A stretch of 64,000 nucleotides of DNA, from NCBI RefSeq assembly GCF_000186705.1, contig NZ_AEUE01000002.1, positions 62,001 to 126,000 on the forward strand, written 5' to 3'. Numbering within the stretch: position 1 is the stretch's first letter; the number at the start of each line of letters is the position of its first letter. The DNA is from Citromicrobium sp. JLT1363 (GTDB lineage: Bacteria > Pseudomonadota > Alphaproteobacteria > Sphingomonadales > Sphingomonadaceae). Positions 1 to 64,000 of this stretch are shown here, piece after piece. The notes under the pieces were generated by a model. That model did not search any database and had not been told where the DNA came from. It saw only the letters and a program-made list of their open reading frames with translations. The translations under genes were made by a program, and so were the position numbers.

Positions 1-606
1 ATACTTGGCCGCGTAGCTCATGATCTGGACATTGGTGTGCCCGGCGTCTTCGAGCGCCTGCCGGATAGCGGCGACGCGGCCGTCCATCATGTCCGACGGG
101 GCGATCACATCCGCGCCCGCCGCCGCCTGGTTGAGCGACTGCTTGACCAGCGCATCCAGCGTTGCGTCATTGGTGACGTAGCCGCTTTCATCCAGCAACC
201 CGTCGTGGCCGTGGCTGGTATAGGGATCGAGCGCGACGTCGCAGACCACGCCTATGTCATCGCCGAAGCGCTCGCGGATCGCGCGCAGGGCGCGGCAGAT
301 CAGGTTGTCGGGGTTCCAGGCTTCTTCCGCCTCGTCGCTGCGCCTGTCGGGCGGCGTGTTGGGAAAGAGCGCGATTGCCGGAATGCCAAGCGCGATCGCT
401 TCGGCCACACGTTCCAGCAGCAGGTCGATCGACCAGCGACTGACGCCGGGCAGGCTGGCGACGGGTTGTTCGGCGCCCTCTCCCTCGATCACGAACAGCG
501 GCCAGATCAGATCGGCCGGCGACAGCGTGTTTTCACGGTGGAGGCGCCTGCTCCAGTCGGCGGAGCGGGTGCGGCGAAGCCGGGTGGCGGGAAAGTTTGC
601 ACTCAT
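1..606 (-). CDS. hemB: Delta-aminolevulinic acid dehydratase (porphobilinogen synthase), 3' part missing
   Basis: Condenses two 5-aminolevulinate molecules to porphobilinogen in cytosolic haem synthesis. The reading frame starts at the ATG complementary to 604-606 and runs off the left edge, giving residues 1-202 of about 330. Visible family features are the N-terminal NTLSPADLIWPLFV-type segment, the VCDVALDPYTSHGH segment and the APSDMMDGRV segment. The fragment ends in SYAAKY, whose Lys201 matches the first of the two active-site lysines; the Schiff-base lysine lies outside the window. No strong Shine-Dalgarno is seen. Two further haem genes, hemE and hemJ, are near 24 kb but in a separate transcription unit. 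Identity is secure from these motifs. Confidence 0.93.
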   Translation of the reverse strand, partial: MSANFPATRLRRTRSADWSRRLHRENTLSPADLIWPLFVIEGEGAEQPVASLPGVSRWSIDLLLERVAEAIALGIPAIALFPNTPPDRRSDEAEEAWNPDNLICRALRAIRERFGDDIGVVCDVALDPYTSHGHDGLLDESGYVTNDATLDALVKQSLNQAAAGADVIAPSDMMDGRVAAIRQALEDAGHTNVQIMSYAAKY

Positions 607-648
607 GGCCGCGCGGTGTGGCGCAAGGCCACGCACGCCGCAAGCGGG

Positions 649-2262
649 TTAGCTGCCCCGTGCATGGCGCGCGTGGAGCGCAACACGGTCGATCTCGCGC
701 ACGGGGTTCTCCGATACGGGCCTGCTGGGATGCATGTCTTCCAGCGCCGCACCTGCCTCCACCGTCTTGAGCGCGTCCAGAGTGGAGCGGAAACGGCGCA
801 GCTGCTCGCCGCTCAGCGTGGCGCGCGTGACGTAGCGGACCGACAGCGGATCGACATGGCGCCCGCCGCGATACATCTCGTAATGGAGGTGCGGCCCGGT
901 GGAGAGGCCGGTCGAGCCGACATAGCCGATGATCTGGCCACGCTTCACATATTGGCCGCGCGATACGGCCATCCGGCTCATGTGGCAGAAGCGCGTGCTC
1001 AGCCCGCCCTCGTGAGCGAGCCGCACGGCGTTGCCGCAACCGCCCGCCCGGCCTGCGCTGGTCACGCGTCCGTCGGTCGGCGCGACGATCGGCGTTCCGT
1101 GCCGCGCGCGGTAATCTACGCCTGCATGCATGCGCTTGTAGCGCAGGATCGGGTGGCGGCGCATGCCGTAGCGCGAACCGATCGGCCCCGGCACCGGTGC
1201 GACCAGGCCCGAGCGCTGCTCGCCCACGCCCGACGCTTCGTAGAACTGGCCGTCGCTGCCCCAGCGCATCAGCTGCGTGGTGGCCTCTCCATCGCGCTCG
1301 ATACCCGCATAGAGCAGGCGCCCCGCCTGCCGTTCTCCTGTTGCCGCGCGGCGATAGGAAACGATCATGTCGAAGGTGTCGCCGGCCTGCAGCGCCTTGT
1401 CGAGATCCTCGTGATCACCCAGCGCCTTGAGATAGGCCTGGATCGCGCTGGCGGGCGCGCCTGCCGCGCGCGCGGAGCGGTAGAGGCTCTCGCCCACGGT
1501 CCCGCGCAGGCGCAGCGGGGTCTCGTCGACTTCGATCGGCTCGCGGATCAGGGAGAGATTGCCATCGCTCCCCCGCGCCACGGCCAGCGAGAGATCGAAT
1601 CGCGCGCGAAACCGCAACTCGTCGAGCGGTCGCTGCCGGCCCGGATCGGTCCGGCGGCCAAGAGTAACGTCGATCTGCGTGCCCGGCTCGATCTCTTCGA
1701 GCGAGATCGCCTGCGCAACCAGCTGCGCCGCTCGTTCCGCGTCGGACTGACCCACTCCCTGCCGGGCGAGAATGCCGGCCAGGCTGTCGCTGCGGCCGAA
1801 GGTGGCGGTGCTTTCCAGCTGCGGGCGCTCCGGCGCGTCGCGCAGGGGCCGTACCAGCGCGCTCGCGGCCATCCGCGCGCCCGTATCGCCCCCGAGCGCG
1901 AGTGGCATGATCGTCTGGCTGCGGAATTCTTCGCGCGTCCGGTCGTCGAGACGCAATGCGGGCGCGGCTTCGAGAGGCGAGAAATCCGGCCAGAAGGCCA
2001 GGGCCACGGCGGTGAGCGAGAGGAAGGTGGCGGCCCCGCGGAACCAGCGCGCACTGCCGATATTCTGCGCCAGGTCGGGCGCAAGATCGGCCTGTTCCAG
2101 ACGGGCGATCCCATCGCGGGCGATTCGCGTGCCGGAGCGCGCAAAGCTGGCCAATCGCGCGTGCGCGCCGCCGGCGGCCTTGCCCACGGGTTCGCGGAAC
2201 TGCGCGGGGGCGCTGTCGTCCTGCTGGATGTCCGTCGGCTGCGCATCTTGCGTTTCCGGCAT
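649..2262 (-). CDS. M23 family peptidoglycan DD-endopeptidase, membrane anchored
   Basis: A 537-residue LytM-type metalloprotease expected to cut peptide cross-links of peptidoglycan in the periplasm. A single hydrophobic segment at about 74-94 follows a soluble N-terminus, suggesting a type II anchor. The middle part (about 150-345) resembles the SH3/LysM-like linker regions of such proteins but carries no clear motif. The M23 domain spans about 360-475: zinc-ligand motif H379-x3-D383 (HAGVD) and H458-x-H460 (HLHYE) are intact, so the enzyme should be active. It is divergent from the helicase gene, and a TTAA-N7-TTAA site lies in the shared upstream region, which would fit cell-cycle control. 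Its end is 42 bases from the hemB start. Confidence 0.9.
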   Translation of the reverse strand: MPETQDAQPTDIQQDDSAPAQFREPVGKAAGGAHARLASFARSGTRIARDGIARLEQADLAPDLAQNIGSARWFRGAATFLSLTAVALAFWPDFSPLEAAPALRLDDRTREEFRSQTIMPLALGGDTGARMAASALVRPLRDAPERPQLESTATFGRSDSLAGILARQGVGQSDAERAAQLVAQAISLEEIEPGTQIDVTLGRRTDPGRQRPLDELRFRARFDLSLAVARGSDGNLSLIREPIEVDETPLRLRGTVGESLYRSARAAGAPASAIQAYLKALGDHEDLDKALQAGDTFDMIVSYRRAATGERQAGRLLYAGIERDGEATTQLMRWGSDGQFYEASGVGEQRSGLVAPVPGPIGSRYGMRRHPILRYKRMHAGVDYRARHGTPIVAPTDGRVTSAGRAGGCGNAVRLAHEGGLSTRFCHMSRMAVSRGQYVKRGQIIGYVGSTGLSTGPHLHYEMYRGGRHVDPLSVRYVTRATLSGEQLRRFRSTLDALKTVEAGAALEDMHPSRPVSENPVREIDRVALHARHARGS

Positions 2263-2387
2263 GTGCGCTGCCGACCGTTCGGCGTAAGTCAGATCCCGTC
2301 TCCGATAGTCTGGTACTGCCGCTCCGGACCCCGGTCATGCGAAGGGGCGGCGCTTATCGGTTGAGGCGCGTTTGTGCCATTGCATTC

Positions 2388-2402
2388 TTAATTGCCGTTT
2401 AA
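2388..2402. promoter_or_regulatory. Candidate CtrA-binding site (TTAA-N7-TTAA)
   Basis: The sequence TTAATTGCCGTTTAA is an exact match to the TTAA-N7-TTAA core recognised by the alphaproteobacterial cell-cycle regulator CtrA. It lies in the gap between the divergent M23 peptidase (start 2262) and the helicase (start 2504), in a GC-rich genome where two TTAA words at this spacing are uncommon. Binding is inferred from sequence only. Confidence 0.45.
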
Positions 2403-2503
2403 TCACGCGAGGTATCGGCGTCGAACTTCGGTGGGGCGAGCCCTGGAAGCGCCGAGCCGGTGGCTCGCTTGCGGTGCGCGCGCAGCCTTGCCACATGGGG
2501 TGC

Positions 2504-5143
2504 ATGTCCGCGCCTTCGATCAAGGCTGTCCTTGGCCCCACCAACACCGGCAAGACCCACCTCGCCATAGAGCGGATGTGCGGCCACTCGAGCGGCGCGA
2601 TGGGCTTCCCGCTGCGGCTTCTGGCGCGCGAGGTTTACGATCGCGTCGTCGCCATCAAGGGCGAAAAGGCGGTTGCGCTGATTACCGGTGAAGAACGCAT
2701 CGAGCCGAAGGATGCGCGCTATTTCCTGTGTACGGCAGAGGCCATGCCGCATGATGGCGGCGGCCATGCCTTCGTGGCGATCGACGAGGTGCAGCTCGCA
2801 GCCGACCGCGAACGTGGGCATGTCTTCACCGACCGCCTGCTCAATGCACGCGGTCGGGAAGAGACCATGCTGCTGGGTTCGGCGACCGCAGCGCCCCTGA
2901 TCCAGTCGCTGATCCCCCATGTGGAGCTGACCGAACGCCCGCGCTTTTCCACGCTCGCCCATGGTGGCGCGAAGAAACTTTCGCGCCTTCCCAAGCGCAG
3001 CGCGGTGGTCGCCTTCTCGTCCGAGCAGGTTTACGCCATCGCCGAAATGCTGCGCCGCCAGCGTGGCGGTGCGGCGGTGGTGATGGGTGCGCTGAGCCCG
3101 GAGACGCGCAACCGGCAGGTCGAATTGTTCCAGAATGGCGAGGTCGACTACATCGTGGCGACCGACGCCATCGGGATGGGCCTCAATCTTGACGTCACCC
3201 ATGTCGCCTTCGCCAGCCTCGCCAAGTTCGACGGCGTTAAGCGGCGGCGTCTGACCCCCTCGGAAATGGCGCAGATCGCCGGTCGCGCGGGGCGGCACCA
3301 CCGGGATGGCAGCTTCGGTGCACTCGTCGGCATGGGCGGGCAGGATGCCGAGTTCACCGAAGAAGAAATCTTCGCCATCGAAGAACACCGCTTCCAGCCG
3401 CTGACCAAGCTGTTCTGGCGCGAGGCGGAGCCGCGCTTCGATACGCTGAACACGCTGATCGCCGATCTTTCGGCCAAGCCCGACGAGCGCGAACTGGCGC
3501 CTGCGCCCGAATCGATCGACCTCGCGGTATTGCGCAAGCTGGCCGACCAGCCTTTTGCGCAGGCCATTCGCGGCCCAGCCAATGTGCGGCGCTTCTGGGA
3601 AGTGTGCTCTCTGCCCGATTTCCGCGCATCGGGTGTCGACACGCATGCGCGCTTCGTCACGCGGCTGTGGCAGGACTTGCGCGAAGGCTATATCGGCGCA
3701 GACTTCGTCGCCGCCCGGATCGCAGAACTCGATACGGTACGCGGCGACATTGCCGTGCTACAGGGACGGATAGCCGCGATCCGGTCTTGGGCCTATATCT
3801 GCCAGCGACCCGACTGGGTGCTCGCGCGCGACGAAATGGCGGCGCGCGCCCGCGCGGTCGAAGCCCGCCTGTCGGACGCGCTGCACATGCGCCTGACAGA
3901 GCGGTTCGTGAATCGAAGGACATCCGTTTTAATGAAGCATCTTGGCAATGATCCCTCGCTCCTCCCCATTTCGCTGGAGGACGACGGCACACTGCTTGTG
4001 GAAGACCAGGCGATCGGCAAGCTGGAGGGCTTCCGCTTCGCCATCGATCCGCATGCAGCGGCGGGCGACCGCAAGATGCTGCTGTCGGCGGGCGAAAAGG
4101 CTCTGCCGCGTATCCTTGCCACCCAGGCCGAAAAGCTGCGCGAGAGCGGGCTGGATGGGGTCGCGCTACGCGATGGACGGGTGATGTGGGGCGATCAGGA
4201 AATCGCCCGGCTGGAACATCCGGTCGATCCGGCCGAGCCCCGGCTGAAGCCCGCGCGCGAGCTTGACCGGCTGCCCGAAGGCGCGCGTGCCGCGTTCATC
4301 GCTGCCATCGAAGCCAAGGTGAAGGAGTGGCTCGCACCGCTCGAACCGCTGCGCAAGTTGCAGCTCGCCTCGAAGAGCGAGGACGCGACCTCTTGGGCGC
4401 GTGCGCTGCTGCTCAACCTCCTCGACGGGCATGGCATCGTCACGCGCGAGCGTGCGGGGATCGAGAACCTGCCCAAGGAAGCGCGGCCCTTCCTGCGCAA
4501 GGTGGGCGTGGTGTTCGGCGCGCTGGATATCTTCGCGCCCGCGCTGCTCAAGCCCGCGCCGCGCCTCGCAATGAAGCAGGCCGGGATCGACCGGCGTCCG
4601 ATCGACGAGGCGATGCGTTCGGTCATTCCCGCTACCAAGCCGTTGCCAGCCGGATACCGCCCGGCGGGCGAGCAGCTGGTGCGCGTCGACATTGCGGAGA
4701 AGCTGTTCAGGCAGGCGCACGAAGCGAGAGCGAAGGCGAAGGGCGCAGGAGAGAAGCGCGGTCGCGGTGCGCCCTTCGTGCTCGATACTGCCCTGGCCGT
4801 GTCGACGGGCCTCACGCCGGACAGCATCAAGCGGCTGCTGGGCGCGGCGGGTTTCCGGATGGTCGAGGGCAAGCCCGTGCCCGAGGGTGCTTTCGGCCCC
4901 GCCCTGCCCGATCGCTGGCGCTGGCTGCCGCAAAGGTCGGGATCGCGCTCAGGCGCGCGGGGGAGCGATGGAGAGCATCGTCGGCAGGGCAAGTCCCGTC
5001 ACGCCAAGGGGGCCAGCAAGCCCGGGGGCAAGGGGCGCGGCAAGCCACAGGGTTCGGGACGGGCCGATCAGGGCGCGAATGGCAAGCCGCGCGAGCCACG
5101 GCCAGAAAATGCGTTTGCAGCGCTGAAAGATATGCTTTCGTAA
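2504..5143 (+). CDS. Suv3-like ATP-dependent RNA helicase (MgpS type)
   Basis: An 879-residue superfamily 2 helicase related to mitochondrial Suv3, which unwinds RNA for degradation. The helicase core is at the extreme N-terminus: Walker A GPTNTGKT (11-18), DEVQ motif II (94-97), GSATAA motif III (125-130) and QIAGRAGR motif VI (257-264). The central region is alpha-helical and the last 100 residues are rich in Lys, Arg, Gly and Ser, a likely RNA-binding tail. The reading frame extends upstream to 2372, but ATG 2504 places the P-loop right after a short beta-strand as in relatives and follows GGGG. The next genes are an S4 RNA-binding protein (16-base gap), fdxA and, further on, carD, an order often met in alphaproteobacteria. 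The RNA substrate in bacteria is not established. Confidence 0.88.
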   Translation: MSAPSIKAVLGPTNTGKTHLAIERMCGHSSGAMGFPLRLLAREVYDRVVAIKGEKAVALITGEERIEPKDARYFLCTAEAMPHDGGGHAFVAIDEVQLAADRERGHVFTDRLLNARGREETMLLGSATAAPLIQSLIPHVELTERPRFSTLAHGGAKKLSRLPKRSAVVAFSSEQVYAIAEMLRRQRGGAAVVMGALSPETRNRQVELFQNGEVDYIVATDAIGMGLNLDVTHVAFASLAKFDGVKRRRLTPSEMAQIAGRAGRHHRDGSFGALVGMGGQDAEFTEEEIFAIEEHRFQPLTKLFWREAEPRFDTLNTLIADLSAKPDERELAPAPESIDLAVLRKLADQPFAQAIRGPANVRRFWEVCSLPDFRASGVDTHARFVTRLWQDLREGYIGADFVAARIAELDTVRGDIAVLQGRIAAIRSWAYICQRPDWVLARDEMAARARAVEARLSDALHMRLTERFVNRRTSVLMKHLGNDPSLLPISLEDDGTLLVEDQAIGKLEGFRFAIDPHAAAGDRKMLLSAGEKALPRILATQAEKLRESGLDGVALRDGRVMWGDQEIARLEHPVDPAEPRLKPARELDRLPEGARAAFIAAIEAKVKEWLAPLEPLRKLQLASKSEDATSWARALLLNLLDGHGIVTRERAGIENLPKEARPFLRKVGVVFGALDIFAPALLKPAPRLAMKQAGIDRRPIDEAMRSVIPATKPLPAGYRPAGEQLVRVDIAEKLFRQAHEARAKAKGAGEKRGRGAPFVLDTALAVSTGLTPDSIKRLLGAAGFRMVEGKPVPEGAFGPALPDRWRWLPQRSGSRSGARGSDGEHRRQGKSRHAKGASKPGGKGRGKPQGSGRADQGANGKPREPRPENAFAALKDMLS

Positions 5144-5159
5144 TGCGGAGCAGTCGCTG

Positions 5160-5471
5160 ATGCGGCTCGACCTGGTGCTGTGCCGTCTGCGCTTCGTGCG
5201 CACGCGCAGCGCGGCCCGCAGCCTCATCGAAAGCGGCCATCTTCGGCTGAACGGAGCGCGTGTGGAGCGGGTTGCGCGCGAGATCGCGGCGGGCGATGTG
5301 CTCACCATACCGCGCAAGGCCGGGGTCGTCGTGATCCGGATCGAGAGCCTGCCGGATCGCAGAGGCCCTCCTGCCGAGGCGCAGGGATGTTACAGCCTGC
5401 TTGACCGCCCCGGCACCGACACACTAGCAGCGGCGCCAGAAACCAACGGCGCGCAAGGAACACGCCCATGA
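5160..5471 (+). CDS. S4 domain RNA-binding protein (Hsp15-like)
   Basis: A 103-residue basic protein whose first 65 residues form an S4 domain: [18 protein letters not shown], then [15 protein letters not shown] and a GDVLTIP strand. The family includes Hsp15, which binds stalled 50S subunits carrying peptidyl-tRNA. The remaining 40 residues are low in recognisable motifs. It lies 16 bases after the Suv3-like helicase, suggesting the two act on the same RNA or ribosome process, and its end overlaps the fdxA start by 4 bases, so translation is probably coupled. Confidence 0.85.
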
Positions 5472-5806
5472 CCTACGTCGTCACCGACGCCTGTATCAAA
5501 TGCAAATATACCGACTGCGTCGAGGTTTGCCCGGTCGACTGCTTCTACGAGGGCGAGAACATGCTCGTCATCAACCCCAGCGAATGCATCGATTGCGGTG
5601 TGTGCGAGCCCGAGTGCCCGGCCGAGGCGATTCTGCCCGATACCGAGGACGGGTTGGAGAAGTGGCTGGAACTGAACACCAAGTTCTCCAACGAATGGCC
5701 CAATATCACGCAGAAGAAGGACCCGCCCGAGGACGCCGACGAGCACAAGGGCGAAGAGGGCAAGTTCGAAAAGTTCTTCACGGCGGAACCCGGCGAGGGA
5801 GACTGA
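5468..5806 (+). CDS. fdxA: 7Fe ferredoxin FdxA ([3Fe-4S][4Fe-4S])
   Basis: A 112-residue electron carrier of the Azotobacter ferredoxin I type. By alignment of cysteines, Cys9, Cys17 and Cys50 bind the [3Fe-4S] cluster and Cys21, Cys40, Cys43 and Cys46 the [4Fe-4S] cluster; Cys12 and Cys25 are extra conserved cysteines. The acidic C-terminal extension from about residue 60 is typical of the alphaproteobacterial form. ATG at 5468 overlaps the S4 gene stop. The redox partner is unknown. Confidence 0.95.
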
Positions 5807-5835
5807 GTCGATTCCCCTAGAAACGGGGGACTCGA
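5805..5835 (+). promoter_or_regulatory. Inverted repeat with three GANTC sites over the brkB ribosome-binding site
   Basis: Between the fdxA stop and the next ATG (5836), TCGATTCCCC (5808-5817) can pair with GGGGACTCGA (5826-5835) with one mismatch around a short loop. The right arm contains the G-rich ribosome-binding site of the downstream gene, so folding could hide it, or the hairpin may simply protect or end fdxA mRNA. Three GANTC words (5805-5809, 5810-5814, 5829-5833), the CcrM methylation target, fall in 29 bases. There is no U-run, so a classical terminator is unlikely. Confidence 0.4.
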
Positions 5836-6618
5836 ATGCTCGATACACTCAAACAAACCTGGCGCGGCGCGAGCGAGGACAATGCCGGTCTCGTCGCGGC
5901 GGGCGTCTCCTATTACGCCTTCCTGGCAATGGTGCCGCTGCTGGCGGTGTGCGTATTGCTGTACGGCCTGGTCGCCACGCCGGAGGTTGTCGCCCGCGAC
6001 ATCGCCTCGCTCGGCCGTGGATTGCCGCCCAGCGCCGCCTCGCTGATCGGCGACCAGTTGCGTTCCGTTACCGAGGCAAACGATAACACCAAGGGCCTGG
6101 GTCTGGCCATCGCGCTGGCGCTCGCCCTGTTCGGGGCGCGCAACGCGGCAGGCGGTGTGATCGGCGGGCTGAACGTGGTCTTCAATGTCGAGGAGGACCG
6201 CGGCTTTCTGAAAAGCAATGCGATCGCGATCATCGTCACCCTGGGTGCGGTCTTCGCGCTTGCGCTGGCCGGTACCGCCATCTCACTGGCCGCAGCCCTG
6301 CCCGGCGCGGCGGCTCCGGTTGCCAGCTTCGGGCTGATGTTCCTTGTCGGGATGCTGGGCGCCGGCTTTCTCTATCGCTTCGCCCCCAACCGGCCCGACC
6401 CGCCATGGAGTGCGGTACTGCCCGGCGCTGCGATTTTCGCCTTCGTCTGGGTTGGCGCAACCGCGCTTTTCGGCAGCTATGTTGCCAATTTCGCCAACTA
6501 TAACGCCACCTACGGCTCGCTCGGCGCGGTCGTCATCCTGCTGACCTGGTTCTATCTCAGCGCCTTTGTCTTGCTGCTCGGCGGGGAATTCGTGCAGGCG
6601 CGGGCCGAGCGAAATTGA
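5836..6618 (+). CDS. YihY/BrkB family inner membrane protein
   Basis: A 260-residue integral membrane protein with about six hydrophobic segments. The N-terminal DNAGLVAAGVSYYAFLAMVP motif and the NFANYNATYGSLGAVVILLTWFYLSAFVLLLGGEF block near the end are hallmarks of the family once annotated as ribonuclease BN. The biochemical role is unsettled; a transport or envelope role is only suggested by the topology. It lies 29 bases after fdxA behind the inverted repeat and upstream of a 208-base gap leading to carD. Confidence 0.88.
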   Translation: MLDTLKQTWRGASEDNAGLVAAGVSYYAFLAMVPLLAVCVLLYGLVATPEVVARDIASLGRGLPPSAASLIGDQLRSVTEANDNTKGLGLAIALALALFGARNAAGGVIGGLNVVFNVEEDRGFLKSNAIAIIVTLGAVFALALAGTAISLAAALPGAAAPVASFGLMFLVGMLGAGFLYRFAPNRPDPPWSAVLPGAAIFAFVWVGATALFGSYVANFANYNATYGSLGAVVILLTWFYLSAFVLLLGGEFVQARAERN

Positions 6619-6826
6619 CGCGTCCCATTTGTTTCATTGACTCGCAATATTCGCTCGAACCTGCTATATAGGCTGCCCCGTTGCGGTGAGCATCGCTGCG
6701 GTACTTGAACGTTGAAAGGCAGGTTTCCCCGGCATCACCTCGCAACTGGACTTTCGCCCCACGCGGGCGACCGGTCCTCTTGTGCCTGTGACGCCTCGCC
6801 CCCGCCTTCGGTAGAAAGGAATTTTC

Positions 6827-7360
6827 ATGGCAGCCAAGGCTCTCGCCTTCGATGTCGGCGATTATGTCGTTTATCCCAAGCATGGTGTCGGCCAGGTGGT
6901 CGAACTGCAGAGCGAAGAGATCGCGGGGATGGAGCTCGATCTTTACGTTCTGCGCTTCGAGAAAGAGCGGATGACCCTTCGGGTACCGGTCAACAAGGTC
7001 GAATCGATCGGCATGCGCAAGCTTTCCAGCAGCAAGACTCTCAAAGAGGCGATGGAAACGCTCAAGGGCAAGCCCAAGGTCAAGCGCACGATGTGGAGCC
7101 GCCGTGCGCAGGAATACGAAGCCAAGATCAATTCCGGCGATCTGGTTTCCATCGCGGAAGTGACGCGCGACCTTTTCCGCCCCGACGATCAGCCCGAACA
7201 GAGCTATTCCGAACGGCAGATCTTCGAAGCTGCCTCCAGCCGCCTCGCGCGCGAGCTCGCAGCGATGGAAGAGACCGACGAGCCCGCCGCTCTCGAGAAG
7301 ATTCTCTCCGTGCTGCGCGAACACGCGCCGCAATATTACGAGAATGCCGAGGAGGCATGA
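6827..7360 (+). CDS. carD: CarD family transcriptional regulator
   Basis: A 177-residue protein that binds the RNA polymerase beta subunit and stabilises open promoter complexes, notably at rRNA-type promoters. The RNAP-interaction domain occupies residues 1-65 (FDVGDYVVYPKHGVGQVV); the C-terminal helical DNA-binding domain follows (about 75-165) with MWSRRAQEYEAKINSGDL. Full length for the family. The 208-base upstream gap holds a TATATA element near 6672 and AGAAAGGAA before the ATG, so it likely has its own promoter. A terminator follows at 7408. Confidence 0.95.
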   Translation: MAAKALAFDVGDYVVYPKHGVGQVVELQSEEIAGMELDLYVLRFEKERMTLRVPVNKVESIGMRKLSSSKTLKEAMETLKGKPKVKRTMWSRRAQEYEAKINSGDLVSIAEVTRDLFRPDDQPEQSYSERQIFEAASSRLARELAAMEETDEPAALEKILSVLREHAPQYYENAEEA

Positions 7361-7407
7361 TCGGCTGACCGGCACCCGATCGACGGGCGCCCCATACTGA
7401 TCGACGA

Positions 7408-7440
7408 GGGCCGCTCCATACCGGGGCGGCCCTTCTTCGT
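7408..7440 (+). terminator. Rho-independent terminator after carD
   Basis: GGGCCGC (7408-7414) pairs perfectly with GCGGCCC (7426-7432) around an 11-base loop and is followed by TTCTTCGTT. It lies 47 bases after the carD stop and ahead of the promoter of the next lipoprotein gene. Confidence 0.75.
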
Positions 7441-7504
7441 TGGGGTTGCCCGGACCGCCCACCTGTATTAGTATGGTAACACAGCTATTCGGTGGGAGAA
7501 TGAC

Positions 7505-8296
7505 ATGAAATTCCGGTCCGGCATCGTGCTTGCAGGGGCAGCGGCGCTGCTCGCTGCCTGCGGCAGCAATTTCTCGATCAACTCTAGCGACGGCGTCCCG
7601 CTGTCCGAGTTCGACTATGCCGACGCCACGCCAACCGGGATCTCGCTCGCCGGACCCGATCGGGTAGTCGTGACCTCGGGAGAAACCCTGGCCATCGAAG
7701 TCGAGGGCAGCGCCGAAGCGACCGAAGGGGTGCGGTTCGAAATGGACGGTGACGAGCTGGAAATCTCGCGTGAGGGCCGCCTGATGGGCAGCTCCGTGGC
7801 AACCGTGCGTGTGACAATGCCGACGCCCAACAGCCTGTCGCTCGCCGGATCGGGCGAGATCGAACTTGACCGGCTCGGCAGCGGCGGGGAAGCGTCGGTT
7901 TCCATCGCCGGCTCGGGCGAGGCGCGGGTGGCGCGCATCGCGGCCGGCACGCTCGAGGTGAGCATTGCGGGCTCGGGCGATCTGGTCGGCGCGGGCTCTG
8001 CCGAAACGCTCGATCTCTCCATCGCGGGCTCGGGCGACGTGGACCTGCGCGACGTGCAGGTGGAGAACGCCGATATCTCGATTGCGGGCTCTGGCGATGC
8101 GGTGTTTTCTTCGAATGGCACCGTCGAGGCGAGCATCATGGGATCGGGCGACGTTACCGTCCTCGGCTCAGCGAGTTGCTCGGTCAAATCAATGGGTTCC
8201 GGTACGGTCAAGTGCGAGCGTAGCGGTGCGGGCGCCAGTGCGTCCGAGGCCGACACCGGCACCGCCTCGACACAAGACGAGCAAAGCGCGCAGTAG
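7505..8296 (+). CDS. DUF2807 (GIN-domain) beta-helix lipoprotein
   Basis: A 263-residue predicted lipoprotein: signal peptide ending in the lipobox LLAAC with acylated Cys20. The rest is a putative auto-transporter adhesin head GIN domain (DUF2807), a right-handed beta-helix-like fold. Short repeats of the form S-I-A-G-S-G-D/E occur at least five times in the second half (coded between about 7900 and 8110), each probably one helical turn; variants LAGSGE and IMGSGD mark the ends. The tail after residue 240 is Ser/Ala/Thr-rich and likely disordered. GGTGGGAG precedes the ATG. Function is unknown; a cell-surface or envelope stress role is a guess from family context. Confidence 0.85.
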   Translation: MKFRSGIVLAGAAALLAACGSNFSINSSDGVPLSEFDYADATPTGISLAGPDRVVVTSGETLAIEVEGSAEATEGVRFEMDGDELEISREGRLMGSSVATVRVTMPTPNSLSLAGSGEIELDRLGSGGEASVSIAGSGEARVARIAAGTLEVSIAGSGDLVGAGSAETLDLSIAGSGDVDLRDVQVENADISIAGSGDAVFSSNGTVEASIMGSGDVTVLGSASCSVKSMGSGTVKCERSGAGASASEADTGTASTQDEQSAQ

Positions 8297-8336
8297 GCGA
8301 CTATCCGGCGGCCATCGCATTGGCTAAGGAGGAGGC

Positions 8337-8669
8337 ATGACGCGCACGCCCTCCCTCCTCCTGCTCGGCCTGGCCGCCATTGCTCTCCAGGGCTGCATTG
8401 CGAAGACTGCGCTGGATATCGCCACTGCGCCAATCAAGGTCGGTAGCAAGGCGGTCGATCTGGCAACCACCAGCCAGAGCGAGGCGGACGAGAAGCGCGG
8501 GCGTGAACTGCGCAAGCGCGAGGAAGAGCTGGGCAAGCTCGAACGCCGCTATCGCGACCAGCGCGAAGATTGCGAAGACGGAAGCCGCAAGGCCTGCGAG
8601 AAGGCGCGCGAAACCTACGAAGAGATCGAGCGGCTTCGCCCGACGATACCCTACGAGCCCGACGACTGA
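8337..8669 (+). CDS. Small hypothetical lipoprotein with coiled-coil helix
   Basis: A 110-residue protein with a signal peptide and lipobox (ALQGC, Cys20). The mature part is almost entirely charged helix: repeated Glu/Lys/Arg heptad-like sequence from about residue 50 to 100 with two cysteines (in EDCEDGSRKACEKA). A strong ribosome-binding site (AAGGAGGAGG) precedes the ATG. It follows the DUF2807 lipoprotein by 40 bases and its last 19 bases overlap the convergent sua5 gene. I do not recognise a function; similar short proteins are annotated as hypothetical in sphingomonads. Confidence 0.75.
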   Translation: MTRTPSLLLLGLAAIALQGCIAKTALDIATAPIKVGSKAVDLATTSQSEADEKRGRELRKREEELGKLERRYRDQREDCEDGSRKACEKARETYEEIERLRPTIPYEPDD

Positions 8670-9628
8670 TCGACGGGCGCGGCAGCACGCCGCAGCCGGT
8701 CGTTGATCGCCTTGCCCACCCCTTCCCCGGGTACTTGCGCGACCGCGATACGCGGCTTTTGCGATCCGGCGGCCTTGTGCAGGCACGCATAGAGGTTCCG
8801 CGCGGCTTCGCCGAGATCGCCGCCAGCCGACAGCGTGACGTCACCCCGCGTTGCGCCGAAGCCGATCATGAACTCGTCCGTTTCGGGACGCGTGACGCCA
8901 AGGCGCAAAGGTTTGCCCGGAGCGTAATGGCTGGCGAGCTGACCTGGCGCTTCGAGCGTTCTGCCCTCCCCCGGAGCGGGCATATCCTTCCCGAAATACT
9001 GGCGATGCAGCGCGTCGAGGTCGATGGGGCCCGCGCGCAGTTCTTCCCACGATCCGTCGTCGCGGATCGCCAGAATCGATGATTCGACCCCGGCCTCGGT
9101 CGGCCCGGCGTCGAGCACCAGGTCTATCCGTCCGTCCAGCGACGCCAGCACATGGTCTGCCGATGTCGGGCTGATGAACCCGCTGCGGTTGGCGGAGGGT
9201 GCGGCCAGCGGAAAGTCCACCGCCGCCAGCAGCTGCTGCATCGCGGGATGGGCCGGGCAGCGCAGAGCAACCGTTGGCAGGCCTGCCGTCACGGCCGGCG
9301 CCAATCCTGCATCCGGCCTGGAGGGAATCACCACGGTCAGCGGCCCCGGCCAGGCCGTCTCTACGGCGGTCTGCGCGGCGTTGGACCATCGGGCATATCG
9401 CGCCGCCTGCTCTTCGTCGCCGACGTGGACAATCAGCGGATTGAAGCTCGGCCGGCCTTTCGCCGCGAATATCCGCGCCACCGCTTCTTCCCTATCGGCG
9501 CGGGCCGCGAGGCCGTAGACCGTCTCGGTCGGCACGGCGACCAAACCGCCGGCGTGCAGGATCTCGGCTGCGCGGGCGATTCCCGCCGCATCGGCCAATA
9601 CCTTTTCCGTAACGTATTTGCGGTCCAT
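8651..9628 (-). CDS. L-threonylcarbamoyladenylate synthase (Sua5/YrdC family)
   Basis: A 325-residue enzyme making threonylcarbamoyl-AMP from threonine, bicarbonate and ATP, the first step of the universal t6A37 tRNA modification. The YrdC domain (about 15-195) shows LVAVPTETVYGLAA and KGRPSFNPLIVHV, the nucleotide and threonine-binding signatures, followed by a linker with the SPGQLASHYAP-like motif (here APGQLASHYAPGKP) and a Sua5 C-terminal domain to the end. It is therefore the long Sua5 type rather than the short TsaC. It converges on the small lipoprotein gene with a 19-base overlap and is divergent from the acyl-CoA dehydrogenase. Confidence 0.93.
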   Translation of the reverse strand: MDRKYVTEKVLADAAGIARAAEILHAGGLVAVPTETVYGLAARADREEAVARIFAAKGRPSFNPLIVHVGDEEQAARYARWSNAAQTAVETAWPGPLTVVIPSRPDAGLAPAVTAGLPTVALRCPAHPAMQQLLAAVDFPLAAPSANRSGFISPTSADHVLASLDGRIDLVLDAGPTEAGVESSILAIRDDGSWEELRAGPIDLDALHRQYFGKDMPAPGEGRTLEAPGQLASHYAPGKPLRLGVTRPETDEFMIGFGATRGDVTLSAGGDLGEAARNLYACLHKAAGSQKPRIAVAQVPGEGVGKAINDRLRRAAAPVDQSSGS

Positions 9629-9678
9629 CCCTGCGCGCTATATCCGGCAGTCAAGAAAACCAAGAGGACGCCCCCGCA

Positions 9679-11418
9679 ATGACCTACAAGCCCGCCACCC
9701 AGGACCAGCTGCTCGCCATTCGCGCCAATGCCCGGATCGCCGAGCTGGCGCAGAGCGAGCGCTTTGCCGCAGCCGAGCCCGACCTGGTCGAGGCGATCGT
9801 CGAAGGCGTGGGCCAGTTCGCCGCGGGCGAATGGGCCCCGCTCAACCGCAAGGGCGACCTCGAAGGCGCGAAGCTGGAAAACGGTGTCGTGCGCCTGCCC
9901 GACGGATTCGAGCAGGCCTACCAGGCCTATGTCGAGCAGGGCTGGAACGCGATTGCGGGCGTTGCCGAACATGGCGGGCAGGGCCTGCCCTTCACGCTAG
10001 CGTGCAACGTGCTGGAAAACCTGGGCACGGCGAACATGGCGCTGAACCTGCTGCCCATGCTCTCGGTCGGGGCGATTGAGGCGCTGCAGGCGCACGGAAC
10101 GGCGGAGCAGCAGGCGCGCTACCTGCCCGATCTGATCAGCGGGGCATGGTCGGGCACGATGAACCTGACCGAGCCGCAGGCGGGCAGCGACGTGGGTGCA
10201 CTGCGCACCACCGCCCACCTGATCGAGGATGGCGAGCACGCCGGGAAATACCGGATCAAGGGCCAGAAGATCTACATCACCTGGGGCGAGCACGACCTGG
10301 CGGAGAACATCATCCACCTGGTTCTGGCGCGCCTGCCGGATGCGCCCGAGGGAAGCCGTGGCATCTCGCTCTTCCTCGTGCCCAAGTATCACCTGAAGGA
10401 CGACGGCACGCCCGGCGCGCGCAACGATGTCCGCTGTGTCAGCATCGAACACAAGCTGGGGATCAACGCTTCGCCCACCTGCGTCATGTCGTATGGCGAC
10501 GACGACGCGTGCATCGGCGAACTTGTTGGTGCAGAGAACCGCGGGCTCGCAGCAATGTTCACGATGATGAACAACGCCCGGATCAATGTGGGTTCGCAGG
10601 GTGTCCAGATTGCCGAACGCGCGACGCAGCAGGCGGTCGCCTATGCGCTCGAGCGGGTGCAGTCGGCCCGCGCGGGTGCAGAGGACCGCACGCCGGTGGC
10701 CATCATGGACCATCCGGACGTGCGGCGCATGCTGTTGCGGATGCGCTCGCTCACCGAAGCGATGCGCGGTCTGCTCTATTACACCGCCGGACAGGTCGAC
10801 CGGGGCGATGTCGGCGATGCGAACGCGCGCGCCCGTGCCGAAGTGCTCGTCCCCATGCTCAAGGCCTGGGCGACGGATACGGGGATCGAGGTCGCCTCGC
10901 TGGGCATCCAGGTGCACGGCGGCATGGGCTTCGTGGAGGAAACCGGGGCGGCGCAGCACTGGCGCGACAGCCGGATTGCTCCGATCTATGAAGGCACCAA
11001 CGGCATCCAGGCCGCCGATCTGGTCACGCGCAAGCTCGGGCTGGAAGACGGTGAGGCCCTGCAGAAGCTGTTTGCCGATATCGCCCGCGATGCGAGCGAC
11101 GAAGCGCAGCTGAAGGCGCTGGCTGGCGAATGCGCCGCGATTGCCAAGTGGATGCGCGAAGATGCTTCGCTAGACGATCGGCTGGCGGGCAGCGTGCCCT
11201 TCACGGCGATGTGCGCCGTGGCGGTTGCCGGGTGGACGCTGGTGCAACAGCACCGCGCGATGAACGACAGCAAGGACGCGAGCCGCAAGCACGCCAAGCG
11301 CGTCACGATGCGTTTCTTCCTCGATCATATCGTGCCCGAGGCGATGGGCCTCAAGGCCTCGGCCACCGCGGGCGCAAGCCTGCTCTACGAGATCGACGGC
11401 AGCGTTCTGGCGGCCTGA
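9679..11418 (+). CDS. Acyl-CoA dehydrogenase, DmdC-like (large FAD-dependent type)
   Basis: A 579-residue flavoprotein that oxidises an acyl-CoA to the 2-enoyl-CoA. It has the extended N-terminal domain (1-40), the middle FAD-contact segments NLTEPQAGSDVGALRTTA and KIYITWGEHD, and the C-terminal domain with the catalytic glutamate Glu438 in IYEGTNGIQ. Length and sequence style match the subgroup annotated as 3-methylmercaptopropionyl-CoA dehydrogenase (DmdC) and its fatty-acid relatives. With no other dmd gene nearby the true substrate cannot be fixed from sequence; medium or long fatty acyl-CoA is as likely. Confidence 0.9.
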   Translation: MTYKPATQDQLLAIRANARIAELAQSERFAAAEPDLVEAIVEGVGQFAAGEWAPLNRKGDLEGAKLENGVVRLPDGFEQAYQAYVEQGWNAIAGVAEHGGQGLPFTLACNVLENLGTANMALNLLPMLSVGAIEALQAHGTAEQQARYLPDLISGAWSGTMNLTEPQAGSDVGALRTTAHLIEDGEHAGKYRIKGQKIYITWGEHDLAENIIHLVLARLPDAPEGSRGISLFLVPKYHLKDDGTPGARNDVRCVSIEHKLGINASPTCVMSYGDDDACIGELVGAENRGLAAMFTMMNNARINVGSQGVQIAERATQQAVAYALERVQSARAGAEDRTPVAIMDHPDVRRMLLRMRSLTEAMRGLLYYTAGQVDRGDVGDANARARAEVLVPMLKAWATDTGIEVASLGIQVHGGMGFVEETGAAQHWRDSRIAPIYEGTNGIQAADLVTRKLGLEDGEALQKLFADIARDASDEAQLKALAGECAAIAKWMREDASLDDRLAGSVPFTAMCAVAVAGWTLVQQHRAMNDSKDASRKHAKRVTMRFFLDHIVPEAMGLKASATAGASLLYEIDGSVLAA

Positions 11419-11430
11419 GGCCGCAGCCCG

Positions 11431-12894
11431 TCAGTTGCCCATCGGGTTGAATTCGCGGGCAAATTCGTCGGTGAAGGCCTCACGCGGGTCGCCCTTCAAC
11501 TCGGTCTGCGGTTGCAGCCGGTCTCCCTCGATCCGCTCGAGCGCAGGGGCGGGCTTCGCTCCCGGCGCGATCACGTGCCAGATGATCCCGGCCGTATCGT
11601 CGCTGACCAGCAGACCGCCGTCTTCGGTGAATTCGACCCAGGTCGGGCGGCCGCGCGTCTCGCCATCACCATTGAGAAAACTGCCCAGCACGCTGACCGG
11701 CTTGCCGAGCGGATTCCCCCGCTCGTCGAAGCGGATGAACACGACGTCGTAGCCCGAGGGCGGCTTGCGGTTCCAGGAGCCGTGGCGCGCGACGAAGGCG
11801 CCACGGGCAAACTTGTCGCCCAGGCGGTGCCCTTCCTCAGCGAATGCGAGGCCGAGAGCCGCGACGTGGGGCCCCAGGGCATATTCGGGGTAGCGCGCAT
11901 ATTCGGTGAGGAAGTTGGGCATCGGCGCTTCGACACGGCGGTCGCGCGTGTTCTTGTAGTAGAGCCACGGCCAACCGTAATTCGCGCCGATCGGTACGTT
12001 GGTCAGGTAGTCGGGGACGAGATCGCCGCCGAGCATGTCGCGCTCGTTCACGGTGGTCCACAGCTCGTCCGACAGGGGATTCCAGTCAAGACCATTGGGG
12101 TTGCGCAGGCCTGTGGCGTAGGGGCGCTGCGAGCCATCTTCGAGCGTATATTCCCAGATCATCGCTCGGCCATCTTCGGCTTCCATGCCGTTTTCGGCGA
12201 TATTGCTTGCCGAACCCACTGCGACATAGATCCGCCCGCCGTCGGGCGAGAGGATGATGTTTCGCATCCAGTGATTTCCAGCGGCGGGAAGGTCCATCAA
12301 CTTGCGCGGTTCGCCCTCCAGCGTGGGCGATCCCAGCTCGTAGTCGAAAGCGAGCAGCGCGTCGTGGTTGGCGATGTAGAGCGTGCCATCGCGATAGGCC
12401 ATGCCGGAGGGCGAATCGAGCCCGTCTTCGCGCAAGACCCGCTTGATATCGGCATCGCCGTCGCCATCGGTGTCACGCAGAAGAACCAGCTTGTCGGGCG
12501 AAGGCTCTCCGGCTCCGGCGCGGCCCATCAGGGTCTTCATGATGAAGCCCTCTATCCCGCCGACATCGCGCGGCGGGCTGTTGGTCAGCGTCACGAGGAT
12601 ATCGCCATTGGGCAGGCGGTACAGGATGCGCGGATGGTCGAGGCCTTCCGCAAAACGCGTCACCTGCAGGCCTTCTGCCGCTTCGGGTACCTCGCCTTCG
12701 TCCCAGCCGACAGGTTCCGCCACGTTGATCGTCGGAAACCATTCGCTTTCCGGCTCGACCAGCGTCGGATCCGTGCCGGAAACCTCGTCCACGGTCAGTT
12801 CGGCGGGGCTGCCGCGCAGCAGCAGGGCGATGGCGATCGCGGCCAGCACGATGATGACGAGAAGCGCGATGCCGATATTGCGAAGAATCTTCAT
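11431..12894 (-). CDS. PQQ-dependent sugar (sorbosone/glucose) dehydrogenase-like beta-propeller protein
   Basis: A 487-residue protein with an N-terminal membrane anchor (about 6-27) and a six-bladed propeller of the soluble PQQ glucose dehydrogenase / L-sorbosone dehydrogenase family in the periplasm. Visible motifs include GLDHPRILYRLPNGDILVT near the start, the NHWMRNIILSPDG blade, RNPNGLDWNP and GANYGWPW. The frame could start 19 codons upstream, but ATG 12894 gives a normal signal anchor. The substrate and use of PQQ are inferred from family only; no PQQ synthesis genes are in this window. Convergent with the acyl-CoA dehydrogenase, 12 bases apart. Confidence 0.85.
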   Translation of the reverse strand: MKILRNIGIALLVIIVLAAIAIALLLRGSPAELTVDEVSGTDPTLVEPESEWFPTINVAEPVGWDEGEVPEAAEGLQVTRFAEGLDHPRILYRLPNGDILVTLTNSPPRDVGGIEGFIMKTLMGRAGAGEPSPDKLVLLRDTDGDGDADIKRVLREDGLDSPSGMAYRDGTLYIANHDALLAFDYELGSPTLEGEPRKLMDLPAAGNHWMRNIILSPDGGRIYVAVGSASNIAENGMEAEDGRAMIWEYTLEDGSQRPYATGLRNPNGLDWNPLSDELWTTVNERDMLGGDLVPDYLTNVPIGANYGWPWLYYKNTRDRRVEAPMPNFLTEYARYPEYALGPHVAALGLAFAEEGHRLGDKFARGAFVARHGSWNRKPPSGYDVVFIRFDERGNPLGKPVSVLGSFLNGDGETRGRPTWVEFTEDGGLLVSDDTAGIIWHVIAPGAKPAPALERIEGDRLQPQTELKGDPREAFTDEFAREFNPMGN

Positions 12895-12968
12895 GCACCC
12901 GAAATAGGCCGCCACCACCCCCGCGGCAATCGCCAAACCGAAACGCCGCAATCAGGAGCTCACCGCCG

Positions 12969-13451
12969 ATGTTCGATTTCTCCCTTCCCGCCGACACTCC
13001 GGATGAGGAACGCTACCGCGAACTCGCCAATGCGGCGGACGCACTGACCGACGGCGAATCCGACGCTGTGGCGAACATGGCGAACCTCGCCGCACTGATC
13101 TGGAGCTTCGTGCCCGATCTGAACTGGGCGGGATTCTACCGGGTCATGGGCGACGAACTGGTGCTGGGCCCCTTCGTGGGCCGCCCCGCCTGCATCCGTA
13201 TCCCATTTGGTCAGGGCGTATGCGGTACGGCGGCCGCCAGCGGGGAAACCCAGCGGATCGAGGATGTGCACGCCTTCCCCGGCCATATTGCATGCGATGG
13301 CGCCAGCGCTTCCGAACTGGTCGTGCCGGTGATGCGCGATGGGCAGGTGATCGCGGTGATCGACCTGGACAGTCCGCACAAGGCGCGCTTCCGCGAAAGC
13401 GATTCACGAGGGATTGAGGCGCTCGCCGAACGGATCGCAGATCGGATCTGA
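12969..13451 (+). CDS. GAF-domain free methionine-(R)-sulfoxide reductase
   Basis: A 160-residue single GAF domain that reduces free L-methionine-(R)-sulfoxide. The three reactive cysteines are Cys75, Cys85 and Cys109, with the same 10 and 24 residue spacing as Cys84/94/118 of E. coli fRMsr; the sequence around them is GRPACIRIPFGQGVCG and GHIACD. This points to an active oxidative-repair enzyme rather than a sensory GAF protein. It is divergent from the sugar dehydrogenase-like gene. Confidence 0.93.
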   Translation: MFDFSLPADTPDEERYRELANAADALTDGESDAVANMANLAALIWSFVPDLNWAGFYRVMGDELVLGPFVGRPACIRIPFGQGVCGTAAASGETQRIEDVHAFPGHIACDGASASELVVPVMRDGQVIAVIDLDSPHKARFRESDSRGIEALAERIADRI

Positions 13452-13517
13452 TCTGCGCGATCTGCCCCAGTGCGGGACAGGCGATTTCTGCGGCCAATCG
13501 CGCAGGGAGCGAATGCG

Positions 13518-13532
13518 GTAACCCTTTCTTAA
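13518..13532. promoter_or_regulatory. CtrA-like site, one mismatch
   Basis: GTAA-CCCTTTC-TTAA differs by one base from TTAA-N7-TTAA. It lies 53 bases upstream of the glycine-zipper gene. Weak on its own; noted because an exact site occurs at 2388. Confidence 0.25.
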
Positions 13533-13584
13533 GACTTTATGAGGGGCCGCATTTCGAGGCCCCTGCGAGAAAGGTGCGCCTGTC

Positions 13585-14406
13585 ATGCGATCGATCATCA
13601 TTGCCGGCTCTCTGGCGCTTGCAGGCATCGCGGCGCCCGCTTCTGCGCAATATTACGCCGCGCCCGAGCAGCCCACCTATTCGGCGCCCCAGGCAGCCCC
13701 AATTGCATATTACCGCACCCTGCCCGCGTTGCCATCCGGCTATGATCGGACCGACTGGATGCGCGACTGCCATGCCTATTTCGACGAGCGGCGGCGGAGA
13801 GGCCGCGATGGTGCGGTGATCGGCGGGTTGATTGGCGGCGCAGGCGGTGCGGTGCTCGGAAACGAATTGGCGGAGGACGGCTCGCGCCTGACCGGAACGC
13901 TGATCGGTGGCGGAATTGGCGGCATCGCGGGCGCGGTAATCGGTTCGCTGATCGCGCGTGGCGGCGATGACGAGCGGCTCGACTGTGATGGCTGGCTGAC
14001 CGAATACCGCCGGGTTTACTCCGATCAGGCCGACTACGGATACGGGTATGGTGACGGCGGATATGCCGACGACTACGCCTATCGCGAAGGCGGATATTAC
14101 CGAGACGATTACGGCTATGGCTACCGCTCGGCGCCCGTGCAGTATTACGGCTATCGCCAGGGGGGCGGCTACGGGGCCGGTTACGGCTACGCGGCGGGTG
14201 GCGGTGGCGGCTACGTGACCACCCAGTCAGGTGGCGTCGTGGTCGTCATCGAGGATCGCGGCGAACTCTATGTTCCTGTTATACGGGAAGAAATCGTCGA
14301 AGAATACTACGAGGTCGAAGAGCGGGAGATCGTACGCGAACGGGTGATCGAACGCGAGCGGCAGCCGCGACCGGACAAGCGGATCAAGTACGTCAAGCAG
14401 CGCTAG
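13585..14406 (+). CDS. Glycine-zipper 2TM-domain envelope protein
   Basis: A 273-residue exported protein with a signal peptide cleaved after ASA (about residue 21). Residues 75-125 form a glycine-zipper block (GAVIGGLIGGAGGAVLGNELA, then GTLIGGGIGGIAGAVIGSLI), as in outer-membrane lipoprotein SlyB-like and Rickettsia 17-kDa antigen families. Residues 145-215 are Tyr/Gly-rich and low complexity, and the C-terminus is a run of alternating Glu/Arg/Val ending in basic residues. Function unknown; probably membrane-associated. Its end converges on parB, 52 bases away, with only a weak CGGGCG/CGCCCG hairpin between. Confidence 0.8.
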   Translation: MRSIIIAGSLALAGIAAPASAQYYAAPEQPTYSAPQAAPIAYYRTLPALPSGYDRTDWMRDCHAYFDERRRRGRDGAVIGGLIGGAGGAVLGNELAEDGSRLTGTLIGGGIGGIAGAVIGSLIARGGDDERLDCDGWLTEYRRVYSDQADYGYGYGDGGYADDYAYREGGYYRDDYGYGYRSAPVQYYGYRQGGGYGAGYGYAAGGGGGYVTTQSGGVVVVIEDRGELYVPVIREEIVEEYYEVEEREIVRERVIERERQPRPDKRIKYVKQR

Positions 14407-14458
14407 TGCCGAGTGAGGCTGCACGGGCGCCACATCGCCCGCCTCCGCATGCGAGCGG

Positions 14459-15439
14459 TCAGATTTCGCCGCCGGTGAGCCGCTGACAGAGCAGATCGAG
14501 CTGGTCGAGAGTTTTGTAGCGGATGGTGATCGCGCCCGAACGCGGGTCCGCATCCGGCTTGATCGAAAGCGACATGCCGAGAAATTCCTCGAGGTGACGC
14601 TCGACTGCCTCGATATCGGCATTCGTCTGTTGCGGAGCGCCGTTTCCACCTGCGGCAGCGGATTTCTTCCCGGCCGGCTTCGCGCGGACCTTCTTTTCAA
14701 CCTCACGGACCGACAGGTTCTTCGACACCGCCTCCTGGGCAAGCTCTTCGGCCCGGTCGTGCCCGATCAGGGCGCGAGCATGGCCCATGCTGAGTTTGCC
14801 CAGCTCGACCAGCTGAATGACCGGCTCCGGCAAGGCGAGCAGCCTCTGAAGGTTTGCAACATGGCTCCGCGATTTGTCGACCAGCTCGGCAATGTCCGCC
14901 TGGCTCATCTCCTCCTCTTCGGAGAGATGCTGGTAGGCGCGGGCTTCCTCTATGGGATTGAGATCTTCGCGCTGGATATTCTCGATCAGCGCAATGGCCA
15001 TCACCTCACGACGGTCGAGATCGCGGACGATTGCAGGAATTTCGTGCAGATTCGCGCGCTGCGCAGCCCGCCAGCGGCGTTCGCCGGCGACCAGCTGATA
15101 CCGCCCCTTGCGCTCGAGCGGACGCACGATGATGGGCTGGATCACCCCGCGGCGCGCAATGGATTTGGCGAGTTCCTCCAGCGCGTCTTCTTCGAAGATC
15201 TTGCGCGGCTGACCGGGCAGGGGTTCGATCCGGGCAACCGGAATCGAGGCTAGCCCGCTGGCCGTCGAAGGGCCGGGCTCATTGGCTCCGCCGGTTCCCG
15301 TGCCCAGAGTCGTGCCACCTTCTGAGGGGGCGATCGATTCCTCGCGCTGGGTCTCGCCCAGCAGGGCCCCCAACCCCCGGCCCAGCTTGCGCTTGCTGCG
15401 ATCGGGCGTTGCTTCGGCTGGCACAGGCTTGGTGCTCAT
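14459..15439 (-). CDS. parB: Chromosome partitioning protein ParB
   Basis: A 326-residue CTP-dependent DNA clamp that loads at parS and spreads to form the partition complex. Seen: N-terminal LGRGLGALLGE peptide (about 17-27) that stimulates ParA, the ParB/Srx CTPase domain with GERRWRAA (the GxxRR box) and IPAIVRDL, a helix-turn-helix DNA-binding domain with MSQADIAELVDKSRSHVAN, and a C-terminal dimerisation domain. The frame is open to 15613, but ATG 15439 follows GGAAAGGA and overlaps the parA stop by 4 bases. Four parS sites lie in the three genes just upstream. Confidence 0.97.
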   Translation of the reverse strand: MSTKPVPAEATPDRSKRKLGRGLGALLGETQREESIAPSEGGTTLGTGTGGANEPGPSTASGLASIPVARIEPLPGQPRKIFEEDALEELAKSIARRGVIQPIIVRPLERKGRYQLVAGERRWRAAQRANLHEIPAIVRDLDRREVMAIALIENIQREDLNPIEEARAYQHLSEEEEMSQADIAELVDKSRSHVANLQRLLALPEPVIQLVELGKLSMGHARALIGHDRAEELAQEAVSKNLSVREVEKKVRAKPAGKKSAAAGGNGAPQQTNADIEAVERHLEEFLGMSLSIKPDADPRSGAITIRYKTLDQLDLLCQRLTGGEI

Positions 15440-16212
15440 GCTGCTTTCCTTTCCGGGGGCAGGCGACCGAGCAATTCTCTCGCCAGCGACATGTAGGCGC
15501 GGCTTCCCGCACACGAATGATCGTAAATGAGGGCAGGCAAGCCATGGCTCGGCGCCTCCGACAGGCGGACGTTGCGCGGAATGACCGTATCGAACACCAG
15601 ACCGCCCAGACATTCGCGCACGTCTTCAGCCACCTGGTCGGTCAGCCGGTTGCGACGATCGAACATGGTCAGCGTAACCCCGATAATCTTGAGCGAGGGA
15701 TTGATGCCCTGCTGAACGCGCTCCACCGTCTGCAGGAGCTGGCTGAGACCCTCGAGCGCAAAGAATTCGCATTGCAGCGGTACGAGAAGTGAGTCCGCGG
15801 CACTCAGGGCGTTCAGCGTCAGCAGGCCGAGCGAAGGCGGGCAGTCGATGAAGCAGACATCATATCCCTCGGCGTTAGCGAGCGCGTTCTTGAGGCGGTC
15901 CACCCGGTCGCTTTCCCCCACCAGCTCGACCTCGGCGCCGCTGAGGTCTTGCGTGGCCGGGATCACGTCGAGCTTCGGGATCCGCGTCGCCTGCGCGCAC
16001 TGGGCGGCGGTGGCCTCGTCCATCAGCATGTCATAGACGGAATAGTCGCGGTCGTGACTGGGAATACCCAGACCCGTGGAGGCGTTGCCCTGCGGGTCCA
16101 TGTCCACCAGCAATGTGCGCCAGCCCGTCGCCGCGATGGCGGTTGCGATGTTGATCGCGGTGGTCGTCTTGCCGACCCCGCCCTTCTGATTGGCGATCGC
16201 AATGCAAATCAT
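15436..16212 (-). CDS. parA: Chromosome partitioning ATPase ParA
   Basis: A 258-residue deviant Walker ATPase that forms the nucleoid-bound gradient moving ParB-parS complexes. The deviant Walker A KGGVGKTT is at 10-17 with the signature Lys10, Walker A' is in LLVDMDPQGN, and Walker B in CFIDCPPSLG. It overlaps rsmG upstream and parB downstream by 4 bases each, so rsmG-parA-parB is probably one translationally coupled unit, the order known in Caulobacter and most alphaproteobacteria. Confidence 0.97.
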   Translation of the reverse strand: MICIAIANQKGGVGKTTTAINIATAIAATGWRTLLVDMDPQGNASTGLGIPSHDRDYSVYDMLMDEATAAQCAQATRIPKLDVIPATQDLSGAEVELVGESDRVDRLKNALANAEGYDVCFIDCPPSLGLLTLNALSAADSLLVPLQCEFFALEGLSQLLQTVERVQQGINPSLKIIGVTLTMFDRRNRLTDQVAEDVRECLGGLVFDTVIPRNVRLSEAPSHGLPALIYDHSCAGSRAYMSLARELLGRLPPERKAA

Positions 16213-16847
16213 CTGCGGCTCCCGACTTTGGGTCGGCCCGCGCCGACGAGGATGGCAGCGTCCCGGCTAGTGACCGATTGTTTCACGTGAAACATGCTGC
16301 GCAGCGGAGAATCAAGCTCGTCCCTTTCCTGCGCTGCCGACCGCCCCTTGGGCAAGACCCATGTCGTGTCGGCAGTGGAAAAGCGGGCGGACAATCTGAG
16401 TAGTTCGCCCAGGGGAGCGAAAGCACGTGCGCTAATCACCGACGCGTCGAAGGTGTCGATCGCCTGCAAGCGCGCACCCAGAACACGACAATTATTCAAG
16501 CCAAGGCTGGCAATGATGGATTCAAGCCACTCGACCCGTCGCTTGCGCGATTCGACGAGAAAATGCGGGAGGTCGGGCCGCATGATCGCCGTCACCACGC
16601 CCGGGAGACCGGCGCCGGTCCCCAGGTCCAGCCAGGGCCCCGGTGTTTCACGTGGAACACAATCGAGCAACTGCGCGCTATCCGCGAAGTGGCGCTGCCA
16701 GAGGGTTTCGACTGTCGAGCGTGCGATCAGGTTCTGGTTCTTCGATTCAGCAAGCAGCGCTTCTCCGAAGCGCTCCATCTTGGCCAAGGCCTCTGGCGAA
16801 CACCGTTCCGCAACATAGGCGCGTGCCGCGTCTTCGCTATCGATCAT
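16209..16847 (-). CDS. rsmG: 16S rRNA (guanine-527-N7)-methyltransferase RsmG
   Basis: A 212-residue SAM-dependent methyltransferase that modifies G527 in the 530 loop of 16S rRNA. The SAM-binding motif is [13 protein letters not shown] (72-84); [13 protein letters not shown] and WVLPKGRSA follow as in the family. It overlaps mnmG by 4 bases upstream and parA by 4 bases downstream. Two parS palindromes lie inside it: one codes VPRET near residue 65, the other codes the MFHVKQ peptide near residue 186. Confidence 0.96.
16279..16294. other. parS centromere site 1 (perfect 16-mer)
   Basis: TGTTTCACGTGAAACA is a perfect palindrome and a full match to the bacterial parS consensus TGTTNCACGTGAAACA. 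It lies near the 3' end of rsmG, 67 bases upstream of the parA start codon. Confidence 0.95.
16644..16659. other. parS centromere site 2
   Basis: TGTTTCACGTGGAACA, read on the other strand TGTTCCACGTGAAACA, matches the consensus with the allowed variable base. Inside rsmG. Confidence 0.9.
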
Positions 16848-18697
16848 GCCGCCGCCACATGTTTCCGGGCATGGACGAGCAGCGCGGCAAGCGCCGCAGG
16901 CGTTATGCCCGGTACCCGGCCCGCCTGAGCCAAGCTCTGGGGCCGGGTGCGGGACAAGCGTTCCACCATCTCGTTCGAGAGGCCGGGCACTTCTTGAAAG
17001 GGAAAATCAGGCTTCAAAGCGATCTTCTCGTTTGCACGCAGTTCCTTCAGCTCCGCCTCGTGCCGCGCGACGTATGGGGCATAGTGCAGGTCCTCGGCTA
17101 CCTCCGAATGCAAGCCATGCTCCGTTTCACGTGGAACAAGACCGGCCTCGGCCAGGCGCGGCAAATCGATGCCGGGATATCGGGTCCAATCCCCGAGCGG
17201 TTGGCGGCCCGCATCGTCCGTTGCGGCAAAGCCCAACATCCGCATTTCGGAAGGAGAGCGCTCCCGGCCCAGGGCCAGCTGCAGCGCTTCACGTGCCTCT
17301 TCACGCGCCTCGAACCGACGTCGCCGTCCTTCGGACACGCATCCCGCCTGGATTGCCAGCGGCGTGAGCCGGGAGGGAGCATTGTTGGCGCGCAACCGGA
17401 GCCGGTACTCCGCCCGAGCCGTCAACATGCGATAGGGTTCGCTGACACCGTGCAGGGTGAGATCGTCGACCATAACAGCCATGTAGCTATTCGCCCGATC
17501 CAGGCCTGGCTCATCCCGCCCGGCAATACGGCACGCGGCATGGAGGCCGGCGACAAGGCCCTGCGCCGCAGCCTCTTCATAACCTGTCGTCCCGTTTATC
17601 TGTCCCGCGCAATAGAGGCCTTCGAGGTCCTTCATTTGCAGCGAACGGTCCAAGGAACGCGGATCTACGTGGTCGTATTCGACGGCATAGCCCGGCTCCG
17701 CCACCCGGACCTGCTCAAGCCCCTCGATGGCCCGCAGGAAAGCCTCCTGCACATCCACGGGCAGCGAGGTGCTGATCCCGTTGGGATAGACGAGCGGCGT
17801 GTCGAGCCCCTCGGGCTCAAGAAATATCTGGTGTCCGTCACGGTCGCCGAAACGATCGATCTTGTCCTCGATCGACGGGCAATATCTGGGGCCCTGCGCA
17901 TCGATAGCGCCCGAATAGAGTGGCGAACGGGAAAGGTTGGCGCGGATGATCTCGTGAACGCGACCATTGGTGCGCGTCATCGCGCAAAACACCTGCGGGT
18001 TGACGCGTTCCGTTGACAGGGGCGACATGGTCCACTCGTCAGGGTCCGATGGCTGGACCGCCAGCCGGGCCCAATCGATCGTCCGCCCATCCAACCGAGG
18101 CGGGGTGCCCGTCTTCAAGCGCGCCAGCGGCAGCGAAGCATCCCGCAATTGCCCAGCCAGTGTCGCAGCGGCGCCCTCTGCAATACGGCCCCCTTCGAAG
18201 CGTTCCTCTCCGCGAAAAAGCACGCCGCCAAGAAACGTCCCGGTGCACAACACCGCAGCATCGCACGCCAGCTGCATGCCATCTGCGAGCGAGACTCCGC
18301 GAACCTTGCCCCCCTCGATCCGAAGGCCCGCAACCTCGCCTTCGATAACCTCGAGAGTGGGTTCACTCGCTACGCGCTCGCGCACGGCTGCGCCGAACAA
18401 ACGTCGATCTGCCTGAACTCTCGGACCCCAGACCGCGCTTCCCTTGGAGCGATTGAGCATTCGGTAATGGATCGCGCCCGCATCCGCTGCAATGCCGAGC
18501 AGGCCATCGAATGCATCGACCTCGCGCACGAGGTGCCCCTTGCCCAAACCGCCGATCGCCGGGTTGCAGCTCATCGCCCCAATCTTGGTGGCGTCCATGG
18601 TGACCAGTGCCACATGCAGGTCCATGCGCGCGGCGACACAGGCCGCCTCGACGCCGGCATGCCCGCCGCCGATGACTATTATCGGAAAGTGCCGCAT
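16844..18697 (-). CDS. mnmG: tRNA uridine-5-carboxymethylaminomethyl modification enzyme MnmG
   Basis: A 617-residue FAD enzyme that, with MnmE, modifies U34 of tRNAs reading split codon boxes. The N-terminal FAD motif is [13 protein letters not shown]; the [18 protein letters not shown] and [19 protein letters not shown] signatures are present, and the C-terminal helical domain ends at 617. The frame is open a further 7 codons, but ATG 18697 gives the standard start. Partner gene mnmE is the next gene upstream on the same strand, with a parS site in the 73-base gap. One near-parS site is inside the gene. Confidence 0.97.
17123..17138. other. parS-like site 3 (one mismatch)
   Basis: CGTTTCACGTGGAACA is, on the other strand, TGTTCCACGTGAAACG: one mismatch at the last position of TGTTNCACGTGAAACA. 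It lies inside mnmG and again codes VPRET. Binding is probable but may be weaker. Confidence 0.75.
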
Positions 18698-18742
18698 GGC
18701 ACCCCTATAAGAGCACACGAGCCCTCTCGCTAGGGGGCGAGA

Positions 18743-18758
18743 TGTTCCACGTGAAACA
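18743..18758. other. parS centromere site 4 (intergenic)
   Basis: TGTTCCACGTGAAACA fully matches the consensus. It is the only one of the four in a gap, between the mnmE stop (18771) and the mnmG start (18697). Confidence 0.95.
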
Positions 18759-18770
18759 TCCCGGGCTGAA

Positions 18771-20117
18771 TTACTTGCCTATGCAAAAACGGCCGAACAG
18801 CGAGTCCAGCATATCCTCCGTGCCCACCGTGCCGAGCATTGCATCCAGAGCGTGGCGTGCCTGGCGAAGCGCCTCCCCTGCAATCAGCAGATCCTCAACC
18901 TGCGCCGCTTCGAGCAGCTGCAGCTGCGCGGTTTGCAGCCTCTCCTTCTGACGCCGGGAAACCGCGACCTGCCCCGGTTTGGGCAATCTGTCCCGTCCCA
19001 CCTCCGAAAGCCGACCCATCAGTCGGGGAAGGCCCTCGCCCGTGACAGCCGAAACCGCAAGCGACCCCTCGCCCTTGGCTTGCCACGCAGGAACGTCGAT
19101 CATGCTCGCCACCTCGATCGCGCCTGTCGGACCCTCACCCTCCGGCCCCAGCCAGAGCACCACATCCGCGCGCGCGAGCTCCTGGCCAGCGCGAGAGATG
19201 CCAATCCGCTCGATCTCGTCCGCACCTTCATCACGCAATCCGGCGGTATCGACCAACAGGAAGGGAACACCCCCGATCGCAACCGGGCGCTCGATCGCAT
19301 CGCGGGTCGTCCCCGCAATCGGAGATACGATGGCCGCTGCCTCATCAAGAATGGCGTTGAAGAGGCTCGACTTGCCCGAATTGGGGGGGCCCGCAAGCAC
19401 AACGCGCAGCCCTTCCCGCAATCTCTCTGCCGGAGGGACCGCCAGCCACGCAGCCATCTCGTCAGCGACGCGCTTCGCTTCCGAACGCCACCCAGGTGTG
19501 GGCGCGATACCGTCCTGGTCGTCGTCCGAAAAATCCAGTTCCTGTTCGACCGCGGCGGATGCGGACAGGACGGCTTCGCGCCAATACGCAACCTCTGCCG
19601 ATGCATGACCCTTGGCCGAACTGGCCAGGACCGCACGCTGCAATTCGGTTTCGGCCGACAGCATGTCGCCCAAGGCTTCCGCCTCGAGCAGGTCCATCCG
19701 CCCGTTGAGGAAGGCACGCCGCGTAAACTCCCCTGGCTCGGCTTGCCGCAAGCCGAGGCTCGAGAGGGAACTTTCGATCGCACGGATCACGGCCCGCCCG
19801 CCATGGCAGTGAATTTCGGCGCAATCCTCGCCCGTCGCACTGTTGGGGCCGGGGAACCAGAGGACCAGCGCCTCGTCCAGCCAGCCAGCGTGCGGATCGC
19901 GTATCTGCCGCAGGCTGGCCTGACGGGGATTGGGAAGCCTGCCAGCCAGTACGTTGAGCGCCCTGCCCGACCCTGCACCCGATATTCGGATAATCGCCAC
20001 ACCGCAGGGCGGCGTACCGGAGGACAGCGCGAAAATGGTGTCCGGAGTGTCAGTCGCCAGATGTCTTCTCGCTGCCCGAGGAGCCCTTTCCGCGCGCGGA
20101 GCCGCCCGCGTTCGCAT
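18771..20117 (-). CDS. mnmE: tRNA modification GTPase MnmE
   Basis: GTPase partner of MnmG. Order: N-terminal formyl-THF-binding domain starting at DTIFALSSG, helical domain, G domain with P-loop [13 protein letters not shown] and DTAGLRD motifs, and the C-terminal FCIGK with the conserved Cys. The start is uncertain: the only ATG in frame is at 20117 and would give 448 residues with a 20-residue arginine-rich extension read through the end of the upstream DUF6489 gene. Family alignment would start near DTIFALSSG, where the only plausible codon is CTG at 20058-20060, after a GAGA-like site. The family function is certain, the N-terminus is not. Confidence 0.93.
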
Positions 20118-20325
20118 CCATGAACGCCTGGAACATCTTCAGGCCCGCCTGCCCCATGGGGGCCATTGTCCGCGCCAGTTCCTGCAGCTGATCCGGGTTG
20201 GAAACGCCGCGCATGGCGCGCTCCATCCCTTCGGAATAGGCTGCCTGCGCCTTGCTCAGATCGGGCAGACCCATGAAGGCCCGCGCCTCTTCCGGCGTAC
20301 AATCGATTTCCACGTGGACCTTCAT
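20050..20325 (-). CDS. DUF6489 family small protein
   Basis: A 91-residue soluble protein starting MKVHVEIDCTPEEARAFMGLPDL, with a helical middle ([27 protein letters not shown]) and a Gly/Ser/Lys-rich tail. It resembles the DUF6489 family found beside mnmE in sphingomonads; the role is unknown. The ATG at 20325 follows GGAGAAATCTCA. Its 3' end overlaps the ATG-started form of mnmE by 68 bases, or the CTG-started form by 11 bases. Confidence 0.75.
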   Translation of the reverse strand: MKVHVEIDCTPEEARAFMGLPDLSKAQAAYSEGMERAMRGVSNPDQLQELARTMAPMGQAGLKMFQAFMDANAGGSARGKGSSGSEKTSGD

Positions 20326-20417
20326 TGAGATTTCTCCGTTACCTCTCCAGACAGGTATTTGGGCGGCCCTTCCGGTCCGCGCAAGCACGGCTATCGACGA
20401 AAGACGGGAGCACATCG

Positions 20418-21113
20418 ATGAGCGAAACGACACGGATTACCACCCTCGACGGCAACAAGGACTTCATGGCCTATGTCGCGCGGCCCGAAGGCACGCCGCG
20501 TGCGGCCATCGTCGTCATCCAGGAAATCTTCGGCGTGAACGCAGGCATTCGCCGCAAATGCGATCTGCTGGCCGAAGACGGTTATCTGGCAGTTGCTCCG
20601 GACCTCTTCTGGCAGCTTGGCGAGGGTATCGAGCTCGATCCCGATATCGAACCGGAATTCCAGAAGGCCCTCGATCTGATGGGCAAGTTCGATCAGGACG
20701 CGGGCGTCAGGGATATCGAAGCGACGATCAAATGGGCGCGCGAGGATAGCGGCAAGAAGGTCGGTGCTGTCGGCTACTGCCTCGGCGGGCGCCTGGCCTA
20801 CATGACCGCGGCCCGGACCGATTCGGATGCCTCGGTCGGGTATTACGCGGTGGGTATCGACAACCTGCTGCGCGAAAAGGACGCCATTGCAAATCCGCTC
20901 ATGCTCCATATCCCGACCGAAGACGGCTTCGTGGACAAGGAAACGCAAAAGGCGATGCACGAAGGGCTGGACGATCACCCGAAGGTGACGCTGTACGATT
21001 ATGAAGGCATGGACCACGGCTTCGCTACGCAGTTCGGCAAGCGCCGGAACGAAGAATGCGCACAGCTTGCCGACAAGCGCACGAGCGAATTCTTCGCCGA
21101 GCATCTCGGATGA
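20418..21113 (+). CDS. Dienelactone hydrolase family protein
   Basis: A 231-residue cytosolic alpha/beta hydrolase. Seen: the oxyanion region IVVIQEIFGVN, the nucleophile motif GYCLGG with a cysteine in place of serine as in true dienelactone hydrolases, and the C-terminal Asp (PTEDGFVDKET) and His (MDHGFA). The substrate is unknown; many members are not in aromatic pathways and none is visible here. ATG 20418 is the first start giving the family N-terminus. The stop overlaps the next gene by 4 bases. Confidence 0.88.
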   Translation: MSETTRITTLDGNKDFMAYVARPEGTPRAAIVVIQEIFGVNAGIRRKCDLLAEDGYLAVAPDLFWQLGEGIELDPDIEPEFQKALDLMGKFDQDAGVRDIEATIKWAREDSGKKVGAVGYCLGGRLAYMTAARTDSDASVGYYAVGIDNLLREKDAIANPLMLHIPTEDGFVDKETQKAMHEGLDDHPKVTLYDYEGMDHGFATQFGKRRNEECAQLADKRTSEFFAEHLG

Positions 21114-21511
21114 ACGCGACCGCCCGGGGCCTCGCCCAGTGGCACACCCTTGCCACCGCCCCAGATCCGGAAAGACTCGCAGGGCTCGTGGCAGAGGATG
21201 CGGTCTTCCACTCTCCCGTCGTGCATACACCACAGGAGGGCCGCAAGCTGGTGGTTGCCTATCTGAGCGCAGCCGCCGCCACGCTGGGCCAGGGTCAATT
21301 CCGCTATGTCCGCGAGATCGTCGACGGGCGCGATGCGATGCTCGAATTCACCTGCATCCTCGATGATATCCACGTGAACGGCGTCGATATCATCCGATTC
21401 GACGAAGACGGGAAGATCGAGGACTTCAAGGTGATGATCCGCCCGATCAAGGCAGTGAACAAGGTTTGGGAAATGATGGCCGCGCAGCTGGAAAAGACAT
21501 CCGCTTCATAG
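21110..21511 (+). CDS. NTF2-like (SnoaL-type) small protein
   Basis: A 133-residue protein with the cone-shaped NTF2-like fold pattern: N-terminal helix, VAEDAVFHSP strand, VVAYLSAAAATLG helix, and beta strands ending in EDFKVMIRPIKAVNKVWEMM. No catalytic assignment is possible. ATGA overlap with the dienelactone hydrolase gene suggests a joint role on a small substrate. It converges with the AAA gene with a 6-base overlap. Confidence 0.75.
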   Translation: MNATARGLAQWHTLATAPDPERLAGLVAEDAVFHSPVVHTPQEGRKLVVAYLSAAAATLGQGQFRYVREIVDGRDAMLEFTCILDDIHVNGVDIIRFDEDGKIEDFKVMIRPIKAVNKVWEMMAAQLEKTSAS

Positions 21512-22024
21512 CCTCTCAATCACAAAGGCTGCGCGGGTCGCGGGATCGGCAAAGGGCAGCGTGATCGGGCTATAGCCATAGTCGCGCCATGCGCGGAGCA
21601 CCGCCGCATCGCTTTCGACCGCCTCCTCCCAGGTCTGAATCCGCTCGTCGTCCTGGCGGTAAATCTCGCGCCAGGGCGGCGCGTGGAAGACCGGCCCCTC
21701 GTATCGATACTTGCGGCACACGGCGTTGATCGCAGGCGGAACGGGCAGCCCTTCCAGCCTCAGGAAACCGACGATATCGGCAAAACCGCGATCGAACAGG
21801 ATCGGCGCATCGCCCTCCCCTGCGCGCTCCCACGAAGCACACTGCGCCTCGAGCATGGCGAGCGCGAAGTCTGTCGGCCGCTCCGCGCGCATCTCCATGC
21901 CACCGGGGGCCTGGAGGATCGCCCGCGCGACCTCCTCCCCCGTAGCAACTCCGCGCCGCGCCACCTCGGCCAGCAGGGTCGACTTGCCCGACCCCGGCGC
22001 CCCGGTCACCACGGCGCGGTGCAT
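21506..22024 (-). CDS. AAA_28-type small P-loop ATPase/kinase-like protein
   Basis: A 172-residue protein with Walker A GAPGSGKST (8-16), then a GEEVARAIL segment and a DRGFADIVGFL motif typical of AAA_28 / NadR-like NTPases. The Walker B may be in APILFDRG. Function unknown, possibly a small-molecule kinase. It lies 4 bases beyond the rho stop on the same strand and may be cotranscribed. Confidence 0.78.
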   Translation of the reverse strand: MHRAVVTGAPGSGKSTLLAEVARRGVATGEEVARAILQAPGGMEMRAERPTDFALAMLEAQCASWERAGEGDAPILFDRGFADIVGFLRLEGLPVPPAINAVCRKYRYEGPVFHAPPWREIYRQDDERIQTWEEAVESDAAVLRAWRDYGYSPITLPFADPATRAAFVIERL

Positions 22025-22028
22025 GATC

Positions 22029-23294
22029 CTACTGGTTCATGGTGTCGAAGAAGTCTTCGTTGGTCTTCGAATCCTTCATCTTGTCGAGGAGGAACTCCAT
22101 CGAATCGATGGTGCCCATCTGCATGAGGATACGGCGCAGCACCCACATCTTGGAGAGCTTGTCCTTCTCGACCAGCAGCTCTTCCTTGCGCGTGCCGGAC
22201 TTGCCGACGTCGAGCGCGGGGAAGATGCGCTTGTCCGCGACCTTTCGATCGAGGACGATTTCCGAGTTGCCGGTGCCCTTGAACTCTTCGAAGATCACCT
22301 CGTCCATGCGGCTGCCCGTATCGATCAGCGCAGTGGCGATGATGGAGAGCGAACCGCCCTCCTCGATGTTACGCGCAGCGCCGAAGAAGCGCTTGGGCCG
22401 CTGGAGTGCATTGGCATCCACACCGCCCGTCAGCACCTTGCCCGAGCTGGGCACGACGGTGTTGTAGGCCCGGCCCAGACGCGTGATCGAATCGAGCAGG
22501 ATCACGACATCACGCTTGTGCTCGACCAGACGCTTGGCCTTCTCGATTACCATTTCCGCCACCTGCACGTGGCGCTGCGCGGGTTCGTCGAAGGTCGAGG
22601 AAATAACCTCGCCGTTCACCGACCGCTGCATGTCGGTCACTTCTTCCGGCCGCTCGTCGACCAGCAGGACCAGCAGGAAGACTTCCGGATGGTTATCCGT
22701 GATGGCCTTGGCGATATTCTGCAGCAGCACGGTCTTACCCGTACGCGGCGGCGCCACGATCAGCGCGCGCTGGCCCTTGCCCTGCGGCGAAATGATGTCG
22801 ATCACCCGCGCGCTCTTGTCCTTCACCGTCGGATCGAGCGTGTCGAGCGACAGCTTTTCTTCCGGATAGAGCGGCGTCAGATTGTCGAAATTCGTCCGCA
22901 TCCGCACGGCTTCGGGATCGTCGAAGTTTACCGACGTCAGCTTGGTCAGCGCGAAATAGCGTTCGCCCTCACGCGGAGCGCGGATTTCGCCCTCCACGGT
23001 ATCACCCGTGCGCAGCGCCCATTTGCGGATCTGGTTGGGCGAAACATAGATGTCGTCCGGGCCGGCAAGGTAGTTGGCCTCGGGCGAGCGAAGGAAGCCG
23101 AAGCCATCCTGCAGCACCTCGATGGTGCCGATGCCCATGATCTGTTCGTCGTATTCCTCATCCTCGGCGAGTTCGCGCAGGATGCAGAACATCAGGTCCT
23201 GACGGCGCATGGTGCCCGCGGCTTCCACCCCGAGCTCTTCCGCCATGCTTACGAGGTCGGCGGGCGCCTTCTTCTTTAAGTCTTTGAGATGCAT
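22029..23294 (-). CDS. rho: Transcription termination factor Rho
   Basis: A 421-residue hexameric RNA helicase that ends transcription. N-terminal helix bundle (1-45), RNA-binding cold-shock-like domain with [12 protein letters not shown], ATPase domain with Walker A PPRTGKT, Walker [12 protein letters not shown] and the R-loop [11 protein letters not shown]. Full length. Upstream, the 194-base leader between hemJ and rho has an 8-bp inverted repeat (23397-23421); Rho often controls itself in its leader. Confidence 0.98.
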
Positions 23295-23396
23295 AGATAA
23301 TCAGTCCGAAAAATGACGAGCCGAACCCATCGAATTGCGCGGAATCTTCTAGGTGCTTGGGGAAAGCGAAAGATTGCTGACACGGCATGAAAGCCG

Positions 23397-23421
23397 CGAT
23401 GCCCGGCTGGGTTGGGCATCG
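23397..23421 (-). terminator. Inverted repeat in the rho leader (terminator or attenuator candidate)
   Basis: CGATGCCC (23397-23404) and GGGCATCG (23414-23421) form a perfect 8-bp stem with a 9-base loop between hemJ and rho. On the minus strand it is followed by only a short T-run (TTTC), so it could partly end hemE-hemJ transcription or act in the rho leader. Confidence 0.4.
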
Positions 23422-23488
23422 AAATAGGTCTATCGCGCGCTCAGGTCAATCGAGCTTCACGCACAAAATGTCGCTCGCGCCCTATCGA

Positions 23489-23932
23489 TCAGAAGGGTTT
23501 CACGACCACCAGCACGACGATCAGGGCCAGCAGGATCGCGGGTACCTCACCCACCAGGCGCAGGCGCTTTTCCGCCATCGGCCGCGCACCCTTCGCCATC
23601 TTCTTCGAGAGCGCGACCATGTACCCGTGGTACCCGCTCAGGATCAGCACGAGCAGCAGCTTGCCATGGAACCATCCATCGTCCCACGCGCCCACCGTCA
23701 CCGAGAGCAGCAGGCCGAGAACCCATGTCACGACGATGCTGGGCGTCAGAATGATATTGGCAAGCTGACGCGTGCGGCCGGCCCACAGCGCTTCCTCGTC
23801 CGATCCTGGCGCGGCGGCGTGCATGTAGACCAGCTGGCGCGGCAGAATGAACAGGCCGGCCATCCAGAACACCATGAAAATGATGTGCCCCGCCTTGAGC
23901 CAGAAATAGAGCATACCGAGTGTTTCCTGCAT
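23489..23932 (-). CDS. hemJ: Protoporphyrinogen oxidase HemJ
   Basis: A 147-residue membrane protein with four hydrophobic segments and the family motifs LKAGHIIFMVFWMAGLFILPR, including the conserved His near the start of the first segment. HemJ converts protoporphyrinogen IX to protoporphyrin IX in bacteria that lack HemY or HemG. It is 18 bases after hemE on the same strand, which supports a haem role over other CopD-like annotations. Confidence 0.92.
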   Translation of the reverse strand: MQETLGMLYFWLKAGHIIFMVFWMAGLFILPRQLVYMHAAAPGSDEEALWAGRTRQLANIILTPSIVVTWVLGLLLSVTVGAWDDGWFHGKLLLVLILSGYHGYMVALSKKMAKGARPMAEKRLRLVGEVPAILLALIVVLVVVKPF

Positions 23933-23950
23933 GGCTCAGCGCTCTACCGC

Positions 23951-24982
23951 CTATGCCCCGCGCTGCCAATCACGAACCGTCGCCAACGCCCGTTCGACAT
24001 GCGCGATGGGCGTGCGCCGGTCGATTCCGTGGCCCAGATTGAACACATGCGGCCGCCCCGAGAAGGCTTCGAGAATCGTCAGGATACGCGGCTCCAGCCG
24101 GTCCGATCCGGCCAGCAGCAACAGCGGATCTAGATTGCCCTGAACGGGCATGCCTTCGGGCAGGACGGAGTGAGCCCAGGCAGGGTCTACCGTTTCGTCC
24201 ACCCCGACCGCGTCCACACCGGTCTGGCGAGCATAGACCGGCAGTTTCTCCCCCGCGCCCTTGGGGAAACCGATGATCGGCGTATCGGGATGCGATTCCT
24301 TCAAGGCTGCAACGATCGCCGCATTGGGCGCGATGACCCAGCGATCGAACTCGTCCGGGGCAAGGCTGCCCGCCCAGCTGTCGAACAGCTGCACCGCCTC
24401 TGCCCCCGCATCGATCTGGCCGCGCAGATAGGAGATCGTGTGGTCGCCCACCGCGGTGAGGATGGCGGCGAGCATATCGGGATCGCGGTAGGCCATGGCC
24501 CGCGCGTCGTGCTGATCCCGGCTCCCTTCGCCCGCAATCATGTAAGTCGCCACGGTCCACGGGCTGCCTGCAAAGCCCAGCATGGTCACATCTTCGACCA
24601 GCTGCGCCCTGCACCGCCGCACCGTTTCGTAGACCGGATCGAAGCGGGTGGTATCCGCCGTCAGATCACCGAGGCTGGCGTCCACCAGCGGGGGAGAAAG
24701 CTTCGGCCCCTCCCCTGCGAGAAACTCGAGGTGCTGGCCCATGGCATGCGGAACGATCAGGATGTCGGAGAACAGGATCGCGCCATCGAACCCGAAGCGC
24801 CGGATCGGTTGAAGGGTGACCTCGCACGCAGCCTCGCTGTCGTACACCAGATCGAGGAACCCGCCCTTGTCCGCGCGCAACTCGCGGTATTCGGGCAGGT
24901 AACGCCCCGCCTGGCGCATGAACCAGACGGGCGGGGTCGCGGGCAGAGCACCGCGCAGGCAATCGAGAAGTGGGCCGGGCAT
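23951..24982 (-). CDS. hemE: Uroporphyrinogen decarboxylase
   Basis: A 343-residue cytosolic enzyme removing four acetate carboxyls from uroporphyrinogen III. Conserved PPVWFMRQAGRYLPEYR (16-33) and the active-site region DGAILFSDIL are intact. Its start abuts the AT-rich side of the probable replication origin, the same position hemE has beside Cori in Caulobacter. Confidence 0.97.
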   Translation of the reverse strand: MPGPLLDCLRGALPATPPVWFMRQAGRYLPEYRELRADKGGFLDLVYDSEAACEVTLQPIRRFGFDGAILFSDILIVPHAMGQHLEFLAGEGPKLSPPLVDASLGDLTADTTRFDPVYETVRRCRAQLVEDVTMLGFAGSPWTVATYMIAGEGSRDQHDARAMAYRDPDMLAAILTAVGDHTISYLRGQIDAGAEAVQLFDSWAGSLAPDEFDRWVIAPNAAIVAALKESHPDTPIIGFPKGAGEKLPVYARQTGVDAVGVDETVDPAWAHSVLPEGMPVQGNLDPLLLLAGSDRLEPRILTILEAFSGRPHVFNLGHGIDRRTPIAHVERALATVRDWQRGA

Positions 24983-25296
24983 GTCTCTAACTAACCTAAT
25001 AAATTATATTAGTAATAGATGGATGATAGAAGTTGGGCCTGTGGACAGGGGTGAAAACCCTGTCCTGCACATGGCCTGCGAAAAACTCGGACGCGTCCTC
25101 CACCATCCGACTCGCCGAATATCCATCGTCAAACGGAACTTATCCCCCTTCTGAGTCGGGTGTCGATAAGCACGCCATCTGTGGGCAGACTCCCTGCGCA
25201 AATCCGGCTCGCAATGTTCACGATCTGCGTGCCGGACTTGTCCTTGCATCAGTGAAGTGGTTTATCCCGGCATCTGTCCACAACCCGGATCGCACC
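24983..25296. other. Probable chromosomal replication origin (oriC), gene-free
   Basis: This 314-base gap between hemE and the PPDK-regulator gene matches the Caulobacter origin by gene order. It holds an AT-rich tract at 24985-25030, unusual for the window, with CTAATA/TATTAG (24996-25012). A perfect 8-bp inverted repeat GGACAGGG/CCCTGTCC spans 25043-25065. DnaA-box-like 9-mers relative to TTATCCACA: 25161-25169 (minus, TTATCGACA, one mismatch), 25040-25048 (minus, CTGTCCACA, two), 25140-25148 (TTATCCCCC, two), 25274-25282 (CTGTCCACA, two). GANTC sites are at 25109, 25153 and 25188. Genes on both sides point away from it. Origin function is inference. Confidence 0.75.
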
Positions 25297-26133
25297 TTGG
25301 CGCGCACGCATCTGCATCTCTTTTCCGATTCGACCGGCGAAACGCTGCAGATGGTCGCGAATGCAGCCCTTGCCCAGTTCGAAGGCGTGGACGTCGTCCG
25401 CCATTTCTGGCCCATGGTCCGCTCGCGCCAGCATCTGGACCGCATCGTTCCCGAACTGGAAAAGATGCCGGGCCTGATTCTCTACACGCTGGTGAACGAA
25501 GAAACGCGCAAGGCCCTGGAAGAGAAATGCCGCCAGCTTGCACTGCCCGCGGTGGATGCGCTGGGCGAAGTGACCGCGGTGCTCGAAACGCAGTTTGGCC
25601 AGGAAGCGCACGGGCGCCCCGGACGCCAGCACCGTATGGACGACGCGTATTTCCGGCGGGTCGATGCCATTCACTACACGATCGCGCATGACGACGGCGT
25701 GGGCAGCGAACAGTGGCACAAGGCCGACATCGTCCTCGCCGGAGTTTCGCGCACCTCGAAAACACCCACAAGCATCTATCTCGCCAACCGGGGCTACAAG
25801 ACGGCCAATATCCCGCTGGTCATGGAAAGCCCCCCGCCCCCGGTTCTGTTCGAACTGAACGGGCCGCTGGTCGTCGGGCTGACCACCGCGCCGGAGCGGC
25901 TGGTGCAGATCCGCCGCAACCGGCTGCTGACGCTGAACGAGGAATCGCAAACCAGCTATGCCGAGCATGAGCGGGTGGAAGAGGAAATCCGGTTCGCACG
26001 GCGCATGTTCGCCGACAATAACTGGCCGGTCATCGACGTGACCCGCCGATCCATCGAGGAAACGGCTGCGGCGATCATCAAGCTGATGAACGATCACAAG
26101 ATGCGCGCCAAGCCGCAGGAGAAGCCGATATGA
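25297..26133 (+). CDS. Pyruvate, phosphate dikinase / PEP synthase regulatory protein (DUF299)
   Basis: A 278-residue bifunctional kinase/pyrophosphorylase controlling PPDK or PEP synthase by ADP-dependent phosphorylation and phosphate-dependent reversal. Motifs: HLHLFSDSTGETL at the N-terminus and P-loop-like GVSRTSKTPTS. Family members normally begin just before HLHL, which TTG 25297 reproduces; the frame is open to 25033, and GTG 25252 is another option but would run through a DnaA-box-like site. It is the RP001-type gene that flanks oriC in alphaproteobacteria. The stop overlaps maf by 4 bases. Confidence 0.9.
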   Translation: MARTHLHLFSDSTGETLQMVANAALAQFEGVDVVRHFWPMVRSRQHLDRIVPELEKMPGLILYTLVNEETRKALEEKCRQLALPAVDALGEVTAVLETQFGQEAHGRPGRQHRMDDAYFRRVDAIHYTIAHDDGVGSEQWHKADIVLAGVSRTSKTPTSIYLANRGYKTANIPLVMESPPPPVLFELNGPLVVGLTTAPERLVQIRRNRLLTLNEESQTSYAEHERVEEEIRFARRMFADNNWPVIDVTRRSIEETAAAIIKLMNDHKMRAKPQEKPI

Positions 26134-26717
26134 GCCTCATCCTCGCCTCGAACAGCGCTTCTCGCCGCGCGATGCTGCAGGCTGCCGGTGTAGAGGTCGA
26201 CTGCGTCGGCGCGGACGTGGACGAACGCGCGCTGGAAGCGGAAATGGCAGACGCCCCGCCGGCCGAGATCGCGCAGGCGCTTGCCGCGGCGAAGGCCAGC
26301 GCGGTTTCGGCCGACCATCCCGACAGGCTCGTGCTTGGTGGAGACAGCCTGGTGGTGGTCGACGGCAAACGTTTCGACAAGCCCGCCAGCCGCGACGAGG
26401 CGGTCGATCACCTGCGATTCTTCTCGGGCAAGGTGATGCATCTGCACAGCGCAGCGGCACTTGCCAGCGGCGGCCGTGTCGTCTGGCTGGGCGAAGATGC
26501 CGCAGCGTTGCACGTGCGCGATCTGGGCGAGGATTTCATCGCGGCCTATCTCGCCGCCGAGTGGCCCGAGGTCGGGCAGACGGTTGGCGTCTTCCGGATC
26601 GAGGCGATGGGCGTGCAGCTGTTCGATCGCATCTTCGGCGACCATTTCACGATCCTGGGCATGCCTCTGCTGCAAGTGCTGGGCGCGCTGCGAGAGCAGG
26701 GCGTCATCCCTGCATGA
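26130..26717 (+). CDS. maf: Maf family nucleoside triphosphate pyrophosphatase
   Basis: A 195-residue house-cleaning pyrophosphatase for non-canonical NTPs. The ILASNSASRRAML signature is at residues 4-16, and LVLGGDSLVVVDGKRFDKP carries the catalytic Asp region. It overlaps both neighbours by 4 bases, in the conserved block of origin-side genes. Confidence 0.94.
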   Translation: MSLILASNSASRRAMLQAAGVEVDCVGADVDERALEAEMADAPPAEIAQALAAAKASAVSADHPDRLVLGGDSLVVVDGKRFDKPASRDEAVDHLRFFSGKVMHLHSAAALASGGRVVWLGEDAAALHVRDLGEDFIAAYLAAEWPEVGQTVGVFRIEAMGVQLFDRIFGDHFTILGMPLLQVLGALREQGVIPA

Positions 26718-27571
26718 GCAGGCCTTACGCGGAAGTCATCGGCGATCCCATCGCGCAGTCGAAGTCGCCCGCAATCCATGGTTTCTGGCTGGACAAGCTG
26801 GGGATCGAGGCGGAGTACCGGGCTACGCGCGTCACACAGGACGAAGTCGGGGCCTACCTTGTCGAGCGCCAGGCCGACCCTGACTGGCGCGGCTGCAATG
26901 TCACCATGCCGCTCAAGCAGGCGGTGCAGGCACATCTTCACTCGGTCGAAGAGCCCGCCGCGTCCATCGGCGCGGTCAACACGATCTATCGGTCACCCGA
27001 CGGGCGCCTCCTTGGGACCAATACCGACGCAGCGGGTTTTCTCGAGCCGCTGACGCAGGAACTGCAGGGCGCCCACCTGTTTCGCATGGCGCGCATCCTT
27101 GGTGCGGGTGGCGCGGCGCGCGCAATCGCCCATGCGCTTGCCGAACGCAATTTCACGCTCGTCATCGCCGCCAGGCGGACCGAGCAGGCCAGCGCGCTCG
27201 TCGCGCAGCTGGCTCGCAGCGAGCAGCATCACGTGGTCTCTCTCGATCACTTCGCGGGAGCGACCGATTTCGCCTTCGACGACCGTCAGGGCATGCTCGA
27301 TCTGGTGGTCAATGCCAGCCCGCTCGGCATGCGTGGCAAGCCCGCGCTCCAGTTCGACTGGAGTCATGCCCCTCCCGGCGCGATCGCCTACGACATCGTC
27401 ACCGATCCGCTCGACACGCCATTCCTGCAGGGTGCGCGCGACGCCGGGCACGAAACGGTAGACGGGCTGGCCATGCTGATCGGGCAGGCCGCCGAAGCCT
27501 TTCGCCGGTTCTACGGCGCCAGCCCGCCGCGCCAGCACGATGATGAACTGCGCGCGATGCTGACGTCATGA
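26714..27571 (+). CDS. aroE: Shikimate dehydrogenase
   Basis: A 285-residue NADP-dependent enzyme of the shikimate pathway. N-terminal EVIGDPIAQSKSPAIH binds shikimate, NVTMPLKQAV contains the catalytic Lys, and LGAGGAARAI is the dinucleotide loop. ATG 26714 overlaps the maf stop (ATGA) and gives the standard N-terminus; longer in-frame readings upstream run through maf. Confidence 0.95.
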   Translation: MSRPYAEVIGDPIAQSKSPAIHGFWLDKLGIEAEYRATRVTQDEVGAYLVERQADPDWRGCNVTMPLKQAVQAHLHSVEEPAASIGAVNTIYRSPDGRLLGTNTDAAGFLEPLTQELQGAHLFRMARILGAGGAARAIAHALAERNFTLVIAARRTEQASALVAQLARSEQHHVVSLDHFAGATDFAFDDRQGMLDLVVNASPLGMRGKPALQFDWSHAPPGAIAYDIVTDPLDTPFLQGARDAGHETVDGLAMLIGQAAEAFRRFYGASPPRQHDDELRAMLTS

Positions 27572-28176
27572 ATCGCCCGCTGATCATCGGGCTCACCGGC
27601 TCCATCGGGATGGGCAAATCGGCGGTCGCTGCCATGTTCGAAGCGCAGGGCGTACCCGTGTTCGATGCCGATGCCGAGGTGCGGCGCATGCAAGGGCCCG
27701 GAGGCGCGCTGCTCGGTGCAATCGAGGCGGCTTTTCCCGGATCGACCGGGCCCGAGGGCGTGGACCGCGACGCGCTCGGCAAGCATGTGTTCGGCAATCC
27801 GGAGGAGCTCGGCCGGCTCGAAGCGATCATGCACCCCGCGGTGGCCGAGCGACGGGCGGAGTTTCTTGCGGCCAATGCCGATGCTCCGCTGGTCGTGTTC
27901 GACATTCCGCTGCTGTTCGAGAAGGGCGGCGAGGACATGGTCGATGTGGTGATCGTGGTCTCCGCCCCCCATCACGTTCAGCGCGAGCGAGTGCTCGCGC
28001 GCCCCGCGATGACGGCGCACAAGTTCGAAAAGATCCTCGACCTGCAGACACCCGACCATCACAAGCGGGCGCGGGCGGACTATGTGGTCCATACCGGCGT
28101 GCCGATCGCGGAGACCGAGGCCGAAGTTGCCGCTCTGGTCGAACGGTTGATGACTGAAAGTCAGTCCCGCTCCTGA
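27568..28176 (+). CDS. coaE: Dephospho-CoA kinase
   Basis: A 202-residue kinase completing coenzyme A synthesis. The P-loop is GLTGSIGMGKS (6-16); FDADAEVRRM and the IMHPAV region follow as in the family, with DIPLLFEKG near the middle. It overlaps aroE by 4 bases. Confidence 0.96.
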   Translation: MNRPLIIGLTGSIGMGKSAVAAMFEAQGVPVFDADAEVRRMQGPGGALLGAIEAAFPGSTGPEGVDRDALGKHVFGNPEELGRLEAIMHPAVAERRAEFLAANADAPLVVFDIPLLFEKGGEDMVDVVIVVSAPHHVQRERVLARPAMTAHKFEKILDLQTPDHHKRARADYVVHTGVPIAETEAEVAALVERLMTESQSRS

Positions 28177-28213
28177 TCTTGCAACGCGGGCTGGAGAGGG
28201 CGATAGTCCTCTC

Positions 28214-28915
28214 ATGCGTGAAATCGTTTTCGATACCGAAACCACCGGCATCGACCCCCGGCAGGGCCATCGCATGGTCGAGATCGGCTGCGTCGAGCTG
28301 ATCGATCGCATGCCGACGGGCAAGACCTTCCACGCCTATTACAATCCCGAGCGGGATATGCCCGCCGAAGCCGAAGCCATTCACGGCCTGAGCGCGCAGT
28401 TCCTGTCCGAAAAACCGCTGTTTTTCGACGAAGTCGAAGCATTTCTGGAATTCGTGGGCGACGACAAGCTGGTCGCACATAATGCCGGGTTCGATTTTGG
28501 CTTCCTCAACGCCGAACTGGAGCGATGCTCGCGCGAGGCGATCTGCCTGTCGCGCAAGATCGACACGCTGGAGCTGGCCCGGCGCAAGCATCCCGGCGGC
28601 AAGCATTCGCTGGACGCGCTGTGTACGCGCTATGGCGTCGATCGCAGCCACCGCGTGTTTCACGGCGCCCTTCTCGACGCCGAATTGCTCGCGCAGGTCT
28701 ATATCGAGCTGACGGGCGGCCGCCAGATCGCCATGGGTCTGGTGCCGGTGGCGGATAATGTCGGCGAGGCGGCTCGGGACGACAGGATCGTCCCGCTCCA
28801 CCCTTCGGCCGACCGTCCGGTGCGGCCGCCCCGCCCGCACACGGCGAACGAGGCGGAACTGATGCGCCACGCGGCCTTTCTTGAGCGTATCGCAAGACCT
28901 ATCTGGAATAGGTAG
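28214..28915 (+). CDS. dnaQ: DNA polymerase III epsilon subunit (3'-5' proofreading exonuclease)
   Basis: A 233-residue DEDDh exonuclease. ExoI motif FDTETTGIDP gives Asp7 and Glu9, ExoII is around AHNAGFDFGFLN, and ExoIII carries HGALLDAELLA. The C-terminal tail from about 185 binds the alpha subunit. It begins 37 bases after coaE, in the same order as next to Cori in Caulobacter. Confidence 0.97.
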   Translation: MREIVFDTETTGIDPRQGHRMVEIGCVELIDRMPTGKTFHAYYNPERDMPAEAEAIHGLSAQFLSEKPLFFDEVEAFLEFVGDDKLVAHNAGFDFGFLNAELERCSREAICLSRKIDTLELARRKHPGGKHSLDALCTRYGVDRSHRVFHGALLDAELLAQVYIELTGGRQIAMGLVPVADNVGEAARDDRIVPLHPSADRPVRPPRPHTANEAELMRHAAFLERIARPIWNR

Positions 28916-28962
28916 GCTGCGGCCCACCCCCGGGCCGCGCGAAAAGACGGAGATTGCAAAGC

Positions 28963-29529
28963 ATGGACGTCCGAGTTTCCGGCCACCAGATCGACACAGG
29001 CGCAGCCCTGCAGGACAGCGCGACCGAACGCCTTGGCGCGATCGTCGACAAATATTTCAACCGCGCCATTTCCGCGCATGTCACCTTCGGCAAGCTGCCC
29101 GGCGGCGCGTTCTCGTGCCACATCGTCGCGCACATCATGCAGGGGCTGATCCTCAAGGCCCAGGGCGAAGCGCACGACATTCACCAGGCGCTCGACGCTT
29201 CCGCCACCAAGCTGGAAAAGCAGCTGCGCCGCTACAAGCGCCGGCTGAAGGACCGCCACGAGGCGCACGCCCATTCTGCAGCGGCAGAAGAAGCGGCCTA
29301 CCGGGTCTTCGCTTCCGAACCCGAAGAGGACGATGTGGAAGTGGCGGACGCGCCGCTGGTGGTGGCCGAAACCAAGACCGACATCCCCGAAGCCTCCGTT
29401 GCGGACGCGGTCATGATGCTCGACCTGCGCGATACCAACGCGCTGTTCTTCAAAAATGCTGGCTCTGGCCGGCATAATATGGTCTATCGCCGCCAGGACG
29501 GCTCGATCGGCTGGGTCGAGCCCCACTGA
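28963..29529 (+). CDS. hpf: Long-form ribosome hibernation-promoting factor
   Basis: A 188-residue protein that dimerises 70S ribosomes in starvation. Residues 1-105 are the S30AE domain (MDVRVSGHQIDTGAALQD) that blocks the decoding site; the last 60 residues are the dimerisation domain, ending GRHNMVYRRQDGSIGWVEP. ATG 28963 with GACGGAG ten bases before is preferred over TTG 28954. It precedes ptsN, as in many proteobacteria. Confidence 0.94.
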   Translation: MDVRVSGHQIDTGAALQDSATERLGAIVDKYFNRAISAHVTFGKLPGGAFSCHIVAHIMQGLILKAQGEAHDIHQALDASATKLEKQLRRYKRRLKDRHEAHAHSAAAEEAAYRVFASEPEEDDVEVADAPLVVAETKTDIPEASVADAVMMLDLRDTNALFFKNAGSGRHNMVYRRQDGSIGWVEPH

Positions 29530-29545
29530 TGCGACGCGGCACTTC

Positions 29546-29572
29546 GGCTGAAGGTCGTCCGCGACCTCAGCC
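29546..29572 (+). terminator. Strong hairpin after hpf, no U-run
   Basis: GGCTGAAGGTCG pairs with CGACCTCAGCC with a single bulged A and a 4-base loop, starting 17 bases after the hpf stop. The following bases are not U-rich, so it may be an mRNA-end stabiliser or a weak terminator. Confidence 0.4.
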
Positions 29573-29648
29573 AACCGCCGCTATCGACGCATTATCCTGT
29601 CCCATCGGGATCGAACCGAAAAACGCTTAGCAAAGCAGGCTATCCCCC

Positions 29649-30110
29649 GTGTCTTCCCCATTTCGATTGCTACCCGAAGCCGTTCATTGTGCGTCGTGCG
29701 CGAACAAGGCGGCGATCCTGGGTGAATTGGCGAAGGGATTCGCGTCTGCCTATGCCATTCCGGCCGATCAGGTGCTCGACGCCCTGCGCGAACGGGAAGT
29801 TCTGGGAAGCACGGGGTTCGGCCGGGGTGTGGCGATGCCGCATGCCCGGCTCGACCTGGTCGATAGGCCTCTGGCCGTGCTTCTCCATCTTGACCGCGAT
29901 GTCGATTTCGACGCCGCGGACGGCGTGCCGGTCCGGCTGGTGATGGGCCTGGTCTCGCCGAGCGATGCCGGCGTGCAGCACCTTCACGCCCTGGCCGCCA
30001 TGTCGCGCCTGACGCGCGACGAGCGCATGCTGCACCAGCTTTTCGAAGCAAGCAGCGAGGAAGAGCTGTATTCGATCATCGCCAATGCGGGTCTGCGTGA
30101 CGCAGCCTGA
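29649..30110 (+). CDS. ptsN: PTS IIA-like nitrogen regulatory protein PtsN
   Basis: A 153-residue EIIA-Ntr phosphoprotein of the nitrogen PTS, which signals rather than transports. The phospho-acceptor is His65 in GVAMPHAR. The start is GTG 29649. A Cys pair at 14 and 17 is near the N-terminus. It overlaps the next gene, so the two are likely cotranscribed. Confidence 0.92.
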   Translation: MSSPFRLLPEAVHCASCANKAAILGELAKGFASAYAIPADQVLDALREREVLGSTGFGRGVAMPHARLDLVDRPLAVLLHLDRDVDFDAADGVPVRLVMGLVSPSDAGVQHLHALAAMSRLTRDERMLHQLFEASSEEELYSIIANAGLRDAA

Positions 30111-30567
30111 GGCAGGCCCGGGCCCGTCCGCCCATTATCGCGCGCTCGAGCGGCTGTACCGCTCGGCCCCCGTCAATCGTGTCTTTTCATCGGACCTGAC
30201 GATCGAGGGCGAAGGCCGCGCACGGATCACCTTCGACATCACGGAGAGCTCGTACCACGCCGCAGGGGCGGCGCATGGGACGATCTATTTCAAGATGCTG
30301 GACGATGCGGCCTTCTACGCCGCCAACAGCCTCGTCACCGATCGCTTCCTGCTGACGACGGCCTTCAACCTCCATTTCACCAAGCCGGTGCGCGAGGGGC
30401 GGGTGACAGCCTCTGGCGTGTGGATCAGCGGGCGTCGCCGCGTGCTGGTCGCCGAATCGCGGCTGGTGGATGAGGAGGGGGACGAGATCGGCCGCGGAAC
30501 GGGCACCTTCATGCGCTCGCGAATCGCCCTCTCGGGGCTTGAAGGATACGCGAGCGAGGCACCTTGA
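30085..30567 (+). CDS. PaaI-type hotdog-fold thioesterase
   Basis: About 156-160 residues forming one hotdog domain: HGTIYFKMLDDAAFYAANS carries the central helix and the usual catalytic region, followed by strands TTAFNLHFTKPVREGRVTA. It probably hydrolyses an acyl-CoA; substrate unknown. ATG 30085 overlaps ptsN by 26 bases; GTG 30097 is an equally possible start. Confidence 0.85.
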   Translation: MRVCVTQPEAGPGPSAHYRALERLYRSAPVNRVFSSDLTIEGEGRARITFDITESSYHAAGAAHGTIYFKMLDDAAFYAANSLVTDRFLLTTAFNLHFTKPVREGRVTASGVWISGRRRVLVAESRLVDEEGDEIGRGTGTFMRSRIALSGLEGYASEAP

Positions 30568-30902
30568 GCGATTCGCGTCTGCCGACTCACCTCGTCGTAG
30601 GCGGGTTGATGCGCCAGATTTCGGCCGACGGCGGTTTCGCCGTTATCCTTGCCAAAGGAGACCCGGACAGCGGCACCTACATTCTTTTGCTGCGTGATCG
30701 GACCGGGGCCGTGAAATTAGTCGAAAGACGCCCCTCCGCCGACTTCGCCTTCGAATGGCAAGTCACGCAGGAAGAACCCCTTGAAAACGAACGGAAAATA
30801 TACGATTTCTGCGATCGGAGAAGCGAACAGGACCCGGATTTGTGGGTCGTGGAAGCACAGATCGACGATGCAGAACGGTTCGTCGCACAAATGCGGCCTT
30901 AA
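30564..30902 (+). CDS. DUF1491 family protein
   Basis: A 112-residue protein with the DUF1491 pattern: RLPTHLVVGGLMRQISADGGFAVIL, then GDPDSGTYILLLRDR and a C-terminal DPDLWVVEAQIDDAERFV. It starts at TTG 30564, overlapping the thioesterase stop by 4 bases. Function unknown; found across Alphaproteobacteria. Confidence 0.82.
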   Translation: MSDSRLPTHLVVGGLMRQISADGGFAVILAKGDPDSGTYILLLRDRTGAVKLVERRPSADFAFEWQVTQEEPLENERKIYDFCDRRSEQDPDLWVVEAQIDDAERFVAQMRP

Positions 30903-31115
30903 CTTGACCTAAGGACGCTAACCGGCAAAGGGCCCGCGACTTCGAATTTGCGCAGGCGGTCGGGGCGGCAATGAGGCCGCTTTGATTAGCACGCAGTCGG
31001 GGAACGGCCGGCAGGCCTTCGAGAACCCTCACATTTGTACAATCACTAAAGCGCTTCGGCGCGCGATGGTTCCAGCCTGCGTCTGTGTTCGTTCACCGCC
31101 CAATGTACGGTATCA

Positions 31116-31763
31116 ATGGGTCAGAAAACGAAATTCGGCTTCGTGTTTTGTGCCGCAGCCGGTCTGATTGCCTCCGCTGGCCTGAGCTACGCGGATGCCC
31201 AAGCCCAACAGGGCGACGTAGAACCGATTTCCATCCCGGAGCCTGAGGCTTCGGCAGATCCGGTGTTCATCTCGGACGAGGTCGTTCAGCCTCTGCCGGA
31301 ACCGGAAGAAACCCCCGCAGTGGTCGAGGCCGTGGTGCCCGACGCTGACTCGCTGAGCGAGCTGATGGCGAATGTGGACGCACCGCAGACGCTGTCCGAT
31401 CAGCTGGAGTGCCTCGCGGGTGCCATCTATTTCGAATCGCGTGGCGAGCCCATCGAGGGCCAGCTCGCGGTTGCGCAGGTTATCATCAACCGCGCCGAAT
31501 CCACGGTCTTTCCCTCGGACTATTGCGGTGTTGTCACGCAGCGCTCGCAGTTCTCCTTCGTGAAGAACGGACGCATCCCGACCAACCGCAGCAATGCGGC
31601 GGCCTGGGAACGCGCACGCAAGATTGCCCGCATCGCCCACGAGGGCATGTGGGACAGCGAAGCGGGCGATTCGCTCTATTTCCACGCCACCTACGTGCGC
31701 CCGAGCTGGGCGCGCAAAAAGGTCGCGCGAGCGACGATCAAGACGCACATCTTCTACCGCTAA
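31116..31763 (+). CDS. SleB-like cell wall hydrolase (Hydrolase_2)
   Basis: A 215-residue exported protein: signal peptide to about residue 30 (ADAQA), a Pro/Glu-rich linker (35-75), and a hydrolase domain (95-215). The start ECLAGAIYFESRGEPIEGQLAVAQVIINR contains the conserved catalytic Glu region of spore-cortex-lytic SleB-type glycosylases. In non-spore formers such enzymes trim peptidoglycan. It has its own 213-base upstream gap, in which no clear promoter is seen, and a good terminator after it. Confidence 0.87.
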   Translation: MGQKTKFGFVFCAAAGLIASAGLSYADAQAQQGDVEPISIPEPEASADPVFISDEVVQPLPEPEETPAVVEAVVPDADSLSELMANVDAPQTLSDQLECLAGAIYFESRGEPIEGQLAVAQVIINRAESTVFPSDYCGVVTQRSQFSFVKNGRIPTNRSNAAAWERARKIARIAHEGMWDSEAGDSLYFHATYVRPSWARKKVARATIKTHIFYR

Positions 31764-31783
31764 ACGGTTTCCGGGATTGGCGA

Positions 31784-31819
31784 AGGGGCGTGGCACGCGT
31801 GTGCTGCGCCCCTTTTTCG
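31784..31819 (+). terminator. Rho-independent terminator after the SleB-like gene
   Basis: AAGGGGCG (31784-31791) pairs with CGCCCCTT (31808-31815), followed by TTT. An inner GCACGCGTGTGC can extend the stem. It separates the convergent SleB-like and xth genes. Confidence 0.8.
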
Positions 31820-31821
31820 CG

Positions 31822-32598
31822 TCAGTCCCTCACCTCGACCCATACGGGCGCGTGATCGCTCGCCTTCTCCCGCCCCCGGGCATCCTTGTCGACGCCCGCC
31901 GCGACCAGCCGGTCCGCCAGTTCGGGCGAGAGCAGGCAATGGTCGATCCGGAAGCCGTGATCGCGCTGCCACGCACCGCGCTGGTAATCCCAGAAGGTCC
32001 ACACGCCTCCCCGCGGGTTGAGCGTGTCGATCGCGTCGGTCCAGCCATCGCCGAGCAGCCGCGCATAGGCATCGCGCGAAGCAGGTTGCATCAGTGCATC
32101 ATCCGACATTGCCGGGGGCGACCACACATCCTTGTCCTCGGGAATCACGTTGAAGTCCCCCAGGACGACGGCAGGTCTTTCTTCCGTCCAGATGGCCGCC
32201 ATGCGGGTGCGCAGCCGCTCCATCCACGCCAGCTTGTAGTCGAACTTGGGACCCGGCTGCGGATTGCCGTTGGGCAGGTAGAGATTGGCGATGACGACAC
32301 CTTCCACCTCGGCTTCGAGGTAACGCGCCTGATCGTCGCTCTCGTCGCCGGGCAGGCCGCGCATCCGCTCGGTCAGAGAAAGGCCGTCCTTGGCGAGGAT
32401 GGCGACGCCGTTGAAGCTTTTCTGGCCATGCCAGATGGCCTGGTATCCGGCCTTCTCGACCTCATCGGCCGGAAAGCCATCGTCCTGCGACTTGATTTCC
32501 TGCAGGCACGCCACATCCGGCTTCGTTTCGTCGAGCCATTCCAGCAGGCGCGGCAGCCGCGCCTTGATTCCATTGATGTTGAATGTCGCAATACGCAT
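31822..32598 (-). CDS. xth: Exodeoxyribonuclease III (Xth)
   Basis: A 258-residue EEP-fold AP endonuclease of base excision repair. Motifs: NINGIKARLPRLLEWL, CLQEIKSQD with the metal-binding Glu, VVLGDFNVIPEDKDVW with the active-site Asp-Asn, and SDHAPV with the catalytic His near the end. Standard length. Confidence 0.95.
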   Translation of the reverse strand: MRIATFNINGIKARLPRLLEWLDETKPDVACLQEIKSQDDGFPADEVEKAGYQAIWHGQKSFNGVAILAKDGLSLTERMRGLPGDESDDQARYLEAEVEGVVIANLYLPNGNPQPGPKFDYKLAWMERLRTRMAAIWTEERPAVVLGDFNVIPEDKDVWSPPAMSDDALMQPASRDAYARLLGDGWTDAIDTLNPRGGVWTFWDYQRGAWQRDHGFRIDHCLLSPELADRLVAAGVDKDARGREKASDHAPVWVEVRD

Positions 32599-32636
32599 GC
32601 AAGCATTTCTGCCCGATGCGTGCTCGCCAGTCTAAC

Positions 32637-32966
32637 TCAAATGCCGAAGCTGGAGCCGCAGCCGCAGCCGGCCGCCGCCTGCGGGTTCTCCACCCGGAAG
32701 GCTGCTCCACCCAGCGATTCGACGAAATCGACGGCGCTGCCAGCGACCAGATCGAGGCTTACGGGATCGACCACCAGTGTGGCCCCGCCGGTCTTGCTCG
32801 TCACGTCGTCGCCCTCGGGCGCATCTGCCAGTTCGAACCGGTACTGGAAGCCCGAACAGCCCCCGCCATCGACGGCGAGGCGCAGGATGGCGGGCTTGCC
32901 CTGCTTTTCGGCAATGGCGCAAACGCGTGCCGCAGCAGATTCGGTCAGGGAGGGAGCATTGCTCAT
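32637..32966 (-). CDS. erpA: Iron-sulfur cluster insertion protein ErpA
   Basis: A 109-residue A-type carrier that delivers Fe-S clusters to apoproteins. The three ligands are Cys37 (GGGCSGF), Cys101 and Cys103 (GCGCGSSF). It stands alone rather than in an isc/suf operon, 38 bases upstream of xth on the same strand. Nearby Fe-S proteins in the window include FdxA, class I fumarase and the Rieske protein. Confidence 0.93.
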   Translation of the reverse strand: MSNAPSLTESAAARVCAIAEKQGKPAILRLAVDGGGCSGFQYRFELADAPEGDDVTSKTGGATLVVDPVSLDLVAGSAVDFVESLGGAAFRVENPQAAAGCGCGSSFGI

Positions 32967-33011
32967 GCTCTCGATATGGGCGTTGCGGGGCCGCGTCTCA
33001 AGCCGTCCATC

Positions 33012-33443
33012 TCACGCAGTCTGGATATAGCTGCGCATCTCCTGCGCTTCCTGCTGAACTTTCTCGAACCGCGACTTCACCAGATCGCCGATCGAGACGA
33101 ATCCCAGCAGCGATCCTTCTTCCACCACGGGAAGGTGGCGAATCCGCCGCCGCGTCATGAGCGACAGCGCCTCGTCGATCTTCTCGGAGCGTTCCACCGT
33201 GATCGCGGGCGACGTCATCACTTCGCCCACGGGCCGGTCGAGACAACCGCCGCCTTCCTTCGCCATGCAGTAGATGACGTCGCGCTCGGAAAATATTCCG
33301 ACGACGCGCCTGTCTTCCATCACGGGCAACGCGCCGATGCGTTTGTCTGCCAGGATGGCGATCGCATCGCGCATCGTCATCCGGGCGTCGCAGGTAACGA
33401 TGCTGTTGGCATCGCGATTGAGAATAAGCTGTCCGATATCCAT
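33012..33443 (-). CDS. CBS-domain pair protein
   Basis: A 143-residue protein made of two CBS domains (about 8-60 and 72-128), with ERDVIYCMAKEG and VVEEGSLLGFVSIGDLVKSR. Such stand-alone pairs bind adenine nucleotides. ATG 33443 with GGGGGAAGGA upstream is preferred over an in-frame start 26 codons earlier. Function unknown. Confidence 0.88.
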   Translation of the reverse strand: MDIGQLILNRDANSIVTCDARMTMRDAIAILADKRIGALPVMEDRRVVGIFSERDVIYCMAKEGGGCLDRPVGEVMTSPAITVERSEKIDEALSLMTRRRIRHLPVVEEGSLLGFVSIGDLVKSRFEKVQQEAQEMRSYIQTA

Positions 33444-33532
33444 GTGTCGTAATCCTTCCCCCGGACACAGGATAATGCCACGAAGTTCGCCACTTGGCGA
33501 ATCCACGCAGTAACGCTTCACAGGAGGGCCGC

Positions 33533-33856
33533 TTGGCTCGCAAATCCCCGCTCGACGATCCCGAAAAGGCCGCCTTCGCCTGGGCGCGCTACAAGAAGCT
33601 GATGCGCGCGATGCTGGGCGTGACGATTCTCACCGTCTTGATTGCCTGGGCGGCGATCGCATGGAGCGAGCTGCCGGTCTCGCCGCATTTCTTCATCGCA
33701 GTCGCGCTGGGGATCGGCTTCACCATGATGCTGGCGAGCGCGCTGATGGGTCTGATCTTCCTTTCAAACGGAACCGGCCACGACGAATCGATCCACGATC
33801 CGCGCGAGGACGCGGACAGGTGGTACGGTTCCGACAAGCGCGAATCGAAAGACTGA
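33533..33856 (+). CDS. Small two-TM membrane protein
   Basis: A 107-residue protein starting at TTG 33533 with CAGGAGG seven bases upstream, which decides the start over an in-frame TTG at 33494 without such a site. A charged N-terminus with FAWARYKKLMRAM is followed by two transmembrane helices (about 25-45 and 53-75) and an acidic tail with DPREDADRWYG. I do not recognise a function. Confidence 0.75.
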   Translation: MARKSPLDDPEKAAFAWARYKKLMRAMLGVTILTVLIAWAAIAWSELPVSPHFFIAVALGIGFTMMLASALMGLIFLSNGTGHDESIHDPREDADRWYGSDKRESKD

Positions 33857-33860
33857 CCGG

Positions 33861-34247
33861 TCAACCGGCGGGATGGAGGCGGAAGGCCTCCACAGGCTCC
33901 CCTCCGATCAGGTGCTGCTGGATGATGACTTCCAGCACATCCGGGGAGCAGGAGTGGTACCAGACCCCGTCCGGCTGGACGAGCGCGATCGGCCCGGCCT
34001 CGCAGATTTGCAGGCAATCGGCCTTGGTGCGGCGAATCAGAAGATCGTCCCCATCCTTGCGGCTCGGCCCGATCCCCAGTTCCTTGAGCCGCTTCTTGAG
34101 GTAGTTCCACGCCTCCTTGCCCTCGGCCCGGCCGCAGCACTTGGCCTTTTCCGGCATGGCACACAGGAAGATGTGGCGCGACGCGTGCTCCCCACCGGTC
34201 TTGGTGAGCGCGTTCTGCGCCTTGCGCAGTTCCTTCTCCTTGCTCAT
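33861..34247 (-). CDS. Thioredoxin-like [2Fe-2S] ferredoxin
   Basis: A 128-residue protein with the thioredoxin-like 2Fe-2S pattern: Cys29 and Cys37 or Cys38 in [14 protein letters not shown], and Cys78 and Cys82 in [28 protein letters not shown] closes the domain. An electron-transfer role is inferred; the partner is unknown. It converges with the small membrane protein 4 bases away. Confidence 0.88.
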
Positions 34248-34254
34248 CCGGCGA

Positions 34255-36381
34255 TCAATCGGCGTCTTCGTCCAGCCAGCGGTCGAGCCAGGCGAACACG
34301 GTCTCGTGCCATTGCAGCGAGTTGTCGGGGCTCAGTACCCAGTGGTTCTCGTCCGGGAAAACCAGCAGCTGTGAAGGAATGCCCCGTTCCTGCAAGGCGG
34401 TGAAGCTGGCGATGCCCTGCGTGTAGGGGACGCGGAAATCCTTCTCGCCGGTGACGACGAGCATGGGCGTCTGCCAGTTCTCGACATAGTTCACCGGGTT
34501 CCAGCGCTCGTAAAGCGCGCTCTGTTCGGCGTAGGAGCCGCCGAAATCCCAGCGGGGAAACCACAGTTCTTCGGTCGTGTAATAGAAGCTGCGCATGTCG
34601 AACAGGCCGTCGTGCTGGACGAGGCAATCGAACCGGTCGGCCCAGTTCCCGGCGATCCAGTTCATCATGTAGCCGCCGTAGGATGCCCCCATCGCACAGG
34701 CGCGATCCCCGTCGATCTGGCTGTCGCGTGCGAGCGCGGCGGCGAGGCCCTTCTGAAGATCCTCCAGCGGCTTGCCGCCCCAGTCGCGGTTGATGCTGTC
34801 GGTGAAGTCCTGCCCATATCCGGTGCTTCCGTGGAAATCGACCGAGATCACGGCATAGCCCTGGCTGGCGAGCACGCGCGGGTTCCAGCGGCTGGACCAG
34901 CCATCGTTGAAGGAGCCCTGCGGTCCGCCGTGGACGTAAAGGATGGCGGGAAGATCGCCTGCGGCCCCCGACGGCTTGGTGATCTGGCCCCAGACCGTGT
35001 CGCCCCCGGCGCCTTCGAAACTGAAGCGCTGCGTTTCCACGGGAGCAAGCGCGGCCACGCGGTCCGTCGCCACCTCGGTCAGCCGGGTCGCCGTCTTCCA
35101 GCGATCCGACAGGTAGAGTTCCGCAGGTGCGGCGATCGAATCGCGCGTGAAGAGCAGCCGCTGGCCCCCGATGGGGGTCACATTCCCGATATGCGCCTCG
35201 TTACCGGGCAGCAGGTCCAGCTTCGTCACCTTGCCGGTACGCGGATCGATACGGAACGCGGGCGTATCGAGCACGTCCTGCGCGGTCGCGATGATCCAGC
35301 GCGAATCGGGCGTCCAGGCGAGCGAGCCGAAGCTGCGGTCGAAATCCTCGGTGAGCGAGCGTGTCTCGCCCGATTCCAGATCGCGCAGCATGATCTGCTG
35401 GCGGTCCGATTCGTACCCCGGCCGCTCCATGGCGAGATAGGCGAGCCACCTGCCGTCGGGAGACGGTGTGGGGGCGGTATCGACCGCCTCGTTGTCCGCG
35501 GTGATTTCCGACAGATTGCGCACCTCGAGATCGTAATTGTAGATATCGAGGTCGGTCGACATCGGCTCTTGCGCACCGGCCTCGCGGGCAACGAACCAGA
35601 TGCTCTTTCCGTCGGGCGCGAAGGCGAAATCCTCTGGTCCGCCGAAAGGCTTCGTGGGCGTATCGCCGATCAGCGCACCGTCTTTCAGCGGGCCGTCGAC
35701 CGCTCGCGGATCGGCCAGACCCTGATCGGTTATGTCGTAGACGAACACGCGGTTGTAGCTGTCCGGCGTGCGCCAGGTATCCCAGTGCCGCACAAAGCCC
35801 TCATCGCCCTGGTAGAGGCGGCCCGAGCCGACGGGCTGTTCGCCCGAAGTGGTGTCCGTGCCAGCGCCACAGACATATTCGGTGCAACTGCGCGCGGTTT
35901 CTCCATAGATCGCGACCTTGCCGCCGTCGGGCGAGAGCTTGAATCCCTCGATCGCGCGGTTCAGCCGCGACACCTGCCGCACCTGCGCCAGCCAGGCGCG
36001 GTCCGTGCGCTGCATCACGATACCGGTAAAAAGCTGCATTCCCTGCGAATTACGCCCGCCCGGCGCGAGAAAATAGATCCGCTCGTCGTCTAGGAACGCG
36101 GGCGAGGACGCGCCTTCGGGCAGCGTCAGATCGACCTCGTTTCCGTCAGCCAGCGATCTGATCCGATAGGTGGTGCTGCGTTCCAGCGACGCTTCGTCGG
36201 TCGTCGTCACCGAATAGATCACCCGCGAACCATCGCCACTCACGCTCTGGCTGCCCAGGCGTGGCATGGTGACAAGATCCCGCGCCGTCATCGGCTCCGG
36301 GGTATCCTGTGCGATGGCCGGGGTGGTGAGAAGCGCCGTCGAAGCGGCAAAAAGAGCGAGCAGCTTGAAGGGTTTGCGCAT
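34255..36381 (-). CDS. S9 family (prolyl oligopeptidase-type) peptidase, exported
   Basis: A 708-residue periplasmic peptidase. Signal peptide to about residue 24 (TPAIAQ), beta-propeller of WD40-like PD40 repeats through about residue 450, then the catalytic domain. The triad is Ser567 (GASYGG), Asp648 (GEKDFRVP) and His680 (ENHW), all present. It resembles dipeptidyl-peptidase / acylaminoacyl-peptidase enzymes. The frame is open upstream to 36609, but only ATG 36381 gives the signal peptide. It ends 7 bases from the ferredoxin gene on the same strand. Confidence 0.92.
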
Positions 36382-36445
36382 GGCGCGGGAAACTACGCCC
36401 TCGGCGCGCGCCCGCAAGCGAAATCTCGACTCGGGAGGGGGAGGC

Positions 36446-36940
36446 TCAGCGCTTCTTCTGCACGATCTGGGCAATTTCCTGGCGGACCAGGTCTTCCACC
36501 ATCGGCGGCAGGTTCGTGTCCAGCCACTCGGCGAGCATGGGGCGGAGCATCTCGCGCACCATCCCTTCGAGCGAGGTTTCGCCAGAGCGTACGATTTGCG
36601 GCGATGCACCCGGCTCCGACAGCAGGGCCAGCGTGGCGAGATTGTCTCTCATCGAATTGCGGGCAGCGGCGCTGAGCAGCGATTCGACCGAATCGGCCGT
36701 ACCGTCCGCTTCGCGCGAGGCCCGCTCTTCCTCCTCGGCAAGATCGGCGTCGGCGAGGTCGTAAACATCCTCGGCCTCTTCCTCCAGTACCGGGTCTCGC
36801 GGGGCGGGGGCGGCGTCCTCGCGGGTGGAGCGGCTGCGCATGCGGCGCGCCTCGAGCGCACCGGCCCGGTTGTCCCGAGCGATCACCTTTTTGATCGAAT
36901 CAAGGATTTCCTCGACCGAGGCTTCGCTGCCGTCCTGCAC
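36446..36940 (-). CDS. popZ: PopZ-family (DUF2497) polar organising protein
   Basis: About 164 residues. A short N-terminal helix (SVEEILDSIKKVIARDN) resembles the partner-binding region of Caulobacter PopZ, followed by an acidic Glu/Asp-rich linker (about 50-85) and the conserved C-terminal block LEGMVREMLRPMLAEWLDTN with LPPMVEDLVRQEI that drives oligomerisation. PopZ anchors ParB-parS at the pole. GTG 36940 with GGGGGA six bases before fits best; TTG 36946 is close behind. It lies 25 bases after tolC on the same strand. The family is clear; the polar role here is inferred. Confidence 0.85.
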   Translation of the reverse strand: MQDGSEASVEEILDSIKKVIARDNRAGALEARRMRSRSTREDAAPAPRDPVLEEEAEDVYDLADADLAEEEERASREADGTADSVESLLSAAARNSMRDNLATLALLSEPGASPQIVRSGETSLEGMVREMLRPMLAEWLDTNLPPMVEDLVRQEIAQIVQKKR

Positions 36941-36965
36941 GTTCAATCCCCCGATTCCGTTCAGA

Positions 36966-38465
36966 TCAGTCGGTTTCCGGATCAAGCACCGGCCCGTAGA
37001 CATCGCGGATTTCCGCGTCCGCTGCCGGAATGTCAATGGTGCGCGTACCCTGCGCCTCCGGATCGGGGCCGCGATCCCAGTCGTTCCACCGGCCGGAGAC
37101 GCGATCGTAGTTCACAAGCGGATCGTACAAGGCACCGCCTTCGATGCCGAGATCGCGTGCCTCGGCGAGGCCCATCGCCGCCAGCAGGGTGAAGCCTGCG
37201 ACATAGGCGTTGCGGCGTGCCGTCACGAGATCGACGCGCGACAGCAGCAGTTCCTGCTCTGCGTTCAGAACGTCGAGCACCGTGCGGTTTCCGATCGAGT
37301 TTTCCGCCCGCACCCCTTCGAGGCTGAGTTCGGCGGCAGCCACCGCCTCGCGCGAACTGTCGATGATCGCGAGCGCGGCGGAGTAACTGGCAAAGGCCGC
37401 ACGCACCTGGGCAATCACATCCCGCTCGGCCGCAATCACCTGATCGAGCGCGGCCGAGGCACGCGCCTGTGCCTGCCTCTGGAGCGCTGCGGGGCGCCCG
37501 CCCTGGAACAGCGGGATCGAGAGCGAAAGGCCGGCGGACGATGCCGTGGCGGTCTGCGGACTTCCGACGAGCGGACTGTTGGGATCGTTCGGATCAAGCG
37601 GCGAATCGGGCACGCTGCCGAGGAAGTTCTGGTAATCATAGCCAACGAAGGCGGAAACCCGTGGCAGGCGCGAAGCGCCGGCGACGTCGATATCGTAGCC
37701 GGCCGCAGCGGCACGCTCGCGCGCGGCGATCAGGTCCGGATTGTTATCCAGTGCAACGTCCACCGCCATGCGCGTATTATCGGGCAGGTTGGGCAGGGGC
37801 GGCGGCGGTTCGAGCTGCCCGGGCGCGGAGCCGACCAGCTGGATATAGGTCTCGCGGGCCTGGATCAGCCCTGCCTGCGCAGAGCGGAGGTCGCCCTGAG
37901 CGAGCGCCAGGCGGGACTGGGACTGGGCAACATCGGTGCGGGTGACGTCGCCGATCTCGAACCGGTCGCTGGTCGCCTGCAGGTTGACGGTCAGCACCTC
38001 GACCTGATTTGCGCTGAGGCCAACCAGCGCCTCGCCGCGCAGCACGTCCATGTAGGCGGCGACGACCTGGCTGAAGATCGCGCTTTCGGTGCCGCGCAGG
38101 TCGGCCCGGCCTGCCTGGACCCGCTCCTTGGCCGCACGGACCGAATTCCTGACCGCACCGCCCGAATAGAGCGGCACGCCAAGGTCTACGTTGGCGGTCA
38201 GCGCCCGTTCGGGGGCGAAGAAGCTGGTCGAGTTCTGCTTCAGGAATTCGGTAAGTGCGCCCTGTGCGGTCACGTTCGGGCGTCCATCCGCCTTTTCGAT
38301 CGCCACGTTCTCGTCCGTCGCGCGAAGCTGGGCGCGCGCGGACTGCAGATTCGGATTGGTGCGATAGGCTTCGGCCAGCGCCTCGCGCAGCGTCTCGGCC
38401 TGCGCGGGTGTGGTCAGCGCGAGGGCGCAGGTCGCTACGAGTGCGAGATAGGCGGGGCGTTTCAT
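36966..38465 (-). CDS. tolC: TolC family outer-membrane efflux/secretion channel
   Basis: A 499-residue outer-membrane channel of type I secretion and efflux. Signal peptide to about residue 23 (PAQA), then two OEP repeats: GVPLYSGGAVRNSVRAAKER in the first and IPLFQGGRPAALQRQA in the second, each with the family's YxGG-like turn. The last 60 residues are an acidic, Asp/Pro-rich periplasmic tail. The gene before it is a PCMT-type methyltransferase (2-base gap), an order common in alphaproteobacteria. Confidence 0.94.
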   Translation of the reverse strand: MKRPAYLALVATCALALTTPAQAETLREALAEAYRTNPNLQSARAQLRATDENVAIEKADGRPNVTAQGALTEFLKQNSTSFFAPERALTANVDLGVPLYSGGAVRNSVRAAKERVQAGRADLRGTESAIFSQVVAAYMDVLRGEALVGLSANQVEVLTVNLQATSDRFEIGDVTRTDVAQSQSRLALAQGDLRSAQAGLIQARETYIQLVGSAPGQLEPPPPLPNLPDNTRMAVDVALDNNPDLIAARERAAAAGYDIDVAGASRLPRVSAFVGYDYQNFLGSVPDSPLDPNDPNSPLVGSPQTATASSAGLSLSIPLFQGGRPAALQRQAQARASAALDQVIAAERDVIAQVRAAFASYSAALAIIDSSREAVAAAELSLEGVRAENSIGNRTVLDVLNAEQELLLSRVDLVTARRNAYVAGFTLLAAMGLAEARDLGIEGGALYDPLVNYDRVSGRWNDWDRGPDPEAQGTRTIDIPAADAEIRDVYGPVLDPETD

Positions 38466-38467
38466 CT

Positions 38468-39067
38468 TCAGAAGGTCCAGCCCTGCGGCTTGTCGAAGGC
38501 GGGGAGCCGGGGAAGCTGCGTTTCGTTCAGCGTGATGAGCGAGATATCGTCACCGCTACGGCGACCGAGTGCCAGCGTCGTCACGCCCTTGCGGAGCAGG
38601 CCGGTCAGCAGGCGCCCGTCCGGCGCGAGCGTAGCGATCAGCGAGGCAGGCACGTCCTCCGCGGCACCATCGACCAGCACGAGGTCGTACACTCCGTCGA
38701 CATCGCCGGAGAGCACCGCGTCGGGCGTCGCTTCGCGCAAATCCGCCACCAGCGGGCCGAGCAGGGCCGCGAGATAGCCGGTGCCCGGGCCCACGATCAG
38801 CGCCCGCTCGTCCCGGCGGGGCCGAGCCTGGCTCAAGATCTGGCCGTAGGCGAGCGGGGGGGCGAGGAAGGCCCCGCCGCCCAGGGAAAGCGTGCGGTCC
38901 ACATAGGCGGCGGCACGCGCATTCTCGGGCACGAAGTCTTCACGCGGCACGGCAGCCATGCGTTCGAGCACGTAGGCATCGTTGACGCCGCTGGTGCGCA
39001 GCTGGCTTTCGATCATGTGGCGGCGTGCGGCCGTGAAGTCGGGCGCTTTTTGCGCGGTCTCGATCAT
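38468..39067 (-). CDS. Protein-L-isoaspartate O-methyltransferase-like protein
   Basis: A 199-residue PCMT-family methyltransferase. RRHMIESQLRTSGVNDAYVLERMAAVPREDFVP is the conserved N-terminus and ALIVGPGTGYLAALLG the SAM motif, which has VGPG in place of the usual IGTG. It is shorter than E. coli Pcm. Whether it repairs isoaspartate is unproven; the conserved pairing with tolC suggests an envelope-linked role. ATG 39067 is chosen over an in-frame start 25 codons upstream. Confidence 0.85.
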   Translation of the reverse strand: MIETAQKAPDFTAARRHMIESQLRTSGVNDAYVLERMAAVPREDFVPENARAAAYVDRTLSLGGGAFLAPPLAYGQILSQARPRRDERALIVGPGTGYLAALLGPLVADLREATPDAVLSGDVDGVYDLVLVDGAAEDVPASLIATLAPDGRLLTGLLRKGVTTLALGRRSGDDISLITLNETQLPRLPAFDKPQGWTF

Positions 39068-39228
39068 GGGTCTCGTCTCGTCCAATGTGCCGGTCGTCGG
39101 ATCGGCTGCGGGGCCTGGCGCACGCCTTATAGGGGGGGACAAGGCTCGCCAAGACCCGCATCACTTGTCGCATAGGCTCTGGCTGCTCTAGTGGCGCTTC
39201 GGTTTCGATCAGCAGGAGGTGCCCGTCG

Positions 39229-40755
39229 ATGAGCGACATGACCATTATCACCGAAGACGATCTCGTCGAAAGCGTCGCAGATGCGCTTCAGTTCATCTCC
39301 TACTATCACCCGATGGATTACATCCGCGCGCTGGGCGAGGCCTACGAGGCCGAGCAGGGCCCGGCCGCGAAGGACGCGATCGCGCAGATTCTCACCAACA
39401 GCCGGATGTGCGCCGAGGGGCACAGGCCGATCTGCCAGGACACGGGCATCGTCAACGTGTTCGTGAAATGGGGCCAGGACTGCCGCCTCGACAGCAAGCG
39501 GAGCTTGCAGGAGGTCGTCGATGAGGGCGTTCGGCGGGCCTACAACCATGCCGACAACAAGCTGCGCGCCAGCATTCTCGCCGATCCGGCCTTCACCCGC
39601 CGCAATACGCGCGACAACACGCCGTGTGTGCTGAGTGTCGAGATGGTGCCCGGCAGCACCGTCAGCATCGATGTCGCCGCGAAGGGCGGGGGCAGCGAGA
39701 ACAAGAGCAAGTTCAAGATGATGAACCCCAGCGACAATATCGTCGACTGGGTGGTGGAGCAGGTGCCGTCCATGGGCGCGGGCTGGTGCCCGCCAGGCAT
39801 GCTTGGCATCGGGATCGGCGGCACGGCGGAGCATTGCGTCAAGCTCGCCAAGCAGAGCCTGATGGACCCGATCGACATGGGCCAGCTGAAGGCGCGCGGG
39901 GCCCAGACCGATATCGAGCAGCTGCGGATCGACATTTTCGATGCGGTCAATGCGCAGGGAATCGGTGCGCAGGGGCTGGGCGGCCTCTCAACCGTGCTCG
40001 ACGTGAAGATCCTCGACTGGCCGTGCCACGCTGCGGGCAAGCCGGTGGCGATGATTCCCAACTGCGCCGCGACTCGCCACGCGCATTTCACGCTCGACGG
40101 ATCGGGCCCGAGCTATCTCGAAAAGCCCGATCTCGATCAGTGGCCCAAGGTCAACTGGCAGCCGGACAGCGCGGCGAAGCGCGTCAACCTCGACGCCCTG
40201 ACGCAGGAAGAGGTCGAAAGCTGGCAGCACGGCGATCGCCTGCTGCTCTCGGGCAAGATGCTGACCGGGCGCGATGCGGCGCACAAGCGGATCAAGGACA
40301 TGCTCGAGGCGGGCGAAGAGCTGCCGGTCGATTTCCGCGGCCGCGCGATCTATTACGTCGGCCCGGTCGACCCGGTGATGGGCGAAGTCGTCGGCCCGGC
40401 AGGCCCAACCACCGCCACCCGGATGGACAAGTTCACCGAAATGATGCTCGACCTCGGCCTGCTCGCGATGATCGGCAAGGCGGAACGCGGGGCAGACGCG
40501 GTCGACGTCATCAGCCGGTTCAAGACCGCCTATCTGATGGCCACGGGCGGCGCGGCCTATCTCGTGGCGCGGGCGATCAAGGAAGCCAAGGTCGTCGCAT
40601 TCGAGGAACTGGGCATGGAAGCGATCTACGAATTCACGGTCGAGAACATGCCGGTGACGGTCGCAGTCGACGCCGCGGGCAACAACGTCCACACCCTGGC
40701 GCCCGCCCAATGGCGCAAGCGGATCGCGGAGGAGAAGCTGCTCGAACGAAGCTGA
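39229..40755 (+). CDS. Class I (iron-sulfur) fumarate hydratase
   Basis: A 508-residue [4Fe-4S] fumarase of the citric acid cycle. The N-terminal alpha region (to about 290) contains candidate cluster cysteines at SRMCAEGHRPICQDTG, GAGWCPPG and IPNCAA; the C-terminal beta domain (about 330-500) has YYVGPVDPVMGEVVGPAGPTTATRMDKF. Both are fused in one chain, as in FumA/FumB. CAGGAGGTG precedes the ATG. Oxygen-sensitive, so ErpA (32.6 kb) is a plausible cluster donor. Confidence 0.94.
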   Translation: MSDMTIITEDDLVESVADALQFISYYHPMDYIRALGEAYEAEQGPAAKDAIAQILTNSRMCAEGHRPICQDTGIVNVFVKWGQDCRLDSKRSLQEVVDEGVRRAYNHADNKLRASILADPAFTRRNTRDNTPCVLSVEMVPGSTVSIDVAAKGGGSENKSKFKMMNPSDNIVDWVVEQVPSMGAGWCPPGMLGIGIGGTAEHCVKLAKQSLMDPIDMGQLKARGAQTDIEQLRIDIFDAVNAQGIGAQGLGGLSTVLDVKILDWPCHAAGKPVAMIPNCAATRHAHFTLDGSGPSYLEKPDLDQWPKVNWQPDSAAKRVNLDALTQEEVESWQHGDRLLLSGKMLTGRDAAHKRIKDMLEAGEELPVDFRGRAIYYVGPVDPVMGEVVGPAGPTTATRMDKFTEMMLDLGLLAMIGKAERGADAVDVISRFKTAYLMATGGAAYLVARAIKEAKVVAFEELGMEAIYEFTVENMPVTVAVDAAGNNVHTLAPAQWRKRIAEEKLLERS

Positions 40756-40834
40756 GCCGCGCTCGACCAGCGTCCTGCCTGCCTCGACCGGCGCCATGGC
40801 TTCGCGCGGCCGGGTGGAGCAATCAGGGGTTATC

Positions 40835-42091
40835 GTGACGCAATTATCTTCGGATCAGCAGCCAACAGCGGAATCGAGCCGCCTGCCACTCAGGCTGGTG
40901 GTGCTCTCGATCGTCGGCCTGTGGCTGACCTACTTCGTACTGGTGACGCTGCGCGGCGTGGTCGTGGGGCTCGAGTTTCAGGAGGCGCTGCTCTGGCGGC
41001 GGTTGACCGTGTGCCTTGCAGGCGGCGGTATCACCTTCGGAATGTGGCTTGTGCTCCGCCTGGTCGATGCCAGCGGCCTGATGGTGAAAACGGCAACCGC
41101 TCTGGTTGTCGCCCTGCCTGCCGCTGCGATGATCGCGCAGGTCAATCAGATGGTCTTCGCCGATGTGCAGGAAGAGCTTTACCAGAAATACGCCGAGGAG
41201 CAGGGCGTTGTGATTCGCCGGGACGAGGCGGGGAACCTGCTGCTCGAAATCCCGCCGCTGCCGCGCGGAGAGCCCAGCCGGGCGGCCGCGCGCCAGGCAG
41301 TCGACCCGCAGAGCGGGCGCACGCTGGTACTCGCACCCGCGCCCAAGGGTGCGGAGAGATGGCGGCAGCTGTCCGAAATCGCGCTCGGGCGCTATTTCCT
41401 GCTGCTTGCTTGGGCAGCGCTCTATCTGGCGATGCTGGCCGGGGCGCAGGCCCGCGCGGCGCAGGCGCGCGAGGAGCGGTTCCGGACAGCTGCCAAGGCG
41501 GCGGAGCTGCGCAGTCTGCGCTACCAGATCAATCCGCATTTCCTGTTCAACACGCTCAATTCGCTGTCCTCTCTGGTCATCACCGGCAAGGACACGCGGG
41601 CCGAGGCGATGATCCAGGCGGTGTCCAATTTCTATCGTCACAGCCTGGCCGAGGAGCCGACTGAGGATGTGGCGCTGGAAGACGAGATCGCTCTGCAGCG
41701 CGACTATCTTGCGATCGAGGAGGTTCGTTTTCCCGAACGCCTGCTGGTGGACATTGATCTGCCCGCCCATCTCGAGCGCGCGCGCGTTCCGGGGATGATT
41801 TTGCAGCCGCTGGTGGAGAATTCGGTGCGCTATGCGGTGGCGCGCTCCACGACTCCCGTGCACGTCACGGTGCAGGCCTTCGATATCGTTGGCCGGCTGC
41901 ATCTGGTCGTCGCCGATGATGGACCCGGGCTCGACGATAGTTCGGGCGGGGGCTTCGGGATCGGCCTCTCCAACGTGCGCGACCGGTTGCGCGCGCGGTT
42001 CGGCAACCGCGCCCAGGTCCTCACCGGCAAGGCTCCCGACGGGGGCTATCGTACGGAACTCATCATGCCGCTGGATTTCAACGATGAATGA
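40835..42091 (+). CDS. LytS/YehU-type sensor histidine kinase
   Basis: A 418-residue membrane kinase with four predicted membrane segments: three near the N-terminus (about 15-100) and one at about 185-205 after an extra-membrane loop of about 80 residues. The His_kinase domain has phospho-acceptor His235 in YQINPHFLFNTLNSL, and the ATPase domain has the N box LVENSVRYAV and G box DDGPGLDDSS. The signal sensed is unknown. GTG 40835 after CAGGGG is preferred to ATG 40796, which lacks a ribosome site. It overlaps its response regulator by 8 bases. Confidence 0.9.
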   Translation: MTQLSSDQQPTAESSRLPLRLVVLSIVGLWLTYFVLVTLRGVVVGLEFQEALLWRRLTVCLAGGGITFGMWLVLRLVDASGLMVKTATALVVALPAAAMIAQVNQMVFADVQEELYQKYAEEQGVVIRRDEAGNLLLEIPPLPRGEPSRAAARQAVDPQSGRTLVLAPAPKGAERWRQLSEIALGRYFLLLAWAALYLAMLAGAQARAAQAREERFRTAAKAAELRSLRYQINPHFLFNTLNSLSSLVITGKDTRAEAMIQAVSNFYRHSLAEEPTEDVALEDEIALQRDYLAIEEVRFPERLLVDIDLPAHLERARVPGMILQPLVENSVRYAVARSTTPVHVTVQAFDIVGRLHLVVADDGPGLDDSSGGGFGIGLSNVRDRLRARFGNRAQVLTGKAPDGGYRTELIMPLDFNDE

Positions 42092-42818
42092 CAAGACCCC
42101 CTTGCGTGTCGTCCTCGTGGACGACGAGCCGCTTGCGATAGAACGGCTGGAAACCCTGTGTGGCAGGATCCCCGATGTCGAGGTCGTCGGGAAGGCTTAC
42201 CACGGGCAGGCTGCGCTCGACGTGATCGATCAGCAGGCACCCGACCTGATTCTGCTCGATCTCACCATGCCCGGCCTCGACGGAATCGAAGTGGCCAAGC
42301 GGCTGGCGGGCAAGTCCTCCCCACCCGCGATCATCTTCGTGACTGCGCATGAAAGCTTCGCGGTCGAGGCGTTCGATCTGGATGCGGTCGACTATGTTCT
42401 GAAGCCGGTCGCCGCCGAGAGGCTGGAGCGCGCCATCGCCCGGGCGATCGGGAAGCGTGGCGAACCGCCCAGGGCCGCCGGCGCGAAGTGGCTGCAGGAG
42501 CTATGGGTCCCGCACCGGTCCGAACTGGTGCGCGTTTCGGTCGAGGATGTGCGCCGGATCGATGCGGAGCGTGACTATGTGCGGCTCTATGTGGGCGACA
42601 AGACCTATCTGCTGCTGCAGACCATCGCCGGGCTGGAAGAAAAGCTGGACCCTGATGCCTTCATCCGCACCCATCGCAGCACGATTTTGAGCAAGGCGAG
42701 CATCGCAGGCCTCCGGCACGATGGGCTGGGCGTCTGGTCGGTGGAAATGAGCGATGGGGAGACCCTGCGGATCGGGCGCACCTATCTGCCCAAGGTGAAG
42801 GCCATGGCGGGGCGCTAG
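42084..42818 (+). CDS. LytTR family response regulator
   Basis: A 244-residue regulator: receiver domain 1-120 with acidic pocket DDE (13-15), Asp59 as phosphorylation site (LILLDLTMPG) and the Lys of DYVLKPV; LytTR DNA-binding domain about 140-240 with RIDAERDYVRLYVGD and FIRTHRSTILSK. Paired with the kinase by an 8-base overlap. Targets are unknown; urcA converges on it across a shared terminator. Confidence 0.94.
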   Translation: MNDKTPLRVVLVDDEPLAIERLETLCGRIPDVEVVGKAYHGQAALDVIDQQAPDLILLDLTMPGLDGIEVAKRLAGKSSPPAIIFVTAHESFAVEAFDLDAVDYVLKPVAAERLERAIARAIGKRGEPPRAAGAKWLQELWVPHRSELVRVSVEDVRRIDAERDYVRLYVGDKTYLLLQTIAGLEEKLDPDAFIRTHRSTILSKASIAGLRHDGLGVWSVEMSDGETLRIGRTYLPKVKAMAGR

Positions 42819-42855
42819 GTACGGTCAGCCTGGCCGCCGGCCAGCGATACTCAAG

Positions 42856-42891
42856 AAAAACCCCCACCGAGCAGTTTCGGCGGGGGTTTTT
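42856..42891. terminator. Bidirectional rho-independent terminator
   Basis: AAAAACCCCC (42856-42865) pairs perfectly with GGGGGTTTTT (42882-42891); the inner bases CCGA/TCGG extend the stem past one mismatch. A- and T-runs on both sides let it serve both the response regulator and the convergent urcA gene. Confidence 0.92.
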
Positions 42892-42908
42892 GACGTAGGG
42901 ATGTGCAT

Positions 42909-43208
42909 TTAGCCGCCGAGGCGCTCTTTCTCGATAAGCGCGGCGATCTGGGTTTCGATCTGTCGCTTGGCGGTCCTCACGCAAGTGCGGGCGTCCCGGT
43001 CGACGACGCGGGTTCCGGTGCGTGCTTCGTCCGCGCCGCATACCTGCTTGGCAGCCTTGTCGATCCGGCGCTCGAGCGCTTTCTGCCCTTCGGGGGTGGC
43101 GAGATTGAGGTCCGAGTACTGGACATCGATGGACCGGTTTTCGGCTGCGATGGCTACGGTCGGCAGGGCCAGACCGAGTGCGGCGATCGTTCCAAGAAGC
43201 ATCTTCAT
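42909..43208 (-). CDS. UrcA family periplasmic protein
   Basis: A 99-residue exported protein: signal peptide to about residue 22 (AIAA) and an UrcA domain with VQYSDLNLATPEGQKALERRI. Two cysteines, Cys57 and Cys76, are spaced as the family disulfide pair. GAGGAGGAAA gives a strong ribosome site. Function of UrcA proteins is not established. A palindrome resembling BlaI/CopY operators lies 167 bases upstream of the start. Confidence 0.88.
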   Translation of the reverse strand: MKMLLGTIAALGLALPTVAIAAENRSIDVQYSDLNLATPEGQKALERRIDKAAKQVCGADEARTGTRVVDRDARTCVRTAKRQIETQIAALIEKERLGG

Positions 43209-43374
43209 AGCGTTTCCTCCTCATCAGCGGCGCACCAGGGGGTTGGGGGAGCGGTGCGTCGCAGGAAGAGAGATGAAGTGCTGCGGCGGCCGGTGCACGC
43301 GAGTTTCGACCGGCGGCGTGATTGATAGACGGACGTTACGGAATCCGGGACAAACGGTCGATTCTGCCCGACGA

Positions 43375-43388
43375 ACTACATCTGTAGT
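43375..43388. promoter_or_regulatory. Operator-like palindrome (TACA-N2-TGTA core)
   Basis: ACTACATCTGTAGT has six-base arms that are perfect inverted repeats around two central bases, with CGA before and CG after. The core TACA-N2-TGTA is the recognition pattern of BlaI/MecI/CopY winged-helix repressors. It is in the 263-base gap upstream of urcA, the rest of which shows no gene. No such repressor is coded in this window. Confidence 0.5.
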
Positions 43389-43471
43389 CGTTGGCGGAAC
43401 AGTTCGGATGGGCCGTGTCGATTCGTTTCTTGGGAGGCCGGCGCCTGGCGGTGCAGCGGCTTCGGGATCGG

Positions 43472-43882
43472 TCAGCCGGGAATGACGGCCTGCGCGGAGC
43501 CGCCGTCGCCTTCGGGGGCGGCGATGATGTCACGCGTCACGCGGCCCTTCGCCACGGTGTTCGTCTTGGTATCGCCCACGGAAGAGCGGATGCCGGGCGC
43601 CGCTTCGCCAGCACGCTCCAGCGCCGACGTTTCGACCTGGCTGCGCGCGGCGGGGCCGCCGAAAAGCGCTTCGAGCGCCTGCTCGGACGCCGTGCCTTCG
43701 GTCGGCCGCGGGGCGCCGGGCTCGGGCGGAGCGAGGCTGAAATCGGGCGGAACCACCAGCGGCGCCTGGCGCTGCACGGCGAACTCGTCCGGCCGTTCGC
43801 GTCCCAGGATACCGCCGCCGCTGCCGCAGGCGGAGAGGCCCATCGCGAAGGTGGCGAGGATGAGGAGGCTCTTGGTGCGCAT
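43472..43882 (-). CDS. DUF3035 (BamF-like) lipoprotein
   Basis: A 136-residue lipoprotein: lipobox GLSAC with Cys19. The following RERPDEFAVQRQAPLVVPPDFSL motif is the DUF3035 signature; in Rhodobacterales members associate with the beta-barrel assembly machine as BamF. The tail is low complexity. It is 3 bases downstream of lspA, the peptidase that would process it, and probably cotranscribed. Confidence 0.85.
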   Translation of the reverse strand: MRTKSLLILATFAMGLSACGSGGGILGRERPDEFAVQRQAPLVVPPDFSLAPPEPGAPRPTEGTASEQALEALFGGPAARSQVETSALERAGEAAPGIRSSVGDTKTNTVAKGRVTRDIIAAPEGDGGSAQAVIPG

Positions 43883-43885
43883 TAT

Positions 43886-44413
43886 TCAGCTCTCTTTCGC
43901 AGCTAACTGCATGTCTTTGTCGGCGCTCTTGTCGCGCAGGAAGAAGGATCGGGCAAGGATGATGAGGACGCCGATGGTGATCGCGGCGTCGGCCACGTTG
44001 AAGATCAGGAACGGGCGGAACGTGCCGAAATGCAGGTCCGCGTAATCGATCACGTAACCGAAGAGGATGCGGTCGAGGATGTTGCCCAGCGCCCCGCCCA
44101 GGATCAGGCCCAGCCCGAAGATGTCGCCCATGGCCCGCTCGCGCAGCATCCACAGGAACACGATCACTGCGATGGCGGCGGTGCCGAACACCAGGATCCA
44201 GCGCGTCTCCACGCTGTCCGCTTCGAAAAGCCCCAGCGAGATGCCGAAGTTCTGGGTGAAGCGCAGATCGAAGAAGGGCAGCAGCTGCTGCACATCGCCC
44301 ACCGAATCGATTTCCAGCGGGCCGGTGACGAGCCATTTGACGAGCTGGTCCAGCCCGAACACGATCAGCGCGAGCACGAGGCCGGCGAGGCGGCGGTTCC
44401 AGGCACCTTCCAT
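43886..44413 (-). CDS. lspA: Lipoprotein signal peptidase (signal peptidase II)
   Basis: A 175-residue membrane aspartyl protease with four transmembrane helices that cleaves prolipoproteins at the acylated Cys. Conserved motifs GNILDR (110-115), VIDY (121-124) and FNVADA (138-143) carry the catalytic aspartates. It sits between ileS (7-base gap) and a lipoprotein gene; ileS-lspA is a very old conserved pair. Confidence 0.96.
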   Translation of the reverse strand: MEGAWNRRLAGLVLALIVFGLDQLVKWLVTGPLEIDSVGDVQQLLPFFDLRFTQNFGISLGLFEADSVETRWILVFGTAAIAVIVFLWMLRERAMGDIFGLGLILGGALGNILDRILFGYVIDYADLHFGTFRPFLIFNVADAAITIGVLIILARSFFLRDKSADKDMQLAAKES

Positions 44414-44420
44414 CAGTGTG

Positions 44421-47369
44421 TCACTCCTCGCTCACGACATCGGCACAGCGGCCGCACAGGGCGCCTTCTTCCGAAACACTCGGCAACAGGCGCCAGCACC
44501 GAGAGCACTTGTTATCGGAAGAACGCGAAACTTTCACCCCTTCGCCTTCGTGGGTCTCGACTGACGCGGCGATGAACAGTTCTGCAAGATCCTCCATGTC
44601 GAATCCTTGCGGGACGCGGGAGGCGGGCACGGACACGGCAGCCTCGTTGCTGGAGCGGATTGTCTTTTCACGCCGCAGCGGCTCGATCGCCTCGGTCACA
44701 TCCTCGCGAAGCTCGCGCAGCGCGGCGAAGCGCGTGGCGAGTGCCTCGTCGGTCCAGTTTTCGGGCAGTGGGTCGATCTGATGCAGGTGGATGCTCTTGG
44801 CCTCGGGGAAGCGGGTGCTCCACACTTCCTCGGCGGTGAAGACCAGCACGGGCGCGGCATAGCGGACCAGCGCGTGGAACAGGGTGTCGAGCACGGTGCG
44901 GTACGCGCGCCGCTGCGTCCACGCCGGATCGTCGCAATAGAGCCGGTCCTTGCGGATATCGAACAGGAAGGCCGAGAGGTCCTCGTTCGCGAACTCGGTC
45001 AGCAGGCGGGTGTATTCGTTGAAGTCGTAGTCGTGAATCGCCTGCCGCAGCCTGGCATCGAGCTGCGCCAGCTGGTGCAGCGTGTAGCGCTCCAGTTCGG
45101 GCATCTCGCCATAGTCGACGGCTTCGTCGGCCTCGTAGCCCTCGAGCGCGCCGAGCATGTAGCGGAAGGTGTTGCGCAGCTTGCGGTACTGGTCGGCGAC
45201 GCCCTTCAGGATCTCGTCGCCGATGCGGTGGTCCATCGTCGAATCGACGCTGAGCGCCCACAGCCGCAGGATATCCGCGCCGTACTGGTCGACGATCTTG
45301 AGCGGATCGACCGTGTTGCCGAGGCTCTTCGACATCTTGCGCCCGTTCTGGTCCATGGTGAAGCCATGGGTCAGCACCTGGTCGTAGGGCGCGCGGCCGC
45401 GCGTGGCGCAGCTTTCGAGCAGCGAGGACTGGAACCAGCCGCGATGCTGGTCGGAGCCTTCGAGGTAGAGGTTCGCGGGCCAGGTCAGCGCGGGCCAGCG
45501 GTCGCTTTCAAGCACGAAGACATGCGTGCAGCCCGAATCGAACCACACGTCGAGGATGTCGTGCACCATCTCGAAATCGTCGGGGTTGTGATCGGACCCG
45601 AGGAATTCGGCCTTGCGCGCCTCGTCCCACGCATCGACCCCGCCTTCGCGGATGGCATCGACGACGCGCTGGTTCACGCCTGCGTCCTGCAGGTAGGTGC
45701 CGTCCTTGCGCACGAACAGCGTGATCGGCACGCCCCACGCGCGCTGGCGCGAAAGCACCCAGTCGGGCCGCCCTTCGACCATCGAGCGGATGCGGTTGCG
45801 CCCCCGCTCGGGCACGAAGCGTACGCGCTCGATTTCGGAGAGGGCGCGCTCACGCAGCGTGCCGGGCGCTCCCTCTGCATGGCCAACGCCCTCGCTCTCG
45901 ACGATCGGCGCGTCGACAGGATGCTTCGCTTCGACCAGGGGCTTGTCCATCGGCACGAACCACTGCGGCGTGCAGCGGTAGATGATCTTCGCCTTGGAGC
46001 GCCACGAGTGCGGGTAGGAGTGCTTGTAGTCCGCGCTCGCGCTCAGCAGCGCGCCCGCTTCGGAGAGGTCCGAGCAGATCGGCCCGTCGGGCGCGTTGAA
46101 CTTGGGGTTGATGACCGCGCGGCGGCGCTCGTCATTCCCACCCAGCCATGGCCAGTCGTCGCGGTACACGCCGCCATCGTCGACCGCGAAGACCGGGTCG
46201 ATCCCGTTCTCGCGGCACAGGTAGAAGTCGTCCTCGCCGTGGTCGGGCGACATGTGGACGAGGCCGGTACCGCTGTCGGTGGTGACGAAGTCGCCAGCCA
46301 GCATCGGGCGGAGGGTTTCGTAGAACCCGCCGAGGGTGTGCATGGGGTGGCGGACCTTGGTCCCGGCGAGGTCGGAGCCTTTGATCCTCTCCCAGCTGGC
46401 AGTCGGAGTGTAGATAAGCTCGCTAGAGCCGTCGTCAGATCGCTCCAACTCTTTCCGCCAGCGGTCAAGAAATCCTACAATCAACGGCTCGGCGATCAGA
46501 ACCCGCCTGCCTTCGAACTGCTCAAGCGGCGCAGATTCTTTGAAATCGCCACGTTTATGCGCGTCGAGACCCAGCTGGATGAGCGCATACTCAACTTCCG
46601 GCCCATAGGCCAAAGCCTGGTTCACCGGGATCGTCCACGGCGTAGTCGTCCAGATCACCGCATGCGCGCCGACCAGTTCCGGGATCGGCGATTCGACGAT
46701 CTCGAACGCCACATCGATCTGCGTGCTCGTGATATCCTCGTACTCGACCTCGGCTTCGGCGAGCGCGGTCTTTTCGACCGGGCTCCACATTACCGGCTTG
46801 GAGCCGCGATAGAGGTTGCCGGCCTCGGCGAACTTCATCAGCTCGGCGACGATCGTCGCTTCGCTGTCGTAGTCCATGGTGAGGTAGGGATTGTCCCAGT
46901 CGCCCAGGATGCCGAGGCGCTTCAACTGTTCGCGCTGGGTGTCGACCCATTTCTGCGCATAGGCGCGGCATTCGGCGCGGAATTCGGCGCGCGGAACCTC
47001 GTCCTTGTTCAGCTTCTTCTTGCGGTACTGTTCCTCGACCTTCCACTCGATCGGCAGGCCGTGGCAGTCCCACCCAGGCACGTAGGGCGCATCCTTGCCG
47101 AGCAGGCTCTGCGTGCGGCAGACCATGTCTTTCAGGATATGGTTGAGCGAGTGGCCCACGTGAATGTCGCCATTGGCGTAGGGCGGGCCATCGTGAAGGA
47201 TGAATTTCTCCGCGCCCGCACGCTCGGCGCGCAGCTTCCCGTGCAGGTCGTCCTGCTGCCATTCGGCCAGAATGCCCGGCTCCTTCTGCGGGAGCCCGGC
47301 TTTCATGGGGAAATCGGTTTTCGGCAGGAAGACGGTGTCCCGCCAGTCCTTCTTGGTATCGTCGCTCAT
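44421..47369 (-). CDS. ileS: Isoleucyl-tRNA synthetase
   Basis: A 982-residue class I synthetase charging tRNA-Ile. HIGH motif is HVGH (70-73, within PPYANGDIHVGHS), KMSKS is at 678-682, and the C-terminus carries a four-Cys zinc finger (CSRCW and CGRC). The editing domain (CP1) contains a segment, residues about 257-328, that looks longer than usual and is coded by DNA of about 55% GC against about 65% around it. ATG 47369 gives the standard N-terminus; the frame is open to 47546. Confidence 0.96.
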   Translation of the reverse strand: MSDDTKKDWRDTVFLPKTDFPMKAGLPQKEPGILAEWQQDDLHGKLRAERAGAEKFILHDGPPYANGDIHVGHSLNHILKDMVCRTQSLLGKDAPYVPGWDCHGLPIEWKVEEQYRKKKLNKDEVPRAEFRAECRAYAQKWVDTQREQLKRLGILGDWDNPYLTMDYDSEATIVAELMKFAEAGNLYRGSKPVMWSPVEKTALAEAEVEYEDITSTQIDVAFEIVESPIPELVGAHAVIWTTTPWTIPVNQALAYGPEVEYALIQLGLDAHKRGDFKESAPLEQFEGRRVLIAEPLIVGFLDRWRKELERSDDGSSELIYTPTASWERIKGSDLAGTKVRHPMHTLGGFYETLRPMLAGDFVTTDSGTGLVHMSPDHGEDDFYLCRENGIDPVFAVDDGGVYRDDWPWLGGNDERRRAVINPKFNAPDGPICSDLSEAGALLSASADYKHSYPHSWRSKAKIIYRCTPQWFVPMDKPLVEAKHPVDAPIVESEGVGHAEGAPGTLRERALSEIERVRFVPERGRNRIRSMVEGRPDWVLSRQRAWGVPITLFVRKDGTYLQDAGVNQRVVDAIREGGVDAWDEARKAEFLGSDHNPDDFEMVHDILDVWFDSGCTHVFVLESDRWPALTWPANLYLEGSDQHRGWFQSSLLESCATRGRAPYDQVLTHGFTMDQNGRKMSKSLGNTVDPLKIVDQYGADILRLWALSVDSTMDHRIGDEILKGVADQYRKLRNTFRYMLGALEGYEADEAVDYGEMPELERYTLHQLAQLDARLRQAIHDYDFNEYTRLLTEFANEDLSAFLFDIRKDRLYCDDPAWTQRRAYRTVLDTLFHALVRYAAPVLVFTAEEVWSTRFPEAKSIHLHQIDPLPENWTDEALATRFAALRELREDVTEAIEPLRREKTIRSSNEAAVSVPASRVPQGFDMEDLAELFIAASVETHEGEGVKVSRSSDNKCSRCWRLLPSVSEEGALCGRCADVVSEE

Positions 47370-47579
47370 CAGGCGCGAGGCCTTAGCGGGGCCTTGTGCA
47401 TCGCGCAATTTTTCGATTGCCGTGCCCGGTATCGGTGCGCGGAGGATCGGGGCGCGCGGGGACGCGACGCAAGCTGTCCTACATGCCGCCGACCCGCTAA
47501 CCTCGCTGCTGCTCTTTGATACTGTCGATCCCCGCGACCCACTCATCCGCTCTCACGTGATGAAATCCACCCTTGCGAA

Positions 47580-47601
47580 AGGGGCCGGTTTTTTGGCCCC
47601 T
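47580..47601 (-). terminator. Hairpin terminator after ribF
   Basis: AGGGGCC and GGCCCCT form a perfect 7-bp stem around an 8-base loop; on the minus strand it is followed by TTCGC. It begins 44 bases after the ribF stop, so ileS probably has its own promoter in 47370-47579. Confidence 0.6.
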
Positions 47602-47602
47602 G

Positions 47603-47624
47603 GACACTGTGTCAGGTGTGTCAG
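47603..47624. repeat. Small palindrome and tandem repeat between ribF and ileS
   Basis: GACACTGTGTC (47603-47613) is an 11-base palindrome, and TGTGTCAG occurs twice (47608-47615, 47617-47624) one base apart. It may be a regulator site; I do not recognise the protein. Confidence 0.35.
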
Positions 47625-47644
47625 AAGCCGCTCTGCGCCAAACG

Positions 47645-48574
47645 CTAGTCCGCCAGCAATCGCCGCGCTTCGGCACAATCCCGATCCATCTGCGCGATCA
47701 GCGCGTCGAGCCCGTCGAACTTCGCCTCGGGCCGGATGAAGTGGTGCAGCGCGACCTCGATTTCCTGCCCGTAGAGGTCGCCCGAGAAATCGAAGAAATA
47801 CGGCTCGAGCAGCTCCTTGGCAGGCTCGAACTGCGGGCGGATGCCGATATTGGCGGCGCCTTTCAGCTCCTCGCCCGAGGAGAGGATGCGGCCGGTCACG
47901 GCGTAGATGCCGTATTTGGGCCGCAGGTAATCCTCGAGCGCGAGGTTGGCGGTGGGGTAGCCGATTTCGCGCCCGCGCTTGTCGCCGTGCTCCACGATCC
48001 CGCGAATCGCGAAGGGGCGGGTGAGCAGCTGCGCGGCGGCCTGCGGCTCGCCTGCCTTGAGAAGGTCGCGAATCCGGCTGGAGGAGACGACCGCGTCGCC
48101 GTCGCTCACCGCCGATACGGTGCGCGCTTCCAGCCCATGCTTCGCACCATGCTCCTTCAGCAGCGCAGCATTGCCCTTCGCGCCCTTGCCGAAGGTGAAA
48201 TCCTCGCCCGTCAGCACGCCATGCGCGCCGAACCGCTCGACCAGGATCTGCTCGATGAAATCTTCCGCGCTCGTCCCCGCCAGCTCGGCATCGAAATGGA
48301 ACACCAGCATCGCGGTCGCCCCGAAGGCGAGATAGAGCTCGTGCCGCTGTTCGAGGCTGGTCAGGCGGAAGGGCGGGGTGCCGGGCCTGAAGAACTGCAC
48401 CGGGTGCGGATCGAAGGTCGCGACGATCACCGGGCGCTCTTCCTCGCGCGCCCAGCGGATCGCTTCACCCGCGACCGCCTGGTGGCCCTTGTGAAACCCG
48501 TCGAAATTGCCGAGCGCGACGATGGCTCCGCGCAAGGGCGCAGGCACCGGTTCGCGATGGTCGAGCCACCTCAT
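47645..48574 (-). CDS. ribF: Bifunctional riboflavin kinase / FAD synthetase
   Basis: A 309-residue enzyme making FMN then FAD. The N-terminal adenylyltransferase domain has ALGNFDGFHKGH (about 20-31) and SSSRIR; the C-terminal kinase domain has EIGYPTANLAL and KYGIYAV. ATG 48574 overlaps the M19 peptidase stop by 4 bases; upstream in-frame readings run into that gene. Confidence 0.95.
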   Translation of the reverse strand: MRWLDHREPVPAPLRGAIVALGNFDGFHKGHQAVAGEAIRWAREEERPVIVATFDPHPVQFFRPGTPPFRLTSLEQRHELYLAFGATAMLVFHFDAELAGTSAEDFIEQILVERFGAHGVLTGEDFTFGKGAKGNAALLKEHGAKHGLEARTVSAVSDGDAVVSSSRIRDLLKAGEPQAAAQLLTRPFAIRGIVEHGDKRGREIGYPTANLALEDYLRPKYGIYAVTGRILSSGEELKGAANIGIRPQFEPAKELLEPYFFDFSGDLYGQEIEVALHHFIRPEAKFDGLDALIAQMDRDCAEARRLLAD

Positions 48575-49788
48575 TGCGGCACGATACCCGCACGCAAGAC
48601 CCGGAGAGCATTGCCGCCCATCACCGCGCGGATCTCCTCCTCGGTGAAGCCCTCGTCCAGCAGCGCCTGCGTCACCTGCACCAGCTGCGAGGTATCGAAC
48701 CGGACGGTCACCGCGCCGTCGTAGTCGCTGCCCAGCGCCACGTGTTCGATCCCGACGAGGTCGCGGACATGCTTCATCGCCCTGGCCGTATCGCGTGGGC
48801 TCGTGCCGCATACGGCTCCGTCCCAATACCCGATGCCGACCACGCCGCCGGTCTTCGCGACCCCGCGAATCTCCTCGTCGGTCAGGTTGCGGTTGACCTT
48901 GCAGGTCGCCTGCACGCCGCCGTGACTGGAGACGACCGGGCGGCGCGACATGGAAAGAATGTCCGCCACGCAGGCATGGCTGCAATGCGCAATGTCGACC
49001 ACCATGCCGAGCTCTTCCATTCGCCGCACGGCCTTGCGCCCCTTGTCGGTCAGCCCGCCCTTCTCGACCCCGTGCATCGACCCGGCGAGATCGGTGTCGA
49101 AGAAATGGGTCAGGCTGGCCATGCGGAAACCCGCCTCGTGCAGCTTATCGAGATTGGCGAGATCGCCTTCGAGGTTCTGCAGGCCTTCGATGCTGAGCAG
49201 CGCGCCGACGGGTGGCTGGCCCCGCAAGGGCGTGTTGAATTTCGGTTTGAGCACAGGCCAGCGGCTCTTGTCGGCGCGCACCGCAAGGAGCTGGTCGATC
49301 TCTTCAGCGCTTGTCATTTCGACTAGCTCGCCGTCCGACTTCGCCGCCGCCCGGTCGAGCTTCTCGGCGTGCCACAGAGATCGTTCCAGCAGGCTGGTCC
49401 AGGTGCGGGTGGGCTGCAGTTGGGCAATCACCAGCGTGGTGATGTTGTCGCTGTCAGCGTCGTTGGAGTCGTAGTTCTGGCCCTTGGGCGTCTTGGTGAC
49501 GCTGGAGAACACCTGCAGCGCCACGTTGCCTTCTTCAAGGCGTGGCAGGTCCATGTGGCCGCGATCCGCGCGGGCCAGCAGGTTGCGATTCCACAGCAGC
49601 GTGTCCGAATGCAGATCGACGATGGTCAGCGTCTTGTGCAGCGCCTTCGCCTCTTCGGAGACTTCGATCAGCGGCTCGCCGTCGATCTGGTTCATGCTGC
49701 GCTCGGCAATGCCGGGGGCGAACTGGAAGAAGCCTGCGATGCCGATCAGCAGCACCAGTCCGGCGATGATCAGGACGGTCTTCTTCAC
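48571..49788 (-). CDS. Membrane-anchored M19 family dipeptidase
   Basis: A 405-residue zinc dipeptidase of the renal dipeptidase type. N-terminal membrane anchor (VLIIAGLVLLIGIAGFFQF), then a TIM-barrel: IVDLHSDTLLW with the first zinc-ligand His-x-Asp, LSIEGLQN with Glu, VVDIAHCSH and PVVSSHGGVQ with further His ligands, and GSDYDGAV. Start GTG 49788 overlaps the folA stop by 4 bases (GTGA). The anchor implies periplasmic action, for example on D-amino-acid or peptidoglycan dipeptides; the location inside a cofactor operon is unexplained. Confidence 0.9.
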   Translation of the reverse strand: MKKTVLIIAGLVLLIGIAGFFQFAPGIAERSMNQIDGEPLIEVSEEAKALHKTLTIVDLHSDTLLWNRNLLARADRGHMDLPRLEEGNVALQVFSSVTKTPKGQNYDSNDADSDNITTLVIAQLQPTRTWTSLLERSLWHAEKLDRAAAKSDGELVEMTSAEEIDQLLAVRADKSRWPVLKPKFNTPLRGQPPVGALLSIEGLQNLEGDLANLDKLHEAGFRMASLTHFFDTDLAGSMHGVEKGGLTDKGRKAVRRMEELGMVVDIAHCSHACVADILSMSRRPVVSSHGGVQATCKVNRNLTDEEIRGVAKTGGVVGIGYWDGAVCGTSPRDTARAMKHVRDLVGIEHVALGSDYDGAVTVRFDTSQLVQVTQALLDEGFTEEEIRAVMGGNALRVLRAGIVPQ

Positions 49789-50276
49789 GTGCGACGCTCG
49801 TAGGTGATGAAGGAGAAGGCGGGCGTATCGCCGCTGGCCTCGTGATCCTCGCGCGCGACCTCCTGCCAGCGCGATTCGTCGGGCGCGTCCATGAAGGTGT
49901 CGCCGTCGTAATCGGCGTGGATCTGCGTCAGCTCGATCCGCTCCGCCTGCGGTTCGAACAGCACGAAGACGTCGGACCCGCCGATCACGGCGGTTTCCTC
50001 GCCCCCGGCTGCGGCCAGCGCTTCGGGTACGGACATGGCCCGCTCCGCACCGTCGGCCTCCCACTCGCTGTCACGCGTCAGCACGATGTGGCGGCGACCG
50101 GGGAGGGGGGCCTTGAAACTCTCGAAGGTCTTGCGGCCCATGATCATGGGCTTGCCGGTGGTAAGCGCCTTGAAGTGCTTCAGGTCCGCGGGAATGTGCC
50201 AGGGAAGGCCGCCATCCTTGCCGATCGCGCCGTTCGCGGCGCGCGCGTAGACGAGGAAAAGCGTGTCTTCGATCAT
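49785..50276 (-). CDS. folA: Dihydrofolate reductase
   Basis: A 163-residue NADPH enzyme regenerating tetrahydrofolate. VYARAANGAIGKDGGLPWHIPADLKHF is the N-terminal signature with the conserved LPW and Asp27-like Asp; MGRKTFESF and VIGGSDVF follow. Codon overlap ATGA with purK upstream. Confidence 0.96.
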   Translation of the reverse strand: MIEDTLFLVYARAANGAIGKDGGLPWHIPADLKHFKALTTGKPMIMGRKTFESFKAPLPGRRHIVLTRDSEWEADGAERAMSVPEALAAAGGEETAVIGGSDVFVLFEPQAERIELTQIHADYDGDTFMDAPDESRWQEVAREDHEASGDTPAFSFITYERRT

Positions 50277-51346
50277 CGGGCGGGCTCCTCTTCCGGCCAT
50301 TCCAGCCGCGTGATGTGGCCCATCTTGCGACCCTCGGGCGCTTGCGTCTTGCCGTAGAGGTGCAGGTGCGCGGTGGGATCGGCAAGCGCCTCGTGCGCGG
50401 TTGCGGCTGCGGGGCCGATCACGTTTTCCATCGTGACGCGCGGCGCGACGCGGCGCGTATCGCCCAGTGGCAGGCCGCAGATCGCGCGCACCTGGTTCTC
50501 GAACTGGCTCGTGGCCGCCCCCTCGATGGTCCAGTGGCCCGAATTGTGCGTTCGCGGGGCCATCTCGTTGAAGATCGGGCCGTCCTTGCTGGCGAAGAAC
50601 TCGAGCGTGAGCACCCCGACATAGCCGAGCTTGTCCGCCACCGCCTTTGCCAGCTTGCGCGCTTCGTTCACCTGGGCGCCGACGATGCCGGGGGCGGGCA
50701 GGGTAGAGCGTGCGAGAATGCCGTCCTCGTGACCATTCTCGGAGCTTTCCCAGAATGCGACCACGCCATCCGCGCGCCGCGCGAGAATGACCGAGAACTC
50801 GCATTCGAACTGCACGAACCCTTCGAGAATGCAGGGCGCATCGGGCAGGTCGAGCGCTTCGGCCTCTTCGCGCGAGGAGATACGCCACTGGCCCTTGCCG
50901 TCGTAGCCGTCGCGGCGGGTCTTGAGGATCGCCGGCGTTCCGAGCGCGTCGATCCCGGCGAGCAGGTCACTGTGCGAATCGACCGCGTGGAAGGGCGCGG
51001 GCGTGCCACCCAGATCGGCGACGAAGCGCTTCTCGGCCAACCGGTCCTGCGCAATCGCCAGCGCGCGCGGGTGTGGTGCCAGTTTGTCGGCAATGGCCTC
51101 CAGCGGTGCGGCGGGCACGTTCTCGAATTCGAGCGTGATCACGTCGCACCGGTCGGCAAACGCCTTGAGGGCTGCCGCATCGTGCCAGTCCGCGCTGACA
51201 TATTCGCTGCACACCTGCGCGATCACCGCGTCCCCTTCGGGCGCGAAGGCGATGACCTGATAACCCAGCTGCGCGGCGGAAATGGCGAGCATGCGGCCAA
51301 GCTGGCCGCCCCCAAGAATGCCGATGGTTCCGCCCGGCTCGATCAT
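50273..51346 (-). CDS. purK: 5-(carboxyamino)imidazole ribonucleotide synthase
   Basis: A 357-residue ATP-grasp enzyme of purine synthesis. N-terminal [17 protein letters not shown]-grasp loop [12 protein letters not shown] and EFEVxP-like EFENVPAAP are visible, and [15 protein letters not shown] is the metal-binding site. It overlaps purE and folA by 4 bases each. Confidence 0.96.
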
Positions 51347-51834
51347 CCTTCGCTGGGCTTCTCGGCAACGGCCTCGCTGCGCCTGGTGCGCCAGGCGACG
51401 AGCCCTTGCATGATTCGCGAGTCATGCGCGCCCAGGATCGAGGCGGCGAGCAGTGCGGCATTTGTCGCACCCGCTTCGCCGATCGCAAGCGTGCCGACGG
51501 GCACGCCGGCGGGCATCTGCGCGATCGACAACAGACTATCCATCCCGGATAGCGCTTTCGAGCGGACCGGCACGCCCAGCACGGGCAGCGGCGTCATCGC
51601 GGCGATCATCCCGGGCAGGTGCGCCGCGCCGCCCGCGCCTGCGATGACGATCTTGAAGCCTTCGTCCGCCGCGCCTTTGGCGAAATCGTACATCCGGTCG
51701 GGCGTGCGATGGGCGGATACGATCCGCACATCATGCGCAATGCCCAGTTCGTCCAGAACGTCGGCGGCGCATTTCATGGTCGGCCAGTCGGACTGGCTGC
51801 CCATCACGATCGCGACCAGGGGGGCGTCAGCCAT
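51343..51834 (-). CDS. purE: N5-carboxyaminoimidazole ribonucleotide mutase
   Basis: A 163-residue class I PurE, next step after Pur[15 protein letters not shown] holds the phosphate-binding Ser-Asp, and [10 protein letters not shown] the catalytic His. [11 protein letters not shown] is conserved. Start overlaps the gpmA stop by one base. Confidence 0.96.
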
Positions 51835-52520
51835 CAGGTTTCTTCCAGATACTGCCGCTCGCCCGCGACCTTGCCGTTTTCGAAGAGGTAGACGATCGGG
51901 CGACCGGTGGGGATTTCGAGGCCCGTGATCTCGTCGTCCGAAATGTTCGAAAGGTGTTTGACCAGCGCGCGCAGCGAATTGCCGTGGGCGGAGACGATCA
52001 CCGTGCGATCTCCCGTCAGCTCGGGCAGGATGCGCTCTTCCCAGTAGGGCAGCACGCGCTCGATGGTGAGCTTCAGGCTCTCGGTATTGGGCACATCGAT
52101 GCCTTCGTAGCGCGGGTCCGCGCCTGGATCATATTCGCTGCCTGCTTCCATCGGCGGCGGCGGCGTGTCGAAGCTGCGGCGCCAGATATGCACTTGCTCG
52201 TCGCCATGCTTGTCTCGGGTTTCCTGCTTGTTGAGGCCGGTGAGGCCGCCATAGTGCCGCTCGTTCAGGTGCCAGTCCTTGGTCACCGGGATCCACAGCC
52301 GGCCGCATTCCTCCAGCGCGAGGTTGAGCGTGCGGATCGCGCGGGTCTGGAGCGAGGTGAAGGCCAGATCGGGCAGCACGCCCTTGTCCTTCAGCAGGCG
52401 CCCTGCGGCGCGGGCTTCTTCAACACCCTTGTCGGTCAGGTCGACATCCCACCAGCCGGTAAAGCGGTTGGCGAGGTTCCATTCCGACTGCCCGTGACGG
52501 ACGAGGATCAGCGTTGCCAA
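51834..52520 (-). CDS. gpmA: 2,3-bisphosphoglycerate-dependent phosphoglycerate mutase
   Basis: A 228-residue glycolytic mutase. [10 protein letters not shown] (6-15) carries the phosphohistidine His9, and [14 protein letters not shown] the second His. The [10 protein letters not shown] motif is the conserved substrate loop. First gene of the gpmA-purE-purK-folA-M19-ribF series. Confidence 0.96.
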
Positions 52521-52554
52521 AGTTCATGCTCCCTTGCGGATAGGCTGCGAGCCG

Positions 52555-52713
52555 TTAGCTGCCTGGCTCTTCTTTGGGAAGATCGAGCTGCCCGCGGCCA
52601 TCCTTGTGCGCCCGCGCCTGCGCCTTGCGGCGGCGAAGGTTCTCGCGCAGCTGCGCGGCCAGGCGTTCGGCTTTCTGGTCCACAGGCCTGTCGGCTGGAG
52701 AATGCTCGCTCAT
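52555..52713 (-). CDS. Small basic protein, 52 residues
   Basis: MSEHSPADRPVDQKAERLA begins a highly charged helical protein with RRRKAQARA and an acidic end (LPKEEPGS). It lies 34 bases upstream of gpmA on the same strand. Similar short proteins occur as hypothetical in sphingomonads. Function unknown. Confidence 0.6.
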   Translation of the reverse strand: MSEHSPADRPVDQKAERLAAQLRENLRRRKAQARAHKDGRGQLDLPKEEPGS

Positions 52714-52825
52714 GGCCCGAGCAGATGCTATGGTCGCGGGCGCGACGCAAGCTTTGCTTGACTTGTGTGCGGCACGCGACAATAGCGCGCGGCCTGTGAC
52801 GGGCTTCGGCTCGCCGATCCCCCAT

Positions 52826-52900
52826 GCTGCTGTAGCTCAGTGGTAGAGCGCACCCTTGGTAAGGGTGAGGCCGGGAGTTCAATCCTCCCCAGCAGCACCA
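52826..52900 (+). tRNA. tRNA-Thr (anticodon GGT)
   Basis: A 75-base cloverleaf including encoded CCA: acceptor GCTGCTG pairs with CAGCAGC, D arm AGCTC..GAGC, anticodon stem ACCCT/AGGGT with loop TTGGTAA giving anticodon GGT, T arm with GTTCAATC. Standard bases are in place. Confidence 0.97.
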
Positions 52901-53019
52901 CTCCCCCTGTTTATGGCGTCCCTGCCGAAATCGGGCGCCGCCCGCGCCTGAAAAAGGTTGCTGCATTGCAACGCCTTGGCCATTCTCGAATCATGCAAGA
53001 CGAGGGGGGCAGAGCGGAC

Positions 53020-53502
53020 ATGGGTCCGGAGAACACGGTCGATGACCAGCCTTTGCGGCAGGGGCATCCAAATCATCCCAAGGCGATGAGGGTGGCGACC
53101 GTCTTGACCGCAATTCCGCTGCTGATCGGCGCGCTGGTCGCCGAATATCTCACCGCGTTCCCCAACTTCATCATCGCCGCGCCCGTGGCGCTGATCCTGC
53201 TGCTGGTGGTAGTCTTCCTCCCGCAGCGCCGGTATGCCGTGCGCGGGCATGCAATGAGCGATGACCGTTTGCGCGTGGTCAAGGGCATCATGTTCCACTC
53301 GGATACCGTCGTGCCGTTCGGGCGGGTCCAGCATATCGATGTCGATCGCGGCCCGATCGAGCGCTATTACGGGCTTGCCACGCTGCAGCTCTACACCGCC
53401 GGATCGCACGGCGATGTGGTGAGCCTTCCCGGCCTTGCCCATGAGGATGCGCTGGAGATGCGCGAGACGATCCGCTCGCATATCAAGCGCGAATCGCTGT
53501 GA
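53020..53502 (+). CDS. PH-domain membrane protein (bPH2, YdbS-like)
   Basis: A 160-residue protein with two membrane helices (about 22-66) and one bacterial PH domain (DDRLRVVKGIMFHSDTVVPFGRVQHIDVDRGPIERYYGLATLQLYTAGS). The start is uncertain: ATG 53020 or 52993; readings further upstream enter the tRNA gene. The stop overlaps the next gene by 4 bases, as for ydbS-ydbT pairs. Confidence 0.85.
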   Translation: MGPENTVDDQPLRQGHPNHPKAMRVATVLTAIPLLIGALVAEYLTAFPNFIIAAPVALILLLVVVFLPQRRYAVRGHAMSDDRLRVVKGIMFHSDTVVPFGRVQHIDVDRGPIERYYGLATLQLYTAGSHGDVVSLPGLAHEDALEMRETIRSHIKRESL

Positions 53503-55118
53503 CCGAGAATCCGGCCAATGCGCCGATTCGCCCGCCCGAACAGCCGGAGGCCGGCGAGCTGGAGGCGGAGGCCGCCGACGGACTGCCCAGGCGCACCGAT
53601 CCCCGCACCTTCATCGTCCAGGCGCTGCAGACGCTACCGAACATGGCGCTGCCATTCGCCGCGCTCGCCTTTACCTTCCGCGACAACGGGCGTTTCGCCT
53701 TGCCGGTGCTCCTGGGGCTGGTGGCGCTGTTCCTTCTTCTGAACACGGTCTTCACCTTTCTTGCATGGTGGCGACAAACCTACCGCGTGGGCGAAAGCGA
53801 TATCCGGCTGGAAAGCGGGGTGCTTTCACGCGCGGCGCGCTCGGTACCGTATGACCGGATACAGGACGTCAGCCTGGAACAGGGGTTCATTCCGCGGTTG
53901 TTCGGGCTGACGATGGTCAAGTTCGAAACGGGTGCCGGCGGTTCGGACGAGATCAGTCTGGCTTACCTCACCAATGAAGAGGGCGCGCGGCTGCGTGAAC
54001 TTGTGCGCGAGTTGCGCGACGAGGCCGACGGCGTGCCGACCGGCGGCGCGCAGGCTGCCGATGCCGCAAACGCATCAGCACAGGATACGGATGCCACGGT
54101 TTTGTTCGCCATGGGCCCGCGCCGCCTGTTCGTCTTCGGCCTGTTCGAGTTTTCACTGGCGATTGTCGCCTTCGTCGGCGCAGCGGCGCAGCAGTTCGAT
54201 TTCCTGCTGCCCTTCGACATCTGGGATGTCGAGACCTGGCAGCGGCTGGTTGCAGGGCCGGGAGAACAGGTCGCCCAGCTCGGGCCGGTCGGGCAGGTAC
54301 TCGGCGCGATTGCCGCCATCCTCACCCTGCTTGTCCTCGGTCTTGTCACGGGGATTGTGCGGACCTTCACGCGGGACTGGGATTTCCGGCTGGAGCGCAA
54401 CCCGAAGGGTTTCCGGCGGCGGCGCGGGATGTTCACCCGGACCGACGTGGTGATGCCGGTCCATCGCGTGCAGGCCGTTCGCATCACGACCGGCGCGATT
54501 CGCCACCGATTCGGCTGGAAGAGCCTCAAGCTGGTGAGCCTGGCGCAGGATGCGGGCAATTCGAGCCACGTGGTCGCGCCCTTCGCCAAGGCGGCCGAAC
54601 TGACCCCGATCCTGAAGGTGGCAGGCTTTCCGCTGCCGCCGCGCGGGCTGGACTGGCATCGCACGACTGCCAGCTACCGCGTTGTCGCGGCGGTGCTGGG
54701 CGGTGCGTTCTATGCAATCCTCGCCGTTGGTGCTGCGGGCGCGGCGGTTTACCTTGGGGACAGCCGCTACGACTGGCTCTGGCTGGTGGCGCTGGCGCTG
54801 GCGGCTTTCGCCGTCTTCGCCGCGGTTCGTGAGCTTTTTCTCTGGCGGGTAGAGCGCCACGCACTCTCATCCCGCCACCTTTACCAGCGACGCGGCTGGC
54901 TGGCGCCCGGTTTCGCGATCGCGGATCGCGTAAAGCTCCAGTCCGTCGACATCGTGCGCGGGCCTCTCGGCCGCATGTTCGGCTACGTCACGCTCCACCT
55001 TGGGCTGGCTGGGGGCACTTTCTCGCTGCCCGGAATACCCCGGTCCGAGGCGGACCGGCTGCGCGGCGAGCTGCTTGCCAGCATGGTGGAGACGGATTTC
55101 TCGCGCCTGGTGCGCTAG
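53499..55118 (+). CDS. PH-domain membrane protein (bPH2, YdbT-like)
   Basis: A 539-residue inner-membrane protein starting at GTG 53499. It has three bPH2 segments (about 95-150, 285-340, 460-520), each with a VPYDRIQDVS-type or VMPVHRVQAVRI-type strand and a 'GRxFGYVTLHL'-like strand, between paired membrane helices. The pair with the previous gene is likely one membrane complex; function is not known. Confidence 0.88.
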   Translation: MTENPANAPIRPPEQPEAGELEAEAADGLPRRTDPRTFIVQALQTLPNMALPFAALAFTFRDNGRFALPVLLGLVALFLLLNTVFTFLAWWRQTYRVGESDIRLESGVLSRAARSVPYDRIQDVSLEQGFIPRLFGLTMVKFETGAGGSDEISLAYLTNEEGARLRELVRELRDEADGVPTGGAQAADAANASAQDTDATVLFAMGPRRLFVFGLFEFSLAIVAFVGAAAQQFDFLLPFDIWDVETWQRLVAGPGEQVAQLGPVGQVLGAIAAILTLLVLGLVTGIVRTFTRDWDFRLERNPKGFRRRRGMFTRTDVVMPVHRVQAVRITTGAIRHRFGWKSLKLVSLAQDAGNSSHVVAPFAKAAELTPILKVAGFPLPPRGLDWHRTTASYRVVAAVLGGAFYAILAVGAAGAAVYLGDSRYDWLWLVALALAAFAVFAAVRELFLWRVERHALSSRHLYQRRGWLAPGFAIADRVKLQSVDIVRGPLGRMFGYVTLHLGLAGGTFSLPGIPRSEADRLRGELLASMVETDFSRLVR

Positions 55119-55125
55119 ATCGCGC

Positions 55126-55425
55126 TCAGGCGCGCAGATCGCTCCAGTCGTTCTTGTCGAACTTGGCTTCGACATAGGAACAGTCGGGCCGGATCAGGAA
55201 GCCCTGTTCGCGCGCGTCGGAGATCAGCCGCTCTACCAGCTGAGCCGCAACCCCGCGCCCGCCGATGGCTTCGGGCACGATGGTATGCGTGGCCACCCGC
55301 ACTTCCTTGCCGCGCGTTTCGGGGCCCGGCTCCCATTCCAGCGTGCCTTGTGCGTCCTCGCCCTCCAGATGCGCGACATATTTGCCGCCCTGGCCGACGA
55401 CGTGGTGGGTGATCTTGGTGGTCAT
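55126..55425 (-). CDS. GNAT-type small N-acetyltransferase (YjdJ-like)
   Basis: A 99-residue minimal GNAT of the NATD1/YjdJ type: TIVPEAIGGRGVAAQLVERLI is the acetyl-CoA-binding loop, then DCSYVEAKF. ATG 55425 follows GGACAGGAA. Substrate unknown. Converges on the YdbT gene 7 bases away. Confidence 0.87.
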   Translation of the reverse strand: MTTKITHHVVGQGGKYVAHLEGEDAQGTLEWEPGPETRGKEVRVATHTIVPEAIGGRGVAAQLVERLISDAREQGFLIRPDCSYVEAKFDKNDWSDLRA

Positions 55426-55483
55426 GACTTCCTGTCCTTTCGATACGCTTGCATCGAACGTTGGCCAGCGTAGGGGCGTTCCG

Positions 55484-56479
55484 ATGCGATTCCTTTCCGA
55501 TAATGCCGCGCGCGTCCACCCCCGGGTGTGGGACGCGCTCCGGGCCGCTGATGCGGGCGATGCGCCGTACGATGGCGATGCCTTGTCCGCCCGGCTGGAC
55601 GAAGCCTTCGGAGCGCTGTTCGAGCGTGAGGTCGCGGTGCTGTGGGTCGCCACCGGCACGGCGGCCAACTGCCTTGCGCTGTCCGCCATGGTGCCGCCGC
55701 ATGGCGGTGTCGTCTGCCACCGCGAGGCGCATATCGAGATGGACGAGGGCGGGGCGCCCGGCTTCTATCTCCACGGTGCCAAGCTGATGCTGGCGGAAGG
55801 CGAAGGCGCGAAGATCACGCCGGGCGCCATCCGGGAGGTGATCGATCCGATCCGCGACGATGTGCATCAGGTACAGCCCCACGCGATCTCGATCACGCAG
55901 GCGAGCGAATATGGCCGCGCCTACCGGCCGGAAGAAATCTCCGAGATTGCCGGGCTTGCGCGCTCTCGCGGTCTGGGCTTGCACATGGATGGTGCGCGCT
56001 TCGCCAATGCTGTGGCATTCCTTGGCGTCCCGGCGGCGGAAGCTGCCGGCGATGTCGACGCGCTGAGCTTCGGCTGCGTCAAGAACGGCGCGATGAGCGC
56101 GGAAGCGATCGTCTTCTTCGATCCGGCTCTGGCCGACGTGGTCCGCTACCGCCGCAAGCGCGCCGGGCATTTGCAGTCGAAGGGCCGCTTCCTCGCCGCG
56201 CAGCTGCTCGCCATGCTCGATGGCGACCTCTGGCTGGAAAATGCCCGTTCGGCCAATGCCGCCGCGCAGGCCATCGCGGAGGGCGCGAGCGAGCGCCTGA
56301 TGCATCCCATCGAAGCGAACGAGGTGTTCATCCGGCTGACCCCTGCGGAGCGCGAGACGCTGCGCGGCGCCGGCTACCAGTTCTATGACTGGGGGGCCGA
56401 CGCAGCGCGTTTCGTCGCCGCGTGGGATAGCGATCTGGGCGAGGCAAGCACGCTCGGTCAGGCCATCGCCGCCTTATGA
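55484..56479 (+). CDS. Low-specificity L-threonine aldolase
   Basis: A 331-residue PLP enzyme splitting threonine to glycine and acetaldehyde. MRFLSDNAARVHPRVWDAL is the family start, GLHMDGARFANA binds PLP, and the Schiff-base lysine is Lys200 in FGCVKNGAM. ATGA overlap with the exporter gene suggests a shared substrate. Confidence 0.93.
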   Translation: MRFLSDNAARVHPRVWDALRAADAGDAPYDGDALSARLDEAFGALFEREVAVLWVATGTAANCLALSAMVPPHGGVVCHREAHIEMDEGGAPGFYLHGAKLMLAEGEGAKITPGAIREVIDPIRDDVHQVQPHAISITQASEYGRAYRPEEISEIAGLARSRGLGLHMDGARFANAVAFLGVPAAEAAGDVDALSFGCVKNGAMSAEAIVFFDPALADVVRYRRKRAGHLQSKGRFLAAQLLAMLDGDLWLENARSANAAAQAIAEGASERLMHPIEANEVFIRLTPAERETLRGAGYQFYDWGADAARFVAAWDSDLGEASTLGQAIAAL

Positions 56480-57432
56480 GCGATCACGATAGCGGGCTGC
56501 TGCGGCCCCGCGTCATCCTGCCGTTTCTTCTGACAGGCGCAATCTGGGGCTCCACCTGGCTGGTCATTACCGGCCAGATCGATGGCGTGCCGGCGGCATG
56601 GTCCGTCTTCTACCGCTTCGCCGTTGCCACGCCCGCGCTGTTTCTGGTTGCCGTACTGATGAAAAGGCGGCTGTGGCTGACCCGGCCCGAACACCTTCTG
56701 GCGCTGGTGGTCGGCCTGTTCCAGTTCAGTGCGAACTTCCTGTTCGTATACCATGCCGAACTTTACGTGACCTCGGGCATCGTCGCGATGATGTTCGGCC
56801 TGCTGATGGTCCCCAACGCGCTGCAGGCCCGGCTTTTCCTTGGCGAAAAGGTGACGAGCGGCTTCATGCTCGGCAGCGCGGTTGCGATTATCGGCGTCTC
56901 CTTCCTGCTGATCCACGAATGGCGCGCCAATCCCGATGCGGGTGTTGTCGGTGGCAACGTGCTGCTCGGCATCGCGCTGGCGCTGCTGGGCATCCTCGCG
57001 GCCTCTTTTGCCAATGTGGTGCAGGCGAACCCGACCGGGCGTGCGGTGCCGATGGTCAGCCTGCTTGCATGGGCGATGCTCTACGGCACCGCGTTCGACC
57101 TGGGGTTTGCCTGGATCACCGCAGGGCCGCCTCCGTTTCCCACGGAGATCACATATTGGGGCGGGATCGTGTACCTCGCGCTGATCGGATCGGTGGTGAC
57201 ATTCCCGCTGCACTACAATCTCGTGCGGGAGATCGGCGCAGGGCGCACGGCATATAATTCGATCATGACGATATCCGTCGCCATGCTGCTGTCGACCCTG
57301 TTCGAGGATTATCGCTGGACCTGGCTGACCGCGAGCGGAATGGGGCTGGCGGTGATCGGCATGATCATCGCGCTCAGGGCGAGAACGCCGAGGCCCAAGG
57401 AAGTCAGGGCCGAGGGGGCAGCAGTGCCCTGA
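56476..57432 (+). CDS. EamA/DMT family transporter
   Basis: A 318-residue inner-membrane protein with ten predicted helices in two EamA halves (GAIWGSTWLVITGQ at the start, then YLALIGSVVTFPLHYNLVREIG). Likely exports a small metabolite; the coupling to threonine aldolase hints at an amino acid, which is inference only. Its last 29 bases overlap the convergent SDR gene. Confidence 0.88.
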   Translation: MSDHDSGLLRPRVILPFLLTGAIWGSTWLVITGQIDGVPAAWSVFYRFAVATPALFLVAVLMKRRLWLTRPEHLLALVVGLFQFSANFLFVYHAELYVTSGIVAMMFGLLMVPNALQARLFLGEKVTSGFMLGSAVAIIGVSFLLIHEWRANPDAGVVGGNVLLGIALALLGILAASFANVVQANPTGRAVPMVSLLAWAMLYGTAFDLGFAWITAGPPPFPTEITYWGGIVYLALIGSVVTFPLHYNLVREIGAGRTAYNSIMTISVAMLLSTLFEDYRWTWLTASGMGLAVIGMIIALRARTPRPKEVRAEGAAVP

Positions 57433-58210
57433 GGCCTTCGCGGTAGGTCGGATATTTCGGCTGCCAGCCCAGCAGGCGCTTTGCCTTGCCATTCGCCACC
57501 CGTCTGTTCTCCGCATAGAAGCCGCGCGCCATGGGCGAGAGGTCGGCCTCTTCCAGAGAGAGCAGCGGCGGCGGTTCGACCCCCAGAAGCGCGCAGGCCT
57601 CCTCGACCACGGCGTTCTGGCTGGCAGGCAGGTCGTCGCCGAGGTTGTAGGCACCCGGCGGGACATTGGCGGTCAGCGCCGCAACCGCGCCGCTCGCAAT
57701 ATCGTCCACATGCACCCGGCTGAAGACCTGCCCGGGCATGTCGATCCGGTGCGCCTTGCCCGCCTCGATCCGGTCGAAGATGCTGCGCCCCGGGCCGTAG
57801 ATGCCGGGCAGGCGGAAGACCCGCGCCCCCTGCTCCAGCCATGCGCGATCGGCCTGGGCCCGCGCATTGCGACGGCCTTCTCCTCCCTGAGCAATGGTGG
57901 GTGTCGCCTCGTCGACCCACGCGCCCTGCCGGTCGCCGTAGACGCCAGTGGAGGAAAGATAGCCCAGCCAATCCTGGCTCAACGCATCGCCGTACCGTTC
58001 CAGCACCGGGTCGCTTGTGGTCTCCCGGTCCGGCGGAACCGAAGACAGCACTGCGTCGGCAAGGGCCAGCTCCGCTCGCACCTCCCCTTCGTCCGCGAAG
58101 GAAAGCTTGCCGTCGCTACCGGTCGCGACCACTTCCCATCCGAGAGATTGCGCTTCTCGTGCGATCCGCTTGGCGCTGTAGCCGAGCCCGAAGATGAAGA
58201 GTTTTGCCAT
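57404..58210 (-). CDS. NAD-dependent epimerase/dehydratase-like SDR protein
   Basis: A 268-residue Rossmann protein. The glycine motif is FGLGYSAKRIA (rather than the usual GxxGxxG), SSTGVYGD holds the Ser-Tyr of the active site, RLPGIYGPGRS follows. This atypical extended-SDR group is of unknown function. ATG 58210 is divergent from pepN 46 bases away. Confidence 0.85.
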   Translation of the reverse strand: MAKLFIFGLGYSAKRIAREAQSLGWEVVATGSDGKLSFADEGEVRAELALADAVLSSVPPDRETTSDPVLERYGDALSQDWLGYLSSTGVYGDRQGAWVDEATPTIAQGGEGRRNARAQADRAWLEQGARVFRLPGIYGPGRSIFDRIEAGKAHRIDMPGQVFSRVHVDDIASGAVAALTANVPPGAYNLGDDLPASQNAVVEEACALLGVEPPPLLSLEEADLSPMARGFYAENRRVANGKAKRLLGWQPKYPTYREGLRALLPPRP

Positions 58211-58256
58211 TACCCGCCCTGCTGCCACAGTGCGTGACGCGAAGAAACGAGGACTT

Positions 58257-60899
58257 ATGGACCAGCCGAGCAATCCCTCCACCGCCGCCAATGCTCCAGC
58301 AGGCGCGCCCGTACTGCCCGATGCGGCGCCCGAGCCGCAGGAGCCTGCGATCATCCGCCGCAAGGATTATGCGCCTTTTCCCTGGCGCGTGCCCGAAATC
58401 CGGCTCGATTTCGATCTGGGGCTGGAGACAACGCGGGTCGAGGCGACACTCTCGGTCGAGCCCAATCCCGATGCGCAAGCCGCGGACGAGATACGCCTCG
58501 ACGGGGACGGGCTGGTGCTGGAAAGCGTGTCGGTCGACGGAGAGCGGCGCGAGGACTGGCGCCGTGAGGACGAGGACCTGATCGTTCCCCTGACTTCCGG
58601 CAAGCACACGCTGGCCATCGTCACCCGCATCGCGCCGTCGCAGAACACCCAGCTGATGGGGCTCTATGCCAGCGGCGGTATGCTGTGCACCCAGTGCGAA
58701 GCCGAGGGTTTCCGGCGGATCACCTTCTTCCCCGACCGGCCCGATGTCCTCTCCGTCTATACCGTGCGCATGACGGGCAGCCGCAAGACGTTCCCCGTGC
58801 TGCTTTCGAACGGCAACCCGGTGGACGAGGGCGCGCTGGAAGATGACCGCCATTTTGTCGAATGGCACGATCCCTGGCCCAAGCCGAGCTACCTCTTCGC
58901 GCTGGTCGCGGGCGATCTGGTGGCCCGCACGGACAGCTTCACGACAATGAGCGGCCGCAAGGTCGAGCTGGGTGTGTGGGTCCGCGCCGAAGATCTGCCG
59001 CGCACGGGCCATGCGATGGAATCGCTCAAACGCTCGATGACGTGGGACGAGGAGACCTTCGGGCGTGAATACGACCTCGACCGGTTCAACATCGTCGCTG
59101 TGGGCGATTTCAACATGGGGGCGATGGAGAACAAGGGCCTCAACATCTTCAACACGAAGTACGTTCTGGCGGACGAGGATACCGCGACCGACGACGATTT
59201 CGACGCGGTCGAAGGCGTGATCGGGCATGAGTATTTCCATAACTGGTCGGGCAACCGCGTGACCTGCCGCGACTGGTTCCAGCTAAGCCTGAAGGAAGGC
59301 TTCACCGTGCTGCGCGACCAGCTGTTCAGCCAGGACCTGCACGGCCACGCGATCAAGCGGATCGGCGATGTGCGCGTGCTGCGCAGCGTGCAGTTCCCCG
59401 AGGACAGCGGGCCTTTCGCCCATCCCATTCGGCCCGATAGCTATAAGGAAATCAGCAACTTCTACACGGCCACCGTCTACAACAAGGGCGCCGAGGTCAT
59501 CCGCATGATGCGCGGGCTCGCGGGGGAGGCCGCCTTCCGCAAGGGCAGCGATCTCTATTTCGAGCGGCACGATGGCGAGGCCGCGACCTGCGAGGATTTC
59601 GTGCGCGCGATGGAAGACGGCGCAGGGCTGGATCTCAAGCAATTCCGCCGGTGGTACGAACAGGCGGGCACACCGCAGGTGACGGTCGAGCAGGGCCACG
59701 AGGGCGAAAAGGTGACGCTGACCTTGCGCCAGAGCGTGCCCGCAACGCCGGGCCAGCCCGACAAGGCTCCCATGCCGATACCCCTGCGCATCGCCCTGTT
59801 CGATCCCGCCAGCGGCACGCATTCGGGTGAAGAGCTGATCGTGCTGAACGAGGCGGAGCAGAGCTTCACCTTCGATGGCCACGCCGCTCCCCCGATTCTC
59901 TCCATCAATCGCGGTTTCACCGCTCCGGTCGCGATCGAGCGGGACATTTCGCGCGACGACCTGATGTTCCTCGCCGCGCATGACGACGACGCGTTCGCCC
60001 GGCACGAGGCGATGCAGGAACTGCTGCTCGGCTATCTGCTGGGCGATGGCGGGGACGATGCACGCGATGCGATCGGCACGGCGGCTGGTGCGATTCTGGC
60101 GGACGATTCGCTGGATCACGAAATGCGGGCCGAACTGCTGACCCTGCCGCCCTTCGCCTATCTGGCAGAGCGATCGGAAACCTACGATCCCGGCGCGATG
60201 GTCGAAAAGCGCGAAGGGCTGCGGACCTGGCTGGGCGAAACCTTCGCCAGCGATTTCGTTCGCCTGCACGACGAGCTTGCCGGCCCCTCGCGCGAGCGCG
60301 GAATATCCGGCAAGCAGGCGCGGCGGATGCGCTCGCTCGCGCTGGCTTACGTCGCGGCGGCGGACCCGGAGGCGGGCGCAGCCCGCGCAGCGGCGCAATA
60401 TCGCGCTGCCAGCGGCATGACCGAGCGGCAGGGTGCGCTCTCCGTCCTCGCCGGACTGGACGGTCCGGAGCGGGAAGAGGCGCTGTCCGACTTCTACGAT
60501 CGCTTCGAAGGCAATGCGCTGGTGATCGACAAGTGGTTCACGCTGCAGGCCATTGCGCTGCGCCCGAAGGTCCTTGAAGAGATCGAGCGGCTGGCTGACC
60601 ACGAAGCCTTCACCATGTCCAACCCCAACCGGGTGCGCGCGCTCTATGCCGCGATGGCGGGCAATCCTCTGGCGTTTCACGACGAAAGCGGTGCGGGCTA
60701 CCGCATGATCGCCGACCTGATCCTGGAACTGAATCTCAAGAACCCGCAGCTTGCGGCGCGTTTCGTGCCCTCGCTCGGCCGGTTCCGCCGTGTCGAGCCC
60801 AAGCGCTCCGCATTGATGAAGGCCGAATTGGAGCGCATTTCGCAGGCGCCCACGCTTTCGCGCGACGTTGCCGAACAGGTGAGCGCGAGCCTTGGTTGA
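58257..60899 (+). CDS. pepN: Aminopeptidase N
   Basis: An 880-residue M1 zinc aminopeptidase. GAMEN exopeptidase motif at 288-292, zinc site HEYFH (324-328) plus the downstream Glu in SLKEGFTVLRD. ATG 58257 with ACGAGGA upstream is preferred; in-frame readings upstream enter the divergent SDR gene. It overlaps pgeF by 8 bases. Confidence 0.96.
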   Translation: MDQPSNPSTAANAPAGAPVLPDAAPEPQEPAIIRRKDYAPFPWRVPEIRLDFDLGLETTRVEATLSVEPNPDAQAADEIRLDGDGLVLESVSVDGERREDWRREDEDLIVPLTSGKHTLAIVTRIAPSQNTQLMGLYASGGMLCTQCEAEGFRRITFFPDRPDVLSVYTVRMTGSRKTFPVLLSNGNPVDEGALEDDRHFVEWHDPWPKPSYLFALVAGDLVARTDSFTTMSGRKVELGVWVRAEDLPRTGHAMESLKRSMTWDEETFGREYDLDRFNIVAVGDFNMGAMENKGLNIFNTKYVLADEDTATDDDFDAVEGVIGHEYFHNWSGNRVTCRDWFQLSLKEGFTVLRDQLFSQDLHGHAIKRIGDVRVLRSVQFPEDSGPFAHPIRPDSYKEISNFYTATVYNKGAEVIRMMRGLAGEAAFRKGSDLYFERHDGEAATCEDFVRAMEDGAGLDLKQFRRWYEQAGTPQVTVEQGHEGEKVTLTLRQSVPATPGQPDKAPMPIPLRIALFDPASGTHSGEELIVLNEAEQSFTFDGHAAPPILSINRGFTAPVAIERDISRDDLMFLAAHDDDAFARHEAMQELLLGYLLGDGGDDARDAIGTAAGAILADDSLDHEMRAELLTLPPFAYLAERSETYDPGAMVEKREGLRTWLGETFASDFVRLHDELAGPSRERGISGKQARRMRSLALAYVAAADPEAGAARAAAQYRAASGMTERQGALSVLAGLDGPEREEALSDFYDRFEGNALVIDKWFTLQAIALRPKVLEEIERLADHEAFTMSNPNRVRALYAAMAGNPLAFHDESGAGYRMIADLILELNLKNPQLAARFVPSLGRFRRVEPKRSALMKAELERISQAPTLSRDVAEQVSASLG

Positions 60900-61686
60900 G
60901 GCTCCGGTCCCGATCCGCGCTGCCGCGCTCGATGGCGTTCCGCACGGGTTCTTCGGTCGTGCCAATGCCGATGGCCCCTGCGGCGTGTCCACCGGCGAGG
61001 TCGCGGGCCTTCAGGTGGGGTTCGGCGCGGGCGACGATCCGGAGGCGGTGGCGCAGAACCGACGCCGCGTCATCGCGGCCGTGTTGCCCGGCGCGGATCT
61101 GGCCATGCCTTTCCAGGTGCATTCTCCCGACGTGGCGGTTGTTACCGGGCCGGTCGAAGGCGATGCGCGGCCCCGAGTGGATGCGCTGGTCACTGCGACC
61201 CCCGGCCTGCTGATAGGCGTGGTCACGGCGGATTGCGCACCCGTTCTCCTTGCGGACCGGGAAGCGCGCGTGGTCGCTGCCGCCCATGCAGGCTGGCGCG
61301 GCGCCAAGGAAGGCGTCCTTGCCAATACGGTGGAACAGATGATTGCGCTCGGCGCGCGGCGAGGCCGAATAGGCGCCGCCATCGGACCGACGATCGCCCA
61401 GGCCAGCTACGAGGTGGATGCTGGTTTTCGCGATCGGTTCCTCGAAGACGATCCTGCGAACGCTCGCTTCTTCGAACCCGGCAAGCCCGGCCACCATCAG
61501 TTCGATCTCCCCGGATTTGTCGCGGCGCAGCTCGAGAATGCGGGTATCGGATCGGTCGAAAACCTCGCGCTCGACACCTATGGCGATGCCGCCCGCTTCT
61601 ATTCCTACCGCCGCGCAACCCACCGGGGCGAGGCGACCTATGGGCGCCAGGGGGCGTTCGTCGGCCTGCCTCCGGAGAGCCCATAG
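60892..61686 (+). CDS. pgeF: Purine nucleoside phosphorylase / multicopper-like PgeF (YfiH)
   Basis: A 264-residue YfiH/laccase-domain protein. VVTADCAPVLLAD and AAHAGWRGAKEGVL bear the conserved Cys and His of the zinc site. Members correct peptidoglycan precursor errors and phosphorylate purine nucleosides. The TTG start at 60892 overlaps pepN by 8 bases. Confidence 0.92.
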   Translation: MVEAPVPIRAAALDGVPHGFFGRANADGPCGVSTGEVAGLQVGFGAGDDPEAVAQNRRRVIAAVLPGADLAMPFQVHSPDVAVVTGPVEGDARPRVDALVTATPGLLIGVVTADCAPVLLADREARVVAAAHAGWRGAKEGVLANTVEQMIALGARRGRIGAAIGPTIAQASYEVDAGFRDRFLEDDPANARFFEPGKPGHHQFDLPGFVAAQLENAGIGSVENLALDTYGDAARFYSYRRATHRGEATYGRQGAFVGLPPESP

Positions 61687-61751
61687 CAGGTCCTTGCTTG
61701 CGCGGCGGCGTATCACAGTTGCGCAAAAGGCCATTGGCAGCCACCACCTTA

Positions 61752-61773
61752 CGCGCTAACAGCCCGCGCTAAC
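61752..61773. repeat. Direct repeat upstream of petA
   Basis: CGCGCTAAC occurs twice (61752-61760, 61765-61773) with 13-base periodicity in the 201-base gap before petABC. It may bind a regulator; not identified. Confidence 0.3.
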
Positions 61774-61887
61774 GGGAAGGGGGCCTCGCTCCCCGACGCG
61801 GTCGTTCGCATGCGGATCGCGCACATTCCCTGAAGGCAACACGGGCGGATCGGCTCGATCCCGATGCGCCGCGACAAGGCAGGAACG

Positions 61888-62469
61888 ATGGCAGAGGCAA
61901 CTGGTGCCGCGACCGCGGAACCCCATGAAACAGGCGATCTGACCGATGGCGTGCGCCGTCGTGACTTCATCAACATCGCCGCGCTGAGCGCGGCCGGTGT
62001 CGGCGGGGCGGCGGTTCTCTATCCGCTGATCAGCCAGATGGCCCCTTCGGCAGACGTTCTGGCCGAAAGCACGACCGAGGTCGACGTATCGGCGATCCAG
62101 CCGGGCCAGGCGATCAAGGCTGTGTTCCGCAAGCAGCCACTGTTCGTGCGCCGACTGACGCCTGCGGAAATGGAAGCGGCCGATGCCGTTCCGCTCAGCG
62201 CGCTGCGCGATCCGCAGACGCTCGCCGAGCGGACCAAGGACGGCCATCACGACCTGCTCGTCACCATGGGCGTGTGTACCCACCTCGGCTGCGTGCCGCT
62301 GGGCGCTGCAGAGGGTGAGAACAAGGGCGAATTCGGCGGCTATTTCTGCCCCTGCCACGGTTCGCAGTTCGATACCGCAGCCCGCATCCGCAAGGGCCCC
62401 GCGCCGACCAATCTCGAAGTGCCGGAATATGTGTTTTCGCCTGACGGCAGCACCATCACCGTCGGCTAA
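61888..62469 (+). CDS. petA: Ubiquinol-cytochrome c reductase Rieske iron-sulfur subunit
   Basis: A 193-residue Rieske protein of complex III. A Tat motif RRRDFINIA precedes one membrane helix (about 32-52); the [2Fe-2S] ligands are Cys130 and His132 (CTHLGC) and Cys154 and His157 (CPCHGS), with Cys135 and Cys156 for the disulfide. ATG 61888 after AGGCAGGAA is preferred over 61864. First gene of petABC. Confidence 0.97.
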
Positions 62470-62489
62470 GGAATACGAGAGACAGACCT

Positions 62490-63779
62490 ATGAGTTTTCC
62501 CTGGGCCAAGGAATATACCCCGGCGAGCGGGTTCACCAAGTGGGTGGACGAGAAGCTGCCCCTGCCGCGTTTCGTCTATAACGCGATCGGCGGCGGCTAT
62601 CCGGTGCCGCGCAACCTCAACTACATGTGGAATTTCGGCGTTCTGGCGGGCTTCTGCCTGGTGCTCCAGATCGTCACCGGCGTGGTGCTGGCGATGCATT
62701 ACGCCGCCAACGCGCAGGTCGCATTCGGCACGGTCGAGCACATCATGCGCGATGTGAACTGGGGCTGGATGATGCGCTACATGCACGCCAACGGCGCCAG
62801 CTTCTTCTTCATGGTGCTGTACCTGCACATTTTCCGCGGTTTCTTCTACGCTTCGTACAAGCCGCCGCGCGAGATGATCTGGCTGCTGGGCGTGGTCATC
62901 TTCCTCCTCGCCATGGCGACCGCGTTCATGGGTTACGTCCTGCCGTGGGGCCAGATGAGCTTCTGGGGCGCCAAGGTCATCACCGGTCTGTTCTCCGCCA
63001 TCCCGCTGGTGGGCGAGCCGATCCAGGTCTGGCTTCTGGGCGGTTTCGCGCCCGATAATGCCGCGCTGAACCGCTTCTTCTCGCTGCACTTCCTGCTGCC
63101 CTTCGTGATTGCCGCCGTGGTGATCCTGCACATCTGGGCGCTGCACATCCCCGGTTCGTCCAACCCGACCGGCGTGGAAGTGAAGAGCGAAAGCGACACC
63201 GTGCCGTTCCACCCGTACTATACGGCGAAGGACGGTTTCGGACTGGGCGTCTTCCTGATCATCTACTGCGTGTTCGTGTTCTTCCTGCCGAACATGCTGG
63301 GCCACCCGGACAATTACATCGAGGCGAACCCGCTCTCGACCCCGGCGCACATCGTGCCCGAATGGTATTTCTATCCGTTCTACGCGATTCTGCGTGCCTT
63401 CACCTTCGACTTCATCCTCGAGGCGAAGCTGTGGGGCGTGCTCGCCATGTTCAGCTCGATCCTTCTGTGGTTCCTGCTGCCCTGGCTCGATCGTTCGAAA
63501 GTGCGCAGCGGCCATTATCGCCCGCTGTTCCGGGTGTTCTTCTGGATATTCATGGCCAACCTGGCGCTGCTGTTCTACCTCGGTGGCGCGCCGGCCGAAG
63601 AACCCTACGTGATGCTCAGCCAGCTGGCGACGGCCTACTACTTCCTGCACTTCCTCGTGATTTTGCCGATCGTTTCGTCGATCGAAAAACCCAAGCCGCT
63701 GCCATTCTCGATCACCGAGGCGGTTTTGAAGAGCGACAAGCAGGCCGTACTGGGCGAAAACACCAGCCCCGCGACCTGA
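62490..63779 (+). CDS. petB: Cytochrome b of the bc1 complex
   Basis: A 429-residue integral protein with eight membrane helices. Two haem-binding His pairs lie in helices B and D (around [39 protein letters not shown]), and the PEWYF motif ([12 protein letters not shown]) marks the quinol-oxidation site. It begins 20 bases after petA. Confidence 0.98.
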
Positions 63780-63808
63780 GACGACGGACAAGAGATTAGG
63801 AAATTCCG

Positions 63809-64000
63809 ATGATCCGCATTCTAGCTGCCCTTGCCGGTCTCGTGTTCGCGGGCGTTGCCCTGCTCTCGTTCGGCTTTGGTGCCTACGCCTTTTTCACCGA
63901 AGAGCCGCTGCATTCGGCAGAGCACGAGTTCCATCTGCAAGCGCACGGGCCCGAAAGCGGCTTCTCGTTCGACGGGCCGCTGGGCACCTGGGACATCGCG
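63809..64000 (+). CDS. petC: Cytochrome c1, N-terminal part (runs off the window)
   Basis: The first 64 residues: a hydrophobic leader MIRILAALAGLVFAGVALLSFG, then HSAEHEFHLQAHGPESGFSFDGPLGTWDIA. The haem motif CxxCH is beyond the window edge. Identified by its position 29 bases after petB and by the GPxGTWDxA-like start of the mature protein. Confidence 0.85.
   Translation, partial: MIRILAALAGLVFAGVALLSFGFGAYAFFTEEPLHSAEHEFHLQAHGPESGFSFDGPLGTWDIA

Follow-up and report, generated by a model that had tools for sequence, protein, structure and literature searches.

A chromosomal replication origin predicted in the hemE/PPSR intergenic gap of Citromicrobium sp. JLT1363

The gap at positions 24983–25296 of a 64,000-nt stretch of the Citromicrobium sp. 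JLT1363 genome (the whole stretch analysed, hereafter the window) is almost certainly the DnaA-dependent chromosomal oriC of this Citromicrobium-like sphingomonad. It combines divergent hemE/COG1806 neighbours, an AT-rich element, a cluster of DnaA boxes, parS sites close by, a change of sign in GC skew and, in relatives, a position opposite the dif-like site. A preliminary description of the sequence had already proposed oriC here, and that proposal is now supported by the skew sign change, the nearby parS sites and the dif-opposite position in six relatives, which agree with one another without resting on the motif content of the gap. The origin is of a kind already known, its position beside hemE having been reported for Sphingomonadaceae. 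The Caulobacter and Rickettsia origins are described at the same hemE/COG1806 position (PMC1914354), as is the oriC of Sphingopyxis and of most Sphingomonadaceae held in DoriC (PMC4741004). The assignment would fix coordinate zero of the Citromicrobium sp. JLT1363 genome, and it lends weight to the hemE/PPSR rule for a GC-rich group with weak skew, where dnaA is no guide. The features of the locus, in window coordinates, are as follows.

14459–15613, minus strand: parB (PF02195, PF17762, PF23552)
15436–16212, minus strand: parA (PF13614, 205.5 bits; PF01656)
16279–16294, unstranded: perfect parS, from the motif scan
16644–16659, unstranded: parS with 1 mismatch, from the motif scan
17123–17138, unstranded: parS-like site with 2 mismatches, from the motif scan
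18743–18758, unstranded: parS with 1 mismatch, from the motif scan
23951–24982, minus strand: hemE, uroporphyrinogen decarboxylase (TIGR01464, 385.9 bits, above cut-off)
24983–25296, unstranded: gap between the divergent hemE and PPSR genes, assigned with high confidence as oriC
24983–25031, unstranded: AT-rich, candidate DNA-unwinding element
25032–25036, plus strand: conserved GTTGG, flanked by the AT-rich tract and the left DnaA box; 67 of 79 aligned gaps match exactly
25040–25048, minus strand: left DnaA box CTGTCCACA, 2 mismatches, adjoining the AT-rich tract
25109–25113, unstranded: GANTC (CcrM-type), invariant in 79 of 79 aligned gaps
25140–25148, plus strand: weak DnaA box TTATCCCCC, 2 mismatches, partly conserved
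25153–25157, unstranded: GANTC, poorly kept (2 of 79 aligned gaps)
25161–25169, minus strand: DnaA box TTATCGACA, 1 mismatch
25188–25192, unstranded: GANTC, poorly kept (4 of 79 aligned gaps)
25237–25265, plus strand: right element CTTGTC-N14-GTGGTTTAT, PPSR promoter or protein site
25274–25282, plus strand: right DnaA box CTGTCCACA, 2 mismatches, an exact inverted 9-bp copy of the left box
25297–26133, plus strand: PPSR gene (PPDK/PEP synthase regulator; COG1806; NF003742, 332.8 bits, above cut-off)

The hemE gene (minus strand) and the PPSR gene (plus strand, with a TTG start codon at 25297) diverge from exactly 314 bp of gene-free sequence, the length given in the preliminary description. 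A family profile search also bore out the gene order described there, in which the PPSR gene is followed by maf, aroE, coaE and dnaQ; maf and aroE, like hemJ on the other side, are family matches scoring under their curated cut-offs. To the left of the gap lie hemJ and rho and, further out, mnmE and mnmG, beyond which a single ORF, presumably rsmG judging from its place, is followed by parA and parB. Since the mechanical parB ORF overlaps parA, the true parB start is probably further inside.

The divergent hemE/PPSR pair was present in 78 of the loci from 80 relatives, the remaining two being cut by contig ends, and was separated in those loci by 291–366 bp. These loci were the best 80 of 202 relatives, so the 79 aligned gaps considered below (the window and 78 loci, with L022 and L073 omitted because their contigs end before hemE) represent close relatives. 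The 79 rows are not independent of one another, L002 coming from nearly the same genome and other rows looking like near-duplicates; within the best 80 of 202, the closest locus is that of this Citromicrobium MAG, L002, whose gap is 99% identical. The same divergent pair was found in 60 of 60 further genomes, with gaps of 298–1067 bp. This set comprised 20 genomes of the same family, 20 of the order outside the family and 20 of the class outside the order, hand-picked among PF03618-positive genomes (78 of 79 in the order and 79 of 114 in the class, some overlapping); the 35 of 114 class genomes without a PF03618 match lie outside the divergent-pair sample, and L212, among the 20 same-family genomes, shares its gap with row L015. 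Over the 79 rows, identity reaches 90% or more in 70 of the 314 columns; for two of these columns the reason is an alignment gap in most relatives. The conserved blocks are GTTGGnCCTGTGGA at 25032–25045, CGANTC at 25108–25113, CTTGTC at 25237–25242, GTGGTTTAT at 25257–25265 and a TCCAC block ending at 25281.

Within the gap, the 30-bp stretch at 24988 is 87% AT and is the most AT-rich of the 63,971 such stretches in the window; it lies in the AT-rich tract noted earlier. The plus strand has no C over the 41 nt at 24997–25037, and the next-longest such run in the window is 20 nt. The interval 24983–25031 is a probable DNA-unwinding element. When DnaA-box-like 9-mers were scored by their mismatches to the E. 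coli-type box TTATCCACA, the gap was confirmed to hold one 9-mer with one mismatch and three with two, as previously counted, and no perfect box. At least four boxes per 314 bp occur only here in the 64-kb window, all such intervals starting at 24969–25040; a lone one-mismatch box is unremarkable, being present in 942 of 63,687 intervals. Across the 79 gaps, boxes with at most two mismatches averaged 4.1 per gap versus 0.75 in Markov sequences; a box with at most one mismatch was present in 64 of 79 gaps and a perfect box in 4 of 79. The core of the left box, TGTGGA on the plus strand, is retained in 78 of 79 aligned gaps, and the TCCACA of the right box in 66 of 79. In many relatives the left box differs, reading TGTGGAT or TGTGGAA.

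The earlier remark that the weak boxes might point to lineage-specific DnaA sites found no support. Domain IV of DnaA is ordinary by Pfam (PF08299, 102 bits, cut-off 31.5), and special DnaA sites are unneeded because weak boxes are common to the relatives, as they are in Caulobacter, whose Cori boxes are described as weak (PMC4468827). In the whole assembly, TTATCCACA with at most one mismatch occurs 160 times and its reversed control 216 times, which means no genome-wide enrichment of E. coli-type boxes.

Evidence for the position of the origin comes from the chromosome at large. On the window's own contig, all 4 stretches left of the gap had negative GC skew and all 9 stretches right of it positive skew (sampled values −0.0047 and +0.0160), the sample consisting of eleven 20-kb stretches of that contig and two parts of the window, in an assembly of 26 contigs. 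The GC-skew check named in the preliminary description thereby gave a sampled sign change at the gap, with all 13 stretches in agreement. Within the window alone, the minimum of cumulative skew falls near 36 kb, not 25 kb, so that the window alone would not place the skew switch exactly. Skew is also weak in the relative G042, where 8-kb samples, with arm means worked out by hand, averaged +0.011 for one arm and −0.006 for the other; on each arm, 7 of the 10 samples had the sign expected.

The parS sites lie 6.2–8.7 kb from the gap, and the assembly holds no others within two mismatches. Among six single-contig relatives, three had parS with at most one mismatch, never more than 11 kb from the locus, and in the other three none was found at that threshold. 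Furthermore, all six single-contig relatives place hemE/PPSR 0.471–0.495 of the chromosome from their sole dif-like site and dnaA 0.152–0.346 from it; therefore, the hemE/PPSR gap, and not dnaA, lies opposite the dif-like site. The probability of 4e-5 obtained for this comparison treats the six genomes as independent. The dif-like sites were located with a third pattern, relaxed after the match in the own genome. It matched once per genome in all 7, and its reversed control matched nowhere; a first pattern had matched 0 of 7 genomes and a second only the own genome, in 2 places. In the own genome, the sole match to the dif pattern within two mismatches in the assembly is ATAATATATATTATGTAA at C21:125731–125748, a probable dif site.

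The gap could in principle be nothing more than the divergent promoter region of hemE and PPSR, with replication starting elsewhere, for instance near dnaA. Both genes need promoters here, and the right element could be one of them, though the promoter scan was negative. This reading is nevertheless very improbable, given that parS lies near hemE/PPSR, that dnaA is not opposite the dif-like site in the six relatives, and that the gap and dnaA, both on this contig, are 328 kb apart, with sampled skew still positive up to 400 kb. In Sphingomonadales, dnaA is described as not conserved near the origin (PMC8116508).

If the gap is oriC, as we propose, initiation can be outlined by analogy with known bacterial origins, from which the DnaA, melting, helicase and ParB steps are taken; the location of the gap, its conservation and its agreement with skew, parS and dif-like sites are direct observations. 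DnaA would first bind the box at 25040, next to the AT-rich tract, together with the gap's weaker boxes as far as the inverted one at 25274. The DnaA oligomer would then extend into the AT-rich, C-free tract at 24983–25037 and melt it, allowing the helicase to be loaded and forks to depart both ways, and the new origins would be captured via ParB on the parS sites 6–9 kb off.

The right element, like the GANTC site at 25109, may be a new detail of this origin region. CTTGTC is found in 73 of 79 aligned gaps and GTGGTTTAT in 75 of 79; 69 of 79 rows match the whole CTTGTC-N14-GTGGTTTAT exactly, and no other spacer of 8–19 occurs. Exact copies were present in 6 of the 20 same-family genomes, the other 14 being at best four mismatches away, and GTGGTTTAT was absent from all 40 gaps outside the family, one of which had ATGGTTTAT. 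The likeliest reading, to which we give somewhat better than even credence, is that the element is simply the −35/−10 promoter of PPSR and not a part of the origin. Its fixed spacing yields TTGTC-N17-TTTAT-like hexamers, and in the rows inspected it stands shortly upstream of PPSR and is oriented toward it. Similar conservation is seen upstream of ctrA in 13 of 13 regions, so promoter-region sequence can be this conserved here. Against the promoter reading, the −10 part is a poor consensus, the GTGG outside the hexamers is as conserved as the bases inside them, and the 14 of 20 same-family genomes that are at least four mismatches off nonetheless keep PPSR. A scan for sigma-70 promoters and terminators found none, and Rfam gave no match at gathering scores in 24000–26500.

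The conserved sequence upstream of the ctrA-like gene is a very conserved block, TTAACCTTTTC ... GTGGTTAAT, which all 13 regions examined have 78–109 nt upstream of the LLIED codon; 12 of these regions were picked because they carry the block, and the own gene alone is family-named (NF045991). In L172, the block is located upstream of the CtrA ORF at 1227–1994 (minus strand). A resemblance between the right element and this block, written as CTTTTC-N14-GTGGTTAAT, was set aside, a reversed control being about as frequent at two mismatches; since the reversed control is equally frequent, the tally of 126 of 149 for the pattern shared by the right element and the ctrA block, among the matches listed, is uninformative.

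Next to the left box, the perfect 8-bp inverted repeat of the preliminary description does exist (25043–25050 and 25058–25065, separated by a 7-nt loop), but it is not conserved. Perfect arms, a short loop and a place adjoining the left box would suit a functional origin hairpin at 25043–25065. Such a role is nonetheless hardly credible: only 1 of 79 homologous gaps, that of this genome, carries the repeat, and the 99%-identical L002 differs at one arm base. For these same reasons the repeat is probably a product of chance, and the hairpin was rejected as a part of the origin.

The predicted origin resembles Cori of Caulobacter crescentus in its flanking genes, AT-rich region, weak DnaA boxes and parS within about 8 kb (PMC1914354, PMC4468827), as well as in having several GANTC sites (PMC3973325). 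Unlike Cori, it does not contain the CtrA site TTAA-N7-TTAA, which was found in 0 of 79 gaps as an exact match and in 6 of 79 with one mismatch, about the chance level. Control by CtrA through sites in the origin was therefore rejected, there being no exact site in the 79 gaps. The absence of CtrA sites is not new: they are described as not seen in most other alphaproteobacterial origins (PMC4468827), and they are reported in several Rickettsiales origins (PMC1914354). The oriC regions near hemE in Sphingopyxis and Sphingomonadaceae, which are Ori-Finder/DoriC predictions, share the gene neighbourhood found here and are described as having a DNA-unwinding element and conserved DnaA boxes (PMC4741004), a likeness at the level of these descriptions.

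As in the Bacillus-type BUS, a box adjoins a C-free AT-rich tract. Under the definition of DnaA-trios in PMC8287927, the BUS criterion was at least three trios within 16 bp of a DnaA box. In the window, 8 of 10 trinucleotides in one register after 12 nt are trios, the longest consecutive run being 2. Over the 79 gaps, trio runs were shorter than in shuffles (1.72 versus 2.11), runs of at least three occurred in 15% of gaps versus 29% of shuffles, and the register count was 6.24 versus 5.32. DnaA-trios are not clearly present.

With respect to methylation, the three GANTC sites noted earlier are all present, but conservation holds for 25109 only and fails for 25153 and 25188. Under three alignment modes, the 25109 site was kept in 79, 79 and 78 of 79 rows, at 62–65 nt from the left-box core in 78 of 79 and at 146–149 nt from GTGGTTTAT in 79 of 79. 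The three sites of the window were rejected as a cluster, their count not being rare: at least three GANTC occur in 2.6% of 314-bp intervals in 284 kb of the own genome and in 7.7% of the low-GC ones.

Among the 79 rows, the gaps hold a mean of 5.1 GANTC versus 1.4 in first-order Markov sequences, and GANTC is the commonest of sixteen palindromic pentamers of the same form, the next reaching 2.2. Outside the gap, the same loci have 0.49 per interval, and another interval equals the count of the gap in 11 of 76 loci. The gap of G042 has 7 GANTC, and intervals sampled over 160 kb reach 4 at most. Against low-GC intervals, the stricter control, the enrichment shrinks: their mean is 0.87 in the own genome, with a maximum of 5, and 1.06 in G042, with a maximum of 3. 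The mean per gap was 4.7 versus 1.6 expected in the 20 same-family genomes, 2.6 versus 1.4 in the 20 of the order outside the family, and 2.65 versus 2.3 in the 20 of the class outside the order. The own lineage of the window has just 2–3 GANTC per gap, the window itself having 3; what the own genome shares with its relatives is therefore the one invariant site, not the cluster.

The invariant 25109 site and the GANTC enrichment in close relatives may be a new detail; a literature search covering part of the field found no report of GANTC at sphingomonad origins. Since these two features occur in origins without CtrA sites, sphingomonads may couple the firing of the origin to methylation and not to CtrA binding. 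The concentration of a methylation motif in the close relatives (5.1 versus 0.49 GANTC) recalls the GATC cluster of E. coli oriC, the target of Dam and SeqA, from which the window differs in having only 3 GANTC. We know of no counterpart of SeqA for GANTC. The own genome encodes a relative of CcrM (NF050803, E 1.8e-185, 616 bits; curated cut-off 830).

A full scheme along these lines is a speculation to which we attach little probability. The main DnaA-dependent origin of sphingomonads would be licensed by CcrM through the GANTC cluster and the never-lost 25109 site; after firing, GANTC would be hemimethylated and the origin held back until CcrM remethylates it late in the cycle, which would parallel Dam/SeqA in an origin that lacks CtrA sites. 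A reader or another regulator would bind the clade-specific CTTGTC-N14-GTGGTTTAT, and the Citromicrobium lineage would have reduced the cluster to the essential site. GANTC is described as over-represented more than 1.5-fold in intergenic regions, with several sites in Cori, and over-expressed CcrM as raising chromosome number; yet CcrM is not required for the control of initiation in Caulobacter (PMC3973325). For the secondary origin of Agrobacterium, control by methylation has been proposed (PMC11514494).

Perfect TTATCCACA boxes number two in the whole assembly, and one of them precedes the ccrM-like gene, at L221:1304–1312 (C20:94733–94741), 56 bp upstream of its mechanical start. Its placement hints that ccrM may be under DnaA control.
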